Source of the DNA: an uncultured Mycoplasma sp.
GTDB lineage: Bacteria; Bacillota_I; Bacilli_A; Mycoplasmatales; Metamycoplasmataceae
Assembly (NCBI GenBank): GCA_947039955.1
Contig: CAMRAC010000005.1
Location: 1 to 64,000, forward strand
Direction of reading: 5' to 3'
DNA length: 64,000 nucleotides
The number at the start of each line of letters is the position of its first letter. Position 1 is the stretch's first letter. Below the pieces are notes generated by a model, which was not told where the DNA came from, made no database searches, and was given only the letters and a program-made list of their open reading frames with translations. Shown here one piece after another: positions 1 through 64,000 of the stretch. The position numbers were made by a program, and so were the translations under genes.

Positions 1-33
1 TTCAACATTATTGTCTTTTTGTTTTTTAGACAT
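1..33 (-). CDS. 5' end of a gene following arcC (probably arginine/ornithine antiporter)
   Basis: Only the first 11 codons lie in the window (M-S-K-K-Q-K-D-N-N-V-E). The ATG at 33-31 is preceded by a good ribosome binding site, GAAAGGAA, about 8 bases upstream, and lies about 20 bases after the arcC stop, so it is the fourth gene of the arginine deiminase operon. In other arc operons this slot commonly holds the arginine/ornithine exchanger, and a short polar lysine-rich N-terminus fits a transporter. Identity is inference from context only. Confidence 0.6.
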   Translation of the reverse strand, partial: MSKKQKDNNVE

Positions 34-53
34 ACTTAAATTCCTTTCATGAA

Positions 54-983
54 TTAATTTATAATTTTAGTTCCAGACAAACCATCTATTGCTTCTTTTA
101 CCTTATTTAAATCTGCAATAATCGAGATTCTTTTAGGGTCTTTTTTAACAAATTCAATAGCTGCTTGAACTTTTGGCAACATACTTCCAGGAGCAAATTG
201 ATTATCCTTAATGTGTTGCTCTAACTCTTTAACAGTCACTACATCAAGTGCCTTTTGATCAGGTTTGTTAAAGTTGATGAATATTTTTTCAACCGAAGTT
301 AAGATAATTAATATATCTGCATTAACTTTATCACTAATTTTAGATAGGGCAAAGTCTTTGTCAATAACTCCATCAACTCCTTTATAACCATCCTTTGTTT
401 TTATGGTAGGGATTCCTCCGCCACCACCTAATATAACACAAGCTCCACCTTCAACAGTTTTTTTGAAAGTTTCAATTCCTATAAAATCTATAGGTATTGG
501 GCTTGGAACAACCTTCCGGAATCCTCTTCCGGCATCTTCAATGATTACACTGTCAGGATTGTTAATTTCACAATCCTTCATCGTTTCATAAAAAGGTCCT
601 ACAGGCTTAGTTGGTTTTTCAAATGCTTTATCATTAACATCAACTATGGTTTGTGTTAAAAAATACACTACATCTTGATTAATATTAAATTTTATAAATT
701 CATTTTGTATGGCCGTCATTAAATGGAAACCAATGTAACCTTGGGACATAGCTCCGGATTCAGCAAATGGAACTAATGGAGTTTTATCATTAAATGATTT
801 TGCGTCAGAAAATGCGTTAAAAATCATTCCTACTTGGGGTCCGTTACCGTGCCCTACAATTACTTGATGACCATCCTTGATCAAGGACGCTATTTTTTTA
901 GCAGGTATCTTAACAAGTGCTTTTTGTTCTTCGGGGTTATTCCCTAAAGCGTTACCACCTAATGCAATTACTATTTTTGACAT
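54..983 (-). CDS. arcC: Carbamate kinase
   Basis: 309 residues, the usual family length. It catalyses the last step of the cytoplasmic arginine deiminase pathway: carbamoyl phosphate plus ADP gives ATP, ammonia and CO2. The N-terminus carries the amino-acid kinase glycine motif (IALGGNAL), followed by the GHGNGPQVG segment near residue 45 and a glycine-rich CVILGGGGGIP stretch near residue 180. No in-frame TGA. The start lies 3 bases after the argF stop with no clear Shine-Dalgarno, suggesting translational coupling. Third complete gene of the arcA-argF-arcC operon, whose products together ferment arginine for ATP. Confidence 0.97.
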   Translation of the reverse strand: MSKIVIALGGNALGNNPEEQKALVKIPAKKIASLIKDGHQVIVGHGNGPQVGMIFNAFSDAKSFNDKTPLVPFAESGAMSQGYIGFHLMTAIQNEFIKFNINQDVVYFLTQTIVDVNDKAFEKPTKPVGPFYETMKDCEINNPDSVIIEDAGRGFRKVVPSPIPIDFIGIETFKKTVEGGACVILGGGGGIPTIKTKDGYKGVDGVIDKDFALSKISDKVNADILIILTSVEKIFINFNKPDQKALDVVTVKELEQHIKDNQFAPGSMLPKVQAAIEFVKKDPKRISIIADLNKVKEAIDGLSGTKIIN

Positions 984-986
984 TTA

Positions 987-2015
987 TTAATAACCTATTG
1001 TAGAAAGCATAATTGCTTTAATTGAATGCATTCTATTTTCCGCTTGATCAAAAGCTTTATTGTATTTTGATTGGAACACTTCATCAGTAACTTCCATTGC
1101 TCCGTTTTTAACAAGAGGGTATTTTTTACCAAACTTAGAAGCGATATCTTTTGAGAACTCTGTATGATCATCATGGAAAGCAGGTAGACAATGTAAGAAT
1201 ATTACATTTTCTTTTGCTTTGTTTATCATTTTCATATCAACTTGGAAATCATGTAATTCACCAATTCTTGTATCAAATAATTCAAATGGTTCACCTAAAG
1301 ATACTCAAACGTCAGTATAGATAACATCTGCTCCCTCTGCAGCTTTCATTTTATCATCACTAAATGTTAAAGAACCACCATTTCTTTTGAATAGTTTTTC
1401 ACATTCATCAATAACGCTTTTTCTAACTTCAGAGTGATAGCTTTTTGGACCACATAAAGTTATGTGCATACCTGTAAAAGCAGCTCCAATTAACATTGAG
1501 TGTCCCATATTGTTTTTGATATCACCTATGAAAACAACTTTTTTATTTCTTAAATCACCTAGTTCTTCTTTCATAGTCATGAAATCAGCAATTATTTGAG
1601 TTGGATGTTCTTCATCAGTTAATCCATTTCAAACAGGTACTCCAGAGTATTTTACTAATGCATCAATATCAGATTGTGCAAAACCTCTAAATTCAATTCC
1701 ATCATAAAATCTTCCTAATACTTTAGCAGTATCTTCAATTGATTCTTTTTTACCAAAGTTAGATCCTTGAGGTCCGATGTAAGTTACACCAGCTCCTAGA
1801 TCTGCTCCAGCTGTTTCAAAAGCACAACGTGTTCTTGTAGAATCTTTTTGAAACATAATTGCAATATTTTTACCAGTGAATGGTCTGTTTGCAGTTTGTA
1901 ATCCTTGTTGTTTTGATTTCTTTAAATCTATCGATAAATCCAGTAAGTATTTCACTTCTTCTGTTTTGAAGTTTAATAGAGAATCTAAACTTCTTCCTTT
2001 TAAATTAATAGCCAT
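987..2015 (-). CDS. argF: Ornithine carbamoyltransferase (catabolic)
   Basis: 342 residues; two in-frame TGA codons (near 1627 and 1303) are read as Trp. It converts citrulline and phosphate into ornithine and carbamoyl phosphate, supplying ArcC. The carbamoyl-phosphate binding motif STRTR is at about residues 58-62, and the HCLPAFHD ornithine-domain motif is near residue 270. Length and motif order match full OTCases. It is the middle gene of the arc operon; with no arginine biosynthesis genes seen and arcA and arcC flanking, a catabolic role (arcB) is inferred. Confidence 0.96.
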
Positions 2016-2040
2016 ATTTTTTTCCTTTTCTTTCTTTAAA

Positions 2041-3252
<1,212 letters not shown>

Positions 3253-3327
3253 AATACACATCCTTCTTATAAATATAAGAATTACTTAACTTAAATATAA
3301 TGTTTTAATTTCTTATATTTACTTCTT

Positions 3328-3365
3328 AATTATACAACTATAAATTAATTATACAACTATAAATA
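3328..3365. repeat. Tandem 19-bp direct repeat upstream of arcA
   Basis: Two adjacent near-identical copies of AATTATACAACTATAAATT (3328-3346 and 3347-3365; they differ at the last base) lie between the arcA start and the rpmA terminator. Read on the minus strand, each copy contains TTGTATAAT, so the pair places a TTGTAT and a TATAAT 16 bases apart. This could be a duplicated promoter or a regulator site. The repeat is seen directly; its function is inference. Confidence 0.75.
3329..3356 (-). promoter_or_regulatory. Candidate promoter of the arcA operon
   Basis: On the minus strand a TTGTAT (-35-like, 3356-3351) and TATAAT (-10, 3334-3329) are separated by 16 bases, about 77 bases upstream of arcA. 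Both elements are supplied by the two copies of the 19-bp tandem repeat. A second A+T-rich -10-like element (TATATT) lies nearer the gene, so the real start site is uncertain. Confidence 0.35.
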
Positions 3366-3393
3366 AAAAAACAAAAAACCTCTTTTGAGGTTT
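3361..3393 (-). terminator. Rho-independent terminator of rplU-rpmA
   Basis: Minus-strand hairpin with stem AACCTC/GAGGTT and a four-base loop, followed by a T-rich run. It lies about 25 bases after the rpmA stop and separates this operon from the arc operon. Confidence 0.75.
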
Positions 3394-3416
3394 ATGTGTA
3401 TTAAGAATTAATCTTA

Positions 3417-3719
3417 TTACTTAACTTTTTTAACTGCTTGAAGTTTAATTTTTTTAGGAGTTACAATACGTTCTGGATAAACTGATACAATTTTCTTGTT
3501 TCTTTTATCTCCGTATTTAATATATCCATCAATCAATGCATATAATGTATCATCGTTTCCACGACCTACATTATCACCAGGGTGAATCTTTGTTCCTCTT
3601 TGTCTGAAAATGATTGATCCTGCGTTTCCGTATTGACCATCACTTAGTTTTCATCCAAGACGTCTTCCGGCAGAATCACGTCCATTCTTACTAGAACCAG
3701 CTGCTTTTGTCTTTGCCAT
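3417..3719 (-). CDS. rpmA: 50S ribosomal protein L27
   Basis: 100 residues, a component of the large subunit near the peptidyl transferase centre. The sequence begins [20 protein letters not shown] and continues with the diagnostic segments [10 protein letters not shown] and [10 protein letters not shown]. One TGA codes for Trp in GWKL. The N-terminus lacks the cleavable extension found in some Firmicutes. The gene starts 10 bases after the rplU stop. The ysxB gene that often lies between rplU and rpmA is absent. Confidence 0.96.
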
Positions 3720-3729
3720 ATTCTATCAC

Positions 3730-4029
3730 CTAACCTTTCATCTCAATTATTTTTACACGAGTATAAGGTTGACGATGACCAAGCTTTCTCTTGTGTGTTG
3801 ATTTAGCGTTGTGACGGTAAACTACAATTTTCTTGTGTTTCCCTTGTTTTTCAATAAGACCTGTAACAGTTGTGCTTGCTAAAAATGGTGCACCAATTTT
3901 ATCTCCCATAACTAGAACTTCATCAAAAATAACTTTATCTCCGGCTTCTCCTTCGATTTTTTCTATATAGATAATAGAATCTTTTTCTACAAGTAGTTGT
4001 TTACCACCAGTTTTAATTATTGCAATCAT
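3730..4029 (-). CDS. rplU: 50S ribosomal protein L21
   Basis: 99 residues, full length. It begins MIAIIKTGGKQ and ends with the typical basic segment containing KRKLGHRQPYT. It binds 23S rRNA. A ribosome binding site, AGGAGAA, lies just upstream of the ATG. First gene of the rplU-rpmA operon. Confidence 0.97.
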   Translation of the reverse strand: MIAIIKTGGKQLLVEKDSIIYIEKIEGEAGDKVIFDEVLVMGDKIGAPFLASTTVTGLIEKQGKHKKIVVYRHNAKSTHKRKLGHRQPYTRVKIIEMKG

Positions 4030-4100
4030 GCATTCTCCTAATTTTTAAATTCTCATCCTTGAGGTGATTTTCATCTTAATAACCTCTTTGGTATGGTTAC
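4030..4100 (-). promoter_or_regulatory. Possible structured 5' leader of rplU
   Basis: The minus-strand leader contains GAGGT and ACCTC that can pair around an A+T-rich loop (about 4060-4091), followed by a GGATGAGAATT stretch and the rplU ribosome binding site. L21 operons of Firmicutes often carry an autoregulatory leader; the match here is by position and the presence of a hairpin, not by a verified consensus. Confidence 0.3.
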
Positions 4101-4257
4101 AAAAAGTAACTTATAAAGTATTATACAAAAATAATTTTAAAACAAAACTATTTTATTCAAAAAATATCATTTCAGAATAGATTTCTTCTAATATATTTTA
4201 ACAAATTTAAAATAGAACAGCAATATTTTAAAATATAAGACAATGAGTTAAGTGTGT

Positions 4258-4289
4258 TTGTTATTTTATTCATACATTTAAGTTATAAT
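4258..4289 (+). promoter_or_regulatory. Promoter of the membrane-protein gene at 4315
   Basis: A perfect TATAAT (4284-4289) is preceded by TTGTTA (4258-4263) at a long 20-base spacing, in otherwise noncoding sequence 25 bases upstream of the GTG start. Confidence 0.5.
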
Positions 4290-4314
4290 TTTTGAATTAA
4301 CTTAAGGGGGTAAT

Positions 4315-5223
4315 GTGGGAATTTATTTAGGTATTTTTACAATATTCACCATTCTAACCATTATTTTCTTTAATAAGTTTTTCAATAAAATTTTTAACAA
4401 CTATTATATTATGGCTATTTCAGGAATAGTATTCTTCATTTACTTTTGAATTGTAAGATATCATGAAGATGTTACAAACCTCATCACTGGAAACTCATTT
4501 GTTAACGGAGAGTTCAATGGACAATTAGATAATAATAATAGCAATATTAAAATTTCAAAAGTTTTCCTATTGGACTTATGTCCTTTTGTGGCAATGTGCT
4601 TTTCTTTCTTATTAACTTTTGATAGAGAAAGAAATATTTTAAAAGTTATTTCACCACTTGCATTATTTGGAGGTTGTGTAACTATTTTCGGACAAATTAT
4701 GTGAGAAGATATTGGGAATCAAAATAACTTCCTGCCAATATCAAACGGATGAGATTTTATCTTTGGAAATGAAGCTTACTTTTCAATGCACTTTTATTCT
4801 ATAGCCATATCACTAATTTTATTAATGAATTCAAAAGGGTTTGGTTGAAAGGCATTAATTGGATCAGTCGCTTTCCCTCTAGGATATTTTTCATATATCC
4901 TTATTTTTACAACACAATTCGGCGTAACAAAAAATGCAACAGGGTTAGTTGTAGGAGATTGAGAGTATGGGCAATATCATGCGGTTTGAGAAATTTTTGG
5001 AAAACTACCTTTTCCATATGTAACCGTTGTTTGTTATAGTCTTGTTGCTGTATATATTTTTACAACTATCTTTTTAAGAAATGTTTTAATATTTGATAAT
5101 AAATGAAAGCATTCAGAGATGGTTGTATTTCCAAGAATTTCAATACTTATAAGAAGACAATTTAATAGGCTTAAACTATTTTTAAAGAAAAATATATCTA
5201 TCCCTATTTCAAAACTATTGTAA
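4315..5223 (+). CDS. Polytopic membrane protein of unknown function
   Basis: 302 residues, continuous when about seven TGA codons are read as Trp. A GTG start is chosen because a strong AAGGGGG lies 4 bases upstream and an in-frame stop precedes it; the overlapping ATG at 4313 is out of frame. At least seven hydrophobic segments are visible, with a polar NGEFNGQLDNNNSN loop near residue 70 and a basic C-terminus (RRQFNRLKLFLKK). It contains a conserved-looking HFYSIAIS helix. I do not recognise it with certainty; it resembles the uncharacterised mollicute membrane DUF families. It stands alone ahead of the glycosyltransferase cluster. Confidence 0.8.
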
Positions 5224-5361
5224 ACATAATAAGCAACTTTTTTTGTTATATATAATTCTCTAATTATTTGTTATTCTAAATTTTATAAATCAAGAAACAA
5301 ATGCAACGTTGTTTAAATTTATTACAAATTACAAAGAATTATCTTTGTTAATGTTAAAATA

Positions 5362-5718
5362 ATGTTTATGAAAACAAACAAAATTTTAACATTTTCAATA
5401 ATTGGAATAATCTTATCAATAATTTTATTTTCTTTATTTGTAACAATTGTAGCAGGAACAACCATATACTTATTAGATTCAGTTCAAGGATTTTGAATAC
5501 CAACATTAATTTCTTTATCTATTATTTTTGGCGTAAGTTTTGTTATTAATATTATTTTATACTCATTCATTATTTTAAATAAAAATGATTTAGTTAAAAA
5601 TACCGAAAATGAATTTAGCTTTTGAATAGCTTCATTTATTTTTTGAATATTGCCAGCACTTGCTTGATTTATTTTTATACTAATTTACAATAAGGAAAAA
5701 AATATAAATGCCATCTAA
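5362..5718 (+). CDS. Small membrane protein, first of a three-gene overlapping cluster
   Basis: 118 residues with four TGA-encoded Trp. Three to four transmembrane helices are evident (about residues 8-32, 43-70 and 85-108) separated by a short charged loop, NKNDLVKNTENEF. The start could equally be the ATG at 5368; no clear Shine-Dalgarno is visible. Its stop lies 11 bases inside the next gene, which implies coupled translation with the membrane protein at 5708 and the glycosyltransferase at 6087. No recognised family. Confidence 0.7.
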
Positions 5719-6094
5719 CAAAATTTCAAAAAAAGAGAATAAAAACTCTTGCATTTTCTTAATTGTAAATATTGGTCTATATACATCTATTTTAAATATA
5801 CTACTTTTTAGTTTTCTCTTTTTTGTTAGCATACAATTATTTATTGACCCGCTAAACTTCATTTTGTGAATAAGTATATTAGGAACTTTTATTATTATAT
5901 TATTGATATCAATAATAGTGATATTATTATTATTTTCTAAAATAATAATAAACAATGAATTGTTTATCAAAAAAAACCAAAAGCAAGAAAAAAAATATTT
6001 TATTGCAGCAATACTTTTCTTTTTTTTCAATAGTTTAATATCTTTTTCTATGTTTAAAAAATTATTAATCACCGAAGAGGAAGCATATGAGTAA
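5708..6094 (+). CDS. Small membrane protein, second of the cluster
   Basis: 128 residues; hydrophilic lysine-rich start, then helices around residues 17-40, 46-75 and 98-115, with a basic loop (KKNQKQEKK) between the last two. One TGA-encoded Trp. It overlaps the upstream gene by 11 bases and the downstream glycosyltransferase by 8 bases. An open frame on the opposite strand (5680-6120) covers the same stretch but has low-complexity content and no supporting context. Function unknown; likely partner of the anchored enzyme encoded next. Confidence 0.7.
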
Positions 6095-7682
6095 AATAAA
6101 ATCAAAATTTCTTGTTCCAACTATTTTATCCTTGGTAGCCGTTCCTTCGATTGCTCTATGTGGTTATGCCTTTTCACAGTTAATAATAGAAAAAGTAACA
6201 ACTTACCAAACAGATAACAAAATAGTTGGTTGAACAAGAGAAGATGAAGCAGCTAATCAAAATAGATATATACAAGATGCATTAGAAAAAGATGCTCATG
6301 AAAAAGCAAAAACAAACTCGGTATTATTTTATAAAATAACCAACATAGGTGTTATCATAAGATTTTCTTTTGTAGCACACATGATGAAAATATTAGAATT
6401 GAATCCCAATAAAATAATTAGAGTTGTATCAATAGACAAACTTGATTTAGATTATGATTATTTTAAACAATATCCAAATGTAGAATTTGAAATCATATCA
6501 GAAACTGATTTAGAAGCTACAGCAACTTATGCATTTAATTTAGATTATTTACAATTAATTTATGATGAATATGGAACAGATAAAAAAGTAGATGCCTATT
6601 TTGATGATACAACATATATGCATAAAATAGAGTTATATCTAAGAGGATTTAATAGTCCACTTGATAAATCAATCATATATAATGAATTTATTTTGTTAGG
6701 AAAATTAGAAAGTATAAACTTTTTTGCAGATGGTACAAAATCTGTAGAATACTTTACTCAATTTTTCAAACATGCCTTCCTACTTTCTAACAACTTATAT
6801 AATTCAACTGACAAAAACTATACCAATGCAAAACTTATTAGAGAAGATGTCAAAGCGGATAAGATGAGTCAAAGTGAATTTATAAAAAACAATAATGCTC
6901 TTTTATTTTTAACATCTTTTTTAACTATTGACTTTACTCAGCCAAATAAAAATAAATACTTTCTCCCAACAACGGATTTTATCCCTGAAATAAATAGACT
7001 AGAAGATAATGATAATTATAAAGATGGGGAAAATGATTTTTTCTCACCTTACAATTCACAAAACTTAAATATTATTTCTTTTATAAAAAACTTGGATCAA
7101 TTAGCTGTTAGAAAAATTTTAAAAATTGATAAAAGCTTTGATCCGGAATATTATATTAAACAAATGAATAATAATAAAAATTATATTTATTCAGGTGGAC
7201 CGATGTCTACTCAAGATAGGATAGATTCAAATATTCGAGTTCTTGTATCTATTAAAAATTATGCAAACAAACATCACCCAACTGAAAGTGATAAGATTAT
7301 TGTTTGATTCAAAGGACACCCTAGAGATAATGACATTTTAGAAAAACTAACAAGTAGACTTCAAGTTTTATATCCTGGAGATGATGGTTCTTGAATTAGA
7401 ATACTTGATAACAAAGTTCCTTTTGAATTTTATTCAGTTTATAATGTGTTCGATTCTGATCCAATAAATAACAAAGAAGTATTTTTATTTTCAACATATT
7501 CAACTTTAGTTATGATGATGTATGCAAACGGACAAGAAAGTGATATTTCAAAAATAATTATTTACCCAACCCCAGTTTATTCAATAGAAAAAATAAGAGC
7601 TTTGTATGGATATGATTCTAAAATATTTTCTAAAAATAAAATGATCACTTTAGAAGATTTTGAAAAAGAAAATTCACAATAA
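6087..7682 (+). CDS. Membrane-anchored GT80-type sialyltransferase-like glycosyltransferase
   Basis: 531 residues, two TGA-encoded Trp. A basic N-terminus (MSKIKSKF) and one hydrophobic helix (about 8-30) predict an N-in, C-out anchor; the lone Cys25 lacks a canonical lipobox. The rest aligns by eye with the Pasteurella PM0188/PmST1 family (GT80): an FFADGT segment at 212-217 in place of the acceptor-side Asp-Asp-Gly motif, a YSGGP segment near 370 where GT80 has FTGTT, the WFKGHPRD motif at 407-414 with the CMP-binding His411, a Ser-rich FSTYST at 468-473 in place of the family's SS pair, and a similar C-terminal tail. In GT80 the substrate is CMP-sialic acid. The first Asp of Asp-Asp-Gly is Ala here. 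Family assignment is by motif memory, without a database search. Confidence 0.65.
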
Positions 7683-7760
7683 ATTTCCTATATTATATTT
7701 TCAGTATCTTCTATATTAATTAGAAGGATATGAATAAAATATATAACTTCATTTTAAGTA

Positions 7761-7766
7761 TATAAT
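7761..7766 (+). promoter_or_regulatory. -10 element of a leaderless truB transcript
   Basis: A perfect TATAAT ends exactly seven bases before the truB ATG (7774), so initiation would fall at or next to the start codon. There is no Shine-Dalgarno in between. Confidence 0.6.
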
Positions 7767-7773
7767 TCATAAT

Positions 7774-8601
7774 ATGTTTAAACTAATTTATAAAGAAAAA
7801 GGAATCTCAAGCTTCAAAGCTATTTCTAATTTTTCTAGAGAAAATGGAATTAAGAAAATTGGACACACTGGAACACTTGACCCATTAGCTACAGGTTTGT
7901 TATTGGTGGCTACAGATGATGATACCAAGTTGATTGAATACATCACTAATAAAAACAAGACATATATAGCTGAAGCTACATTTAATGTTGAAACTGATTC
8001 TTATGACGGAGAAGGAAAAGTTGTTAAGACATATGACAAAGTTATAACATTGGAAATGATTGAAAATATCATTCCTAATTTCTTAGGAAAAATAAGTCAA
8101 GTACCACCTATTTTTTCGGCAAAAAAAGTTAATGGAAAAAGAGCTTATGAATTAGCAAGAAATAACAAGGAAGTTGTATTGAGTGCTTCTGAAGTAGAAA
8201 TTTATAATTTAAATATTATTTCTTACCAAGATAATAAATTAACATTTGAAGTAAGCGTTTCAAATGGAACTTACATTAGATCACTAATTCATGATATGGG
8301 TAAAGCGCTTGAGTCAGGTGCGTTCATGTCAGAATTGGAAAGAACTAAAGTTCATGGGTTGGATAAAAGTAATATAGATATAGATTTTAGAACATTGATT
8401 GATTTACCTTTCATTGAAGTGGATGAAGATATTATTGGTAGATTATTAAACGGAAAACCAACAACTATAAGAAAAAAGAATAACAAGTATGGAATTATTT
8501 CTAAAACTAAAAATGATATTATTGGTATTATTGAAATAGCAAACAATGAAGTTGTTAATCGAAAAATATTTGGTAACAAGTTAGGAAAAAATAATGTATA
8601 A
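7774..8601 (+). CDS. truB: tRNA pseudouridine-55 synthase
   Basis: 275 residues. It isomerises U55 in the T loop of tRNAs. The catalytic segment KIGHTGTLDPLATGLL (about residues 27-42) carries the nucleophilic Asp, and a later VSNGTYIRSLIHDMG motif is typical of TruB. The C-terminal region is short compared with E. coli TruB, as is usual in small genomes. Translation seems leaderless (see 7761). It overlaps the downstream HAD gene by 8 bases, and truB-HAD-ribF-rpsO looks like one transcription unit. Confidence 0.95.
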   Translation: MFKLIYKEKGISSFKAISNFSRENGIKKIGHTGTLDPLATGLLLVATDDDTKLIEYITNKNKTYIAEATFNVETDSYDGEGKVVKTYDKVITLEMIENIIPNFLGKISQVPPIFSAKKVNGKRAYELARNNKEVVLSASEVEIYNLNIISYQDNKLTFEVSVSNGTYIRSLIHDMGKALESGAFMSELERTKVHGLDKSNIDIDFRTLIDLPFIEVDEDIIGRLLNGKPTTIRKKNNKYGIISKTKNDIIGIIEIANNEVVNRKIFGNKLGKNNV

Positions 8602-9412
8602 AATGGTAGTCTTTGATATTGATGGAACTTTGATGAAATATAAGGATGTTCGTCCAACTTTTGATGACAATGTTTTAGAAACATTTCGTCTATTAAAAGA
8701 AAATGGTTATATTGTTGTTTTAGCAACTGGTAGAGATCATGTTTCGATAGGTGAATTGCATTTATCTAAAAATGTTGATTACTTCATTGGAGCAAACGGT
8801 TCTTTTATATACGATACTAAATTAGCGGAAAATATTTGAAACACAAAACTTTCTTTAAGTGATTTTGCATCTTATAAAAAAGATATCCTAGACAAACATG
8901 ATGAAGAAATAAATAATATTATTTTGAGTGATGATAAAAATGTTTATGTTTATTCTTATGACCAAATTAAAGAGCATTGATTTTGAAAAGATTTCTCAAG
9001 CAAATTTAAACCTTTTGATTTACATACAACTGAAATGAATTTAGATCATTTTCACTTAATTACCATTAATTGTTTAGATAAAAATTTAATTAATATTTCA
9101 CAAGATTACTTTAACAAAACTAATTCATCATTAGCTATTCAAGCTTTTTGAAATAACGGATTTTTTGTTTCTGAAAAATATTTGAATAAAGCAAAAACTA
9201 TGGAAAGATTAACTCATAGTTTAGGTTTAACAATTGATCAAGTGATTGCGTTTGGAGATGGTGAAAATGACCTTCAAATGATTGAACTTGCTGGTATGGG
9301 AATTGCTATGGAAAATGGTATTGACCAACTAAAAGAAATTGCAAATGATGTTGCAAAAAGTGTTACGGAAAATGGAACTTACCATAAACTTAAGGAACTA
9401 GGACTTATTTAA
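8594..9412 (+). CDS. Cof-type HAD-superfamily phosphatase
   Basis: 272 residues with several TGA-encoded Trp. Motif I DIDGT (Asp8 and Asp10, nucleophile and general acid), motif II LATGRD near residue 45, and motif IV GDGENDLQM (221-229) are all intact, so it should be an active Mg-dependent phosphatase. The large cap between motifs II and III marks the Cof/YidA subfamily, which acts on sugar phosphates or flavin precursors. Being placed between truB and ribF raises the possibility of a flavin-pathway phosphatase, but that is inference. Confidence 0.88.
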
Positions 9413-9413
9413 A

Positions 9414-10250
9414 ATGGACATTTATAATTTCAATTATAAGATTGAAGATATTACAGATATACTTGAAGACACAACTCTTATGATTGGAAAGTTTAATGTT
9501 TTTCATAAAGGTCATCAAGAACTATTCAACAAAGCAAAGGAAGTGTCTGGAAGTAATAAAATTGGAATTACTTTATTTAATTTTCCAGAACAAGAGATCA
9601 TAACAACCAAAGAAAATAGATTAAGTAACTTATCAGAAATTGGATTTGACTTTGTTTTGCTAATTGATTTTAATTTTGATTTCAAGTCTTTGAAGGCTAA
9701 TGAATTTATTGATCACGTGGTTAAAAAGTATAAAATAAAAAACTTTGTAGTTGGTGAAGAATTTAGATTTGGCGCTAATAGAATGTGAGGAGCAATTGAT
9801 TTAAAAAAATATTTTGAAAACACATTTATATGTGAAACAAAGAAAATCAATAAAATCAAAGTATCAGCAACATCAATCAAAGAAATGATTGTAACTGGAG
9901 AAATAAAATTAATCAATGAAATATTGATGACAACATATAACCCAGTTATTGAATATAAAGAAGGTCAAGTTATATGACTCAAAAATTTAATAAAACCTCA
10001 TAGTGGTGTTTATTTTATCAAAATGGAAATCGATGGTTATTGATATCATGGTTTGTTAATGCTATCAATAAAAGAAGATGATAAATTAACTTTATTGAAT
10101 TATGATTCTGATTTTATAGATGATATTTACAATATTCAAGTAATTGAAGAATCAAGAATAATAATTAATTCAAGGTTTGATAAGATTAGTGAAGAAGACA
10201 AAAAAAATTGTCTTGAATTTTTTTACCATTTGCAAAAAAACAATATATAA
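9414..10250 (+). CDS. ribF: FAD synthetase / riboflavin kinase (divergent)
   Basis: 278 residues. The N-terminal nucleotidyltransferase half has a GKFNVFHKGH motif (about 25-34), corresponding to the usual GxFDGxHxGH, and a SATSIKEMI segment in place of ISSTxIRxxI; these bind ATP for FAD formation from FMN. The C-terminal half shows only weak riboflavin-kinase similarity (HSGVYFIKMEIDGYWYHG) and lacks the expected GDGRGRxLGFPTAN stretch, so kinase activity is doubtful. It starts one base after the HAD stop and precedes rpsO, the common truB-ribF-rpsO order. Confidence 0.85.
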
Positions 10251-10344
10251 TTTAAATTAACATTAAGGTCATTTTTGGTTGTTTACATTTATTTATTTAA
10301 AGTAAATTTGCTAGATTTAACGTGTTTATGAAGGGAAAATCATT

Positions 10345-10611
10345 ATGGTTTCAAAAGAAAGAAAATTAGAACTTATTAAAGAATTCGGAGGAAATGATAA
10401 AAACTCTGGTTCAATCGAAGTTCAAATAGCAATATTAACTGAAGATATCGAAAATCTAAAGCCTCACTTCCTTAAAAATAAAAAGGACTTACACGGTAGA
10501 AGAGGATTCATCGCTAAGATTGAACAACGTAAAAAATACCTTGTTTACTTAAGAGAAAATAACTATGATAGTTATTCAACATTAATCGGGAAACTTGGAA
10601 TTAGAAAATAA
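10345..10611 (+). CDS. rpsO: 30S ribosomal protein S15
   Basis: 88 residues, exactly the family length. It shows the diagnostic [13 protein letters not shown] start and [22 protein letters not shown] core. It binds 16S rRNA helices 20-22 early in 30S assembly. The ribosome binding site GAAGGGAAAA lies upstream of the ATG. About 95 bases of A+T-rich noncoding sequence separate it from ribF and may hold its own promoter. Confidence 0.98.
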
Positions 10612-10613
10612 TA

Positions 10614-11648
10614 ATGCTTTCGAAAATATTTTCAAATATTTTCTCGCTATTTAAACGAGATTCTGATTTTATAAGATCTGCGAATTACATTGTAACAAGT
10701 GATTATGATAAAAGTTATCTTAATCCAAAAATAATAAAAAGAGTTAGTTTTTTAAAATGACTTTATTTAGCTTGCATTTTATGTGCGATAGCAATTTCGT
10801 TTGTTCCACTATTGGCTGGTGACTTAGTCACAAACAATAGAACACTTTTATTATGATTTAACATTGTTATGTTTATTGTATTTTCAACAGATTACTTCCT
10901 CAGATGAATAACATATAGTTTTAGGGCTAATCCTAAATCAAAATATCCTTTATTATTTTTTCCTTTTACAGGGGTTTCGATCATTATGCTATTTAGTATT
11001 TTGCCATCTTTCGTAATTTTATTCTTTCCTCTTATTCAAGCTAGTGAAACATTAGAAAAATTCATCACCGTATTATCTTCTTTAGTAATTTTACAACTTG
11101 GAAGAATGGTTTTACTACTCAACGTTGTACCTCCTTTCAGAATGTTTACAAACATATTTGTTAAGCAAAGAAAAATTCTTCTTTATGTTTTTATTTTTCT
11201 TGTTTTAGTAACTTTATTATTTGCAGTAATCATCTATAGAGCTGAAGTTGGCGTTAACGATAAAATAACCAGTTATTGAGATTCATTCTACTTTACAGTT
11301 ATTAGTATATGTACAATTGGTTATGGAGATATATATCCGGTAACAGAGCTTGGAAGAATTATGGTTATTGTTCTAGCTTTTGTCGGTGTTGGTATCTTTA
11401 CAATTCCAGGAGCTGTTATTGCTGGGGGATTCTTAGAAGAAATACAAAGTAGGAAAGAACGAGAAGCTAAAGTTAAAGAAATGATGAAAGAAGAAGTCAA
11501 AGAGGATGAAGGTTCTGTTTCTGTTGTTGAAAAAACAGTGTTAAAAAGTATTGATGGTGTTAAAAAGGTTTCTAAAAAAGTTAAAACAAGTGCACATAAT
11601 GAATCAGAGAAAATTAAAAAGTCAAGATTGAGTAAAAAGAAAAAATAA
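10614..11648 (+). CDS. Potassium channel, voltage-gated type
   Basis: 344 residues. Several hydrophobic helices precede the pore; the selectivity filter TIGYGD is at about 234-239, followed by the inner helix (IMVIVLAFVGVGIFTIPGAVIAGGF). The length before the pore (about 200 residues, four or more helices) indicates an S1-S6 topology rather than a two-helix channel. The last 95 residues form a charged Lys/Glu tail (EEIQSRKEREAKVKEMMKEE and on), probably a cytoplasmic coiled coil. The ATG lies two bases after the rpsO stop (TAATAATG), so the two are cotranscribed. It controls membrane potential and K+ balance. Confidence 0.88.
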
Positions 11649-11706
11649 AATCCATTACCAAACATATACTCACTTTTAATAATATAATATACAAAAGAAG
11701 GTTTAT

Positions 11707-12948
11707 ATGTATTCAAAAATAAGTTTAAAAGATAAAGAAATTGAACAGGCAATTAATAATGAGTTACACCGCCAAAAATCTCATGTTGAACTAATTGCTT
11801 CAGAAAATTATGTATCAAGTGATGTTTTAAAAGCAACTGGTTCTATTTTAACTAACAAATATGGCGAAGGTTATCCTGGGAGACGTTATTATGACGGTTG
11901 TGAAAACATTGATGTTGTTGAAACATTGGCTATTAATCGTTTAAAGGAACTATTTAACGCAGGTTTTGCAAATGTTCAAGCACACTCAGGTTCAAGTGCG
12001 AACGCTGCTGCCATAGCTGCTCTAATACCAAAAGGAGCCAAAATATTAGGAATGGGTCTTTCAGCAGGAGGACATTTAACTCATGGCTATAAAATCAATT
12101 TTTCAGGTTACTTTTATGAAGCTTATTCATATGACGTAAACGAAGAAGGTTTATTAGATTATGATGCTGTCTTAAAAATAGCTCAAGAAGTTAAACCTGA
12201 TTTAATCATTTGTGGAGCTTCTGCTTATTCAAGAATTATAGAATTTAAAGAATTTAAAAAGATAGCCGATGCTGTTGGTGCAAAACTAATGGCTGATATC
12301 GCCCACATTGCTGGAGCGGTTGCAACCAACCTTCACCCAACACCATTTGGTTATGCTGATGTTGTAACATCAACAACACACAAAACACTTAGAGGTGCCA
12401 GGGGTGGAATTATTATGACCAATGATCCTTTGGTTGCTAAAAAAGTAGATAGTTGAATATTCCCTGGATATCAAGGAGGCCCTCTGTTTCATGTTATCGC
12501 CGGTAAGGCAGTTGCTTTCAAGGAGGCACTAGATCCTAGCTTTGCAATATACCAAAAACAAATTGTAAATAATTCTATTGCTTTTGCAAATGAATTTATA
12601 AAGTTAGGAGCAAAAATTGTTTCTGGCGGAACTGATAACCACTTATTTACAATTGATGTAAAGTCAACTTATAAACTAACAGGAAAAGTTGCTTCAGATA
12701 TTTTACAAGAAGCAAACATTACAGTAAACAAAAACACTATTCCAAAAGAAACTGAGTCACCACAAGTAGCAAGTGGAATTAGAGTAGGAACTCCAGCAAT
12801 GACAACTAGAGGTTTGAAAGAAACTGAATTTAAACTTCTTGCTAATTTAATTCATGAATTATTATCTAATCCAGAAAATACTTCAATTAAAAAAGAAGTT
12901 AAAGTAAAAATTGAAGACCTGACAAATAAATTTGAATTGGAGAGATAA
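11707..12948 (+). CDS. glyA: Serine hydroxymethyltransferase
   Basis: 413 residues. PLP enzyme interconverting serine and glycine while charging tetrahydrofolate with a one-carbon unit. The start ([11 protein letters not shown]-like), the [15 protein letters not shown] segment and the PLP lysine motif [13 protein letters not shown] (near residue 225) are intact. Two TGA codons are read as Trp. Ribosome binding site AGAAGG is 9 bases upstream. Works with FolD (43426-44262) in one-carbon supply. Its stop overlaps the hslO start (TAATG). Confidence 0.97.
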
Positions 12949-13778
12949 TGAAAGAATCATATACAAAAATAATTGTTAAGGATAATGTAAGAATATATTT
13001 ATCTGACTTCCAAAAGGTTGCTCAAGATATATTAGCAATTCACAAATATACACCTTTAGCATCTCTGATTTTAGCAAATGGAATAACAACATTCGGTGCC
13101 CTTGGTTTTCTTTATGATATTGAAAAAGTTGCAATACTAATGAAAACAAATGGAGCTATGAAAACGTTTGCTCTTGAATTTAAAAACGGAGATATTAGAG
13201 CATTGCTTGGAGATGGTTCTGTTATTACTGAATATGACAATAATAAATTACACAATACAATTCCTTTAATTTTAGGTATTGGTGATGAAGGTGTAGTTAG
13301 AGTTAGTAGATTTACCAACGGAACTCCATATACATCTGAAGTTCCAATAGCGAATGGTGACATGATTACCGACCTTGTTTACTATCTAAATAAATCTGAT
13401 CAAATATATTCAGCTATTTTAAATGATGTTTTATTAAATGAAGATAACTACTTAGAAGTTGATAAAGCAAAGTCTGTTTTATTTCAACTTATGCCGGACC
13501 ACACAGAAGAAGATATTGTATGAATTGAAAACCTTGTTAAGGATATTGATTTTAAAAATACAAGTTTGGAAGAATATATAAAAATAATTGATGGTAAAGA
13601 ATTGAAAGATCAAAAGATGGCAGCAAAGTGTGATTGTACTTCTAAAAAAATGTTAAATGCTGTTAATCTATTATCACAAGATGAAAAAGATGAAATGATA
13701 AAACAAGGTGAAGACATTGAAATAAAATGTGATTTCTGTTTAAAATCTTTAAAAATTAAAGTAGATAATTTATCTTAA
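12948..13778 (+). CDS. hslO: Redox-regulated chaperone Hsp33
   Basis: 276 residues. Heat-shock holdase activated when its zinc site is oxidised. The C-terminal zinc motif is present: CDC in AAKCDCTSKK and CDFC near the end, the four expected cysteines. The N-terminal domain shows the typical ANGDMITDLVYYL segment. One TGA-encoded Trp near residue 192. The ATG overlaps the glyA stop by one base, so translation is coupled. Confidence 0.93.
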
Positions 13779-13800
13779 AAACCATTGTTTTTTATTATTA

Positions 13801-13837
13801 TTCAAATTTGTTCAAAATAGTTCAAAAATGTTATAAT
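13801..13837 (+). promoter_or_regulatory. fru operon promoter with triple TTCAAA operator
   Basis: TTCAAA occurs at 13801, 13811 and 13821, an exact 10-base period, directly followed by a perfect TATAAT at 13832-13837. TTGTTC (13808-13813) serves as a -35 with 18-base spacing, so the repeats straddle the -35 and spacer. Repeats on one face of the helix are the expected pattern for cooperative binding, most simply by the DeoR-family regulator encoded immediately downstream. Confidence 0.65.
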
Positions 13838-13853
13838 TTCTTTGGGAGAAATA

Positions 13854-14606
13854 GTGAGTCAAAAAATTTTAGATAGCATTAAAACAATAATTATGCAACG
13901 AAACATCATCAAACCAAAAGACTTAGAGACTGAGTTAGATTTAACAGTATCGACTTGTAGAAGATATTTATTAAAATTAGAAGAAACAGGCTTTATTAAA
14001 AGAGAATTTGGAGAAATAATTTACAACGATAATAATTATTATCAAGTGGATAAAGATGCAAAAAATGAAATTAACAAAAACAAAACAGTTAAAAAGAAAC
14101 TCGCAAAAATGGGTGCTTTTTTAGCTGAAAAATATGAAGTTATTTTTGTAGATGCAAGTTCAACAAATTATTATTTATTTGAATATCTAAATAAAAATAA
14201 AATAATATATACTAACTCATTACTTAATGCTAGTTATGCAATAAGTAATGGATTTACAAAAGTAAATATTATTTCAGGTTTAATTAAAAATCAAACAATG
14301 ACCATAATTCCCACCAATATAATTGAGTTAACGAGAATAAGATTCCCAATATCTTTTATTGGTGTGAATGCTATTTCAAACAAAAATGAATTAATGACCA
14401 CAGAAATTAATGAAGGATTGTCAAAAAAAACAATATCTGAACAAAGTGATTTTGTAGTTGTTATGGCTGAAAAAGAAAAATTTAACCACTCTAGTGTTTA
14501 TGACTTTTCGACCAAAACACATACACTTGTAATCACCGATAAAGTTAATTGTACAAAAAACGATAACTTCAATGTCATGAACATAAATATAAAAAATAAG
14601 GAATAA
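13854..14606 (+). CDS. fruR: DeoR-family regulator of the fructose operon
   Basis: 250 residues. An N-terminal helix-turn-helix (about 15-50, including TVSTCRRYLLKLEETGFIKRE) is followed by a DeoR C-terminal sensor domain (DASSTNYYLFEYL near 100; the family pattern binds a sugar phosphate). An upstream TTG at 13842 is open, but GGGAGAA lies inside that extension and is correctly placed for the GTG at 13854, which is chosen. It is followed within 2 bases by fruA. By analogy with the fruR-fruA-fruK operon of Spiroplasma citri it controls fructose use; repressor or activator cannot be told. Confidence 0.88.
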   Translation: MSQKILDSIKTIIMQRNIIKPKDLETELDLTVSTCRRYLLKLEETGFIKREFGEIIYNDNNYYQVDKDAKNEINKNKTVKKKLAKMGAFLAEKYEVIFVDASSTNYYLFEYLNKNKIIYTNSLLNASYAISNGFTKVNIISGLIKNQTMTIIPTNIIELTRIRFPISFIGVNAISNKNELMTTEINEGLSKKTISEQSDFVVVMAEKEKFNHSSVYDFSTKTHTLVITDKVNCTKNDNFNVMNINIKNKE

Positions 14607-14607
14607 A

Positions 14608-16719
14608 ATGAAAATAGAACATTTTTTAAATGAAAAAGTTTTCTTTGTTGATCTTGAATTCAAGACCAAGAACGAAGCTTTAAAATACTTTTCATCACAA
14701 CTTGTTGAAAAGGGTTTTGGTACTGACCAAAATAAAATTCTTTCTGCAGCTAAAAAAAGAGAAGAAGAATTTTCAACCGGAATTGGTAGTGAAATTGCCG
14801 TTCCACACATTAGAATTCCAGAGATGGAAAAATCTGTTTTATTATTTGCAAAAGTAAAACCAATGGATTGAAAATCGATGGATAACCAACCCATTAAATA
14901 TATATTCTATATTGCTCTAAATGATCAAGATAATGTTCACATTGAAATACTATCAGAATTAAGTAGAAACTTAATGAATGATGATTTCTTAAAGCAATTA
15001 GATAAAATTAAAAATTTCAAAGGATTAGTAACTTTGTTTCAAAATGCAGCACAAGAAGAACAACCAGCCGAAGAAATTGTAGGAGACTATGACGTCGTAG
15101 GGATAACTGCATGTCCAACTGGAATTGCTCATACATATATGGCAGCTGAACAACTTAAAAAGAAAGCTGCGGAGATGGGTGTCAAAATTAAAATTGAGAC
15201 ACAAGGAACTGAAGGTGGAAGAAATGTTCTTACTCCAGATGAAATTAAAAATGCCAAGGGAGTTCTTTTGGCAATTGATAGAGCTATTGATTTAGATAGA
15301 TTTACAGAACACTCAAATGTTATTGAAACAACAACTAGAAAGGTTATTAAAAATCCTGAATTGGAAATTAATAATATTTTAGAAAAAAAAGGAGCTAAAT
15401 TAAAAAGCTCAATATCTTCTGGTGGCGGAGATGACTTAACTGGATTTAACTTTGATAAATTTGGAACAAGAGTTTTCAAAGCTATGTTAACAGGTGTTTC
15501 ATATATGTTACCATTTGTTATTTTCGGGGGGATCATGATCGCCATTGCATTTATCATTGATATTCCGAATGCAGGTAGCCCTGATTTCGGAACAGTAAAT
15601 GATGTTGCATACTGATTTAAAACATTAGGAGGAATATCATTTAATATGATGGTTCCATTATTGGGAGCTTATATTGCTTGGGCCTTAGTCGGCAAGGCCG
15701 GATTACTTCCTGGATTTATAACAGGATTTATTTCAGCCGGAGCATTCCTCTTTAGAGGAGAAGGTTGATTCGGGACACCGGCATCTTCATCAGGTTTCTT
15801 CGGAGCAATTGGTGGAGGAATTCTTTCAGCAGTATTAATTATTTTAATAATGAAATATATTGTTTCAAAATTACCAAAAAGTTTAAATGGTATTGCACAA
15901 ATATTATTAGTTCCATTTTTAGGAACATTAGTAATTGCAGGAATATTCTGAATAATTAATATTCCACTATTATATTTAAATTGAGGATTTACTTTATTTT
16001 TAGATATCTTCCAGGGAAATAATAATTTAGCAATTATCCTAGGATTTATAGTTGGAATAATGATGGCCAGCGATATGGGTGGTCCCATCAATAAAGCGGC
16101 TTATGTGTTTGCAACAGTAACACTAACTGAAACAGCAGGACAAGGAACATATGTTATGGCTTCTGTTATGGCAGCAGGAATGGTGCCACCATTAGGAATA
16201 GCTATATCAACTGCTCTTAATAAAAAACTTTGAACAAAAGAAGAAAGAGAAGCAGGATTAGCTAACTGAATAATGGGAATAAGTTTCATTACTGAAGGAG
16301 CAATACCTTTTGCGGCTAAGAACCCAAAAGTTATTATTCCAGCTTCAATGATTGGTGCAAGTATTGCAGGAATGTTGTCAGCAGCATTTGGAGTTACACT
16401 AGCAGCTCCTCATGGAGGAATATTCGTATTCGCATTAGTTAAATCAACTCTATTTGCAGACCCAGCTCTTTCAATAGGTTTAGGAATAACATTATACTTA
16501 GTTGCTATTATTATCGGTTCAATAGTTTCTGCAATTATGATTAACCTATTTACTAAATTATTCAATAGAAATAAAGATAATAAAAACACAGGTATTAAAT
16601 TAGAAAAAAAATCAATGTTTTATAACAAGAAAAATAAAGAAGAAAATGTTACTAAAATAAATATTTTTTCAAATAAATCAACAGTAAAGAATAAAGTTAA
16701 ATTATGTTTTATACAATAA
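14608..16719 (+). CDS. fruA: PTS fructose-specific EIIABC
   Basis: 703 residues with many TGA-encoded Trp. Domain order: IIA (1-145) with phospho-His67 in AVPHIR; IIB (about 160-260) with the phospho-Cys169 in [16 protein letters not shown]; then IIC with about eight to ten membrane helices from residue 285, including the GGPINKAAY and [13 protein letters not shown] segments. It imports fructose and phosphorylates it to fructose 1-phosphate using HPr-P. The C-terminus has an extra lysine/asparagine-rich tail of about 50 residues. Overlaps fruK by 16 bases. Confidence 0.96.
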
Positions 16720-17615
16720 CTTTTTCACCATCAATCGATTTACTTATTGAAACAGATAGTCAATTTGATAGAAATGGTTTGACAAGATATGAAGACTCTC
16801 AACTACTAGCAGGAGGAAAGGGAATTAATGCCTCTGTTATTTTAAACCGTTTAGGATTTGAAACAACAGCAATAACATTTATGAACGGTTCAATGTCTAA
16901 CATAATAACTGAACAGTTAAAAAAAGAGAAAGTTAACTTAGTAGCAATACCTAGTGAAAATGACACTAGAATTAATATTAAATTCAACAATCAAATTAAT
17001 AACTTTGAAATAAATGGTCCGGCTTCTATAATTAATAAAGATTCAGAAGATCAACTAATCAAACTGATTGCTAAAATGAATAAAGATGACGTAGTTTTTA
17101 TTATGGGTAAATCTAATATGGTATTAGTAGAAAGTATTGTAAAGATACTAAGCGCTAATAGCATCAAATTTGTTTTAGACATCGATTCTAAGGAAGTTAT
17201 CAAATTATTGAAATACAAACCGTTTGTTATCAAGCCAAACGTTTTAGAGTTAGCTACCTTAATGGAAGTTAAAATAAGAAATGAACATGAAATAATCAAG
17301 CATGGTAATAAATTAATTCAATTAGGATTACAAAATTTATTAGTATCTTGTGCAGATGAAGGTTCTTATTTTATTAATAAAAATAAAATTCTAAAAATTG
17401 AAACACCAAGATTAAAGGTTGTTAATTCATCTGGAGCAGGAGATAGCATGTTAGCAACCTTTGTAGCTAAGTATATCGAATCAAACAATGAAGAATCTTC
17501 TTTTATTCTAGGTAATGCCGCTGGTATGGCAACGGTAAGCTCACAATGATTAGGAACTTCAAAAATGATTGATGATTTTGCAACTTCATTAGAAATAATT
17601 AAAGTAAGAAAATAA
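16704..17615 (+). CDS. fruK: 1-phosphofructokinase
   Basis: 303 residues; PfkB-family sugar kinase that turns the fructose 1-phosphate made by FruA into fructose 1,6-bisphosphate. The N-terminal signature AGGKGINAS (about 33-41) and the C-terminal catalytic signature SSGAGDSM (near 245, Asp as base) are intact. One TGA-encoded Trp at the end of the catalytic domain. It overlaps fruA by 16 bases and ends the operon, just before a strong hairpin terminator. Confidence 0.95.
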
Positions 17616-17646
17616 AATATTTTGCAACATGAATCATTACATGTTT

Positions 17647-17683
17647 AAAAACAAGAAAGTAAAATTTCTTGTTTTTATTTTCT
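17647..17683. terminator. Bidirectional terminator between fruK and pnuC
   Basis: A 12-bp perfect stem AAAAACAAGAAA/TTTCTTGTTTTT with a six-base loop, with T-runs on both sides. It ends the fru operon on the plus strand and the convergent pnuC on the minus strand; the pnuC stop codon lies inside it. Confidence 0.85.
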
Positions 17684-18484
17684 TCATTTTATAATTCCAA
17701 TAATAGAATTTATAATATAAAACCCTCACATGACTAAATATAAGATGCTTGGTAAATCGCTAGGATCTTTTACAATCAAAGTGATGTATATTCCAACACT
17801 AACAATATTAACTGCTAATCATATATATCATTGTTCACGATAAAACTTAATCATAAGTACCATTCCAAAGATTGAAAGCAATGTAGAAGTAGAGTCTAAT
17901 ATAGGACTTTTATCACCTAGATAATATAAACCAAATGATAGCCCTACAATACAAATAATTAATATTGGTAAAATAATCATTCATTGTTTTAAAGAAAGTT
18001 TTTTAGCATCAATATTTTTTTCTGTTTGTTCAATGTCAAGAGGTGATTCTATATTATTTATACTTCCCATTTCAATTATTTGATTCTTATGTTTCTTTCA
18101 CATAAATCAACCCATAATATTAGTTGGTAAGTAATAGAATAAGTTTAAGGCAAAATCCCCATAGATAGTTAACAACAATGCTGCAATACTATAAAATAAG
18201 ACATGTAATGTTCCGAAAATAAAATTGATCCTTAATTTTCTTGTAGCCAAAAGGTTTGACATAACACCAGTGGTTGTGGCAATAATAGAAATTGAACTAG
18301 CGATTAAAGCAATAGTATTATTTATAGTTAAAAAAATGATGGCAACATTCAAACTTATTAGCAAAATAACTTCGAACAGCATTAAAGAATATAACCACTT
18401 ATTATTTATAATTTCACTTTTAACATTCTTTATTATTAATTTATTTTTAAAATCAAGTTTAATTATTTTATTTTTATTAGACAA
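17675..18484 (-). CDS. pnuC: PnuC-type vitamin transporter (nicotinamide riboside-like)
   Basis: 269 residues, about seven or eight hydrophobic helices. The family hallmarks are visible: FYYLPTNIMGWFMWKKH near residue 120 and REQWYIWLAVNIVSVGIYI near 205, where the Trp residues (mostly TGA) line the substrate path. A polar cytoplasmic loop of about 35 residues separates the helix bundles. A TTG start is chosen because GAGGT lies 8 bases upstream; no suitable ATG is present. Import of an NAD precursor is the family role, though some PnuC homologues carry other vitamins. Confidence 0.82.
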
Positions 18485-18574
18485 AATACTAACCTCATTT
18501 CTTTTCTATATTTTTAAAAATAGTGAAAAATAAAAGGATATATTAATCCTTGTATCTTAAATTTATTTAACTAT

Positions 18575-19132
18575 TTAAATTTCGTATTTTTCAGGATGTT
18601 TTTTCATCATCATTTCAACGAATTCTTTTTTAGGTAAGTGACCAAATTTAACCATTAGTTCGAAACATTCTTTATATTCTGCTCAAGCTCAATCAACATT
18701 TTCAAAACCAGGAACTTTAGTGATTCCTTCTCTTTTTCAATTTTTATAAGTTTTGAAGAATGTTTCAATTTCTTTTAATCAATCTTGATCAAGTTCTTCT
18801 AAAGAATTAATGTGATCTAATCTATAGTCATCATTGTGAACAGCGATTAACTTAGTGTCCGTTTCTCCATCATCAATCATTCTCATTGCACCAACTATTC
18901 TTGCTTCTAGTTGTACTCCTGGAACAAATGTTTCTGATGAATAAACAAGAACATCTAGTTCATCTCCATCTCAATCAAGAGCTGTTTCGATGAATCCATA
19001 ATTAGCTGGATAAACAAATCCATCTCTTAAAATTCTGTCTACACATATTTTTTGATTTTCTCTATTGTATTCGTATTTGATATTTGATTTTGAAGGTATT
19101 TCTATTATAACTTTTATTATTTTTTTTTCCAT
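18575..19132 (-). CDS. ppa: Inorganic pyrophosphatase, soluble family I
   Basis: 185 residues. It hydrolyses the pyrophosphate released by biosynthetic reactions. Family I signature [11 protein letters not shown] (three metal-binding Asp) near residue 54, [11 protein letters not shown] before it, and AVHNDDYR after it. Several TGA-encoded Trp (ENVDWAWAEY). An alternative ATG two codons upstream (19138) is equally possible, as neither has a clear ribosome binding site. Confidence 0.95.
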
Positions 19133-19186
19133 ATTCATATATTTTACATCAAAAACACTCTATATTAGGTATAATTTTTATTAATT

Positions 19187-19756
19187 ATGAATTTATATAA
19201 TATGCAAACATTAGCAAATACAGTTAACGGATATAAAGTTGAAGATATTATTCTTTGAACAGTGGGTCTTTTTCTTTCTGTAGTCTCAATCATCTTCTCT
19301 ATTCTTTCATACTACTTCTCAAATAAGTCAACAAAACTTATTACTGAGCTTATGGAAAAAACTTGAGTTACATCTGAAACAGATAAATTTTTCTTTGTTA
19401 ATATGAAAAGTATTAAGCACCACAACAATAAAGCTTTACTATTATTAAATTCAGGTAAAGAGGTAACATATGAATCTTACGTTTCTAATTCATTAGGTTC
19501 AAGAATTATTCACATCAACAAAGAAACAATAGATTTACTAATGCAAACAAAATATAAACATCTTATAGTCAACTATATAGCTGAAAAAAAGGTTTGTGAT
19601 GATAAGTTTTTTGCAGCAGTTAAAATTGAAAAGATCACTTCATCTTCTAAAGAAATTATCCCTGCTGAAGAAAAGCAAAACTTGATTGAATACCATGACA
19701 TGATTTCAACATTTGTTTCACATATCTTAAAACAATATACTGAATTAACAATATAA
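19187..19756 (+). CDS. Single-span membrane protein, unknown
   Basis: 189 residues. One transmembrane helix at about 24-45, then a predicted cytoplasmic or external globular domain of about 130 residues with a mixed alpha/beta look and no recognised motif. TATAAT at 19170-19175 is only 11 bases upstream of the first ATG, so the transcript would have a leader of about 4 bases; the ATG at 19202 is an alternative start. Divergent from ppa and followed by the tRNA-Leu terminator. Function not recognised. Confidence 0.7.
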
Positions 19757-19780
19757 AAAAACACCTATAGAATAAGTGTT
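19753..19780 (-). terminator. Terminator of tRNA-Leu
   Basis: On the minus strand AACAC and GTGTT pair around an 11-base loop and are followed by seven T. It lies 19 bases past the tRNA 3' end and overlaps the stop of the convergent plus-strand gene. Confidence 0.6.
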
Positions 19781-19798
19781 CGGTACATTTAATATATT

Positions 19799-19884
19799 TG
19801 GTGCCCGAGACTGGACTTGAACCAGCACGTCCATACGGACCAGGGATTTTAAGTCCCCTATGTCTACCATTTCATCACTCGGGC
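19799..19884 (-). tRNA. tRNA-Leu (anticodon UAA)
   Basis: 86 bases including an encoded CCA. The acceptor stem is GCCCGAG/CTCGGGC with discriminator A, the anticodon loop is CTTAAAA (anticodon TAA), and a variable arm (TGGTCCGTATGGACGT) of class II type plus a T-arm with GGTTCAAGTCC are present. The long variable arm confirms leucine rather than a class I tRNA. Confidence 0.97.
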
Positions 19885-19905
19885 AATTTCAATAATTGCT
19901 TTTTA

Positions 19906-19911
19906 ATTATA
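19906..19911 (-). promoter_or_regulatory. -10 element for tRNA-Leu
   Basis: A perfect TATAAT on the minus strand, 21 bases before the mature 5' end of the tRNA. No convincing -35 is seen. Confidence 0.45.
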
Positions 19912-19969
19912 CTATATTTTAAATTTAAAAATATATAAAAGAAAAAAAATAATAAAGTGGTTATTGTAA

Positions 19970-19975
19970 TATAAT
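19970..19975 (+). promoter_or_regulatory. -10 element of a leaderless dUTPase transcript
   Basis: A perfect TATAAT ends seven bases before the ATG at 19983, the same spacing as at truB and at the 30688 gene. No Shine-Dalgarno lies between. Confidence 0.55.
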
Positions 19976-19982
19976 TTTAAGC

Positions 19983-20465
19983 ATGAACTTTCAAGATATT
20001 TTAGTAAAACAAATTGAATTAAATAAGGCAATCATTGAGGACAATAAAAAAGATGATTTGAACTTAGAAAAAAAACAAATACTTGCACTAATTGTTGAGG
20101 TAAGTGAATTAGCTAACGAGATTCAACACTTTAAGTATTGAAAGAAAAACATTAAAATAGATGCATCTAAAATTGTTGAAGAATATTCAGATGGAATGCA
20201 TTTCTATTTATCTTTCGGAATAACTTTAGGAATGTCAAATGATATTGAACCTATTATTGCAGATGATGATCTAACTTTACAATTCTTAGCGATATACGAT
20301 TCTATAAGTAAGTTTTCAAATAAAAGTACCTTAGATAACTTCAACAATTCTTTTGGTTTATTTATCGGTCTAGGTAAGTTACTAAACTATACTGATGAAG
20401 ATATGAAAAATGCTTACTTAAGAAAAAACGAAATTAACTTTGAACGTATTAAAAACAAATATTAA
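19983..20465 (+). CDS. Dimeric-type dUTPase (all-alpha NTP pyrophosphatase)
   Basis: 160 residues. It hydrolyses dUTP to dUMP to keep uracil out of DNA. The metal-binding pattern of this MazG-like superfamily is visible: EVSELANEIQ (about 38-47) followed after a Trp-Lys-Lys stretch by EEYSDGMHF (65-73). Helical throughout; one TGA-encoded Trp. The transcript appears leaderless. It is flanked by its own terminator. Confidence 0.85.
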
Positions 20466-20476
20466 AATCAAATAAA

Positions 20477-20500
20477 AAAACAAGAATTAATTCTTGTTTT
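20477..20500. terminator. Bidirectional terminator between dUTPase and gpsA
   Basis: A perfect stem AAAACAAGAA/TTCTTGTTTT with a 4-base loop, flanked by A- and T-runs. It serves the plus-strand dUTPase and the minus-strand gpsA, whose stop is 8 bases away. Confidence 0.85.
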
Positions 20501-20507
20501 AGTTTAA

Positions 20508-21509
20508 TTAATTTTCTGACTTAGTTGCTCTATCTCATAATGAGTAAATAGAATTTTCTAAATCAAGATTTTCAAAAATTATTTGATATAAAGATTCAAC
20601 GATAGGTAAGTCTAACTTTTCTTTAATTCTAATTTTTTCAACTATTTTGATGGCATTAATTCCTTCTAGTGTAATTGAAGAAGCTAGCGCTTTTTCTTTA
20701 TCCTTTACAAAACTTCTACCAAATGTATAGTTTCTTGACAAGTCTGACATTGAAGTTAGAATTAAATCACCCAGACCAGTTAGTCCCATAATGGTTTCTG
20801 GTTGCCCACCTAAGTATTTATTGAAAACAGAAAGTTCATGAACACCTCTAGTAATAAAGGCCGCAGTAGTATTTATCTTAAAACCATATTCTGTTAGCAT
20901 CCCTGAAGCAATCGCTAATATATTTTTATAAATTCCACCAGCTTCTGAACCTATTACATCTGTTTGTGTATAAATTTTAAAATAGTGATTCGAGAATAGA
21001 GTTTGTACTTCTTCACATAATTCTAAAGAAGACGAAACAGAAGCAACTATTGTTAAGCTCTTCAATACCATTTGCTCAGCATATGAAGGACCAAGAATAC
21101 TTACAACACCTCTAACATTAGAATTATTTTTAGTATTATCTTCAATACCCTTGTGTAATGGGTCATCAGTTCCGTGATAGAAACCTTTAGATCCACTAAT
21201 AATTAAAACTTTTGAATTAAGATTTTCTTTTATTTGTTCGATAACTTTAGGAATGATTGGTGAAGGTAATGCTAAAACAACATAAGAAGCACCATCTAAA
21301 GCTTCTTTTAAATTATTAGTTGTTGGAACTTTATGAATTGCAAAGTCTTCACTGAAGTATCTAGTATTTTTACCAACTTTTAATTCTGATAATTCTTGCT
21401 CATCTATTCCGTATACAATAATATTTTCATGTTTTGAATCAAATAATATATTAGAAAAAGCTGTTCCAAGAGCACCTGAACCGATTATAACTATTTTTTT
21501 GTCATTCAT
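20508..21509 (-). CDS. gpsA: Glycerol-3-phosphate dehydrogenase, NAD(P)+
   Basis: 333 residues. It interconverts dihydroxyacetone phosphate and sn-glycerol 3-phosphate, the backbone for phospholipids. The N-terminal Rossmann motif is GSGALGTAF (residues 9-17). The catalytic Lys region (GSEAGGIYKNI) and the GLTGLGDLILTSMSDLSRNYTFG signature near 240 are present. One TGA-encoded Trp precedes the last ten residues. A ribosome binding site AAGGAGAAAC lies upstream. Located downstream of rpoC with a 66-base gap. Confidence 0.96.
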
Positions 21510-21575
21510 ATGTTTCTCCTTTTTTCATTACATAAAATAAATATCTATAATAGACATTTATTTAATAATAATTGA

Positions 21576-25790
<4,215 letters not shown>

Positions 25791-25791
25791 A

Positions 25792-28700
25792 TTACTTATC
25801 TCCTTCTTCTGTTTCATTTTCATAAATTTCTAATTTAATTCCAAGTCCTCTTAGTTCGTAAGCAAGAACGTTGAATGATTCAGGTGTACCTGGTGTTGGC
25901 AAAGGTGTATTTGTAGCTAGAGCATTATACAACTTGTTTCTTCCTTGAATATTATCTGATTTATAAGTTAGTAATTCTTGTAGGATTGTTGTTGCTCCAT
26001 AAGATTCAATAGCTCATGTTTCCATCTCTCCGAATCTTTGTCCACCATTTTGAGATTTTCCTCCAAGTGGTTGTTGAGTAATAAGAGAATATGGTCCGAT
26101 ACTACGAGCATGCATTTTATCATCAACCATGTGAGATAGTTTAAGCATATACATAACACCAACAGAAATATCATTATCAATTACTTCCCCGTCAATTGGA
26201 TTGTATAGTTTTTGTTTTCCTGTTACTGAAACACCAGCTTCAGTTAAAGCTTCAGTGATGTGTTCTTTTTTAACACCATCAAATACTGGAGAAACAAATT
26301 TAACATTTAAAGCTTTACCAGCCATTCCCAAGTGTAGTTCAAGTATTTGACCTAAGTTCATACGAGAAGGAACCCCTTGTGGATTCAACATAATATCAAC
26401 AGTTGTTCCATCTTCTAAGTGAGGCATATCTTCTTCAGGCAAGATAATTGAGATAACCCCTTTATTACCATGACGTCCAGACATCTTGTCTCCAACTTTA
26501 ATTTTTCTTTTTTGAGCAATTAAAACTTTAACGATTTTATCAACACCATCTTCTAATAAGTCACCTTGATCTCTAGAAAGAACTTGTACATCAATAACTG
26601 TTCCGGCTTGACCGTGTTTTACTTTTAAAGATGTATCCAAGAAACTTGAATCACGATGTCCGAAAATAGCAGCCATCAGCTTTTCTTCAGGAGTTGGATT
26701 ATGTTCCCCTTTAGGAGAAATTCTACCTACTAAGATATCACCAACACCAACTTCAGAACCAACGATAACAATACCATTCTCGTCTAAGAATCTTTTTGAA
26801 GCCAATGAAGTATTCGGAATTTCCAATGTTAATTGATCTTCTCCAGCCTTAGCTTTACGGAATTGGATTGTTTGTTCTTCGATATGAATTGAAGTAAATA
26901 CGTCTTCTTTCACTAATCTTTCATTGATAATAATCGCATCTTCATAGTTATAACCATTTCATGTTGTAAAGGCAACAAGAACGTTTTTCCCAAGAGCCAT
27001 TTCACCATCTTTAAATGATGATGAATCTGTAAGTAATTGACCATTTTTAATTTCTTGACCTAATTTAACAATAGGAGTTTGATTAATGATTGTACCTTGA
27101 TTTGATTTTTGAAAGTTTTTTAAGTAGTAAGATAACACTTCTTTATTATCATTAGATTTAATCTTAATCTTTGTTGAATCAACGTAAGTAACTTCTCCAT
27201 CTTTTCTTGATTTAACGTTAGCTGCAGAATATTGAGCAATTGCAGATTCAATACCTGTTCCAACAATAGGAGCTTCTGATCTTAATAAAGGAACTGCTTG
27301 ACGTTGCATATTAGATCCCATAAGTGCACGGTTGGCATCATCGTTTTCCAAGAAAGGAATCGCAGCAGCGGCAATTGATGTCATTTGTTTTGAAGAAACA
27401 TCCATGAAGTCGACAAGGTGAGGTTCAACAATGATAAAGTCACTATCTTTTCTAACTGTAATGTGTTCGTCAGTTAATTGATTATTTTCATTAACGTTGA
27501 TTGATGATTGAGCAAAGGTAAATCCTTGTTCATCAATAGCTGTTAAATAAATAGGTTCTTTGTAATCTACAACACCATTTGTAACTCTAAAGTAAGGAGT
27601 TTTTAAAAATCCATATTCATCAATAATTGCATAAGTTGCTAAGTTAAGGATAAGTCCAATGTTAGGTCCCTCAGGTGTTTCAATAGGACAAATTCTTCCG
27701 TAATGAGTTGGATGTACATCACGAACTTCAAATTGAGCTGTATCTCTATTAAGACCTCCAGGCCCTAAAGAAGTAACACGTCTTTTATTCGAAATCTCTC
27801 CAAGAGGATTAATTTGATCCATGAATTGTGAAAGTTTTGACGAGTTGAAAAATGTTTTGAATTGGTTATAAACTGGTTTATTATTAGTTACATTTTTTGG
27901 AGTAACTTTTTCAATTTCTTTTGAAGACATTCTTTCTTTTGTATTTTTTTCAAGTTTAGTTAAACCAATTTTGAATTGATTTTGTAGTAATTCACCAACA
28001 AGAACTACTCTTTTGTTGATTAGTGAATCCGGATCATCATCTTGTCCAATGTTTTGGATTAAGTTGAAGTAGTATGAAACTGAAGCAATAATATCAGGAA
28101 TTAATAAGTTTAACTCTGTTGCTGTTGGATCATTACCAATAATTGTAATTGGTTCTAGGCCTTCAGTTTCAGAATCTTTTTCATTTTGGAATACTTTAAC
28201 CATCGAAATTTTAATTCTCTTTTTAAGTTTTGGATAATCTTCAATTAGTTTACCGTATGATTTTTCTGTAATATCAGGAATTTTAATTAATTTTAAAACA
28301 CCATCTGTAAATAATTGATCAACTTTTTTAGCATCTAAAATATTGAACTTATGTCCTTTTTTAAATACTACTTGTCCTTCTGTGTACTCTTCATTTTCTT
28401 TTTCGGCAATTAAATCTTCAGCTAAAATTTTATTTAAAATTCTATTTTGTAGATTTAATTTACGATTAATTGTATATCTACCTGTTTTAGATAGGTTATA
28501 TCTACGACTATTAAATAAAAGATTTGGGAATAAGTTAGCTGTTGATTCAGCGGTAACTCTATCTCCTTTTCTAATGATTTGGTAAAGAGTTTCAATACAC
28601 TCTTCTTGAGTTTGGAATTTATCTTTTTTTAATGTTTCTTCTAAAACATCAGAATTTCCGAATAATTTAACAATTGTTTCCTTGTTTAAACCAAAAGTTC

Positions 28701-29334
28701 TTAGGAAAACAGAAACAGGAACTGCTTTGTGTTTGTCAATTCTAATTTTTACACCATCAACTGAATTACCTGTTACTCTATGGTAAATTTCAATTCATGA
28801 ACCTAACTTAGGAATAATTTCCACTTTATTAAATAGATCATCAGCTTGTTTATTTCTAACTTGACGACCAAAATATGCTCCTGAAGAACGAATAAGTTGT
28901 GAAATAATAACTTTTTCAGAACCATTTATAATAAATGATGCTCCATTTGTCATCAAAGGGATTTCTCCAAAAATTACTTCTTCTTCTTTAACTTCTCCTG
29001 TTTCGATAATGGTTTTTCTTAACTTACCATATAGTTTAGCAGCGTATGTAATACCTTTTTGTTTAGATTCATCAATTGACTTAGATTCATTTTTAGATCT
29101 TTCAATTCTTTTTGATTTAGAAATATATTCAATTACCATTTTTCCATTATTTGAACGAATAGGATAAATTTCTTTGAAACTTTCCTCAATACCTTTTTCT
29201 AAAAATCATTCAAAAGAATCTCTTTGCATTTGTAAAAAATCTTGTGTTTCTAATTCAGTTTTTGTATTTGAGTAATCCCTTCTATCAGTTAATGGACCAT
29301 ATTTTCTTACTTGATAATTTGTTGGTTTACTCAT
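25792..29334 (-). CDS. rpoB: RNA polymerase subunit beta
   Basis: 1180 residues. The fork/rifampicin region reads [24 protein letters not shown]; family members usually have SQFMDQxNPLAELTHKRRLSALGPGG, so it starts the same way. The [22 protein letters not shown]-like segment, [13 protein letters not shown] and the C-terminal [18 protein letters not shown] are all present. Several TGA-encoded Trp. It begins [21 protein letters not shown]. The gene is not preceded by rplJ-rplL as in many bacteria; whiA is upstream. Confidence 0.98.
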
Positions 29335-29516
29335 AAAGCATCTCTTTTCGGTTTGTGTGTTATTTTTTGGCGATTTTAAAAGTGTTTTTCATTCAAAAAA
29401 GTCAATATAAAAGGTTATTTTTAAATTTTACCACATTTCATTTTAAATAACACTATATTTAAAATATTTATAAACTTTTAATATTGAGGATTTGTGTTAC
29501 AATTTTATCGAAATTT

Positions 29517-29546
29517 AAATAAATAGTTGTGTTTCTCTATTTATTT
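29517..29546 (-). terminator. Hairpin at the whiA-rpoB junction
   Basis: A 10-bp perfect inverted repeat AAATAAATAG/CTATTTATTT with a 10-base loop; the whiA stop lies in one arm. There is no good T-run after it, so it may only attenuate whiA read-through into rpoB. Confidence 0.4.
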
Positions 29547-30385
29547 TGACTGTGTAAACGATATTCATAATCTTCTGCTATGTTTCTAATTTTTATTAAT
29601 CAATGATTTAATCCACTTTTTGTTTTGGTTATATTATGTTTTTTAAATAATTCATCACATATTTGAGAAAGTGGCAAATAGGGATTATCTATTTTAAATT
29701 TATAAAATGTTATTTCATCATTTTTAAATTTACCTAATAATTTGTTTTTAACAATAAAGTTATAATTATCTAAAAACAAGGCATGAGAATCAACTAATTT
29801 GGATTGATTATATAAATCTAAATTACCAATTCTAGTAATTTGATTCTTATGATCTCTACTTATAATCGCATCAAAGAATTTAAAGAATGAATCTTGTGAA
29901 CCAATAGCTTTTAAAAATTCTGATATTTGCTCATTCTTCTTCATATAAAGTATTGCATAATCATTTTTATCAAGAATTGAGAAATGTAATTCATGACTTA
30001 CTAATTTTTCCAACATTATTTCAGCTATTTGAACACTCTTTACTTTTAATTCTAGGTGATAGGAAGATGATTCTAGCGGTGATATTGACCCACCAGATAC
30101 AAATACTCCTGAAAAGAAAAATTGTGGATCAGATATTATCATATTTTGTAAATCTGATTTTTGGATTATAAACATTTGATTCTTTATTTCAAATGGTTTT
30201 TCACTAATTTTTAAAATTAATTCCACTTTATTAAAAATTATTTCATTTTTAAATAATATCTTTACTTCTTTTTCTTCATCTTTAAGTGAAGAGAATATGA
30301 TTCCGTTGATTAGAGAAACTGCTTGTTTCTTATTTAAAGTCTTACTAATTAACTCGTTTTTAATCTCAAATGAAAAACTTATCAC
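29537..30385 (-). CDS. whiA: DNA-binding protein WhiA
   Basis: 282 residues. The C-terminal helix-turn-helix is recognisable from PLSQICDELFKKHNITKTKSGLNHWLIKIRNIAEDYE, matching the family pattern that ends SGVNHRLRKLxEIA. The N-terminal half is a LAGLIDADG-like fold lacking nuclease residues, here with a GVFVSGGSISPLESSSYHLE segment. A GTG start follows AAGGGGG at 5 bases. WhiA influences division and chromosome segregation in Firmicutes. The start is only 30 bases after the 5S rRNA 3' end, leaving no room for a separate promoter. Confidence 0.9.
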
Positions 30386-30414
30386 ATGTCCCCCTTAAAA
30401 AAAGCAAAAAAAAA

Positions 30415-30516
30415 GCAGCGATTATCTATCTTCCCTAATGGTATTGTCGACGTAAAAAGGCTTAACTACTGAGTTCGGAATGGGTTCAGGTGATCTCTTT
30501 TGCTATGTTCGCTATA
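30415..30516 (-). rRNA. rrf: 5S ribosomal RNA, stand-alone copy
   Basis: The minus strand shows the conserved 5S core CACCTGAACCCATTCCGAAC followed by TCAGTAGTTAAGCC, and the loop A segment ATAGCAAAAGAG. Helix I is formed by AGCGA at the 5' end and TCGCT near the 3' end (5 bp plus a G-U), shorter than usual. About 102 bases, against about 107 in other mollicutes. No 16S or 23S gene is adjacent. It is followed by nine T. The ends are estimated from the helix I pairing. Confidence 0.88.
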
Positions 30517-30519
30517 CTT

Positions 30520-30525
30520 ATTATA
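30520..30525 (-). promoter_or_regulatory. -10 element of the 5S rRNA promoter
   Basis: A perfect TATAAT on the minus strand. Initiation about seven bases downstream would fall at 30513-30514, the predicted 5' end of the mature 5S, so little or no 5' processing would be needed. No clear -35 is seen (TTTCAA 15 bases upstream is a weak candidate). Confidence 0.55.
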
Positions 30526-30674
30526 CATAATTTATTTTATTTGAAACATTTTTTTATTAATTTTTTTATTAATGGTTTTAAGAGTAAGTTAATTACCTAA
30601 AAATCAAACAAAACAATGCAATAAAACTATATAAAATTATATATCCAAATCATTATAACATTTTAATTAAAATG

Positions 30675-30680
30675 TATAAT
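30675..30680 (+). promoter_or_regulatory. -10 element of a leaderless transcript
   Basis: A perfect TATAAT ends seven bases before the ATG at 30688; the intervening TTAGTCT has no ribosome binding site, so transcription probably starts at the start codon. Confidence 0.6.
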
Positions 30681-30687
30681 TTAGTCT

Positions 30688-31932
30688 ATGAATTATAAAC
30701 AAATATCTAAAATAACAATATATTCACTCATTATGACAGTTTTTGGAATAATAGGAATGGTTATATTTGCTAAAGATTTTCCTAATTGAATTAAGTATGA
30801 TTCTACTTACTTAATCGACCCTCCTTCATTCAATACTTTTGCAAACCCATTAGATGCACTTATGCCAATGGATGTTCAAGCAGCAAGAGCTTGATCGGCA
30901 GCTTCATTAATCACTTGTTTATTAATGTCTATCTTTAGTGCGGTGGAAATAAAAAGAATGGAAAGATCTCCTTATAAGAAATATTATATAGCTTCATTAG
31001 GAATCTTTACATGATTGATGCTTCCTTATACTATATATTTAGGCCTTAAACATAAGTTATATGATGAATTCTTGAATTACGTTTCTCAAAATAGAGTTGG
31101 TAAACGTCAAATGTCTTTAAGTGCTTTCAAAGCTGGTTTTCAAAGATATGGTAATAGAAATAAATTATTTTGAAATACAACACTTGGTTACCTAGTTCTT
31201 GTAATTACATTAATTGGATTTATTTTTGGATTTATAATTTCGAGTAGTTTTTATGATTATGAAATTTTAAATAAAAACTTGCCAGAATATAAACCCGGAT
31301 TCACAGCTGATATTTATTATAATCAATATTCACAAAACTATTTTATCCTTGATACTTTCCCTTACTTTACAAATATATCTAATATGTTATGTTTTTCATT
31401 CATGGCTGTGTTTGTACCATTTAGTAGAAAAATACTTTTTAGAAATAACACTATCTTAATTGCTGCATCTTCTTATATATTTATTGTTTTTATAATATTC
31501 TGAACTTACTTATTCCCTTCGTCATTAAAAAATTATGTTGTAAGTTTACAATGAGCCGAAACAACTTGAACACATGCAGTTGCTCCTATAGCGTTTATGA
31601 CATTTGCAATTACATCACTTTTATTAAATAAAAATGCTCCTCGGAAATTTAAAAATGTAATCGGGGTTTCAATGATACTTCCTTTGTCTTATGGAGTGTT
31701 TGCTTATTCATTACCATTCTACTCAAGAATGAGTGTGTATGGTTCTTTAACTAACATTAATCCTAATGTTAATACTTCTATCGGCGTGGAAGGACCTGGA
31801 AGCACTGGTAACCTCGCAATGATTGGTGCAATATTTGTATTAGGTGGAGCGTTCGTTTTAGTTATATTTGGTTTTTGATCTATAGCTTATCAAATAAACA
31901 AAAAAGAAACTAAAAAAATGGGATTAGAATAG
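30688..31932 (+). CDS. Polytopic membrane protein of unknown function
   Basis: 414 residues with about eight TGA-encoded Trp. Seven to nine hydrophobic helices; a cytoplasmic loop (VSQNRVGKRQMSLSAFKAGFQRYGNRNK) near residue 130 and a polar external segment near 200 (NLPEYKPGFTADIYYNQYSQNY). A YFTNISNM helix and a WTHAVAP helix recall the Pr6Pr/DUF1600-like membrane families of mollicutes, but I am not certain. The transcript looks leaderless. Flanked by a strong terminator. Confidence 0.75.
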
Positions 31933-31957
31933 TTAATTAAAATAACAAAAAAATCAT

Positions 31958-31993
31958 AAAAAAAGAACCTTACTTAATAATGGTTCTTTTTTT
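31958..31993. terminator. Terminator between the 30688 gene and glk
   Basis: Stem AAAAGAACC/GGTTCTTTT extended by A and T runs on both sides, loop about 12 bases. The symmetric flanks make it suitable for both converging genes. Confidence 0.85.
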
Positions 31994-32001
31994 ATTAATA
32001 T

Positions 32002-32880
32002 TTATTCTTGACTCTTTGACAAAGCATCAATTCCAAATAAAGCACAATCGTCTCCATAAGGATCATCTAAAAATTCGATTACATCAAATTGAGAAGGTAA
32101 AGAATTTTTCTTTGCTCATTTAATAGCTTCATCAATGTATCACTTGTTATGTCTAGCAACAGAACCACCGATTACAATTGAATTAGGATTAAGCATTGCT
32201 ATTGCAATAGCAAGAGTACTTCCTAAAGCTTCAATACCTTCATTAATAATAATTTGTGACCTTTGATCAGTAGCATATGAATCAAACACTTCTTTAGTTG
32301 TTAATTTTTTACCAAAACTTTTAAAAGCTCTTTTTTCAATTCCTGAACCTGAACAAAAGTATTCACAAGATCCAGTTGAAAGGTGATTATCTTCTTTATT
32401 GAATGAAGCAGGCATTCAAGCAATTTCTAATCCTTGAAATGAAAAACCTGAATAAATTTCTCCTTTATACACTAGACCTGCACCAAGTCCTGTTGAAACA
32501 GTAAAAAATTGTGTAATATCTTTTGTTGTTTTCTTGTAAAAAGTGTGAACAGCGAATGCCATAGCATTAGCATCATTTTCGAAAACTATATTCTGAATTT
32601 TTGTATTTTCCGTAATAAATTTTCTAACATTAAACCCAACTCAATTAGGAATATTTGCCCCTGAGACAATAACTCCTTCATCATAGTTAGCAACTCCAGG
32701 TAAACAAATACCCAAAAATTCTATTTCATGTTTATTCAATAGATCTATTAAAGGTTGCATTGAAATTTCAGGATTAGCAAGAAATGTGGGAAATGACTCC
32801 CTAACAATTATTTTTCCTTCTTTTATAATGGCGAATCTAGAATTAGTTCCACCAATGTCAATTACTGCGTGTTTTTTCAT
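32002..32880 (-). CDS. glk: ROK-family glucokinase
   Basis: 292 residues. The N-terminal phosphate-binding motif DIGGTNSRFAI (8-18), a central NDANAMAFA segment with the catalytic Asp, and the VSTGLGAGLV motif identify a ROK sugar kinase; glucose is the likeliest substrate. Of the ROK zinc cluster (CGCGxxGCxE) only the last part, GSCEYF, is retained. The ATG at 32880 has AAAGGAAAA directly upstream; a longer open frame to 32922 is not needed. Downstream of rplS in the same direction. Confidence 0.85.
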
Positions 32881-32953
32881 ATTTTCCTTTTTTATTTTAA
32901 GATTATATAAAAAATAAACCAATTTCTTAGTTTATATTTTATAAATTTAATTA

Positions 32954-33310
32954 TTATTTTTTTATTCTTATTTCTTTTAAACGAGCTGATTTACCTTTTA
33001 ATTCTCTCATGTAATATAACTTAGCACGTCTAACTTTGTTAGAACGAACTAATTCAATTGATGCGATATTAGGGTTGTTTAAAGGAAAAGTTCTTTCAAC
33101 ACCAATTCCATAAGAAATTTTTCTTATAGTAAATGTTTCTTTAGAACCACTATTTTTCATAGCAATAACCAATCCTTCAAATATTTGAATTCTTGATTTT
33201 TCCCCTTCTTTAATTCTCACGTGGACTTTAATATTATCTCCAGATTTAAAAGCTGGAAAATCTTCACGATGTTGAGAATCTTCGATTGCTTTAATTTTAT
33301 TATTTATCAT
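32954..33310 (-). CDS. rplS: 50S ribosomal protein L19
   Basis: 118 residues, full length. [26 protein letters not shown]-type start, [21 protein letters not shown] and a C-terminal [22 protein letters not shown] are diagnostic. It sits at the 30S-50S interface. The start overlaps the trmD stop by 11 bases; the ribosome binding site GAAAGGA lies inside trmD. Confidence 0.98.
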
Positions 33311-33977
33311 TTTTTGTCCTTTCTAAAAGATCAGGTCTTTTGTTTAGAGTATTTTCTTTTTGTTTTTCAACTCTTCAGTCATTAATATTTTTGTGATTAC
33401 CACTCAACAATACTTCTGGAACGAACATATTTTTATATTCTCGTGGCCTAGTATATTGTGGAAAATCTAGCAAGTTGTTTTGAAATGAGTCGTTTTGATG
33501 TGACGATTCTTTAATAACTTCAGGAATCAGTCTAATTACTGAATCAGCAATTACCATAGATGGAAGTTCTCCACCGGTAAGAACATAATCCCCGATTGAA
33601 ATCTCAGTATCAATCAAACTTCTAACTCTCTCATCAAAACCTTCATACCTACCCGAAATAAATGTTAAGTTTTCTTCTTTGGATAGCTCTAAAGCCATTG
33701 CTTGGGTAAATTGTTTTCCTTGCGGAGATAACAATATAACTTTACCTTTTTCTTTCAATGAGTTTAGAGCATTATCAATGGGTTCAACCATTAACAACAT
33801 TCCAGGTCCACCACCATAAATTTCATCATCAACTTTCTTGTGCTTATCATTTGTGAAATCCCTAAAATCTATTATATTAATATCTATTAAGTTTTTTGAT
33901 ATAGCTTTTGAAACAATTGATTCAGTCTTAAAGGCTTCATAATATTTTGGGAAAATTGTTAAAAAATTTATCTTCAT
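33300..33977 (-). CDS. trmD: tRNA (guanine-37-N1) methyltransferase
   Basis: 225 residues. SAM-dependent, knotted SPOUT-class enzyme that prevents frameshifting at proline and leucine codons. [13 protein letters not shown] (about 54-66), [12 protein letters not shown] (108-119) and [13 protein letters not shown] (131-143) form the deep trefoil knot and SAM site. A TGA-encoded Trp lies near residue 201 (INDWRVEKQ). The rimM gene often found next to trmD is missing here. Middle gene of rpsP-trmD-rplS. Confidence 0.97.
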
Positions 33978-33979
33978 TA

Positions 33980-34366
33980 TTACTCTTCTTTTGCAGAAGC
34001 TTTTTTAGTTACTGGTTTTTTAGTTGCAGGTTTTTTAGCAACTTCTTTTGTAGCAATTTTTTTAGCACTAGGTTTTCTAGTTTTTTTAACATTTTTACCT
34101 TTAGCTAATTTATCTTTAGCTAAAGAATATTCTTCTCAAAATTTATCTTGCTTCAGTAAATTTCTAACTGTATCAGTAGGTTGCGCACCATCATCTAATC
34201 ATTTAATAATTAATTCTTTATTTAACTTTAACTCTTCTGATAATGGATTGAAATATCCTAACTCTTCTATAAAACGCCCATCTCTAGGTGCTCTAGCATC
34301 AGCTGCTATTATTCTATAAAAGGGATTGAACTTATTACCCATACGCTTTAATCTTAATTTAACCAT
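33980..34366 (-). CDS. rpsP: 30S ribosomal protein S16 with long basic tail
   Basis: 128 residues, while S16 is normally about 80-90. The first 85 residues are standard ([20 protein letters not shown], then [20 protein letters not shown]). The rest is a Lys/Ala/Thr/Pro-rich tail with repeats such as ATKKP and VTKKA, like eukaryotic histone H1 tails, probably binding rRNA. A perfect AAGGAGG ribosome binding site precedes the ATG. First gene of rpsP-trmD-rplS. Confidence 0.96.
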
Positions 34367-34419
34367 TTGTCCTCCTTATATTATTTTTAAAATATATATA
34401 CATTTTAACACAAAAATAA

Positions 34420-34455
34420 AAATAGGTGTCAAGTATTTTTGCTTGACACCTATTT
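34420..34455 (-). terminator. Strong terminator after phoU
   Basis: A 14-bp perfect stem AAATAGGTGTCAAG/CTTGACACCTATTT with an 8-base loop, followed on the minus strand by a T-rich run. It ends the pst operon before the rpsP operon. Confidence 0.9.
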
Positions 34456-34466
34456 ATTTTTAAATA

Positions 34467-35108
34467 TTAACTTATTTCTTTCGAAACCGCATTAGCAAAA
34501 ACACTTTTCACTCTTTCTACAGTACCTTCCATTGACTTAACAATCTGAGAGATAGGGAAGTAAAGTAATTCGCTATCTTCATTAGTTAATTCTTTTCTAA
34601 TACCTTTCATTGCTTCATGTGACAATTCAATAAATTCAGCATACATTTTTTCTGTTTCATCAAAAATGTCTTTAATTTTTTTATCTTTATATATCTTGAT
34701 GTATCTTTGTAATAAATCTAAGTAACTTTTTGATAAATCTTTAATCATGTCAATATGAGCTTTATTTATTTCTTTTCTTACGAATGTTTTTGAAATAGTC
34801 AAAGAATAATTTGTAGCTATTGCAATATCTTTTGCAGAGTAAATAATAGAAATGATAAATCTTAAGTGGTTAGCTCTAGGGTCATCTTTAGAAATAGTTC
34901 ATATACATTCATCAACTAAGTCTCTTTCTTTTTGTTCTGCTTCTTTAACTCTTACAGCAATTGAGTCAATTATTTTGTGACCATCATCTGCTCTAAAAAT
35001 ATATTTTCATAGTTTTTCATGAGTAGTATAAGAGAATTCTAAAAATTCTGCAACCATTTTTTTCAGATTTTTTTCTGATGTAATTAGTAAGTTATAATTA
35101 GTAGCCAT
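34467..35108 (-). CDS. phoU: PhoU-like phosphate transport regulator
   Basis: 213 residues, entirely helical with many charged heptads, as in PhoU four-helix bundles. PhoU proteins gate the Pst transporter and signal phosphate status; no PhoR/PhoB partner is seen in the window. The identification rests on its position as the last gene of the pst operon, size and helical character, with weak internal PhoU motifs. The ATG overlaps the pstB stop by one base. Confidence 0.82.
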
Positions 35109-36049
35109 TATCCAATCCTTCCGTTAATGTAATCTTTAGTTTCTTTTTTATTAGGACTCAAGAATATTTTTTTAGTTGGTCCTGTTTCCACAATTTTACC
35201 TTGGTAGAAGAAGAATGTCTCATCACTTATTCTTTGTGCTTGAGCCATTGAGTGAGTAACAATAATTATTGTATATTTCTTTTTCAATTCTAGAATCAAT
35301 TCTTCAATTTTAATAGTAGCGATTGGATCTAAAGCTGAAGTAGGTTCATCCATAAGTAAAACTTCTGGCTCCATAGCAATAGCTCTAGCAATACACAACC
35401 TTTGTTGTTGTCCACCAGACAAACTTGTTCCTAAATCATCAAGATTATCTTTCACATCTTCTCATAGAGCGGCATGCTCTAAAGAATCTTGAACAATCTT
35501 ATCTAGAACTTTTTTATCATGTACACCATTTGATTTTGGACCATATGCCACGTTATCATAAATAGAAATTGGGAATGGTGTTGGTTTTTGAAAAACCATT
35601 CCTACTCTTGATCTCAATGTAGTAACTGGAATCTTTTTAGATTTTATATTAATACTATCGAAAAATACATCACCTTCATATATAGCTCCATCAATTAAAT
35701 CATTCATTCTATTTAAAGTTCTTAGAAATGTTGATTTACCGCATCCTGAAGGACCAATGAAAGAAGTTATTTTCTTTAACTTTATATTTGCGTTAATATC
35801 ATACAATGCTTGTTTTTCACCATTCTTGTATCACAAAGAAAAGTTGTTAACTTCAAAAATATTTTTTTTCGAAAAACTTTCTTTCACTTCTGTTAAAACA
35901 GTTTCCTTAATATCATGTTTCTTTTTAAAAACTTTACAAAAAATGTTTGGTTTTTTACTAGCTATTTGAGGTGTTTGTTTTTCCGTTACTTTAGGTGTAT
36001 TTTTATTATCTTTTACTTCAGTAATTTTTGTTTTTTTATTTGATTCCAT
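35108..36049 (-). CDS. pstB: Phosphate ABC transporter ATPase
   Basis: 313 residues. Walker [10 protein letters not shown] (near 100), Q-loop [10 protein letters not shown], signature LSGGQQQR, Walker [13 protein letters not shown] and the H-loop VTHS are all intact; [12 protein letters not shown] is specific for PstB. An extra lysine/threonine-rich N-terminal stretch of about 65 residues precedes the ABC domain and is not typical of bacterial PstB. It starts 2 bases after pstCA. Confidence 0.97.
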
Positions 36050-36051
36050 AA

Positions 36052-38037
36052 TTATTTAACTCCTTGTTGGCTTTCTATATTTTTATTGCTTTGTTGTGAC
36101 TGTTTAAAATTCTCTTTAATTTGAAGGAAGTGACCTTTGATAGTTTTTCTTGCAGGAATTATAACATACCCAATAATTACTAAGGCGAATACTAATATGA
36201 TTCCAACCAAGGCTGCTTCATATTGAATTCACTTTGCATCTTTTGAAGTTGAAAATATTTGTGCATAAATGTGAGTTGTTAATGTGGTTCCAGGTCTATT
36301 TAAAGCTGTTTCAGATGATGATGATAATCCAGCTGTTAAGTATAGAGGGGCAGTTTCAGAAAGTATTCTACCAATAATAGTAATGATGTTTCCTGTTATC
36401 GCAACCAAAGCCATTGGAACAATTAGTTTTTTAATTGTTTCACTTTTTGTGTTTCCTAATGAATATGAATTCATTCTAATTTCATCAGGAATATTTCTTA
36501 ATGATTGTTCAAGTAATCTAATGAATGTTGGAATAATAACAATTACTACAGTCAATACTCCAGCGATTATTGAATTACCCATAGGTCCACTATTTGTTAA
36601 TCCAAGTGTTTTAATGAAAAACAGTAATCCGAACATCCCAAATAAAATTGAAGGTGTTGAAGATAGAGAATCCAATAAAAATATTGTTGTTTTTTTGAAG
36701 AAACCTTTTTTAGCATATTCGTTCAAGTATACAGCAATGAATAAAGCTATAGGGAAACTAATCGCTAAACAAACAACAATAACTAATAATGTGTTCAAGA
36801 ATGATTGACCAACTGTATTTTTTGAATAATCAAAAATTGATGAAGACTCTTTCGATGTAGCTATTAAACCATTAACAACAATGTCTCCTACTATCCAAGC
36901 AAGGAATGAGAAACATATTACAATACAAATTGTTTCTAGGGTTATTTTATATCTGAAATATAAGTTACCATATTTATAATTTTCGGTTCTATCCTTAATA
37001 TAATTAATTGTTCCAGACATGTCATTTTCATCAATTGCATATTGACTTTTAAAAGACAATTTTTCAGCTAGAATTTTTATATTGGTTGGAACAAAAGTTA
37101 CAACACTAGCAATACTATTTGTAAGTTGAACAACCTTAGGATTTCTTGAAGATTTTTTTGATCTTGTTATGATTGAAATAAGAATGTTTAACAACATCGA
37201 CATTACAAGCATTATTAAACCAAATGCATAAAGTAATGGTCTAATTTTTTCAGGATCTGAATCAGCAAACATTGTTGAAGAAATATATGCACCTAATGAT
37301 TGAGAAGAAGAATTCAATATTGAGAAGAACCCATCTTGAAATGCATCATTTGATGGTTGTGATTGTAATATCATAGATACAGCCATTGATTCACCAATTG
37401 CTCTAGAGATAGCAACAACTACCGCAACAACAATTCCTGATTTAGCAGCTTTTTTACAAACTTTATAAATCGATTTTGTTTTTGAATTTCCCAAAGCTAA
37501 TGAATTATCCAAAAGACTTGGGTCAATTGCGTTTAATGAATCTAATGTCATTGAAACTATTGTAGGAATAACCATAAAGGCTAACATTATTGAAGCGTTG
37601 AACATTGAATTTCTAGAAATACCAAATAATGTATTGAACAATAATCCTAATGAGTTAACTGCGAATAATCCGAAAATAACTGAAGGGATTCCTGATAATG
37701 TTTGGAATAAGATAATTACTTTTCTTCTTCAACGTTTATGCAAACGATATTTTGTAAAAATAGCTACCTTGATACCAATTGGAACACTCACCAATATAGC
37801 AATTGTTGAAGTTATAATCGTTCCAGCAAATGGAACTCAAAATGAATATTCTTTAAAATCTCCACTGAATAATATTCCTCAACCATAATCTTGGAAACCT
37901 TTAACAGCCATCATAGAAATAAAGATAATTAATATTAGGAAAATTAGACCAATGAATAATGATGAACCCATTGATAGGGATTTAACAAATGTATTTATGT
38001 TATTTTTCTTTTTAAAAAGTTTTTGATTTTTATCCAT
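36052..38037 (-). CDS. pstA: Fused phosphate ABC permease PstC-PstA
   Basis: 661 residues, about twice a single Pst permease. The N-terminal half (1-320) is PstC-like, with WVPFAGTIITSTIAILVSVPIGI and the EAA-type loop LDNSLALGNSKTKSIYKV; the C-terminal half (about 390-661) is PstA-like, with NTLLVIVVCLAISFPIALF and a second EAA loop RMNSYSLGNTKSETIKKL. A polar linker of about 70 residues joins them. About a dozen helices in all. The fusion is known in other mollicutes. Overlaps pstS by 8 bases. Confidence 0.93.
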
Positions 38038-39193
38038 TATTTACCTTTGGTTTATTTTTTTCATTAAATATTTGTGCGTCTGTTGCTGATCAAAATGTTG
38101 ATTTAGTTCCATCCAAAGTCATTTCATCTAAAATTTGTTGGTCTGTTAAAGAGATGTAACCTTCAATGTTGGCAATTTTTTTTGCAGTCTCATCTGACAA
38201 TATTCAATTAATTAATGTTTGTGAATGATGATCTTTAATTAAACCTGTTTCACTATTGTATCCTTCGATTGAAATCATTAAGTTTAATGGTCTATATCAA
38301 TTATAACCAGTTGTAATTTGACCTTTATCAATAGCAAATTTTTCACCATCACCATAAGTTGCAACTTCAAAACCATTATCTTTAATTTCTTGCATATTAT
38401 TATTAATAAATCCCGCTGATAGATAAACCATAGAACCTACTTTGTTTTCATTTTTAACAAATGATCAGGCTTGCGAGTTAGACTCTGATGTTGTTTTAGT
38501 GTTTGGTCCATAATTACCTTCAATTAATGCAGCTTCAAATTCTTCTTTTAGAGCATCGTTATATTCTGGTCTATCTTTATACTTAAGTTTTGAATCTTTA
38601 TAGAAAGCATCAGCTGTTCCGGAAACCTTAGCTCCACCAGATCTTGCATAGGGAGAAATAAGAGTTTTATTTCCAATTACACCTAAGTCCTCAAATGTTT
38701 TTTGTTCATTTCCAGCGAAAGCTTTATAGATAGTTAAAATATTATCTGAGTCAACATTTATTGAAGTGTTAGGTTTATCAGGTTTATAGACTAACCCCAT
38801 TCCATCTCAAGCTATTGTAACAGTTTTAATTTTTCTTTCAATTCACTTGATTTCATCTTCACTTGGTACACCTGTGCCATGTTCTCCAACTTTCATGATT
38901 CCAGGATTTTTAGAAGCCATTCCAATTTCTTTAGTTCCATCAATAATAGCTCTTATTCCAGCTCCCGATCCACCAGCTTGAGTTACTAAGTCAGCATTAG
39001 GATATCTGTTTGAAAATGCAGACATCAAGGGTTGTACAGCGGATGAACCAGCAGCGTTGATTAAAGGGTCTGTTGCGAGAATCCCAGAAGTCAATACTAT
39101 CGTAGATGTTATTCCTACAAATAAAACTCCTCCCATTATTTTTTTTAAAGATATTCTTTTTAAGTGTTTGTTTTTTAGTTCAAGCTTTTTCAT
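38030..39193 (-). CDS. pstS: Phosphate-binding protein PstS-like
   Basis: 387 residues. Phosphate-binding loops AAGSSAVQPLMSAF (about 47-60) and QAGGSGAGIRAI (72-83) resemble the PstS ligand sites. The N-terminus is a basic stretch then a hydrophobic helix (21-40) with no cysteine, so the protein is probably held by an uncleaved anchor instead of a lipid. Several TGA-encoded Trp. First gene of pstS-pstCA-pstB-phoU. Confidence 0.92.
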
Positions 39194-39272
39194 ACTTCCA
39201 GTTTCTTATTTAAAATTTTTATATATTGTCAAATTTATAACCAAATTATAGTGTAAAAATAATTTTTTAAAC

Positions 39273-39302
39273 ATAAAAAAAATAATTTTTTAAAAAATTA
39301 TT
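39273..39302 (-). terminator. Terminator of the permease-mnmA unit
   Basis: A perfect 22-base palindrome AATAATTTTTTAAAAAATTATT at 39281-39302 overlaps the mnmA stop and is followed on the minus strand by eight T. All A/T, hence a weak stem. Confidence 0.55.
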
Positions 39303-40408
39303 TTTAGTTCTAAATTATTTGAAAAAACTTTGTCTATTATAGCTCCACCCAAACATTCTTCGCCTGAATAAAATACTATTTGTTGACCAGGTGTTATTGC
39401 TAATTGTTTGTCAGGATAACTAACAATTATTTCGTTATTATCCTTTATTAATTCAACAAAAACCTCACTATCTTCTTGTCTATATCTAAATTTAGCGGTT
39501 AATTTTTTAGAAGAAAACTTATCACTAATGATGTTTAAATCTGTTGCAATTAGCTTATCTGAAAAAAGATAATCCTCTTTTGATAACGGTGCTGCATAAA
39601 TTATTTTATTTTCAACATCCTTTGAAACAACGAAATATGGTTCTAACATTCCCCCAAGATTAAGACCTTTTCTCTGTCCAATAGTGTAGTACATTACACC
39701 TTTGTGCTTGCCAATAACTTCTTTTGTATCAATATCAACTATGTTTCCATTCATTGCTGGGATATAGTTTTCAAGAAATTCAGAGAAATTTCTTTCTCCA
39801 ATAAAACAAATTCCTGTTGAATCTTTTTTATTAGCAACATTCAATTTTGTTTGTACAGCTATTTCCCTAACTTCTTTTTTAGTTATTTCTCCCAAGGGGA
39901 AAATAACTTTTTCAAGTTGTTCATTTGAAAGTTGAGATAAGAAATAAGATTGATCTTTAGTTTCATCTAAACCTCTATATAATTTCCCGTTTTTGGTTTT
40001 TGCATAGTGTCCTGTTGCTAAAAAATCAGCCCCCAATTCCACTAATGCATAATTTAATAATTTATCAAACTTAATATACTTATTACATAGTATATCCGGA
40101 TTGGGAGTGCGTCCTTTTTTGTATTCACTAATAAAGTTTTCAAACACTGAAGATCAGTACTCTTTAACAAAATCAACTCTATGAATTGGAATATCAAGTA
40201 TTTTCGCAGCCTCAACTGCGTCTTGATAATCTACTTCTTGAGGACAAATAGCATCATTGATTGTTTTATTTCCCAATGTATCATTGTTTGCAAAAGCATC
40301 TCAATTCCTCATGAAAACACCAATTACTTCATGCCCTTGTTCTTTTAATAAATAAGCGGAAACAGCTGAATCAACTCCACCACTTAGACCAATAACTATT
40401 TTAGCCAT
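39290..40408 (-). CDS. mnmA: tRNA 2-thiouridylase MnmA
   Basis: 372 residues. It thiolates U34 of tRNA-Lys, -Glu and -Gln. The ATP pyrophosphatase motif SGGVDS (9-14), the catalytic cysteine in [11 protein letters not shown] and the second in [10 protein letters not shown] are all present. Two TGA-encoded Trp in the N-terminal part. The ATG lies 8 bases inside the upstream permease gene, so the two are cotranscribed. Confidence 0.97.
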
Positions 40409-42002
40409 TTTTCTTTCGTCCTTTCAATCAACTCAAACCCTTAGATTTAAGTCAATTTTCTCCATTTTTGCTTGAATCTTCTATAGTTTCATTGGTTGCT
40501 ATTTCTTCAACAATATCGGATTCTATATAAACATAATCTTTTGGAAGATATGAATCTCCATGTTTTTCAGCCAATTTAGTTTCAACATATGCATGAATTC
40601 CTGAAATAAGTAGTGTAATGAACAAAATAACCAAGACAGTTATATTAGTCACTCTAGTATCTCAATCATTTATTAAGAAAATGTCCACTAATGGTTGAAT
40701 AAAGAAGTAGAGCGTACCTATTGAAAGAAAGATAATTGATATTCAAGCAAACGGTAAAAATAATTTTGATTTTTCAACAACTGTTTTTTTATTTTTTCTA
40801 TTAAGTATTCCACCAAAGATTGCAAGCCCTATAAACACAAAAGCAAAAAGAGAAGTGTAATTGGATAAATAATCAGCCATAGCATAAAGATGTAAGTAAA
40901 CATTTGAGTTCTCAGTTGCAGCTGAACCTGGTTTTCAAACATAAACAGCAATTGGAACCATTATAACGTTAATAATCATTAAGAATATTCACAACAAAAG
41001 GAAAGAAGCTGTTTTTTTAGAAACTCTAGGGAATTTTTTATATATTCAACTCAATAAGTAAAATGATTTTTCTTCAGCGGCAATTATATATAGTCTATTA
41101 GATGACAAACAGTATCCATTAACAATCCCTAAAACTGCAGATACAATCATAACATTTAGTGTAATTTGTAATCATTGTGGCATTCCTTTAACCCCTGTAG
41201 ATGAACCGTTGTTGGGAGGTAAAGCAAATGCTATAGATAAATATAAATAAGTTAAAGAAATAATAATTAATCCGACCAACATAATTCAAGGCATTTGTTT
41301 TTTGTTTTTTAAATTAGATCTTAAAGTTGTAATTGTAAAAAATCCATCAAAAGCAAATAAGATAGCTGGGATAGAGGCAATAATTCCCAATCCTGGGTGT
41401 AATCCATTCATTCCATCAGGAATAGAAGGTAAAGCATCACCTGTATTACCACTAGATGCAAAAATATAAGCAAATATTGGCAATAAAACTATTGGAATAA
41501 ATTTAATAATTGTAAACGCTCATTGGATACCTTCCCCAATTCTTAAGGATACTCAAGAGAAAAATAATAACCAAGAAACTATCCCAATTGCAATTAGGGT
41601 TGGTCATAAATCATCCTCAAACAAGACATTACCCGTTGATGCAATAGAGACGTCATCCATAGAGGCCACGACATATATTGGTAAACAAAGCAATGTTAGA
41701 GGATAATAAATCAACAACATATAGGATGAAGAAAATTTATGTATTTTACTATTAGTAAAGTTTTTGACTCAGGTCAAAATACCTTGATCATTTTTTGATG
41801 ATGAAGATAATTCGATTAATGCAAAACCAATTGCAATAATACCAACTATACTAACTATTCAAGAAATAATCGCAAACATTAAATCATTATGCGAATTTGA
41901 AAGTATTGACTGGTTTTTTAAAAAGATACCAGAGCCAATAGTTCCACCTGTTATTATAACTAGAGCAGTTAAATAACCTATTTGTTTTACTTTTTTGCTC
42001 AT
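40401..42002 (-). CDS. APC-family amino-acid permease
   Basis: 533 residues, about 12-13 helices. The start ([27 protein letters not shown]) has the glycine-rich first helix GGTIGSGIF that binds the amino-acid backbone in APC transporters. Helix 6 contains the [21 protein letters not shown] segment. A polar acidic C-terminal tail follows. Many TGA-encoded Trp. Ribosome binding site GGAGATTAA precedes the ATG. Substrate unknown. Confidence 0.9.
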
Positions 42003-42020
42003 TTAATCTCCATATTTTAC

Positions 42021-42053
42021 AAAAAAACAAACCATTATTAAAGAGGTTTGTTT
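42021..42053 (-). terminator. Terminator of infC-rpmI-rplT
   Basis: Stem AAACAAACC/GGTTTGTTT with an 11-base loop, followed on the minus strand by seven T. It lies 6 bases past the rplT stop and before the permease start. Confidence 0.85.
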
Positions 42054-42058
42054 ATTTT

Positions 42059-42418
42059 TTATTTTTTATCTAAAGCTGTTTTTGCTTTATCAAAAATTAT
42101 TTTAAAAATGTCAGGATTATTAATAGCTAATTCTGATAACATTTTTCTGTTAATTTCGATATTAGCAGCTTTCAATCCTTCTATAAATCTAGAATATGAT
42201 AATCCCATAGGACGTGTTGCAGCGTTTATACGTGCAATTCATAATTTTCTAAAGTTTCTCTTTACTTGTTTTCTATCTCTAAAGGCATATACTCAACCTT
42301 TTACAACTTGTTGTTTAGCAACTTTGTAACCGATTGACTTGTGTCCTCAGTATCCCTTCGCTAATTTTAGTCACTTTTTACGTCTTCTTCTAGTAACTAT
42401 TCCGCCTTTTACTCTCAT
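42059..42418 (-). CDS. rplT: 50S ribosomal protein L20
   Basis: 119 residues, normal length. [47 protein letters not shown] and [11 protein letters not shown] are diagnostic; four Trp are TGA-encoded. It binds 23S rRNA early in assembly. Last gene of infC-rpmI-rplT. Confidence 0.97.
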
Positions 42419-42474
42419 AATTTCTCCTATTTTCTTTTTTTATTATTTGTTGTTAGATTATCGTTATTGGATTA

Positions 42475-42663
42475 TTAAAATAAACCTTTGAATCTTTTTA
42501 CATCAGAAGGATGCATCATATCTGATTTACGAGATTGTCTTTTTTGTTTGGTTGTTTTATTTTGAGCCAAGTGAGATCTATATGCTTGACCTCTCTTAAC
42601 TTTACCTGTACCAGTTACTTTTACACGTTTTGTAATAGCACTTTTAGTTTTCATTTTTGGCAT
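42475..42663 (-). CDS. rpmI: 50S ribosomal protein L35
   Basis: 62 residues, no TGA codons. [27 protein letters not shown] and a C-terminal [12 protein letters not shown] are typical. It begins 20 bases before the infC stop, so the two genes overlap and are translationally linked. Confidence 0.97.
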
Positions 42664-43264
42664 TATCTTCGTTCTCCTTATTTTTGTTTTTATTTTCTTT
42701 ATTTAATTGAATCACTTTTTTCTTATCTTGTTGTAAAAACATATCTAAGAATCTTCCTGAATTCAATACTGGTTCTTTAGTAATTACAGCAATATCTTCA
42801 ACCTCTTGAAAGAAAGCATTTAAAGCAGCATGACCTAGTTCAGGTCTTTGAGATTCTCTTCCCCTGAATTTTAAAGATATTTTAACAATATCTCCTTCAA
42901 GCAAGAATTCTCTAGCTTTTTTAGCTTTAGTTTTTAAATCATTGATACCGATTAAAGGAGTAAGTCTAATTTGTCTATTTTCTGTTCTAGACTGTTTAGA
43001 TTTTTCTTCTTTTTTCTTTTTCTTACGATCATACTTAAATCTACCGTAATCCATAAATCTAGCAATAGGTTTTGGAGTTGTAGAAATTAAAACTAAATCT
43101 AACTTTTGTTCTAAAGCACTTTCTAATGCTTCTGCCCTGGTCATTACACCTATCTTCTCACCATTTACCCCAATAATAAAAATTTTTGGGAATAATATGT
43201 GTTCGTTAATAATGTGTTCCGGTCCTGGTTTTCTTTTTTTCGAATTTGATGATGTATCAATAAT
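42644..43264 (-). CDS. infC: Translation initiation factor IF-3 (AUU start)
   Basis: 206 residues from the proposed start. [28 protein letters not shown] is the expected N-terminal domain; the C-terminal domain holds [38 protein letters not shown]. No ATG, GTG or TTG exists in the right place; AAGGGG is followed at 6 bases by ATT (43264) and at 9 bases by a second ATT. AUU is the classical autoregulated start of infC. An unusual Asn/Lys/Glu-rich tail ([20 protein letters not shown]) ends the protein. It inspects initiator tRNA on the 30S subunit. Confidence 0.93.
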
Positions 43265-43420
43265 GATGAACCCCTTATTAAATATTGAAAATAAATTATT
43301 TGTTTCATTAATAACTATTAATTTTTTAAATGTATGTTATAGCTAAACCCAAGATATAAATCATGAGGTGAGAAATGAATCTACTTTCTGCAACAATTAT
43401 TATTGCCTTTTAATGATAAC
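43265..43420 (-). promoter_or_regulatory. Possible infC operon leader
   Basis: About 155 bases separate infC from folD. The minus strand contains GGCAATAATAATTGTTGC (about 43395-43412), able to fold into a small hairpin, and a TTTCTCACCTCATG stretch. infC-rpmI-rplT operons of Firmicutes carry an L20-responsive leader; similarity here is positional only. Confidence 0.3.
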
Positions 43421-43425
43421 ATAAA

Positions 43426-44262
43426 TTAATTATTTTTCAATAAACTTGTTTCATATATTTCTATTAGATTTTCCAAGAGAGAAACTACAGTTAAAGGACC
43501 AACCCCTCCTATTGTAGGAGAAATGGCAGATGCCTTTGTTTTTACTGATTCAAAATCTACATCTCCATATATTTTGTTAGAAGGTCCTATTTTACTAACG
43601 CCAACATCAACTATAGTTGCACCTTCTTTAATATTTTCTACTTTAACTAAATTAGGAGATCCTGCAGCAACAATTAATATATCTGCATTTTCAGAACCAG
43701 ATATTCCAGTTATTAAATTAAAACTTTCAACAACTCCACCCATCCTTCTTAAAAGTTCTTTTGTTGGCTTACCGACTAAATTAGATTCACCAATGATTCC
43801 AATGTTTTTATGCTTGATGGGAATGTTATAAAAACTCAAAAGAGAAATTATAGCTTTGGCAGTTGCGGGGAAAATACAATCTTTATTTTCATAAAGTAAA
43901 TTGTAGTTTTCTTGCGACAGACCATCAATGTCTTTTGCAACATCTACTGCATTTAATAATAATTGTTTATCCAAATGGTTAGGAAGTGGTAATTGAATAA
44001 TTAATCCATCAGTTCTTTTGTTTTCTTTTTCAATTATCTCTATTAATTCATCTTGCTCAATTAATTCAGATACTTTAATATGATTTGTTTCAACACCTAT
44101 ATTATTAGCTTGTTTAATTTTTATATCAATATACTTATTGCTTTCAAATACATCTCCAACTTGGATGATTGACATTTTTGGTTTTGAGGACATTGATGAA
44201 ATTTTATTTTTTAAAACTGCTAACTTTTGTTCCGCTATTATTTTACCATCTAAAATTAACAT
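43426..44262 (-). CDS. folD: Methylenetetrahydrofolate dehydrogenase/cyclohydrolase
   Basis: 278 residues. Bifunctional enzyme converting methylene-THF to formyl-THF, following glyA. LDGKIIAEQ start, the catalytic Lys region SNKYIDIKIKQANNIG, the GLIIQLPLPNHL segment and the NADP loop IGESNLVGKPTKELL are present, as is the C-terminal PTIGGVGPLTVVSLL. Its ATG overlaps the valS stop (TAATG). Confidence 0.96.
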   Translation of the reverse strand: MLILDGKIIAEQKLAVLKNKISSMSSKPKMSIIQVGDVFESNKYIDIKIKQANNIGVETNHIKVSELIEQDELIEIIEKENKRTDGLIIQLPLPNHLDKQLLLNAVDVAKDIDGLSQENYNLLYENKDCIFPATAKAIISLLSFYNIPIKHKNIGIIGESNLVGKPTKELLRRMGGVVESFNLITGISGSENADILIVAAGSPNLVKVENIKEGATIVDVGVSKIGPSNKIYGDVDFESVKTKASAISPTIGGVGPLTVVSLLENLIEIYETSLLKNN

Positions 44263-46745
44263 TATAATTCCTCAATTTTTTTCAGAAATAAACTTAATTG
44301 TTCTTGGTAATTTTCATACTTTTGTTTCTCTAAGTCAACTTTGTTTTGTGGCGCTGATTCCATAAATTTAACATTAGATAAAATTTGTTGTGATCTTTGT
44401 ATCTCAACATTAAGTTTTTCAACTTGATTATTCAATCTTTGTTTCTCTATTTCTATTTGCTTATCAGTCAACTTAATATAAATTGTAATTGAGTCTTTAG
44501 AGTAAGGAGAATGATTATTTTTTTCTATTACTGAATTAGCAATTTTGTTAACAAGTTCAACAATAAAAATACTTTTCTCACATGACTCAAAATAATAAGA
44601 AACTTTCTCTTTGTTACTAATATTAAACTCCGCTCTAAAATCACGAATTAAACTTATCATAGATATAGCGTCATCAATATAATTTACTTTGTAACTTTTA
44701 GTTGATTCAATTATGTTTTCCAATAATTCTTTATTTGTCAATATTTTAAATAAGTGATCAGTTAAAAATGGAATAAAGGGATGTAGTAAAAGCAATAGTT
44801 TAGAAAGTATTTCTATAGCAACTTTTTTGTTAGGTGTTATCTTTGAAAATTCAATATATCAACTAGAAAAATCATTGTAAATAAAATCATTTAGTTTTTT
44901 ACCAATTATTGAAAATTCATATTTAGCCATATGTTTTTCAACATCTTTTTCTAATACATTAAATTTGGAAAGAATTCATTTGTCAGTATCTGTGATTTCT
45001 TCTTTAGAATCTTCTTCCATAGATAAAATAAACTTTGTTATATTTCATAATTTATTATTTAAAGATCAAGCAGCTTCTATCTTACTTTCACTAAAATTAA
45101 TATCTTGTCCAGGTGTAGAGTTTGTTAGAAGAAATCATCTTAATGAATCAGAACCATGTTTCTCAATAACATCCATAGGATTAATTCCGTTACCTAACGA
45201 CTTAGACATTTTTCTTCCCGATTCATCTCTTATCAAACCGTGAATTAATAAATCTTTAAAAGGTATATCATTCATGAATTCTAGAGATTGGAAATACATT
45301 CTTGCAACTCAAAAAAAGATTATGTCATATCCAGTTACTAAAAGTGATGTTGGGAAATATCTCTTTACTTTTTCATCATCTTGGTTTGGTCACCCTAAGA
45401 ATGAGAATGGACAAAGAGCTGATGAAAATCATGTATCTAAAACGTCTTCATCTCTTGTTCATTGAGGACCCGGTGATTCCAATTGAACTTTTATTTCTTC
45501 TCCAAGGTATCAAGCTGGTATTTGGTGACCTCATCAAAGTTGTCTACTTATAGTTCAATCATGTACTTCGCTCATTCAAATTTTTAAAATGTTTTCAAAT
45601 CTATTTGGGAAGATATTCACTTTGTTTTTTGATTCAATATTTTTCAATAATTTTTCACTTAGTTTATCCATCTTAACGAATCATTGAGGCATAACTAAAA
45701 TCTCTACAACTTCTTGAGATCTTTCTGATATTCCGACATTGTTTTCAATCTCTATAACTTTAACCATTAGGTTATTTTCTTGTAGTTTTTTAGCAACTTG
45801 CTTTCTTGCTATCTTAGAAGCTAATCCCTTGAATTCCATTGCTAAAGAATTCATCATTCCACTTTTATCAATACTTTCTTTTATTTCTAAATTATTTTTA
45901 ATAATAATATCAATATCATTTGTTGCATGTGCTGAAACTTTCATAAAACCAGAACCAAATTCTGGATCGATATATTCATCAGTAATAATTGAAATCAATT
46001 CCTTAGTCAAAGGGTTAATAACTTTTTTATTTTTAAGGTGCTGATTCTTTTTGTCATCAGGATGAAAAGCAATTGCCACATCACTAAAAATTGTTTCAAT
46101 TCTGGTTGTAGCTATAGTTATAAAATCAGAATTATCTTCTAAGTAATATTTAACATAATACATTTGTGATTTTGAAGGTTTAGAAATAACTTCTATATTG
46201 GAAAGTGCTGTTTGTAATTTAGGATCTCAATTAATGGCTTTAACACCTTTATAAATTAATCCTTTGTTGTACATATCAATGAATACTTTATTTACAGCTT
46301 CGTTAGAACCTTTATCTAAAGTAAAACGTTCGTTAGTGTAGTCTAAGGATAACCCTAACTTATTTCATTGTTCTTTAATGATTGCGGCATACTCTTCTTT
46401 TCAAAGTATTGCTTGATCAATAAATCCTTCTCTGCCTAACATTTCCTTAGTTTGAGAATTATTCCTTAAACGCTCTTCCACTTTGGCTTGTGTAGCTATT
46501 CCTGCATGATCCATTCCGGGTAAGAATAAAACATCAAAACCTTTTAATTTCTTGTAACGAATAATGGTGTCTTGAATGAATCCATCTCAAGCGTGTCCTA
46601 GGTGTAATTGTCCTGTAACATTCGGTGGTGGTAAAATAATAGAAAATGGTGGTTTTGATTTATCATGTGTGGAAAAATACTTGTTTTCAATTCATTTTTT
46701 ATTTTTGTCTTTTTCAACAAGTTGATGATTGTAAGTTTTATCCAT
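44262..46745 (-). CDS. valS: Valyl-tRNA synthetase
   Basis: 827 residues with many TGA-encoded Trp. The HIGH motif is HLGHA in [18 protein letters not shown] (near residue 45). Reading the reverse strand around 45150-45200 gives [15 protein letters not shown]. The start [24 protein letters not shown] is typical. Editing domain lies between. The C-terminal coiled-coil tail ([26 protein letters not shown]-type) is present. It charges tRNA-Val and hydrolyses Thr-tRNA-Val. folD is cotranscribed. Confidence 0.96.
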
Positions 46746-46795
46746 AACTCTCGCTTCGCATTTATATTAACTAATTATAAACAAAGATTTTTAAA

Positions 46796-47248
46796 TTACG
46801 AAAGAATAAGTGAAGGTATTGTAATTAACAACAATATTAATCCGTAAATCATTAAGGTAATTGATATAAAAAATACATTACTGTTATCGCTGTTTTTCTT
46901 TTTTTCTTCTTCATTTGCCATATCAAAAGCTTTTAATTGTTTTTTTTCGGCTTCAGTAAATGATTTGCTCTTCATTTCTTTAATTTCTTTAAACTTAAAT
47001 AAATCAAGAGCCTTTCTAAAGATGCCTTTTTCTCCTAAAGAAAAAATCATTGACAGAATAGGTAGTAAAATATAGAAAATAGATGTTATTGAAATAACAT
47101 CAAATCACTCTCTTTTTAGACCTAAAGATAATCCAATAATTATCGGAATAGAAATGAAAATAAAAAAAGAAATAATTAACATGTTATTTTTGTTAATTTT
47201 TTTCTTTAAATATTCTTTAGATTTTATTTTATCTTTATTTTGTAACAT
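46796..47248 (-). CDS. Small membrane protein, unknown
   Basis: 150 residues. Helices at about 23-42, 51-70 and 124-147, with a charged central segment (ALDLFKFKEIKEMKSKSFTEAEKKQ and on) likely cytoplasmic. One TGA-encoded Trp. The ATG lies inside the last 14 bases of oppF, so it is the terminal gene of the opp operon by coupling. No recognised family. Confidence 0.7.
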
Positions 47249-49631
47249 CTATGATGGTACTTTCTTCGATCTTTTGATCATCTTTCCAAGCATGTTTTTC
47301 ATGTTTTATTTCCACTGCTTTTCTTTTGATTTTATTTTCTAAACCCATTCATCTATTGTATTGTTCTTTAGTTGAATATACATAATGATTATCACTACAT
47401 TTAAAAAATTCTGGTGATTTAAGTGACTTCTGTTGTTCTTCTAAATAATTCAGTCCGAAAGTCGAAGCCTCGAAAGGTTTATTTGCATTAGAAATCTTAG
47501 GGATTGAATTGAATAAGTTGATTGTGTATGGGTGAATTGGATTTGCATAAACTTTTGAAGTTTCTCCATATTCAACTATTTTTCCTAAGTGCATAATATT
47601 AACTTTATCAGCAATATATTCAACCATTGATAAATCATGAGCAATAAAGATTAGTGCAACGTTTTTAGTTTTACATAAATCTTTTAACAAGTTTACCACT
47701 TGAGCTTGAATAGAAATATCTAGAGAAGCAATTGGCTCATCTGCAATAATTAATTTTGGATTTGATATCAAAGCTCTAGCAATAACTATCCTTTGTCTTT
47801 GACCTCCTGAAAACTCATGAGGGTATCTTCAAGCAAATTGTCTTAATAAACCAACCTCTTCAAGAGATTTGTAGATCTTTTCTTTTAACAATATTTTTTT
47901 AACAAATGTTTTTGATAATTTATTTTCTTCCACACCGACTAAGTGTTTCATTTTTGTAAAGTCAGATTTTAAATTAACAACTTCTATTTCAAACGACTTC
48001 AAAGACTCTTTCTTTTGTTTCACTTTGTTATTATAAAACCCAACAAGTTGATGTGTTTTTTCTCTTGAAAATTCTTGTTGAGCACAGTAATTTTTCAATC
48101 CTATTAAAAACTCTTTATGAATTTCTTCGAATTGATCATTTAATGAATCAATGACTATTTTGTAATTTTTGTTTAATTCTTTTTCGATAGCAATATCTTC
48201 TCTTAAAATTAATATTTCACTATTAAAATCACGCAAGAACATTTCTAGCTCTCATTTATGTTCATCAAAAGTGTTTTGAAAATCTTTTTTAGCAGACAAA
48301 ATATCAATATCTGATTTATGAGGACTTGATTTAATTTTTAAAATTTGTGTTTTTTCATCTAGAGTTATTTTTTTCTCAACAACTGTATTATCAACAGCTA
48401 ATTTATTTGTTGAAGAGATACTAAGAAATGATAAAATTTGAAAATCAAATTCACTTCTTAATAATTGTCTAATCTTTTTAGTGTATGAAGGCTCATCAAC
48501 ACTTACTTGTTTCGAGATAGTTAATCAATTAGTAATACTGTCATTTAATGATGAAATTAAATCATCAATATCTTCCAAAGCAAGGAAAGTTAATTTAGAA
48601 ACATTTGATCTTAATAAGTTGTGTGCATATTTATAAACTGAGTACTTTTTCTTTAACTTATTGAATTTTATATAATCTGTTTCTTTATTAGCAAGTTCGT
48701 TAAGAGAAAGGTAAGTGTTTTTGTATTCTAATAAATAAGATAATAAAATATTTTTAACATTAGAGATGTTTTCATTATAAATCTTTCTATCGTCACTAAT
48801 AGATTCTTTTAATTTAACTCTTTCCATACCTATTAAATACTTACTTAATGATTTTGTAGATAGTTCCATTGTCAATTCTAATTTTTCTTTAGATTTTTTT
48901 AATTTGCTTTCATGTTCTAATAAATTGTTATTTCTATAATCTGCTTGATTTGAATAATATTCTTGCAATAATTCTTCATTATTAACGAATACTTTCTTAA
49001 CATAATATGATTCCTTAGATTGTCTTGAATCTAAGTAACTAAAATATGAGTTAAATGAATTGTCAATTTTATTTTCTTCAAAATTAAATTTAAATCCAGT
49101 AAACTCTTCTTTTCATTCTTTAATAAATGATTCTGTTTGAGCATTCAATTCTTTTATATTAGAGTATTCTATTCCTTCAACTTTCCTTTGGAAAGAATAT
49201 TTAAAGTTTTCTAAAACTTCTTGTCAGTCTTTAAAGATATCTTCATATTCATACTTCATTATTTTATTAACCATTAAAGGTTCTTTTAAAATAGAATAAA
49301 CATTTTGTTGTCCATCTAATGATGCATGCGGATCTTGGAAAATCATTTGCATATTTTTATGAAGAAATAAATTTCTTTTTTTAGATATTTTCTTCCCTGA
49401 GATAATTTGATTATTCAAAGAAATGAATCCAGAGAAGTCGCTATATAACCTAATTAGCAATCTACCAACAGTTGTTTTTCCTGATCCTGATTCACCAATC
49501 AATCCCATAACTTCTCCTGGTTTTACAGTAAAGCTTATTTCATCAATAGCTTTTACTACACCATGGTTAGTGTGAAAAGATTTCTTAAGTCCTTTAACAA
49601 CTAATAAAGGTTCGTTATTTTTGTTATTCAT
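47235..49631 (-). CDS. oppF: Oligopeptide ABC transporter ATPase OppF with large coiled-coil insert
   Basis: 798 residues, over twice a bacterial OppF. Walker A GESGSGKT (46-53) and Q-loop IFQDPHASL come first; then about 450 residues (about 130-585) of Lys/Glu/Leu-rich helical sequence with many heptads interrupt the ABC domain; then the signature FSGGQRQR (607-614), Walker B LIIADEPIASLD and H-loop IAHD follow. The C-terminal OppF tail is present. All catalytic motifs survive, so the ATPase should fold around the insert. Such long OppFs are known in mycoplasmas. Four TGA-encoded Trp or more. Confidence 0.93.
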
Positions 49632-50700
49632 TGAACACCTTCTTAAAGTAATTTAGTCTTGTTTCTAATTGAGGAGTTATTTCTACATCTGGAGATCTTT
49701 CATCAAGCAATCATGTTGCTGCGAAATGAGTTTTTGATATTTGAAATAACGGTGGTTCCTTTTTAAAATCAATTTCTAGAGCAAATTGATTTCTTGGTGC
49801 AAAAGGATCTCCTGATGGTAAGTTTGCCATATCAGGAGGAGTTCCTGGGATGTTAAATAGTTTTTCACTCTTATTTTCTGGAATTGAAGAAATAAGCGCT
49901 CAAGTATATGGATGTGCGGGTCTAGTAAAGATATCTTTTTTTGTTCCTGATTCCACAATCTTACCAGCATACATTACATAAATGTAATCACAGAATTTAG
50001 CGATAACAGAAATATTATGAGAAATAAATATGATTGAAATATTATATTTAGTTCTAATATCTTCAAACAAAGATAAAACAGAAGCTTGAACCGTTGGGTC
50101 TAATGCGGTTGTAGGCTCATCCGCAATAATTAAATCAGGCTTAGCAGCAACAATCATCGCAATTACAACTCTTTGTTTCATTCCACCACTAAATGTATGT
50201 GGATATGAATTGAATTTTTCTTTAGCGTTTCTTATTCCAAAAGATTCTAATAAATTAATTAAGTAGGCTGTCTTTGATTGGGTTGTAGGGAAATCTTCAT
50301 TGTCTTTTAAAACATCAAGTAATTGTTTTCCTATTGTTCTAGTTGGATTCAAAGAAGTTAATGGATCTTGAGGGATATAACCAATTTTTTTACCTCTAAT
50401 TTTTGATCATTCTCTATTTTTCAAATCTTTTAGAGAAATATCATCAATTTTCATTTCATCTGATTCAGTAATTGATAATTCATTTAAGTTCATTAGCGCT
50501 TTTGAAGTAACTGATTTTCCAGAACCAGATTCTCCTACAAGTCCAACTATTTGTCCTCTAAGAATTTTTAAATCAACACCTCTCACAATTCTAATAACTT
50601 TTTTTCTATTAAGATTAAATGAAACAGTCAGGTTTTTAACATTTAATAAAACATCGTTTTTTGGATGAACTTCATGTAATTTATCGTTTGTATTATTCAT
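49624..50700 (-). CDS. oppD: Oligopeptide ABC transporter ATPase OppD
   Basis: 358 residues, normal length. Walker A GESGSGKS, Q-loop YIPQDPLTSLNP, signature FSGGMKQR, Walker B LIIADEPTTALD and H-loop ISHN are intact. The C-terminal peptide-transporter domain has RPAHPYTWALISSIPE and GTPPDMANLPSGDPFAPR, but lacks the four-cysteine Fe-S cluster found in some OppDs. Overlaps oppF by 8 bases. Confidence 0.96.
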
Positions 50701-51938
50701 TATTTACCCCCTGCTAATTTTGGATCTAAAGCATCATGTAATCCATTTGCAATAAATTGTGTTGATAGTGATATAAGCAATAATATTAAAGATGGTAATA
50801 ATAATATTCAAATATTGTTTTCAACTTGACTTCTTGCTTCATTCAGAATTGTTCCTAAGTTAGGTTCTCCTCCGTGAGGAATAAATCCTAAGAATGATAG
50901 TGAAGAAATAAAGAAGATTACAATTACTATTCTTTGAACAAGTGATGTTGCTAGTTTACCAATTATTGCCGGTAAAGCATGGAAGAATATTTGTCTATTT
51001 GTTGATGCTCCAATTGATTTAGAAGCTAAGATATATTCTTGATCTTTAACTGTTATCATTCATAATCTTGTTTGGTAAACAGGGGCTGTTCAACCAATTA
51101 TTACTAATGATAAGAATAGTGTACCAAAGTTTACATCTTTAAATAATGAAACTAATAATAAGAATCAAATAATACTTGGAACATTTTTAATGATATCAAT
51201 TACTCTTGTTAAAACAGTATCAATTCAAGTACCTGCATGGAAACCTAAGTAAGCCCCAATAACAATACCAATTACTGTCTCAACAAAAGCAACTAAAATT
51301 GATAACATTAATGAATCTCTTGTAGCAGTTCATGTTCTTGTTCAAATATCTATTCCCTCTTGGGTTGTACCTACGATAGTTCCAAAACCACCAGCATTAG
51401 GATCTGTTATTTGTAGTGTTGCGTTTATCAAATCATACTTATTATAAGTAACTAATCAATCTCCATTAGGAGTTAATTCTTTCTTATCTGCAAGAGCACC
51501 CAAAACCTTTTCGACATGCTCGAGTTGTGTGGTTGTTAGAACTTCAGTTACTATAGGAGCATACGAAGGAGGTAAGTTTGAAATAAATTGATAATCAATA
51601 GGTAAAATAGCTGTATTAGATCCGAATTGTGAAATAGCAGGAGCTATAATTGAAATCAAAAATATTGATGCAAAAACAATAAGAGATATTAGTGCAAAAT
51701 AGTTTTTGAAAAACCTTCCCGCAATATCAACTCCGATTCTTTTTTGTTTTCCACTTAAAGAACTCATTCCAGAAGATCTTTCCAGTTCTACAAATTTAAA
51801 TAAATTTTCATTCAAAGAAAGATCTAAATTTTCTTTGACATATTCTTTATCTGTATGAATAACTGTTGTTTCTGGCGTTGGTTCAATGTGAGAGAATTCA
51901 CTGTAGTTGAATTCTTTTTCATCATGATTATTCTTCAT
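50700..51938 (-). CDS. oppC: Oligopeptide ABC permease OppC
   Basis: 412 residues. A polar acidic N-terminus of about 75 residues precedes the first helix, longer than in most OppC. The EAA loop YILASKSIGASTNRQIFFHALP marks the ATPase contact, and the end IANGLHDALDPKL is typical. Candidate starts at 51944 and 51938; the GAGG at 51951-51948 is 9 bases before the second, which is chosen. Stop and oppD start overlap (TAATG). Confidence 0.94.
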
Positions 51939-53061
51939 CTTCATCCACCTCACTTGTGTAATTTTTTAATCCAACAAGAGATTCAATATCAACTGTTGCT
52001 GTGTCGTAACTTACCTCTTCAGGCAAAATTCCGTTTTTCTTATTTTTCATAGCTAATTTATAGTTTTTGTGAACTTTAACTCTGTTAATAATATTATTTA
52101 TGTAATTTATTTTCCCTCTTTCAACAAACATAATTCTTGGATCAATAACTATGTATAGGAAGTCTAATAATATTTGAATCATCAAAGAAATAGAAGCATA
52201 AAATATTATTGAAAACATAATGATATTAATTTCTCCATTAGGAAATGCATGAATAATAACTGAAGAAGAACCAGGAACATTGAAAAATTGTTCAATAACA
52301 ACATTCCCCGCCAATAAGACAACGAATGAAGGTAACATAAATGAAATAATTGGAATTGATATATTTCTTAAAATATGTTTAAAGAAAATATCAACTGATG
52401 ATAAACCCTTACCTTTAGCAATCAAAACTTGATTAGAAGTTAATATTGTAGTAATTTGGTTTCTCATTAAAATTGTATAGGCTGCTAGAGAAGCTAAAGT
52501 AACCGTTAATATAGGAAGCATTAATGACTTTAATGATAAAAGTAATCCGACATCTTCTGGTAGTTTAAAATCAAATAAAATTAAACCATTTGAATTTACA
52601 GCTATTAAAATCATGATAGGAGCGATAACAAATGATGGCAATCCAATAAATGTTACAACGAATACATTGACAACAGCTTCAATTCAAGTACCTCTTTTGT
52701 ATCCAGCTAATATTCCAAGACTACCTCCGATTAAAGAAGAAAATATCAATGCAGGAACAGTTATTAAAAGTGTTCACTTCAACGGAATAAAGAAGAATGC
52801 AGGAATCGATGTAGATTCACCACCTTGTGGAACATATATTTTACCAAATGTACCGCTAAAGACATCACCTATATACCTACCAAATCTTACAAGTATTGGA
52901 TCATTTAATCCTGCTTTTTCAGCTAACTCTGCAGCATTCTCAGGATCTCCTCCTGAAAATGGATTTTTTGAAAATGAAGCAACCAAAAGATAAACCACAG
53001 TTACTAGAATAATCATTGTTACTAATGCTAATAATGTTCTTTTTAAAACGTACCTAAACAT
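51928..53061 (-). CDS. oppB: Oligopeptide ABC permease OppB
   Basis: 377 residues. MFRYVLKRTLLALVTMIILVTVVYLL is the typical first helix. The EAA loop VLIAKGKGLSSVDIFFKHILRN and the following VIEQFFNVPGSS segment are standard. The C-terminal 60 residues form an extra cytoplasmic tail ending in acidic residues. GGTGAT 5 bases before the ATG supports 53061 over the upstream GTG (53070). Overlaps oppA by 8 bases and oppC by 11. Confidence 0.94.
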
Positions 53062-55771
53062 CTTTATCACCCAACCTTATATCTGATAAGTATAAAATAC
53101 CTGATTCAGTTGTTGGATATAAGTAATCTGATAAAACCAAAGATAATGAAGTTGCGCTAGCATCATCAATTGAAATATCACTTTCCATAGCAAAACCAGC
53201 AATGATATTTAATTCAACAATTAAATCAGTTATTTCTTGAGCACCTTTTACTCCAGAGAATTTGTTTTGGTATCCTAAAAAGAATTTAGCAAACTCTGTA
53301 CCCATTGCATAACCTTTAGCTGCGAATGTAGAATCTAAATTATTGTTTTGATCATTAGTAAAGTTAATTCAATCTTCAATTTTTAGCCCCGCAGGAAGCG
53401 TAGGATTTAATTCCACTTTCATAGCTTTAGAAAGTTTTGTAAACTCTGGACTGTTTTTTTGAAGAGTTTTATTTGCATCATCAGAATATAGCGAGAAAGC
53501 TCCCAACAAAGATATACCTTTACCATGTGATATACCATCTATATAACTACCAATACCTTCATAATCATAACCTCATCCATTAAAATCAGATATTCCTCTA
53601 TTATCATTTACAGCTGCCATCATTTCATCTCTATTATTAGGAACATAAACAACTGGTTGCAAACGACCTTTACTATCTAATTGTTGTATTGTTTTAACAA
53701 TCATATTTAATTGATCGATTTTTATTTTGTTTGAACTCGCATCTGCATAAGGATATACAATTGATCACTGTAATGGGTTTGCTGTTGTAATATTTGCATC
53801 ATCCAATAATTTTTCAATTTGCTTTTTAATATCTGCAAAACCTTTATTTTTATATTGTTCATCAATACTTGAAGAGTTGTTCATGAATATACTTTTCATT
53901 TCAGCTTCAGTAGTAACCACTTTATTGCCGGCAGCATCAAAATACCCAATAGAATTTACCTCGTTCGCAAAATCAAAAGGAGTTTTATCAATACTAGAAT
54001 TATATCGTGCATTAGGTGCGGTATGATTTAATCATAATTGTTTCAAACCTTTTGTTGAATTGTTTACAAATGTAAATCAATTAATAGAAGCGTTTAATAA
54101 CGTTCTTAATTTAAATCCTGATCCATTAAAAAATGTTGGAGCTGTATTGGCGGTTCCCTTTTTTAAATCTTCAACTGTTGAACCGTACATCACTTTTGCA
54201 TAAGATTCATTAAATAAATAACCTGATGATTCAGTGCTTTTTATCATTCTAGGATCTGTAGTAAGCAATGTTCTTTGAACCAATGAAGTTTTATTAAATT
54301 GCTTAACTTGTAGCAACCCTTTTTCTATAGCAAATTGATCATTACCTTCAAGGCCAAATATTTTTATTTTTTGTTCTTGAGTTAATGTGTTGTAAGGCAT
54401 TTCTGAAACAGTTCCTTCAAAATAATTATTAAAGAGTTGATCATTAAATGTTGGTGAATTAGAGTGTTCAAAAATTATTCTTTCCAATGTATTTGTTTCT
54501 TCTAAAAATTCCTTGTTTCCAAAATGTATGTTTTTCTTGAATATCATTCTATTGTCTTCAGCAGAAACCGGAACATAAGCAGAAGCAAAAAGATTATCCG
54601 CTCTTGTTTGTCCATATATATAAATACCAAATTTCTCAGCTAAACCACCTATAGTTTCCATGCCTTTATCTGTTTTATATTCAATACCTTTTTGCTCTAC
54701 TACTATTTTATCAATTCACTCCGAAGGTGCTCCAGCTAGTAAAAATGAATTTAAAAACGCTTTATTTACTAGACCTGTGAAATCAAGGTCAGTTTCACCT
54801 TTTAAAGCTGAAACACTAAATACTGATTTGTCTACACCATCTATCTTAATTGTTTTCAAGGTTTCTTCTTCATTCCTTAAAGCTGCAGAATCAACTCCAA
54901 ATAAAGATAAAAGATAATCATTTGGATATTCCTTTTCATTTGTAAATCTTGAGGTTGTACTAGTTTTCTTTATAAAATATTGATCCAAAGTTTCTGAACC
55001 ACCATTTTCACGCCTAAAATTAGTATCAAATAATCAAGTTCTCATGTATGAGTAATAGAAATCTTTTGTGCTAACTTTATACGATGTTTTATCACCATTA
55101 GAGTCCACTCAATATACATCATCACGAACAGTAAATCCTAGTGATGATAATAAAAATTCACCATTTATATTTGGTATTAATACACCATCCTTATCAAGTT
55201 CACCTTTACCATTTAATAAGCCATCAAAGTAATAACTATTAATAGAATTAGAAATATGAACAGTCTTATTAGCATCATCATCAGGGTGAGATCTTAATTT
55301 TATCGTTGGTTGTTTTTCAATATTGGGATCTGAAAACTCAACAAACTCAGCAACATCACTATTAAATACAACTTGGTGTTCAAGACCACCAGGAGTTTTA
55401 AAGGTCAAAATAATTTCTTGTGCCATTTCTAAAGACAATTTACTTATTGAAGATTTTGAAACTTCTAATTTTCCTGTCACAGGGTTTTTTTCGAATTTTG
55501 TTTCTCCTGTAGTTTTTTCTCTAATTAAATTTGTGTTCATTAATGATTCAGGTGTTTTGGTACCGGCTGGTCCATAAGTTGCACTTGTATCAAAATGGTA
55601 ACCCCCTAAAGTTAGTGGTGTAGAACTTCTTATTAGGTATTCTTTTTTATCTGCTATATTTTTTAACTCTCCCGCTGAAAAGTATAGTGCTGCACTAGTT
55701 CCGAAAACTGCAGCAAAAGCCGTTGAAACTCCCAATCATAGCATTAAGTTCTTTTTACTTGTTTTAGTCAT
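53054..55771 (-). CDS. oppA: Oligopeptide-binding protein OppA (mollicute type)
   Basis: 905 residues, much longer than the usual 540, as in other mycoplasmas. An N-terminal helix (10-32) without any cysteine suggests an uncleaved anchor, not a lipoprotein. Sequence similarity to classical OppA is weak; identification comes from leading the oppB-C-D-F operon, size and export signal. I see no Walker A like that of the M. hominis P100 ecto-ATPase, but an eye scan is not decisive. AAGGATA lies 10 bases before the ATG. Confidence 0.85.
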
Positions 55772-55838
55772 ATTTTTTTATCCTTTTTTTATATATTTAA
55801 TATATATTTATTTATTTTTTATTTTATACTTTTTAAAA

Positions 55839-56798
55839 TTAATTAAAATAAGCATTTGCTTGTTTACCCATAATTAGTGGTGTAACAATTTTTGTGGCGA
55901 ATGATATTATCAATAGATTCATTCAAATTTTAATAGGGGAACTCACGAATGATACCAAGAATGAAACTCAGAAATTAATTCCAACTGTTGTTTGATCGGC
56001 CCATGCAATTAATGGAATATTAACAAACTCTGTCAACACTATAAACATTAATAGTGGAACCATCTTAATATAGTTTTGTGGCTTCATAGCGAATCTACAT
56101 ATTACCAAGAACCCAATTATCAATAAGAACCCAGCTCATACAAAAACTAAGAATACGAACTGATTTTGTAAAAATGGAAAATTCTCAAAGGCTGACTTTA
56201 ATATTTCTACAGTCAGAAACCTATCAAATAACACTGTAATAATAAATGCTGTAGATAAAGTAAAGAGCACTGAAGAAACTAAGTTGAAATTTAATAATCT
56301 TGTTTCTTTGGTTTCTTCATTTCTAAGATAAAAAATCTTCTCATCTATCTTTTTTATCTTATCAATAATATTTATTGCTTTATTAGAAGTCAAATCACTA
56401 CCATACTCAGAAATCAAATTGTGGTTTAATTGAATTTTCTTAATATTGTATTTTTTAACCTGAACTCCCTTTGCAAACTTAGGATTAAACTTTTTAAAAT
56501 AAAATCAAGCAAACAATCCCGGAACCATTCCTGAGATTGCTAGCGCGAGTGAATATATAGGGTTATAAAATACGGGGACGAACAAGAAAGTCATTATATC
56601 CGTGGTAAAACCTATTATAAATCCAATTCCCGGACCAAATAAAAATCCAGTGATTTTAACAGGCAAACCTGCTAAAGAAAGTTTAAAATTGGGTAAAGAA
56701 GATATCGCTGCGGCTTGGGCGCCAATTACAACGAATGCTATAGATGTTGCTATAAGAATTGCTATAAAGGCAATTCTTTTTGAATTTCATCTTTTCAT
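55839..56798 (-). CDS. ECF transporter S component with hydrophilic insert
   Basis: 319 residues against about 180 for typical S components. The N-terminal half carries the family pattern: SLPNFKLSLAGLPVKITGFLFGPGIGFIIGFTTDIMTFLF (about 35-75), as in FolT-like substrate-binding subunits. A charged stretch of about 70 residues (about 105-175) then separates the helices, and four more helices follow. Needs an EcfA/EcfT module encoded elsewhere. Substrate (folate or another vitamin) not determinable. AAAGGT is placed before the ATG. Confidence 0.85.
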
Positions 56799-56887
56799 TT
56801 TTACCTTTCAATATTTGTTAATTATAAAGTAATAAGTAAAATGTATAACAATTAAAATAAAAAAATTCCAAAAATGATAAAAAGTTG

Positions 56888-56893
56888 TATTAT
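56888..56893 (+). promoter_or_regulatory. -10 element of a leaderless degV transcript
   Basis: TATTAT ends six bases before the ATG at 56900, with TTCCAA 16 bases further upstream. There is no Shine-Dalgarno. Confidence 0.4.
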
Positions 56894-56899
56894 ATATGT

Positions 56900-57748
56900 A
56901 TGAAAAAATTAGCAATAGTGTTAGACTCTTTTTCAGGTCTATATAAAAATGATATTAAAGAAAATGAAGATATCTTCCTACTTTCTTTACAAGTGCAAGT
57001 TGATGAAGAAGCAATTCAAGAAGGTTTAGAAATTCCTACTCAACAATTAATTAATAAAATTAGAAATGGTGCTAAATGCTCTACTTCATTACCTGTTTTA
57101 TCTTATATGCAAGATTTGATTGACAAGTTAGTTACAGAATATGAAAACGTAATATTCTTACCAATTCCTAGAACTATGTCAGGAACTCTTGACACTTTAT
57201 TGGCATTCACTAAAGAATATAACAATGTAACTGTTATTGATAATCACTTTACAGGAAATACATACTTAGAAGTTGCGAAAAAAAGTATAGAAATGATGGA
57301 AAATAATTCTACAATTGAGAAAGTTGTTTCGTTCATTGAAGAAACAAACAACAACACTATTGGTTTTACTATTCCAAATGACTTACAACCGATTATTAAT
57401 TCAGGAAGATTAAACGGAATTAAAAAACACATTATTACTTCAGGTAATTTTTCAATAATTATAAAAGTTTACAACAAGTTATCAGTTACCGGAATTGCTA
57501 GATCAAAAAAATCAGCTGTTAAAAAAGCTTTTACAAAGATTGAGAAGTTTTGTTCTGAAAACTTTTTGAAAAATGGTTTCTCATATGTACTAATTTATGG
57601 TTATGAAGATACATTCTTAAAATTAGCTAAAGAATACATGAAAGAAAACTCTCTTGAGTTGTATAATGAAATGAAAATATCATTATCAACACTTATCCAC
57701 ACAGGATATGGTTCTATATACATCGGTGTTACTCCAAAAATTTCTTAA
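56900..57748 (+). CDS. DegV family fatty-acid-binding protein
   Basis: 282 residues. The start LAIVLDSFSGL replaces the usual DSSAD motif; CSTSLPVLSYM (the Thr-Ser fatty-acid carboxylate site), the LPIPRTMSGTLDTL segment and the GRLNGIK motif near 165 place it in DegV. These proteins bind long-chain fatty acids for FakA-type kinases. The ATG at 56900 is preferred to the upstream TTG (56885), which lies in the promoter. Promoter appears leaderless. Confidence 0.88.
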   Translation: MKKLAIVLDSFSGLYKNDIKENEDIFLLSLQVQVDEEAIQEGLEIPTQQLINKIRNGAKCSTSLPVLSYMQDLIDKLVTEYENVIFLPIPRTMSGTLDTLLAFTKEYNNVTVIDNHFTGNTYLEVAKKSIEMMENNSTIEKVVSFIEETNNNTIGFTIPNDLQPIINSGRLNGIKKHIITSGNFSIIIKVYNKLSVTGIARSKKSAVKKAFTKIEKFCSENFLKNGFSYVLIYGYEDTFLKLAKEYMKENSLELYNEMKISLSTLIHTGYGSIYIGVTPKIS

Positions 57749-57758
57749 CAATTAGCAA

Positions 57759-58205
57759 TTATTTTTCTTCTAATGATTTTATTATTTTAATTTTCAAACT
57801 TTGTTTGGTTTCATATCAATTCACAAGAATATTTACAGGTATAACTGTAAACACTAATGGAACAATGATTAAGATTCTATACCATTGGTTATCTCCAACT
57901 AATCAAGAACTTAAAAAGATAGACATAAAACATATTAGGATAGGAACTACGAAAGTCATAATAGACATTTTTAATATTTTAAAATAAATTAAGAATAAAG
58001 TTATTGTAATAATAACAATAATAAAAGCAATTGCCACTAAGAAATTATAACCAAGTGAAAGTGGTGGAGTAAATCCAAAATCTTTTCCTAGAAAAAATCA
58101 CATAAAAAAAGAGGGAATTGCAACCACAAATAAAGTATATGCTGGTTTAATCCAACTCTTTGTTCGAGTATTTAAAATAGAAATATCTTTCTTTTTATTT
58201 TTCAA
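57759..58205 (-). CDS. Small membrane protein downstream of thrS
   Basis: 148 residues. Four hydrophobic helices (about 22-42, 50-72, 79-97, 108-127), three TGA-encoded Trp, lysine-rich ends. A TTG start is proposed: AAAGG lies 9 bases upstream and the start falls inside the last 11 bases of thrS, implying coupling. An open frame on the opposite strand (57805-57987) is a shadow. Function not recognised. Confidence 0.65.
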
Positions 58206-59934
58206 GATACAAGGCCTTTAAATATTTAACAATATCTTTTTCATTAACTGTTTCTGTTTTTTCAGAACCGTAAAATCTTAATGATAATTTACTATTTTTA
58301 ACTTCATCACTCCCAATAACCATTTGAATTTTTGTTTTCATGATTTGTGCTTCTCTAATCTTTTTAGATAACCTTTCATTTCTATCATCTACATTAACAT
58401 AAATATTTTCTTTCTTTAGTAAAGTATAAATTTTATCAACATATTCTCTTTGCTCATCACTAACTGGTATTATGGTAACTTGTCTTGGAGACAGTGCAAA
58501 AGGTAGGTTTCCTTTTGTTTGTTCTAGTAAGATAGCTAGGAATCTTTCGTAAGTTCCAATTAAACCTCTGTGAATTAAAACTGGAGATTCAAATTTTCCT
58601 TCTTCATTAATATATTGTAAGTCGAATTTTCTAGGCAATAAGAAATCTAACTGTAGTGTTGACATAGTTATTTCATGGCCAAGAACTGTTTTGATTTGAA
58701 TGTCTATTTTAGGACCATAGAAAGCTGCTTCACCTTTCATTTCAACATATTCGATCTTCAGTTCTTCTAAAACTTTTCTCAAATCTCTTTCAGCTTCATC
58801 TCACATCTTGTCATCATCAAAATACTTTTCTTTATTAAGTGGATCACGAACAGAAAAAGAAACATAATCAATTTCAATATTAAATATTTTTAGCGCTTCA
58901 GAAATTAGAGCATAGTTTCTTTTAAACTCAGAGACTATTTGATCTCTTCTAGCAAAGATATGACCTTCGGTCAATTGCATACTTCTCACTCTTTCCATCC
59001 CTGTAAGAGCTCCTGATTTTTCGTATCTAAATAAGTTTGATTGTTCAGAATATCTAATAGGCAATTCACGGTAAGATCTTCTAGTTGAACGATATATTAA
59101 AATATGGTGAGGACACGTCATTGGACGTAATACTAATTTCTCTTCTTCTGTTTCAATAGGAGAAAACATATCATCTTTGTAATGATCTCAGTGTCCTGAT
59201 TTTACATATAAATCTTTTTCTCCAACTATTGGCGTTAACACTTCTGAGAAACCATACTTGTCATCTAGTTCAAGAATTTTCTTTTCGATTCTTCTTTTGA
59301 TTTTCATTCCATCTTCTAATCAGATTGGGAACCCTTGTCCTGCCAGTTTATCAAACATAAAAAGATTTAATTCTTTACCTAGTTTTCTATGGTCTCTCTC
59401 TTTACGTTCAGAAACTATTTCTAAAAAAGCAGCTAGATCTTCCTTTGTTTCTCAAGCTGTTCCATAAATTCTTGTTAGTTGTTCATTGTCTGAATTACCT
59501 CTTCAGTAAGCCCCTGATAGTGATAATAATTTAAAATGTTTTACATCTTTAATTTTGTCAATGTGTCCACCAGCACATAAATCAACAAATAAATCTTTGT
59601 TTAGATTAGGATCTATGATTGAATAAAAAGTTACATTCTTACCTTGAGAAATGAATTCATCATTCAATTCTTTTTTAAGTGGTTGAGGAGAAAAATCATA
59701 TTTGTAATCTGTGTCTTTCTTATTCATAACAAAAGCATTAGCAACAATCTTTTTCATTTGTTTTTCAATTTTAACTAGGTCAGATTCTAACAATGGATTG
59801 GCAAATTTAAAATCATAGTAAAAACCTTCTTTAGTTGGTGGTCCGAAACCTAAAATAGTATCAGGAAATAACTTAAGTACCGCCATAGCTAAAATGTGTG
59901 ATGTAGTGTGATTTAGTTCTTTATTAAATTTCAT
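58195..59934 (-). CDS. thrS: Threonyl-tRNA synthetase lacking the TGS domain
   Basis: 579 residues. The protein starts directly with the editing domain: HTTSHILA (His8 and His12) and CAGGHI near 120 are the editing-site ligands and look intact. In the class II core, [12 protein letters not shown] (Zn Cys), [17 protein letters not shown] (motif 2) and [19 protein letters not shown] (motif 3) are present, then the anticodon domain. The roughly 60-residue TGS domain of E. coli ThrRS is absent, as in several mollicutes. Confidence 0.96.
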
Positions 59935-59955
59935 ATTTTATCCTTTTATATATTG

Positions 59956-60954
59956 TTAATTAAATGGTTTAAAGCCAATGTGCTTCATTATCTTAGAAAC
60001 ATTTTCATTAGCAACCTTGTTTGCTTTTATTGAACCCATTTCAGCAATTTCTTGCAAGCCTTTAAATGACGTTTCATAATTTTTTTGGATGTTAGTTAAA
60101 AAGTCTTTCACAACATTCCCAACAGCCTCTTTGAATTCTTTGTAGTTAGCACTAGTAAAAAGATCTTCCGTTTCTTTAATTGTTTTCTCAGTAAGAGATG
60201 CATATATTGTTAATAAGTTTTTAACTCCTGGTTTGTCATCTGAATAATAAACTTTGTTTTCACTATCAGTGACTGCTTTTTGAATTTTCTTAAAAGCAAC
60301 TTCGGGATCATCTAATAAAAATATTGATGCATTTTTATCATTGTCTGATTTTGACATTTTAGAACTAGGATCTTTCAATGACATTATTTTTGAACCCACT
60401 TCTGAAAACAATGGTTTTGGTTCAGTTAAATTTAATTTATATTTTTTATTAAATCTATTAGCTAAAGTTTTTGTAAGTTCTAAGTGTTGCTTTTGATCTA
60501 TTCCCACTGGAACAAATTCAGGATTATAAATTAAAATATCTGCAGCCATTAATGTTGGATATACAAACAAACCAGTTGCTATATTTTCTGTTCCGTTGTC
60601 TTGTTTTGTTTTTGATGACTTATCTTTGAATTGTGTCATTCTAGATAGTTCTCCCATATTGGTGTTTGTAGTAGTTATTCAATTTAACAACATATGCGAC
60701 ATCACATCTGATTGAAAAAAAATAGTTGCTTTATTTGGATCTAAACCGCAAGCAAGGTAAAGCGCAAAAATATCTTTTCTATTCTTATCTAACTCATTAG
60801 GACTTATCGAAGATGTTAGAGCATGAAGATCAGCAACAAAAACAAACATTTCATAGTTGTCTTGATGTTTAATGAAGTTTTTTATTGCTCCAATGTAATT
60901 CCCTATTGTCAAGGAACCAGTTGCAGTAATTCCGCTTACCATTCTTTTTTTCAT
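59956..60954 (-). CDS. trpS: Tryptophanyl-tRNA synthetase
   Basis: 332 residues. The HIGH-equivalent TIGNYIGA (about 16-23), the DLHALTS segment, and KMSKS in PSSKMSKSDNDKNA are intact; one TGA-encoded Trp at about residue 92. It charges tRNA-Trp; because UGA is reassigned here, its product feeds nearly all Trp codons in this window. Divergent from the plus-strand gene at 61005. Confidence 0.97.
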
Positions 60955-61004
60955 ATTTCTTCTAAAATTATATATTATTATTTATATTAAGAAAGAAGTA
61001 TTTT

Positions 61005-61358
61005 ATGACAAAACAAGAAAAATTTTTATATTGATTTTTGATAGTGATAACATTTGGTTTAATTTTACTTTATTGAAAAACTAAAAAAGTAGAAGTTAAA
61101 AAGGAATTATCAACCAAAACAAAGGTTGACATTGATTTAAAAAAATTAATTAAATTCTTAGGCGGTCCAGAAAATATACACCACGTTAGCTCAACACACA
61201 CAAAAGTTAAGATAGATTTTTTAGATAGAAAAAATATTAATATTGAAAAGATTAAAGAAATTAATGGTGTTTCTGGAGTGTTTGCTAGCTCAACTTATAT
61301 TCAATTAATCGTTGGAAATCAAGCATTAGCAATTCAAAAAACCTTAAGTTCTTTCTAG
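61005..61358 (+). CDS. Membrane-anchored PTS EIIB-like protein lacking the active cysteine
   Basis: 117 residues. One helix at about 8-24, a lysine-rich linker, then a domain (about 42-115) that follows the glucose-type EIIB pattern: DLKKLIKFLGGPENI, a strand with SSTHTKVKIDF, then GVSGVFASSTYIQLIVG and a C-terminal helix. In active EIIB the strand reads DACITRLR with the phospho-Cys; here the matching residue is Thr64 and there is no cysteine in the whole protein. It cannot act as a normal phosphocarrier. Ends 15 bases inside the tail of the converging tdk. Confidence 0.75.
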
Positions 61359-61928
61359 TTTTTCTCTTTTTTTAGTTCCTTTAACATGACAAGAACGACA
61401 TCTTGCTTCATATTCATCTTTATCACCCAATTTAGTTAATTCTAAGTCAGTTGATTTTCTAAATGACTTAGAAGCTGGTTCTTTGCAAACTAAGCAAACG
61501 GCGACCAATTTCATAACATGATCAGCAATAGCTAATAAATTAGGCATAATTCCAAAGGGTTGCATCTTATAGTCAGTATCAAGTCCTGAAACTATTATAA
61601 TTTTTCCTTTTTTAGCTAGATCTTCAATAATAGGAATTAAATCAAGTCCGAAAAATTGAACTTCATCAATAATAATGGCGTCATATGAGTCATTTCAAAA
61701 AGACAATAGTTCTTGACCATCTTTTGCTGAATAAGTTATTTTTTCAACTCCTGAGCGAGAAATAATTTTATCATCAGAGAATCTTTGATCTATAGATGAT
61801 TTAACTACAAGTGTTTTAATGTCAGCATATTCATTAATCCTAATTCTTTTGATAATTTCTTCAGATTTACCTGAAAACATAGGTCCTGTAATAACTTCTA
61901 TCAACCCCTTTATCGGTCTTCTAAACAT
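61344..61928 (-). CDS. tdk: Thymidine kinase
   Basis: 194 residues. Walker A GPMFSGKS (15-22), Asp/Glu metal motif AIIIDEVQFF near 84, the GLDTDYKMQPFG lasso region and zinc cysteines CLVC and CRSCH. It phosphorylates salvaged thymidine. GAGGAATAATT is placed before the ATG. Two TGA or fewer. Convergent overlap with the 61005 gene. Confidence 0.96.
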
Positions 61929-62030
61929 AATTATTCCTCATTTCATTTGTATTGATATACATATTTATCATAATATATTTTATATATAATATAATAAATA
62001 AAATACATTAATTATTTAAGGAGAGAAATC

Positions 62031-63644
62031 ATGTTAGAAGTAAGAAATTTATCTAAAATATTCATCGACAAAAAGTTATTTCAAGACGTTAATTTAAAAT
62101 TTACAGAAGGTAATACATACGGAATAATCGGAGCAAACGGAGCTGGAAAATCAACATTTTTAAAGATAATATCTAAAGAAATGGAATCATCAAGTGGAGA
62201 AGTTTATGTTGACAAGGGACAAAGAATTTCATCTTTGGAACAAGATCATAACAAATACAATGATATGGTGGTTACTGATTTAGTTGTAATGGGTAATAAA
62301 GACTTATTCGATATACAAGAAGCTAAAAATGCAATATATATGAACCCTGATGCAACCGAGGCAGATTACACAAGAGCGAGTGAACTTGAAGAAGAATTTG
62401 GTGCCAAAGGTGGTTGAAGTGCTGAAAATGATGCACAAATATTATTAGAAGCTTTAGGAATACCTAGAGAAAAATTTGGAATGCAAATGAAAGATTTAAA
62501 ATCAGGAGAAAAAGTTAAAAGCATTTTAGCTAAAGCTCTTTTTGGTAATCCAGATATTTTAATTATGGATGAGCCTACTAACCACTTGGATATGAGAGCC
62601 ATTAAATGACTAGAAAACTTTATTATCGAATATGACAAAATTGTTATCGTAGTTTCTCATGATAGTGATTTCTTAGACAATATTTGTACAAATATTGTTG
62701 ATATAGATTATGGTAGAGCAAAAATGTTTACTGGTAACTACTCTTTTTGAAAACAATCATCAGAGTTAATAGCAGAAATGCAAAAAAATACTAATGTTAG
62801 AAAAGAAGAACAAATCGCAAAGCTAAAATCATTTATCGATAAGTTTTCAGCAAATGCTTCTAAATCTAAACAAGCCACTTCTAGAAAGAAATCTTTAGAG
62901 AAAATTACTCTAGATGAAATTATTCCCTCAACAAGAAAATACCCATTCATTAGATTTGAAATCGATAAAACTCCTGGTAAACAATTATTAGAAGTTGAAA
63001 ACTTAGGTTACAAAGATGCAAGTGGACAAGTTTTATTTGACAATCTATCATTTACTATTAAACCTAATGACAAATTAGTAATCATCGGAGAAGATGATAT
63101 AGCTAAAACTAAATTTCTAGAAATTTTAGTTGGCAAAGAAAAAAACTTTACCGGCTCATTTAAATGAGGAGCAACAATTAAATATGATTACTTTCCAAGT
63201 GATAACAATGCTTATTTTGAAAATGAAAAAGGAATGCTTGATTGATTAAGAGAATGACCTCTAAAGAATACTCAAGAAGCTAATAAAGATGTTAGTGATC
63301 AGAGAATGAGGTCATTTTTAGGTAAGATGTTGTTTAGTGGAGATAGTGTCTTTAAACAAGTTAAAAACACTTCAGGAGGAGAAAAAGCTAGATTGATGTT
63401 TTCAAAAATAATGCTTACTGAATCTAACTTCTTAATTTTTGATCAACCATTGAACCACTTAGATACAGAATCTATTGATGCAGTTGTTGAATCATTTGAA
63501 AAATATGAATCAAGTATGATTTTTACAACATACAATAAAGCTTTAATTAAAGAAGCTAATATTATTTTAGAAATCAAAAATGATGCCTCGTTTATCTTCA
63601 GAGGAACATTAGAAGAATATGAAAATAAAATGGACATTAAATAA
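62031..63644 (+). CDS. ABC-F family ATPase with one degenerate site
   Basis: 537 residues, two ABC domains without membrane helices. NBD1: Walker A GANGAGKST (34-42), altered signature LKSGE (156-160), Walker B LIMDEPTNHLD. NBD2: degenerate Walker A GEDDIAKTK (353-361), good signature TSGGEKAR, Walker B FDQPLNHLD with Gln472 in place of the catalytic Glu. A lysine-rich P-site-linker region of about 55 residues (250-305) lies between. ABC-F proteins act on the ribosome E site. Strong AAGGAGAG ribosome binding site. Confidence 0.93.
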
Positions 63645-63657
63645 AAGTCCATTTTTT
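63627..63657 (+). terminator. Terminator of the ABC-F gene
   Basis: Stem AAATGGAC/GTCCATTT with an 11-base loop containing the stop codon, followed by six T in a row. It also lies just before the convergent minus-strand gene. Confidence 0.8.
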
Positions 63658-63662
63658 ATATT

Positions 63663-64000
63663 TTATTTTTGAGGAATATAAAATTGAATCATCAATTCTT
63701 TAGAATCTGAAAAATATTGAATATCAAGATTATCATTATAGTAATAAGCAATTCTAACTGTTAATAAAACTTTAGTACCTTCATTTCTAGCTGATATTGG
63801 TTGTAACTGAGTAAGAAATTGTTCTCCAGGAACTTGATTCCAAATGTAACGAGAAAATATCGAAGCATTGATAATGTTATTTGAAATATTATTTTCATTA
63901 GAACTAATACTTGAGGCGAATTCTCTTGCATGTTTTTTAGCTAAATCTTCATTAGAATATGTTTTTTTAGCTAATGTATCTTGTAATGTATTTAATAAAT
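63663..64000 (-). CDS. C-terminal part of an unknown protein
   Basis: About 111 residues are in the window and the frame continues past the edge. The end reads ELMIQFYIPQK. It has a run of Asn/Ser (SSISSNENNISNNIINASIF) and alternating strand-like segments. It uses a TGG for Trp, uncommon here. No family recognised. Confidence 0.65.
   Translation of the reverse strand, partial: LLNTLQDTLAKKTYSNEDLAKKHAREFASSISSNENNISNNIINASIFSRYIWNQVPGEQFLTQLQPISARNEGTKVLLTVRIAYYYNDNLDIQYFSDSKELMIQFYIPQK

What the first reader, a model, noticed from the sequence alone, without database searches (positions are those of the whole stretch)
6087..7682. A GT80-type sialyltransferase-like enzyme in a mollicute
The sequence shows, in family order, an Asp-Gly motif, SGG segment, the strongly diagnostic WFKGHP with CMP-binding His411, a Ser-rich motif and a matching C-terminal region. 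From knowledge of GT80 (PmST1/PM0188 of Pasteurella and Photobacterium enzymes) the KGHP motif is the nucleotide-binding signature. Sialyltransferases are not part of the normal mollicute repertoire as I know it; sialic-acid capping of the surface would be immune mimicry. Sequence similarity is by eye, so remote.
Basis: partly seen in the sequence, partly recalled or inferred. Interest (0 to 1): 0.72.

Follow-up and report, generated by a model that had tools for sequence, protein, structure and literature searches.

The report
Surface sialyltransferase-like enzyme in mycoplasma
An uncultured mycoplasma, a wall-less bacterium not known to build sialic-acid coats, carries an anchored, outward-facing protein with the fold and active-site set of bacterial sialyltransferases, and it belongs to a large, unnamed family of mycoplasma surface proteins, so it may add host-derived sialic acid to surfaces outside the cell.

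Summary
Window 6087-7682 (+, code 4) encodes a 531-aa protein with the claimed motifs, under purifying selection. It has no direct Pfam, NCBIfam or PDB sequence match. Its AlphaFold model (pLDDT 81, pTM 0.83) matches GT80 sialyltransferase structures first (Z 17-20), GT38 next (Z 14), other GT-B enzymes lower. Profile-profile alignment to GT80 gives E 1.7e-6, with D215, H411 and E447 on PmST1 D141, H311 and E338. Those residues plus K409 and S472-T473 are invariant in 16 mollicute homologues. In 9 of 16 genomes the family's loci match the GT38 model PF07388; PF11477 (GT80) is not met. So it works like GT80/GT38 but is a separate family. All members have an N-terminal signal or anchor, seven with a lipobox, so the enzyme should face outward. 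No CMP-sialate synthetase was found in about 40 genomes, so any such donor must come from outside. A second, larger subfamily of lipoproteins with the same catalytic set (38 of 247 genomes, often several copies) was found; it too has no Pfam or NCBIfam name. Donor, acceptor and activity are untested; immune mimicry is conjecture.

The parts
6087..7682 (+). exported GT80/GT38-like glycosyltransferase, 531 aa, code 4
6108..6158 (+). N-terminal membrane anchor / signal segment (aa 8-24), three K/R before it, no D/E: catalytic domain predicted outside
   Evidence: hydropathy; the model is disordered at 1-44
6606..6608 (+). invariant Asp D174; hhalign places it next to PmST1 H112/S113
6729..6734 (+). 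D215-G216, proposed catalytic base (PmST1 D141; MhPST E153)
   Evidence: PMC5517516
7311..7322 (+). K409-G-H411-P412, cytosine and phosphate contacts, leaving-group His (PmST1 H311; MhPST K289/H291)
7419..7427 (+). P445-F-E447, ribose-binding Glu (PmST1 E338; MhPST E323)
7500..7505 (+). S472-T473, phosphate-binding pair (PmST1 S355-S356; MhPST S339-T340)
   Evidence: invariant; hhalign misplaces this stretch by a few columns
5708..6094 (+). small membrane protein, 128 aa, overlapping the GT start by 8 bases; a counterpart precedes the GT in the four closest species
5362..5718 (+). small membrane protein, 118 aa, also kept upstream of the GT in the four closest species

Best explanation
It is a membrane-anchored, outward-facing, inverting GT-B glycosyltransferase of the bacterial sialyltransferase type. 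D215 would deprotonate the acceptor hydroxyl, K409/H411/E447/S472-T473 would hold CMP and stabilise the leaving phosphate, and an alpha-linked nonulosonate, most likely N-acetylneuraminic acid, would be transferred from CMP-sialate. Because the cell appears not to make CMP-sialate and the domain sits outside, the donor would be scavenged from the host. The acceptor would be the cell's own lipoproteins or glycolipids, or nearby host glycans. Shown here: the ORF, the fold match, invariance of the catalytic set, export signals across the family, and no detectable CMP-sialate synthetase. Inferred: donor, acceptor, linkage and biological role.
For: Foldseek ranks 1-21 are all GT80, E 6e-11 to 4e-8, then GT38 at 3e-6, then generic GT-B. 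VIA-align Z is 16.8-20.2 for GT80, 13.3-13.9 for GT38, at most 12.7 for others; 339-357 residues aligned for GT80. HHalign to GT80: E 1.7e-6, score 55.6 against a maximum of 25.3 in 100 column shuffles. A lower-quality model of a distant homologue (L021) also ranks GT80 then GT38 first. PF07388 matches the same loci in 9 of 16 genomes. The catalytic set is invariant and corresponds to the residues that act in MhPST and PmST1 (PMC5517516). All 17 members carry an N-terminal hydrophobic segment, seven with a lipobox Cys; two have a C-terminal TM helix. No CMP-sialate synthetase over cut-off except two IspD/TarI-like cytidylyltransferases judged by eye. Scavenging of host CMP-Neu5Ac by a bacterium that cannot make it is known in gonococcus (PMC11078009).
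Against: No activity evidence. PF11477 is not met, and PF07388 is not met by the window protein itself. PmST1 W270 has no obvious counterpart. Free extracellular CMP-sialate is probably scarce in most niches. No glycan-synthesis operon surrounds the gene. The genome is a 95%-complete assembly, so a missing gene is possible, though the absence repeats in about 40 genomes. Fold and catalytic residues do not fix the donor sugar.
Confidence: 0.5

Rival explanations
1. CMP-dependent sialidase or trans-sialidase: it runs mainly in reverse, taking sialic acid from host glycans with CMP and passing it to other acceptors or releasing it, so that little external CMP-sialate is needed.
For: PmST1 and Pd2,6ST have sialidase and trans-sialidase activity mainly through reverse sialylation (PMC10795189). 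The genomes lack a BNR_2 sialidase, and several, G000 included, carry NanE, in G000 beside a PTS.
Against: It needs CMP outside the cell; NanE beside a PTS fits ManNAc use without sialic acid; NanA was not searched for genome-wide.
Confidence: 0.15
2. A GT-B glycosyltransferase with the same architecture but another donor (CMP-Kdo or another nonulosonate, or a UDP/CDP sugar).
For: The family is separate from GT80 and GT38 by profile threshold; the acceptor and sugar-contact regions are not conserved with PmST1.
Against: K409, H411, E447 and S472-T473 are the CMP-contact set; absence of PF02348 members over cut-off speaks against other CMP sugars made in the cell.
Confidence: 0.15
3. It is (one of) the unidentified enzymes that glycosylate mycoplasma surface proteins with hexoses cleaved from outside oligosaccharides, without nucleotide sugars.
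For: That activity is at the cell surface and its gene is unknown (PMC4657876, PMC12453214); this family is predicted extracellular and has a second, widespread subfamily.
Against: The fold and residues are those of a nucleotide-sugar enzyme; presence of the family in the hexosylating species M. genitalium and JCVI-Syn3A was not tested.
Confidence: 0.08
4. A catalytically dead relative used as a sialic-acid- or nucleotide-binding adhesin.
For: The wider family consists of surface lipoproteins of fast-diverging sequence, with several copies in some genomes.
Against: All proposed catalytic residues are invariant or nearly so at 16-30% identity, which binding alone would not demand.
Confidence: 0.07

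Closest known systems
GT80 sialyltransferases (PmST1/PM0188, Pd2,6ST, JT-ISH-224; Pfam PF11477)
   Same: GT-B fold, best structural match by a margin; same order of base Asp, KGHP, P/S-x-E and Ser pair; a lipoprotein-type leader is also seen in JT-ISH-224 (MKNFLLLTLILLTAC).
   Different: 11-15% identity in structural alignments, PF11477 not met, about 120 residues longer than PmST1, no clear W270 counterpart, ADG where GT80 has DDG, extra invariant D174, ST in place of SS, wall-less host without detectable CMP-sialate synthesis.
GT38 polysialyltransferases (MhPST; Pfam PF07388)
   Same: Second-best structures; KxHP, Glu and S-T pair correspond to K289/H291, E323, S339/T340; PF07388 matches relatives at the same loci.
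   Different: PF07388 not met by the window protein; GT38 acts in capsule synthesis inside the cell; no capsule locus here.
GT52 lipooligosaccharide sialyltransferase Lst of Neisseria
   Same: Precedent for sialylation with scavenged host CMP-Neu5Ac by a bacterium unable to make it.
   Different: No GT52 structure among the listed rows; [quoted passage not shown]
Mycoplasma extracellular hexosylation system (PMC4657876, PMC12453214)
   Same: Glycosylation outside the cell by scavenging host sugars in mollicutes.
   Different: Hexoses from oligosaccharides, no nucleotide sugar, enzyme unknown.

Membership tests
GT80 | GT-B fold closest to PmST1 class | tested here: met
GT80 | Catalytic Asp of the D/E-D/E-G motif (PmST1 D141) | tested here: met
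   D215 aligned with D141, invariant; the preceding residue is mostly A/S/G/T, not D/E
GT80 | KGHP with leaving-group His (H311) | tested here: met
   H411 aligned, invariant
GT80 | Ribose-binding Glu (E338) | tested here: met
   E447 aligned, invariant
GT80 | Phosphate-binding Ser pair (S355-S356) | tested here: inconclusive
   S472-T473 invariant, but hhalign does not put them in the same columns
GT80 | Match to PF11477 over the curated cut-off | tested here: not met
GT80 | CMP-Neu5Ac-dependent sialyl transfer to galactosides | not testable with these tools
   needs an enzyme assay
GT38 | Match to PF07388 over the curated cut-off | tested here: not met
   not by the window protein; met in three genomes at the homologous locus
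GT38 | E153/K289/H291/E323/S339-T340 set | tested here: met
   D215 for E153, K409, H411, E447, S472-T473
GT52 | Match to the Lst fold or Pfam model | tested here: inconclusive
   no Pfam match; not among the listed structures

The most novel reading that the evidence does not exclude
Mollicutes have a large family of lipoprotein or membrane-anchored ecto-sialyltransferases that work outside the cell on host-derived CMP-sialate (or by CMP-dependent trans-sialylation), remodelling the sialic acid of their own or the host's surface without any sialate-activation pathway of their own.
Probability: 0.4. Interest if true: 0.85.

Novelty: new variant of a known kind. Interest (0 to 1): 0.62.

Why it matters
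Mollicutes are thought to have few glycosyltransferases, and the enzymes behind their extracellular glycosylation are unknown (PMC12453214). A widespread, unnamed family of surface lipoproteins with an intact sialyltransferase-type active site gives a concrete, testable candidate for glycan remodelling on the surface of mycoplasmas, and, if active on sialic acid, a route to host-like surface sugars without a biosynthetic pathway.

Tried and rejected
Single-sequence searches of Pfam, NCBIfam and PDB, and the profiles A1 and A2 against PDB sequences, gave nothing; the weak Rv2179c-like and quinolinate synthase matches are chance-level. PF11477 over 197 genomes found only a sub-threshold match in another genome. 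PF02348 hits were read as GalU or IspD/TarI-like by sequence, not CMP-sialate synthetase. BNR_2 sialidase: none in 19 genomes. NanE next to a PTS exists in G000, but no NanA lies beside it, so sialate catabolism is not shown. No conserved glycan operon around the homologues. tblastn of the window protein and of one second-subfamily member against plasmids and phages: no match. Viral fold library: no sialyltransferase-type match; chiefly unnamed proteins and generic glycosyltransferases at weak scores. GT52 is absent from the listed structural rows; that is not evidence against it. 'lgt sialyltransferase' Mbov_0099 in PMC11263210 appears only as a table name; lgt normally denotes prolipoprotein diacylglyceryl transferase, so I did not follow it.

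Full report
Observation. Window 6087-7682 (+) is one open frame of 531 aa under code 4, with three TGA read as Trp. It starts 8 bases inside a 128-aa membrane-protein frame and is followed by a TruB-like gene (by eye). Searches of Pfam, NCBIfam and PDB with the single sequence find nothing convincing.

Homologues. A search of 197 related genomes finds homologues in seven of the twelve genomes of the same genus (G000 included) and two copies in a genome of another family. A profile search of the order adds more, some as partial matches in a third family, f6; most of these lie in complete frames. Three near relatives in named records are 'uncultured Mycoplasma sp.' MAGs. dN/dS is 0.09 (L002/L003), 0.21 (window/L003) and 0.11 (L021/L022), so the gene is kept for function. 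In the tree, the f6 rows part from the rest with full support; several long branches make finer placements unsure.

Invariant residues. In 16 homologues only 13 columns are invariant: Y82, D174, D215, G216, P321, G370, K409, H411, P412, P445, E447, S472, T473. MhPST (GT38) uses E153 as base, K289 for cytosine, H291 for phosphate, E323 for ribose and S339-T340 for phosphate, and PmST1 uses D141 and H311 in the same way (PMC5517516).

Fold. The AlphaFold2 model from nine homologues has pLDDT 80.9 and pTM 0.83; residues 1-44 are of low confidence. Foldseek against PDB puts 21 GT80 chains first (E 6e-11 to 4e-8), then the GT38 polysialyltransferase (3e-6), then generic GT-B enzymes at 1e-4 or weaker. 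VIA-align agrees: Z 16.8-20.2 for GT80, 13.3-13.9 for GT38, at most 12.7 for the rest. A model of the distant homologue L021 is weaker (pLDDT 63.6) but also ranks GT80 then GT38 first.

Sequence link. HHalign of the 16-row alignment with four GT80 sequences gives probability 90%, E 1.7e-6, score 55.6; 100 column-shuffled controls reach at most 25.3 and the reversed control 14.9. D215 falls on D141, H411 on H311, E447 on E338; the Ser pair is offset by a few columns. PF07388 (GT38) is passed by some f6 members and matches nine of 16 genomes at the family's own loci, but not the window protein. PF11477 (GT80) is passed by none. I therefore call it GT80/GT38-like and not a GT80 member.

Location. 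All 17 members scored have an N-terminal hydrophobic segment, and in 16 of them one or more K/R and no D/E precede it; L007 is read from a start inside its frame, so its leader is incomplete. Seven have a lipobox Cys, two (L021, L022) a C-terminal TM helix with a basic tail; L023 also matches lipoprotein signal models. The window protein has an anchor without a canonical lipobox. A GT80 enzyme, JT-ISH-224, has a lipoprotein-type leader too.

Donor. CMP-sialate synthetase (PF02348) was sought in 20 and then 25 genomes (a few shared): nothing over cut-off except two that read as IspD/TarI-like cytidylyltransferases. No BNR_2 sialidase was found. NanE is present in G000 beside a PTS. So if the enzyme uses CMP-sialate it must be scavenged, as gonococcus does (PMC11078009), or the enzyme runs as a CMP-dependent trans-sialidase, as PmST1 and Pd2,6ST can (PMC10795189).

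A second subfamily. A weak hit in G007 led to a 681-aa anchored protein with the same order of motifs. It has relatives in 38 of 247 mollicute genomes, up to four matches per genome, most in one genus, g3. Most of the 19 relatives examined have a lipoprotein-type leader (by eye). Across the 20, D273, G309, K509, H511, P512 and E550 are invariant, position 308 is D or E, and 589-591 are T/S. HHalign links it end to end with the first family (E 1.6e-9, score 84 against at most 24 in shuffles) and more weakly with GT80 (E 0.001, score 36.7 against 21). It has no Pfam or NCBIfam name for its catalytic part in the members tested. I know of no report that links these lipoproteins to sialyltransferases, and none of the full-text searches showed one; the library is open-access only.

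Verdict. The protein is best described as a member of a separate, exported GT-B family of mollicutes with a GT80/GT38-type active site. Belonging to that structural group I put near 0.85; sialic acid as the natural substrate near 0.5; immune mimicry is conjecture.

Noticed in passing
L063 3674-5719 (-), G007:C18; relatives L065-L083: Second, larger subfamily of mollicute lipoproteins with the same D/E-G, KxHP, E and T/S motifs; 38 of 247 genomes, multicopy in one genus, no Pfam or NCBIfam name for the catalytic part.
   Followed up: partly
L063 2783-3292 (-): Frame matching ADP-ribosyltransferase exoenzyme PF03496 (E 1.2e-15), next to the second-subfamily gene in G007.
   Followed up: no
window 4315-5223 (+): DUF5378 membrane protein (PF17349) lies before the GT here but a like protein lies after it in L032 and L033: a local rearrangement around a conserved gene set.
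   Followed up: no
window 5362-6094 (+): Two overlapping small membrane-protein frames just upstream of the GT, kept in the four closest species; one small membrane protein also sits beside the GT in L005, L006 and L008.
   Followed up: partly
L008 1048-3117 (-): The G009 homologue is a 689-aa lipoprotein with about 150 extra residues at its C-terminus of unknown kind.
   Followed up: no
L054 5879-8858 (-), G000:C1: NanE beside a PTS transporter in the window's genome, without NanA beside it: possible ManNAc use.
   Followed up: partly
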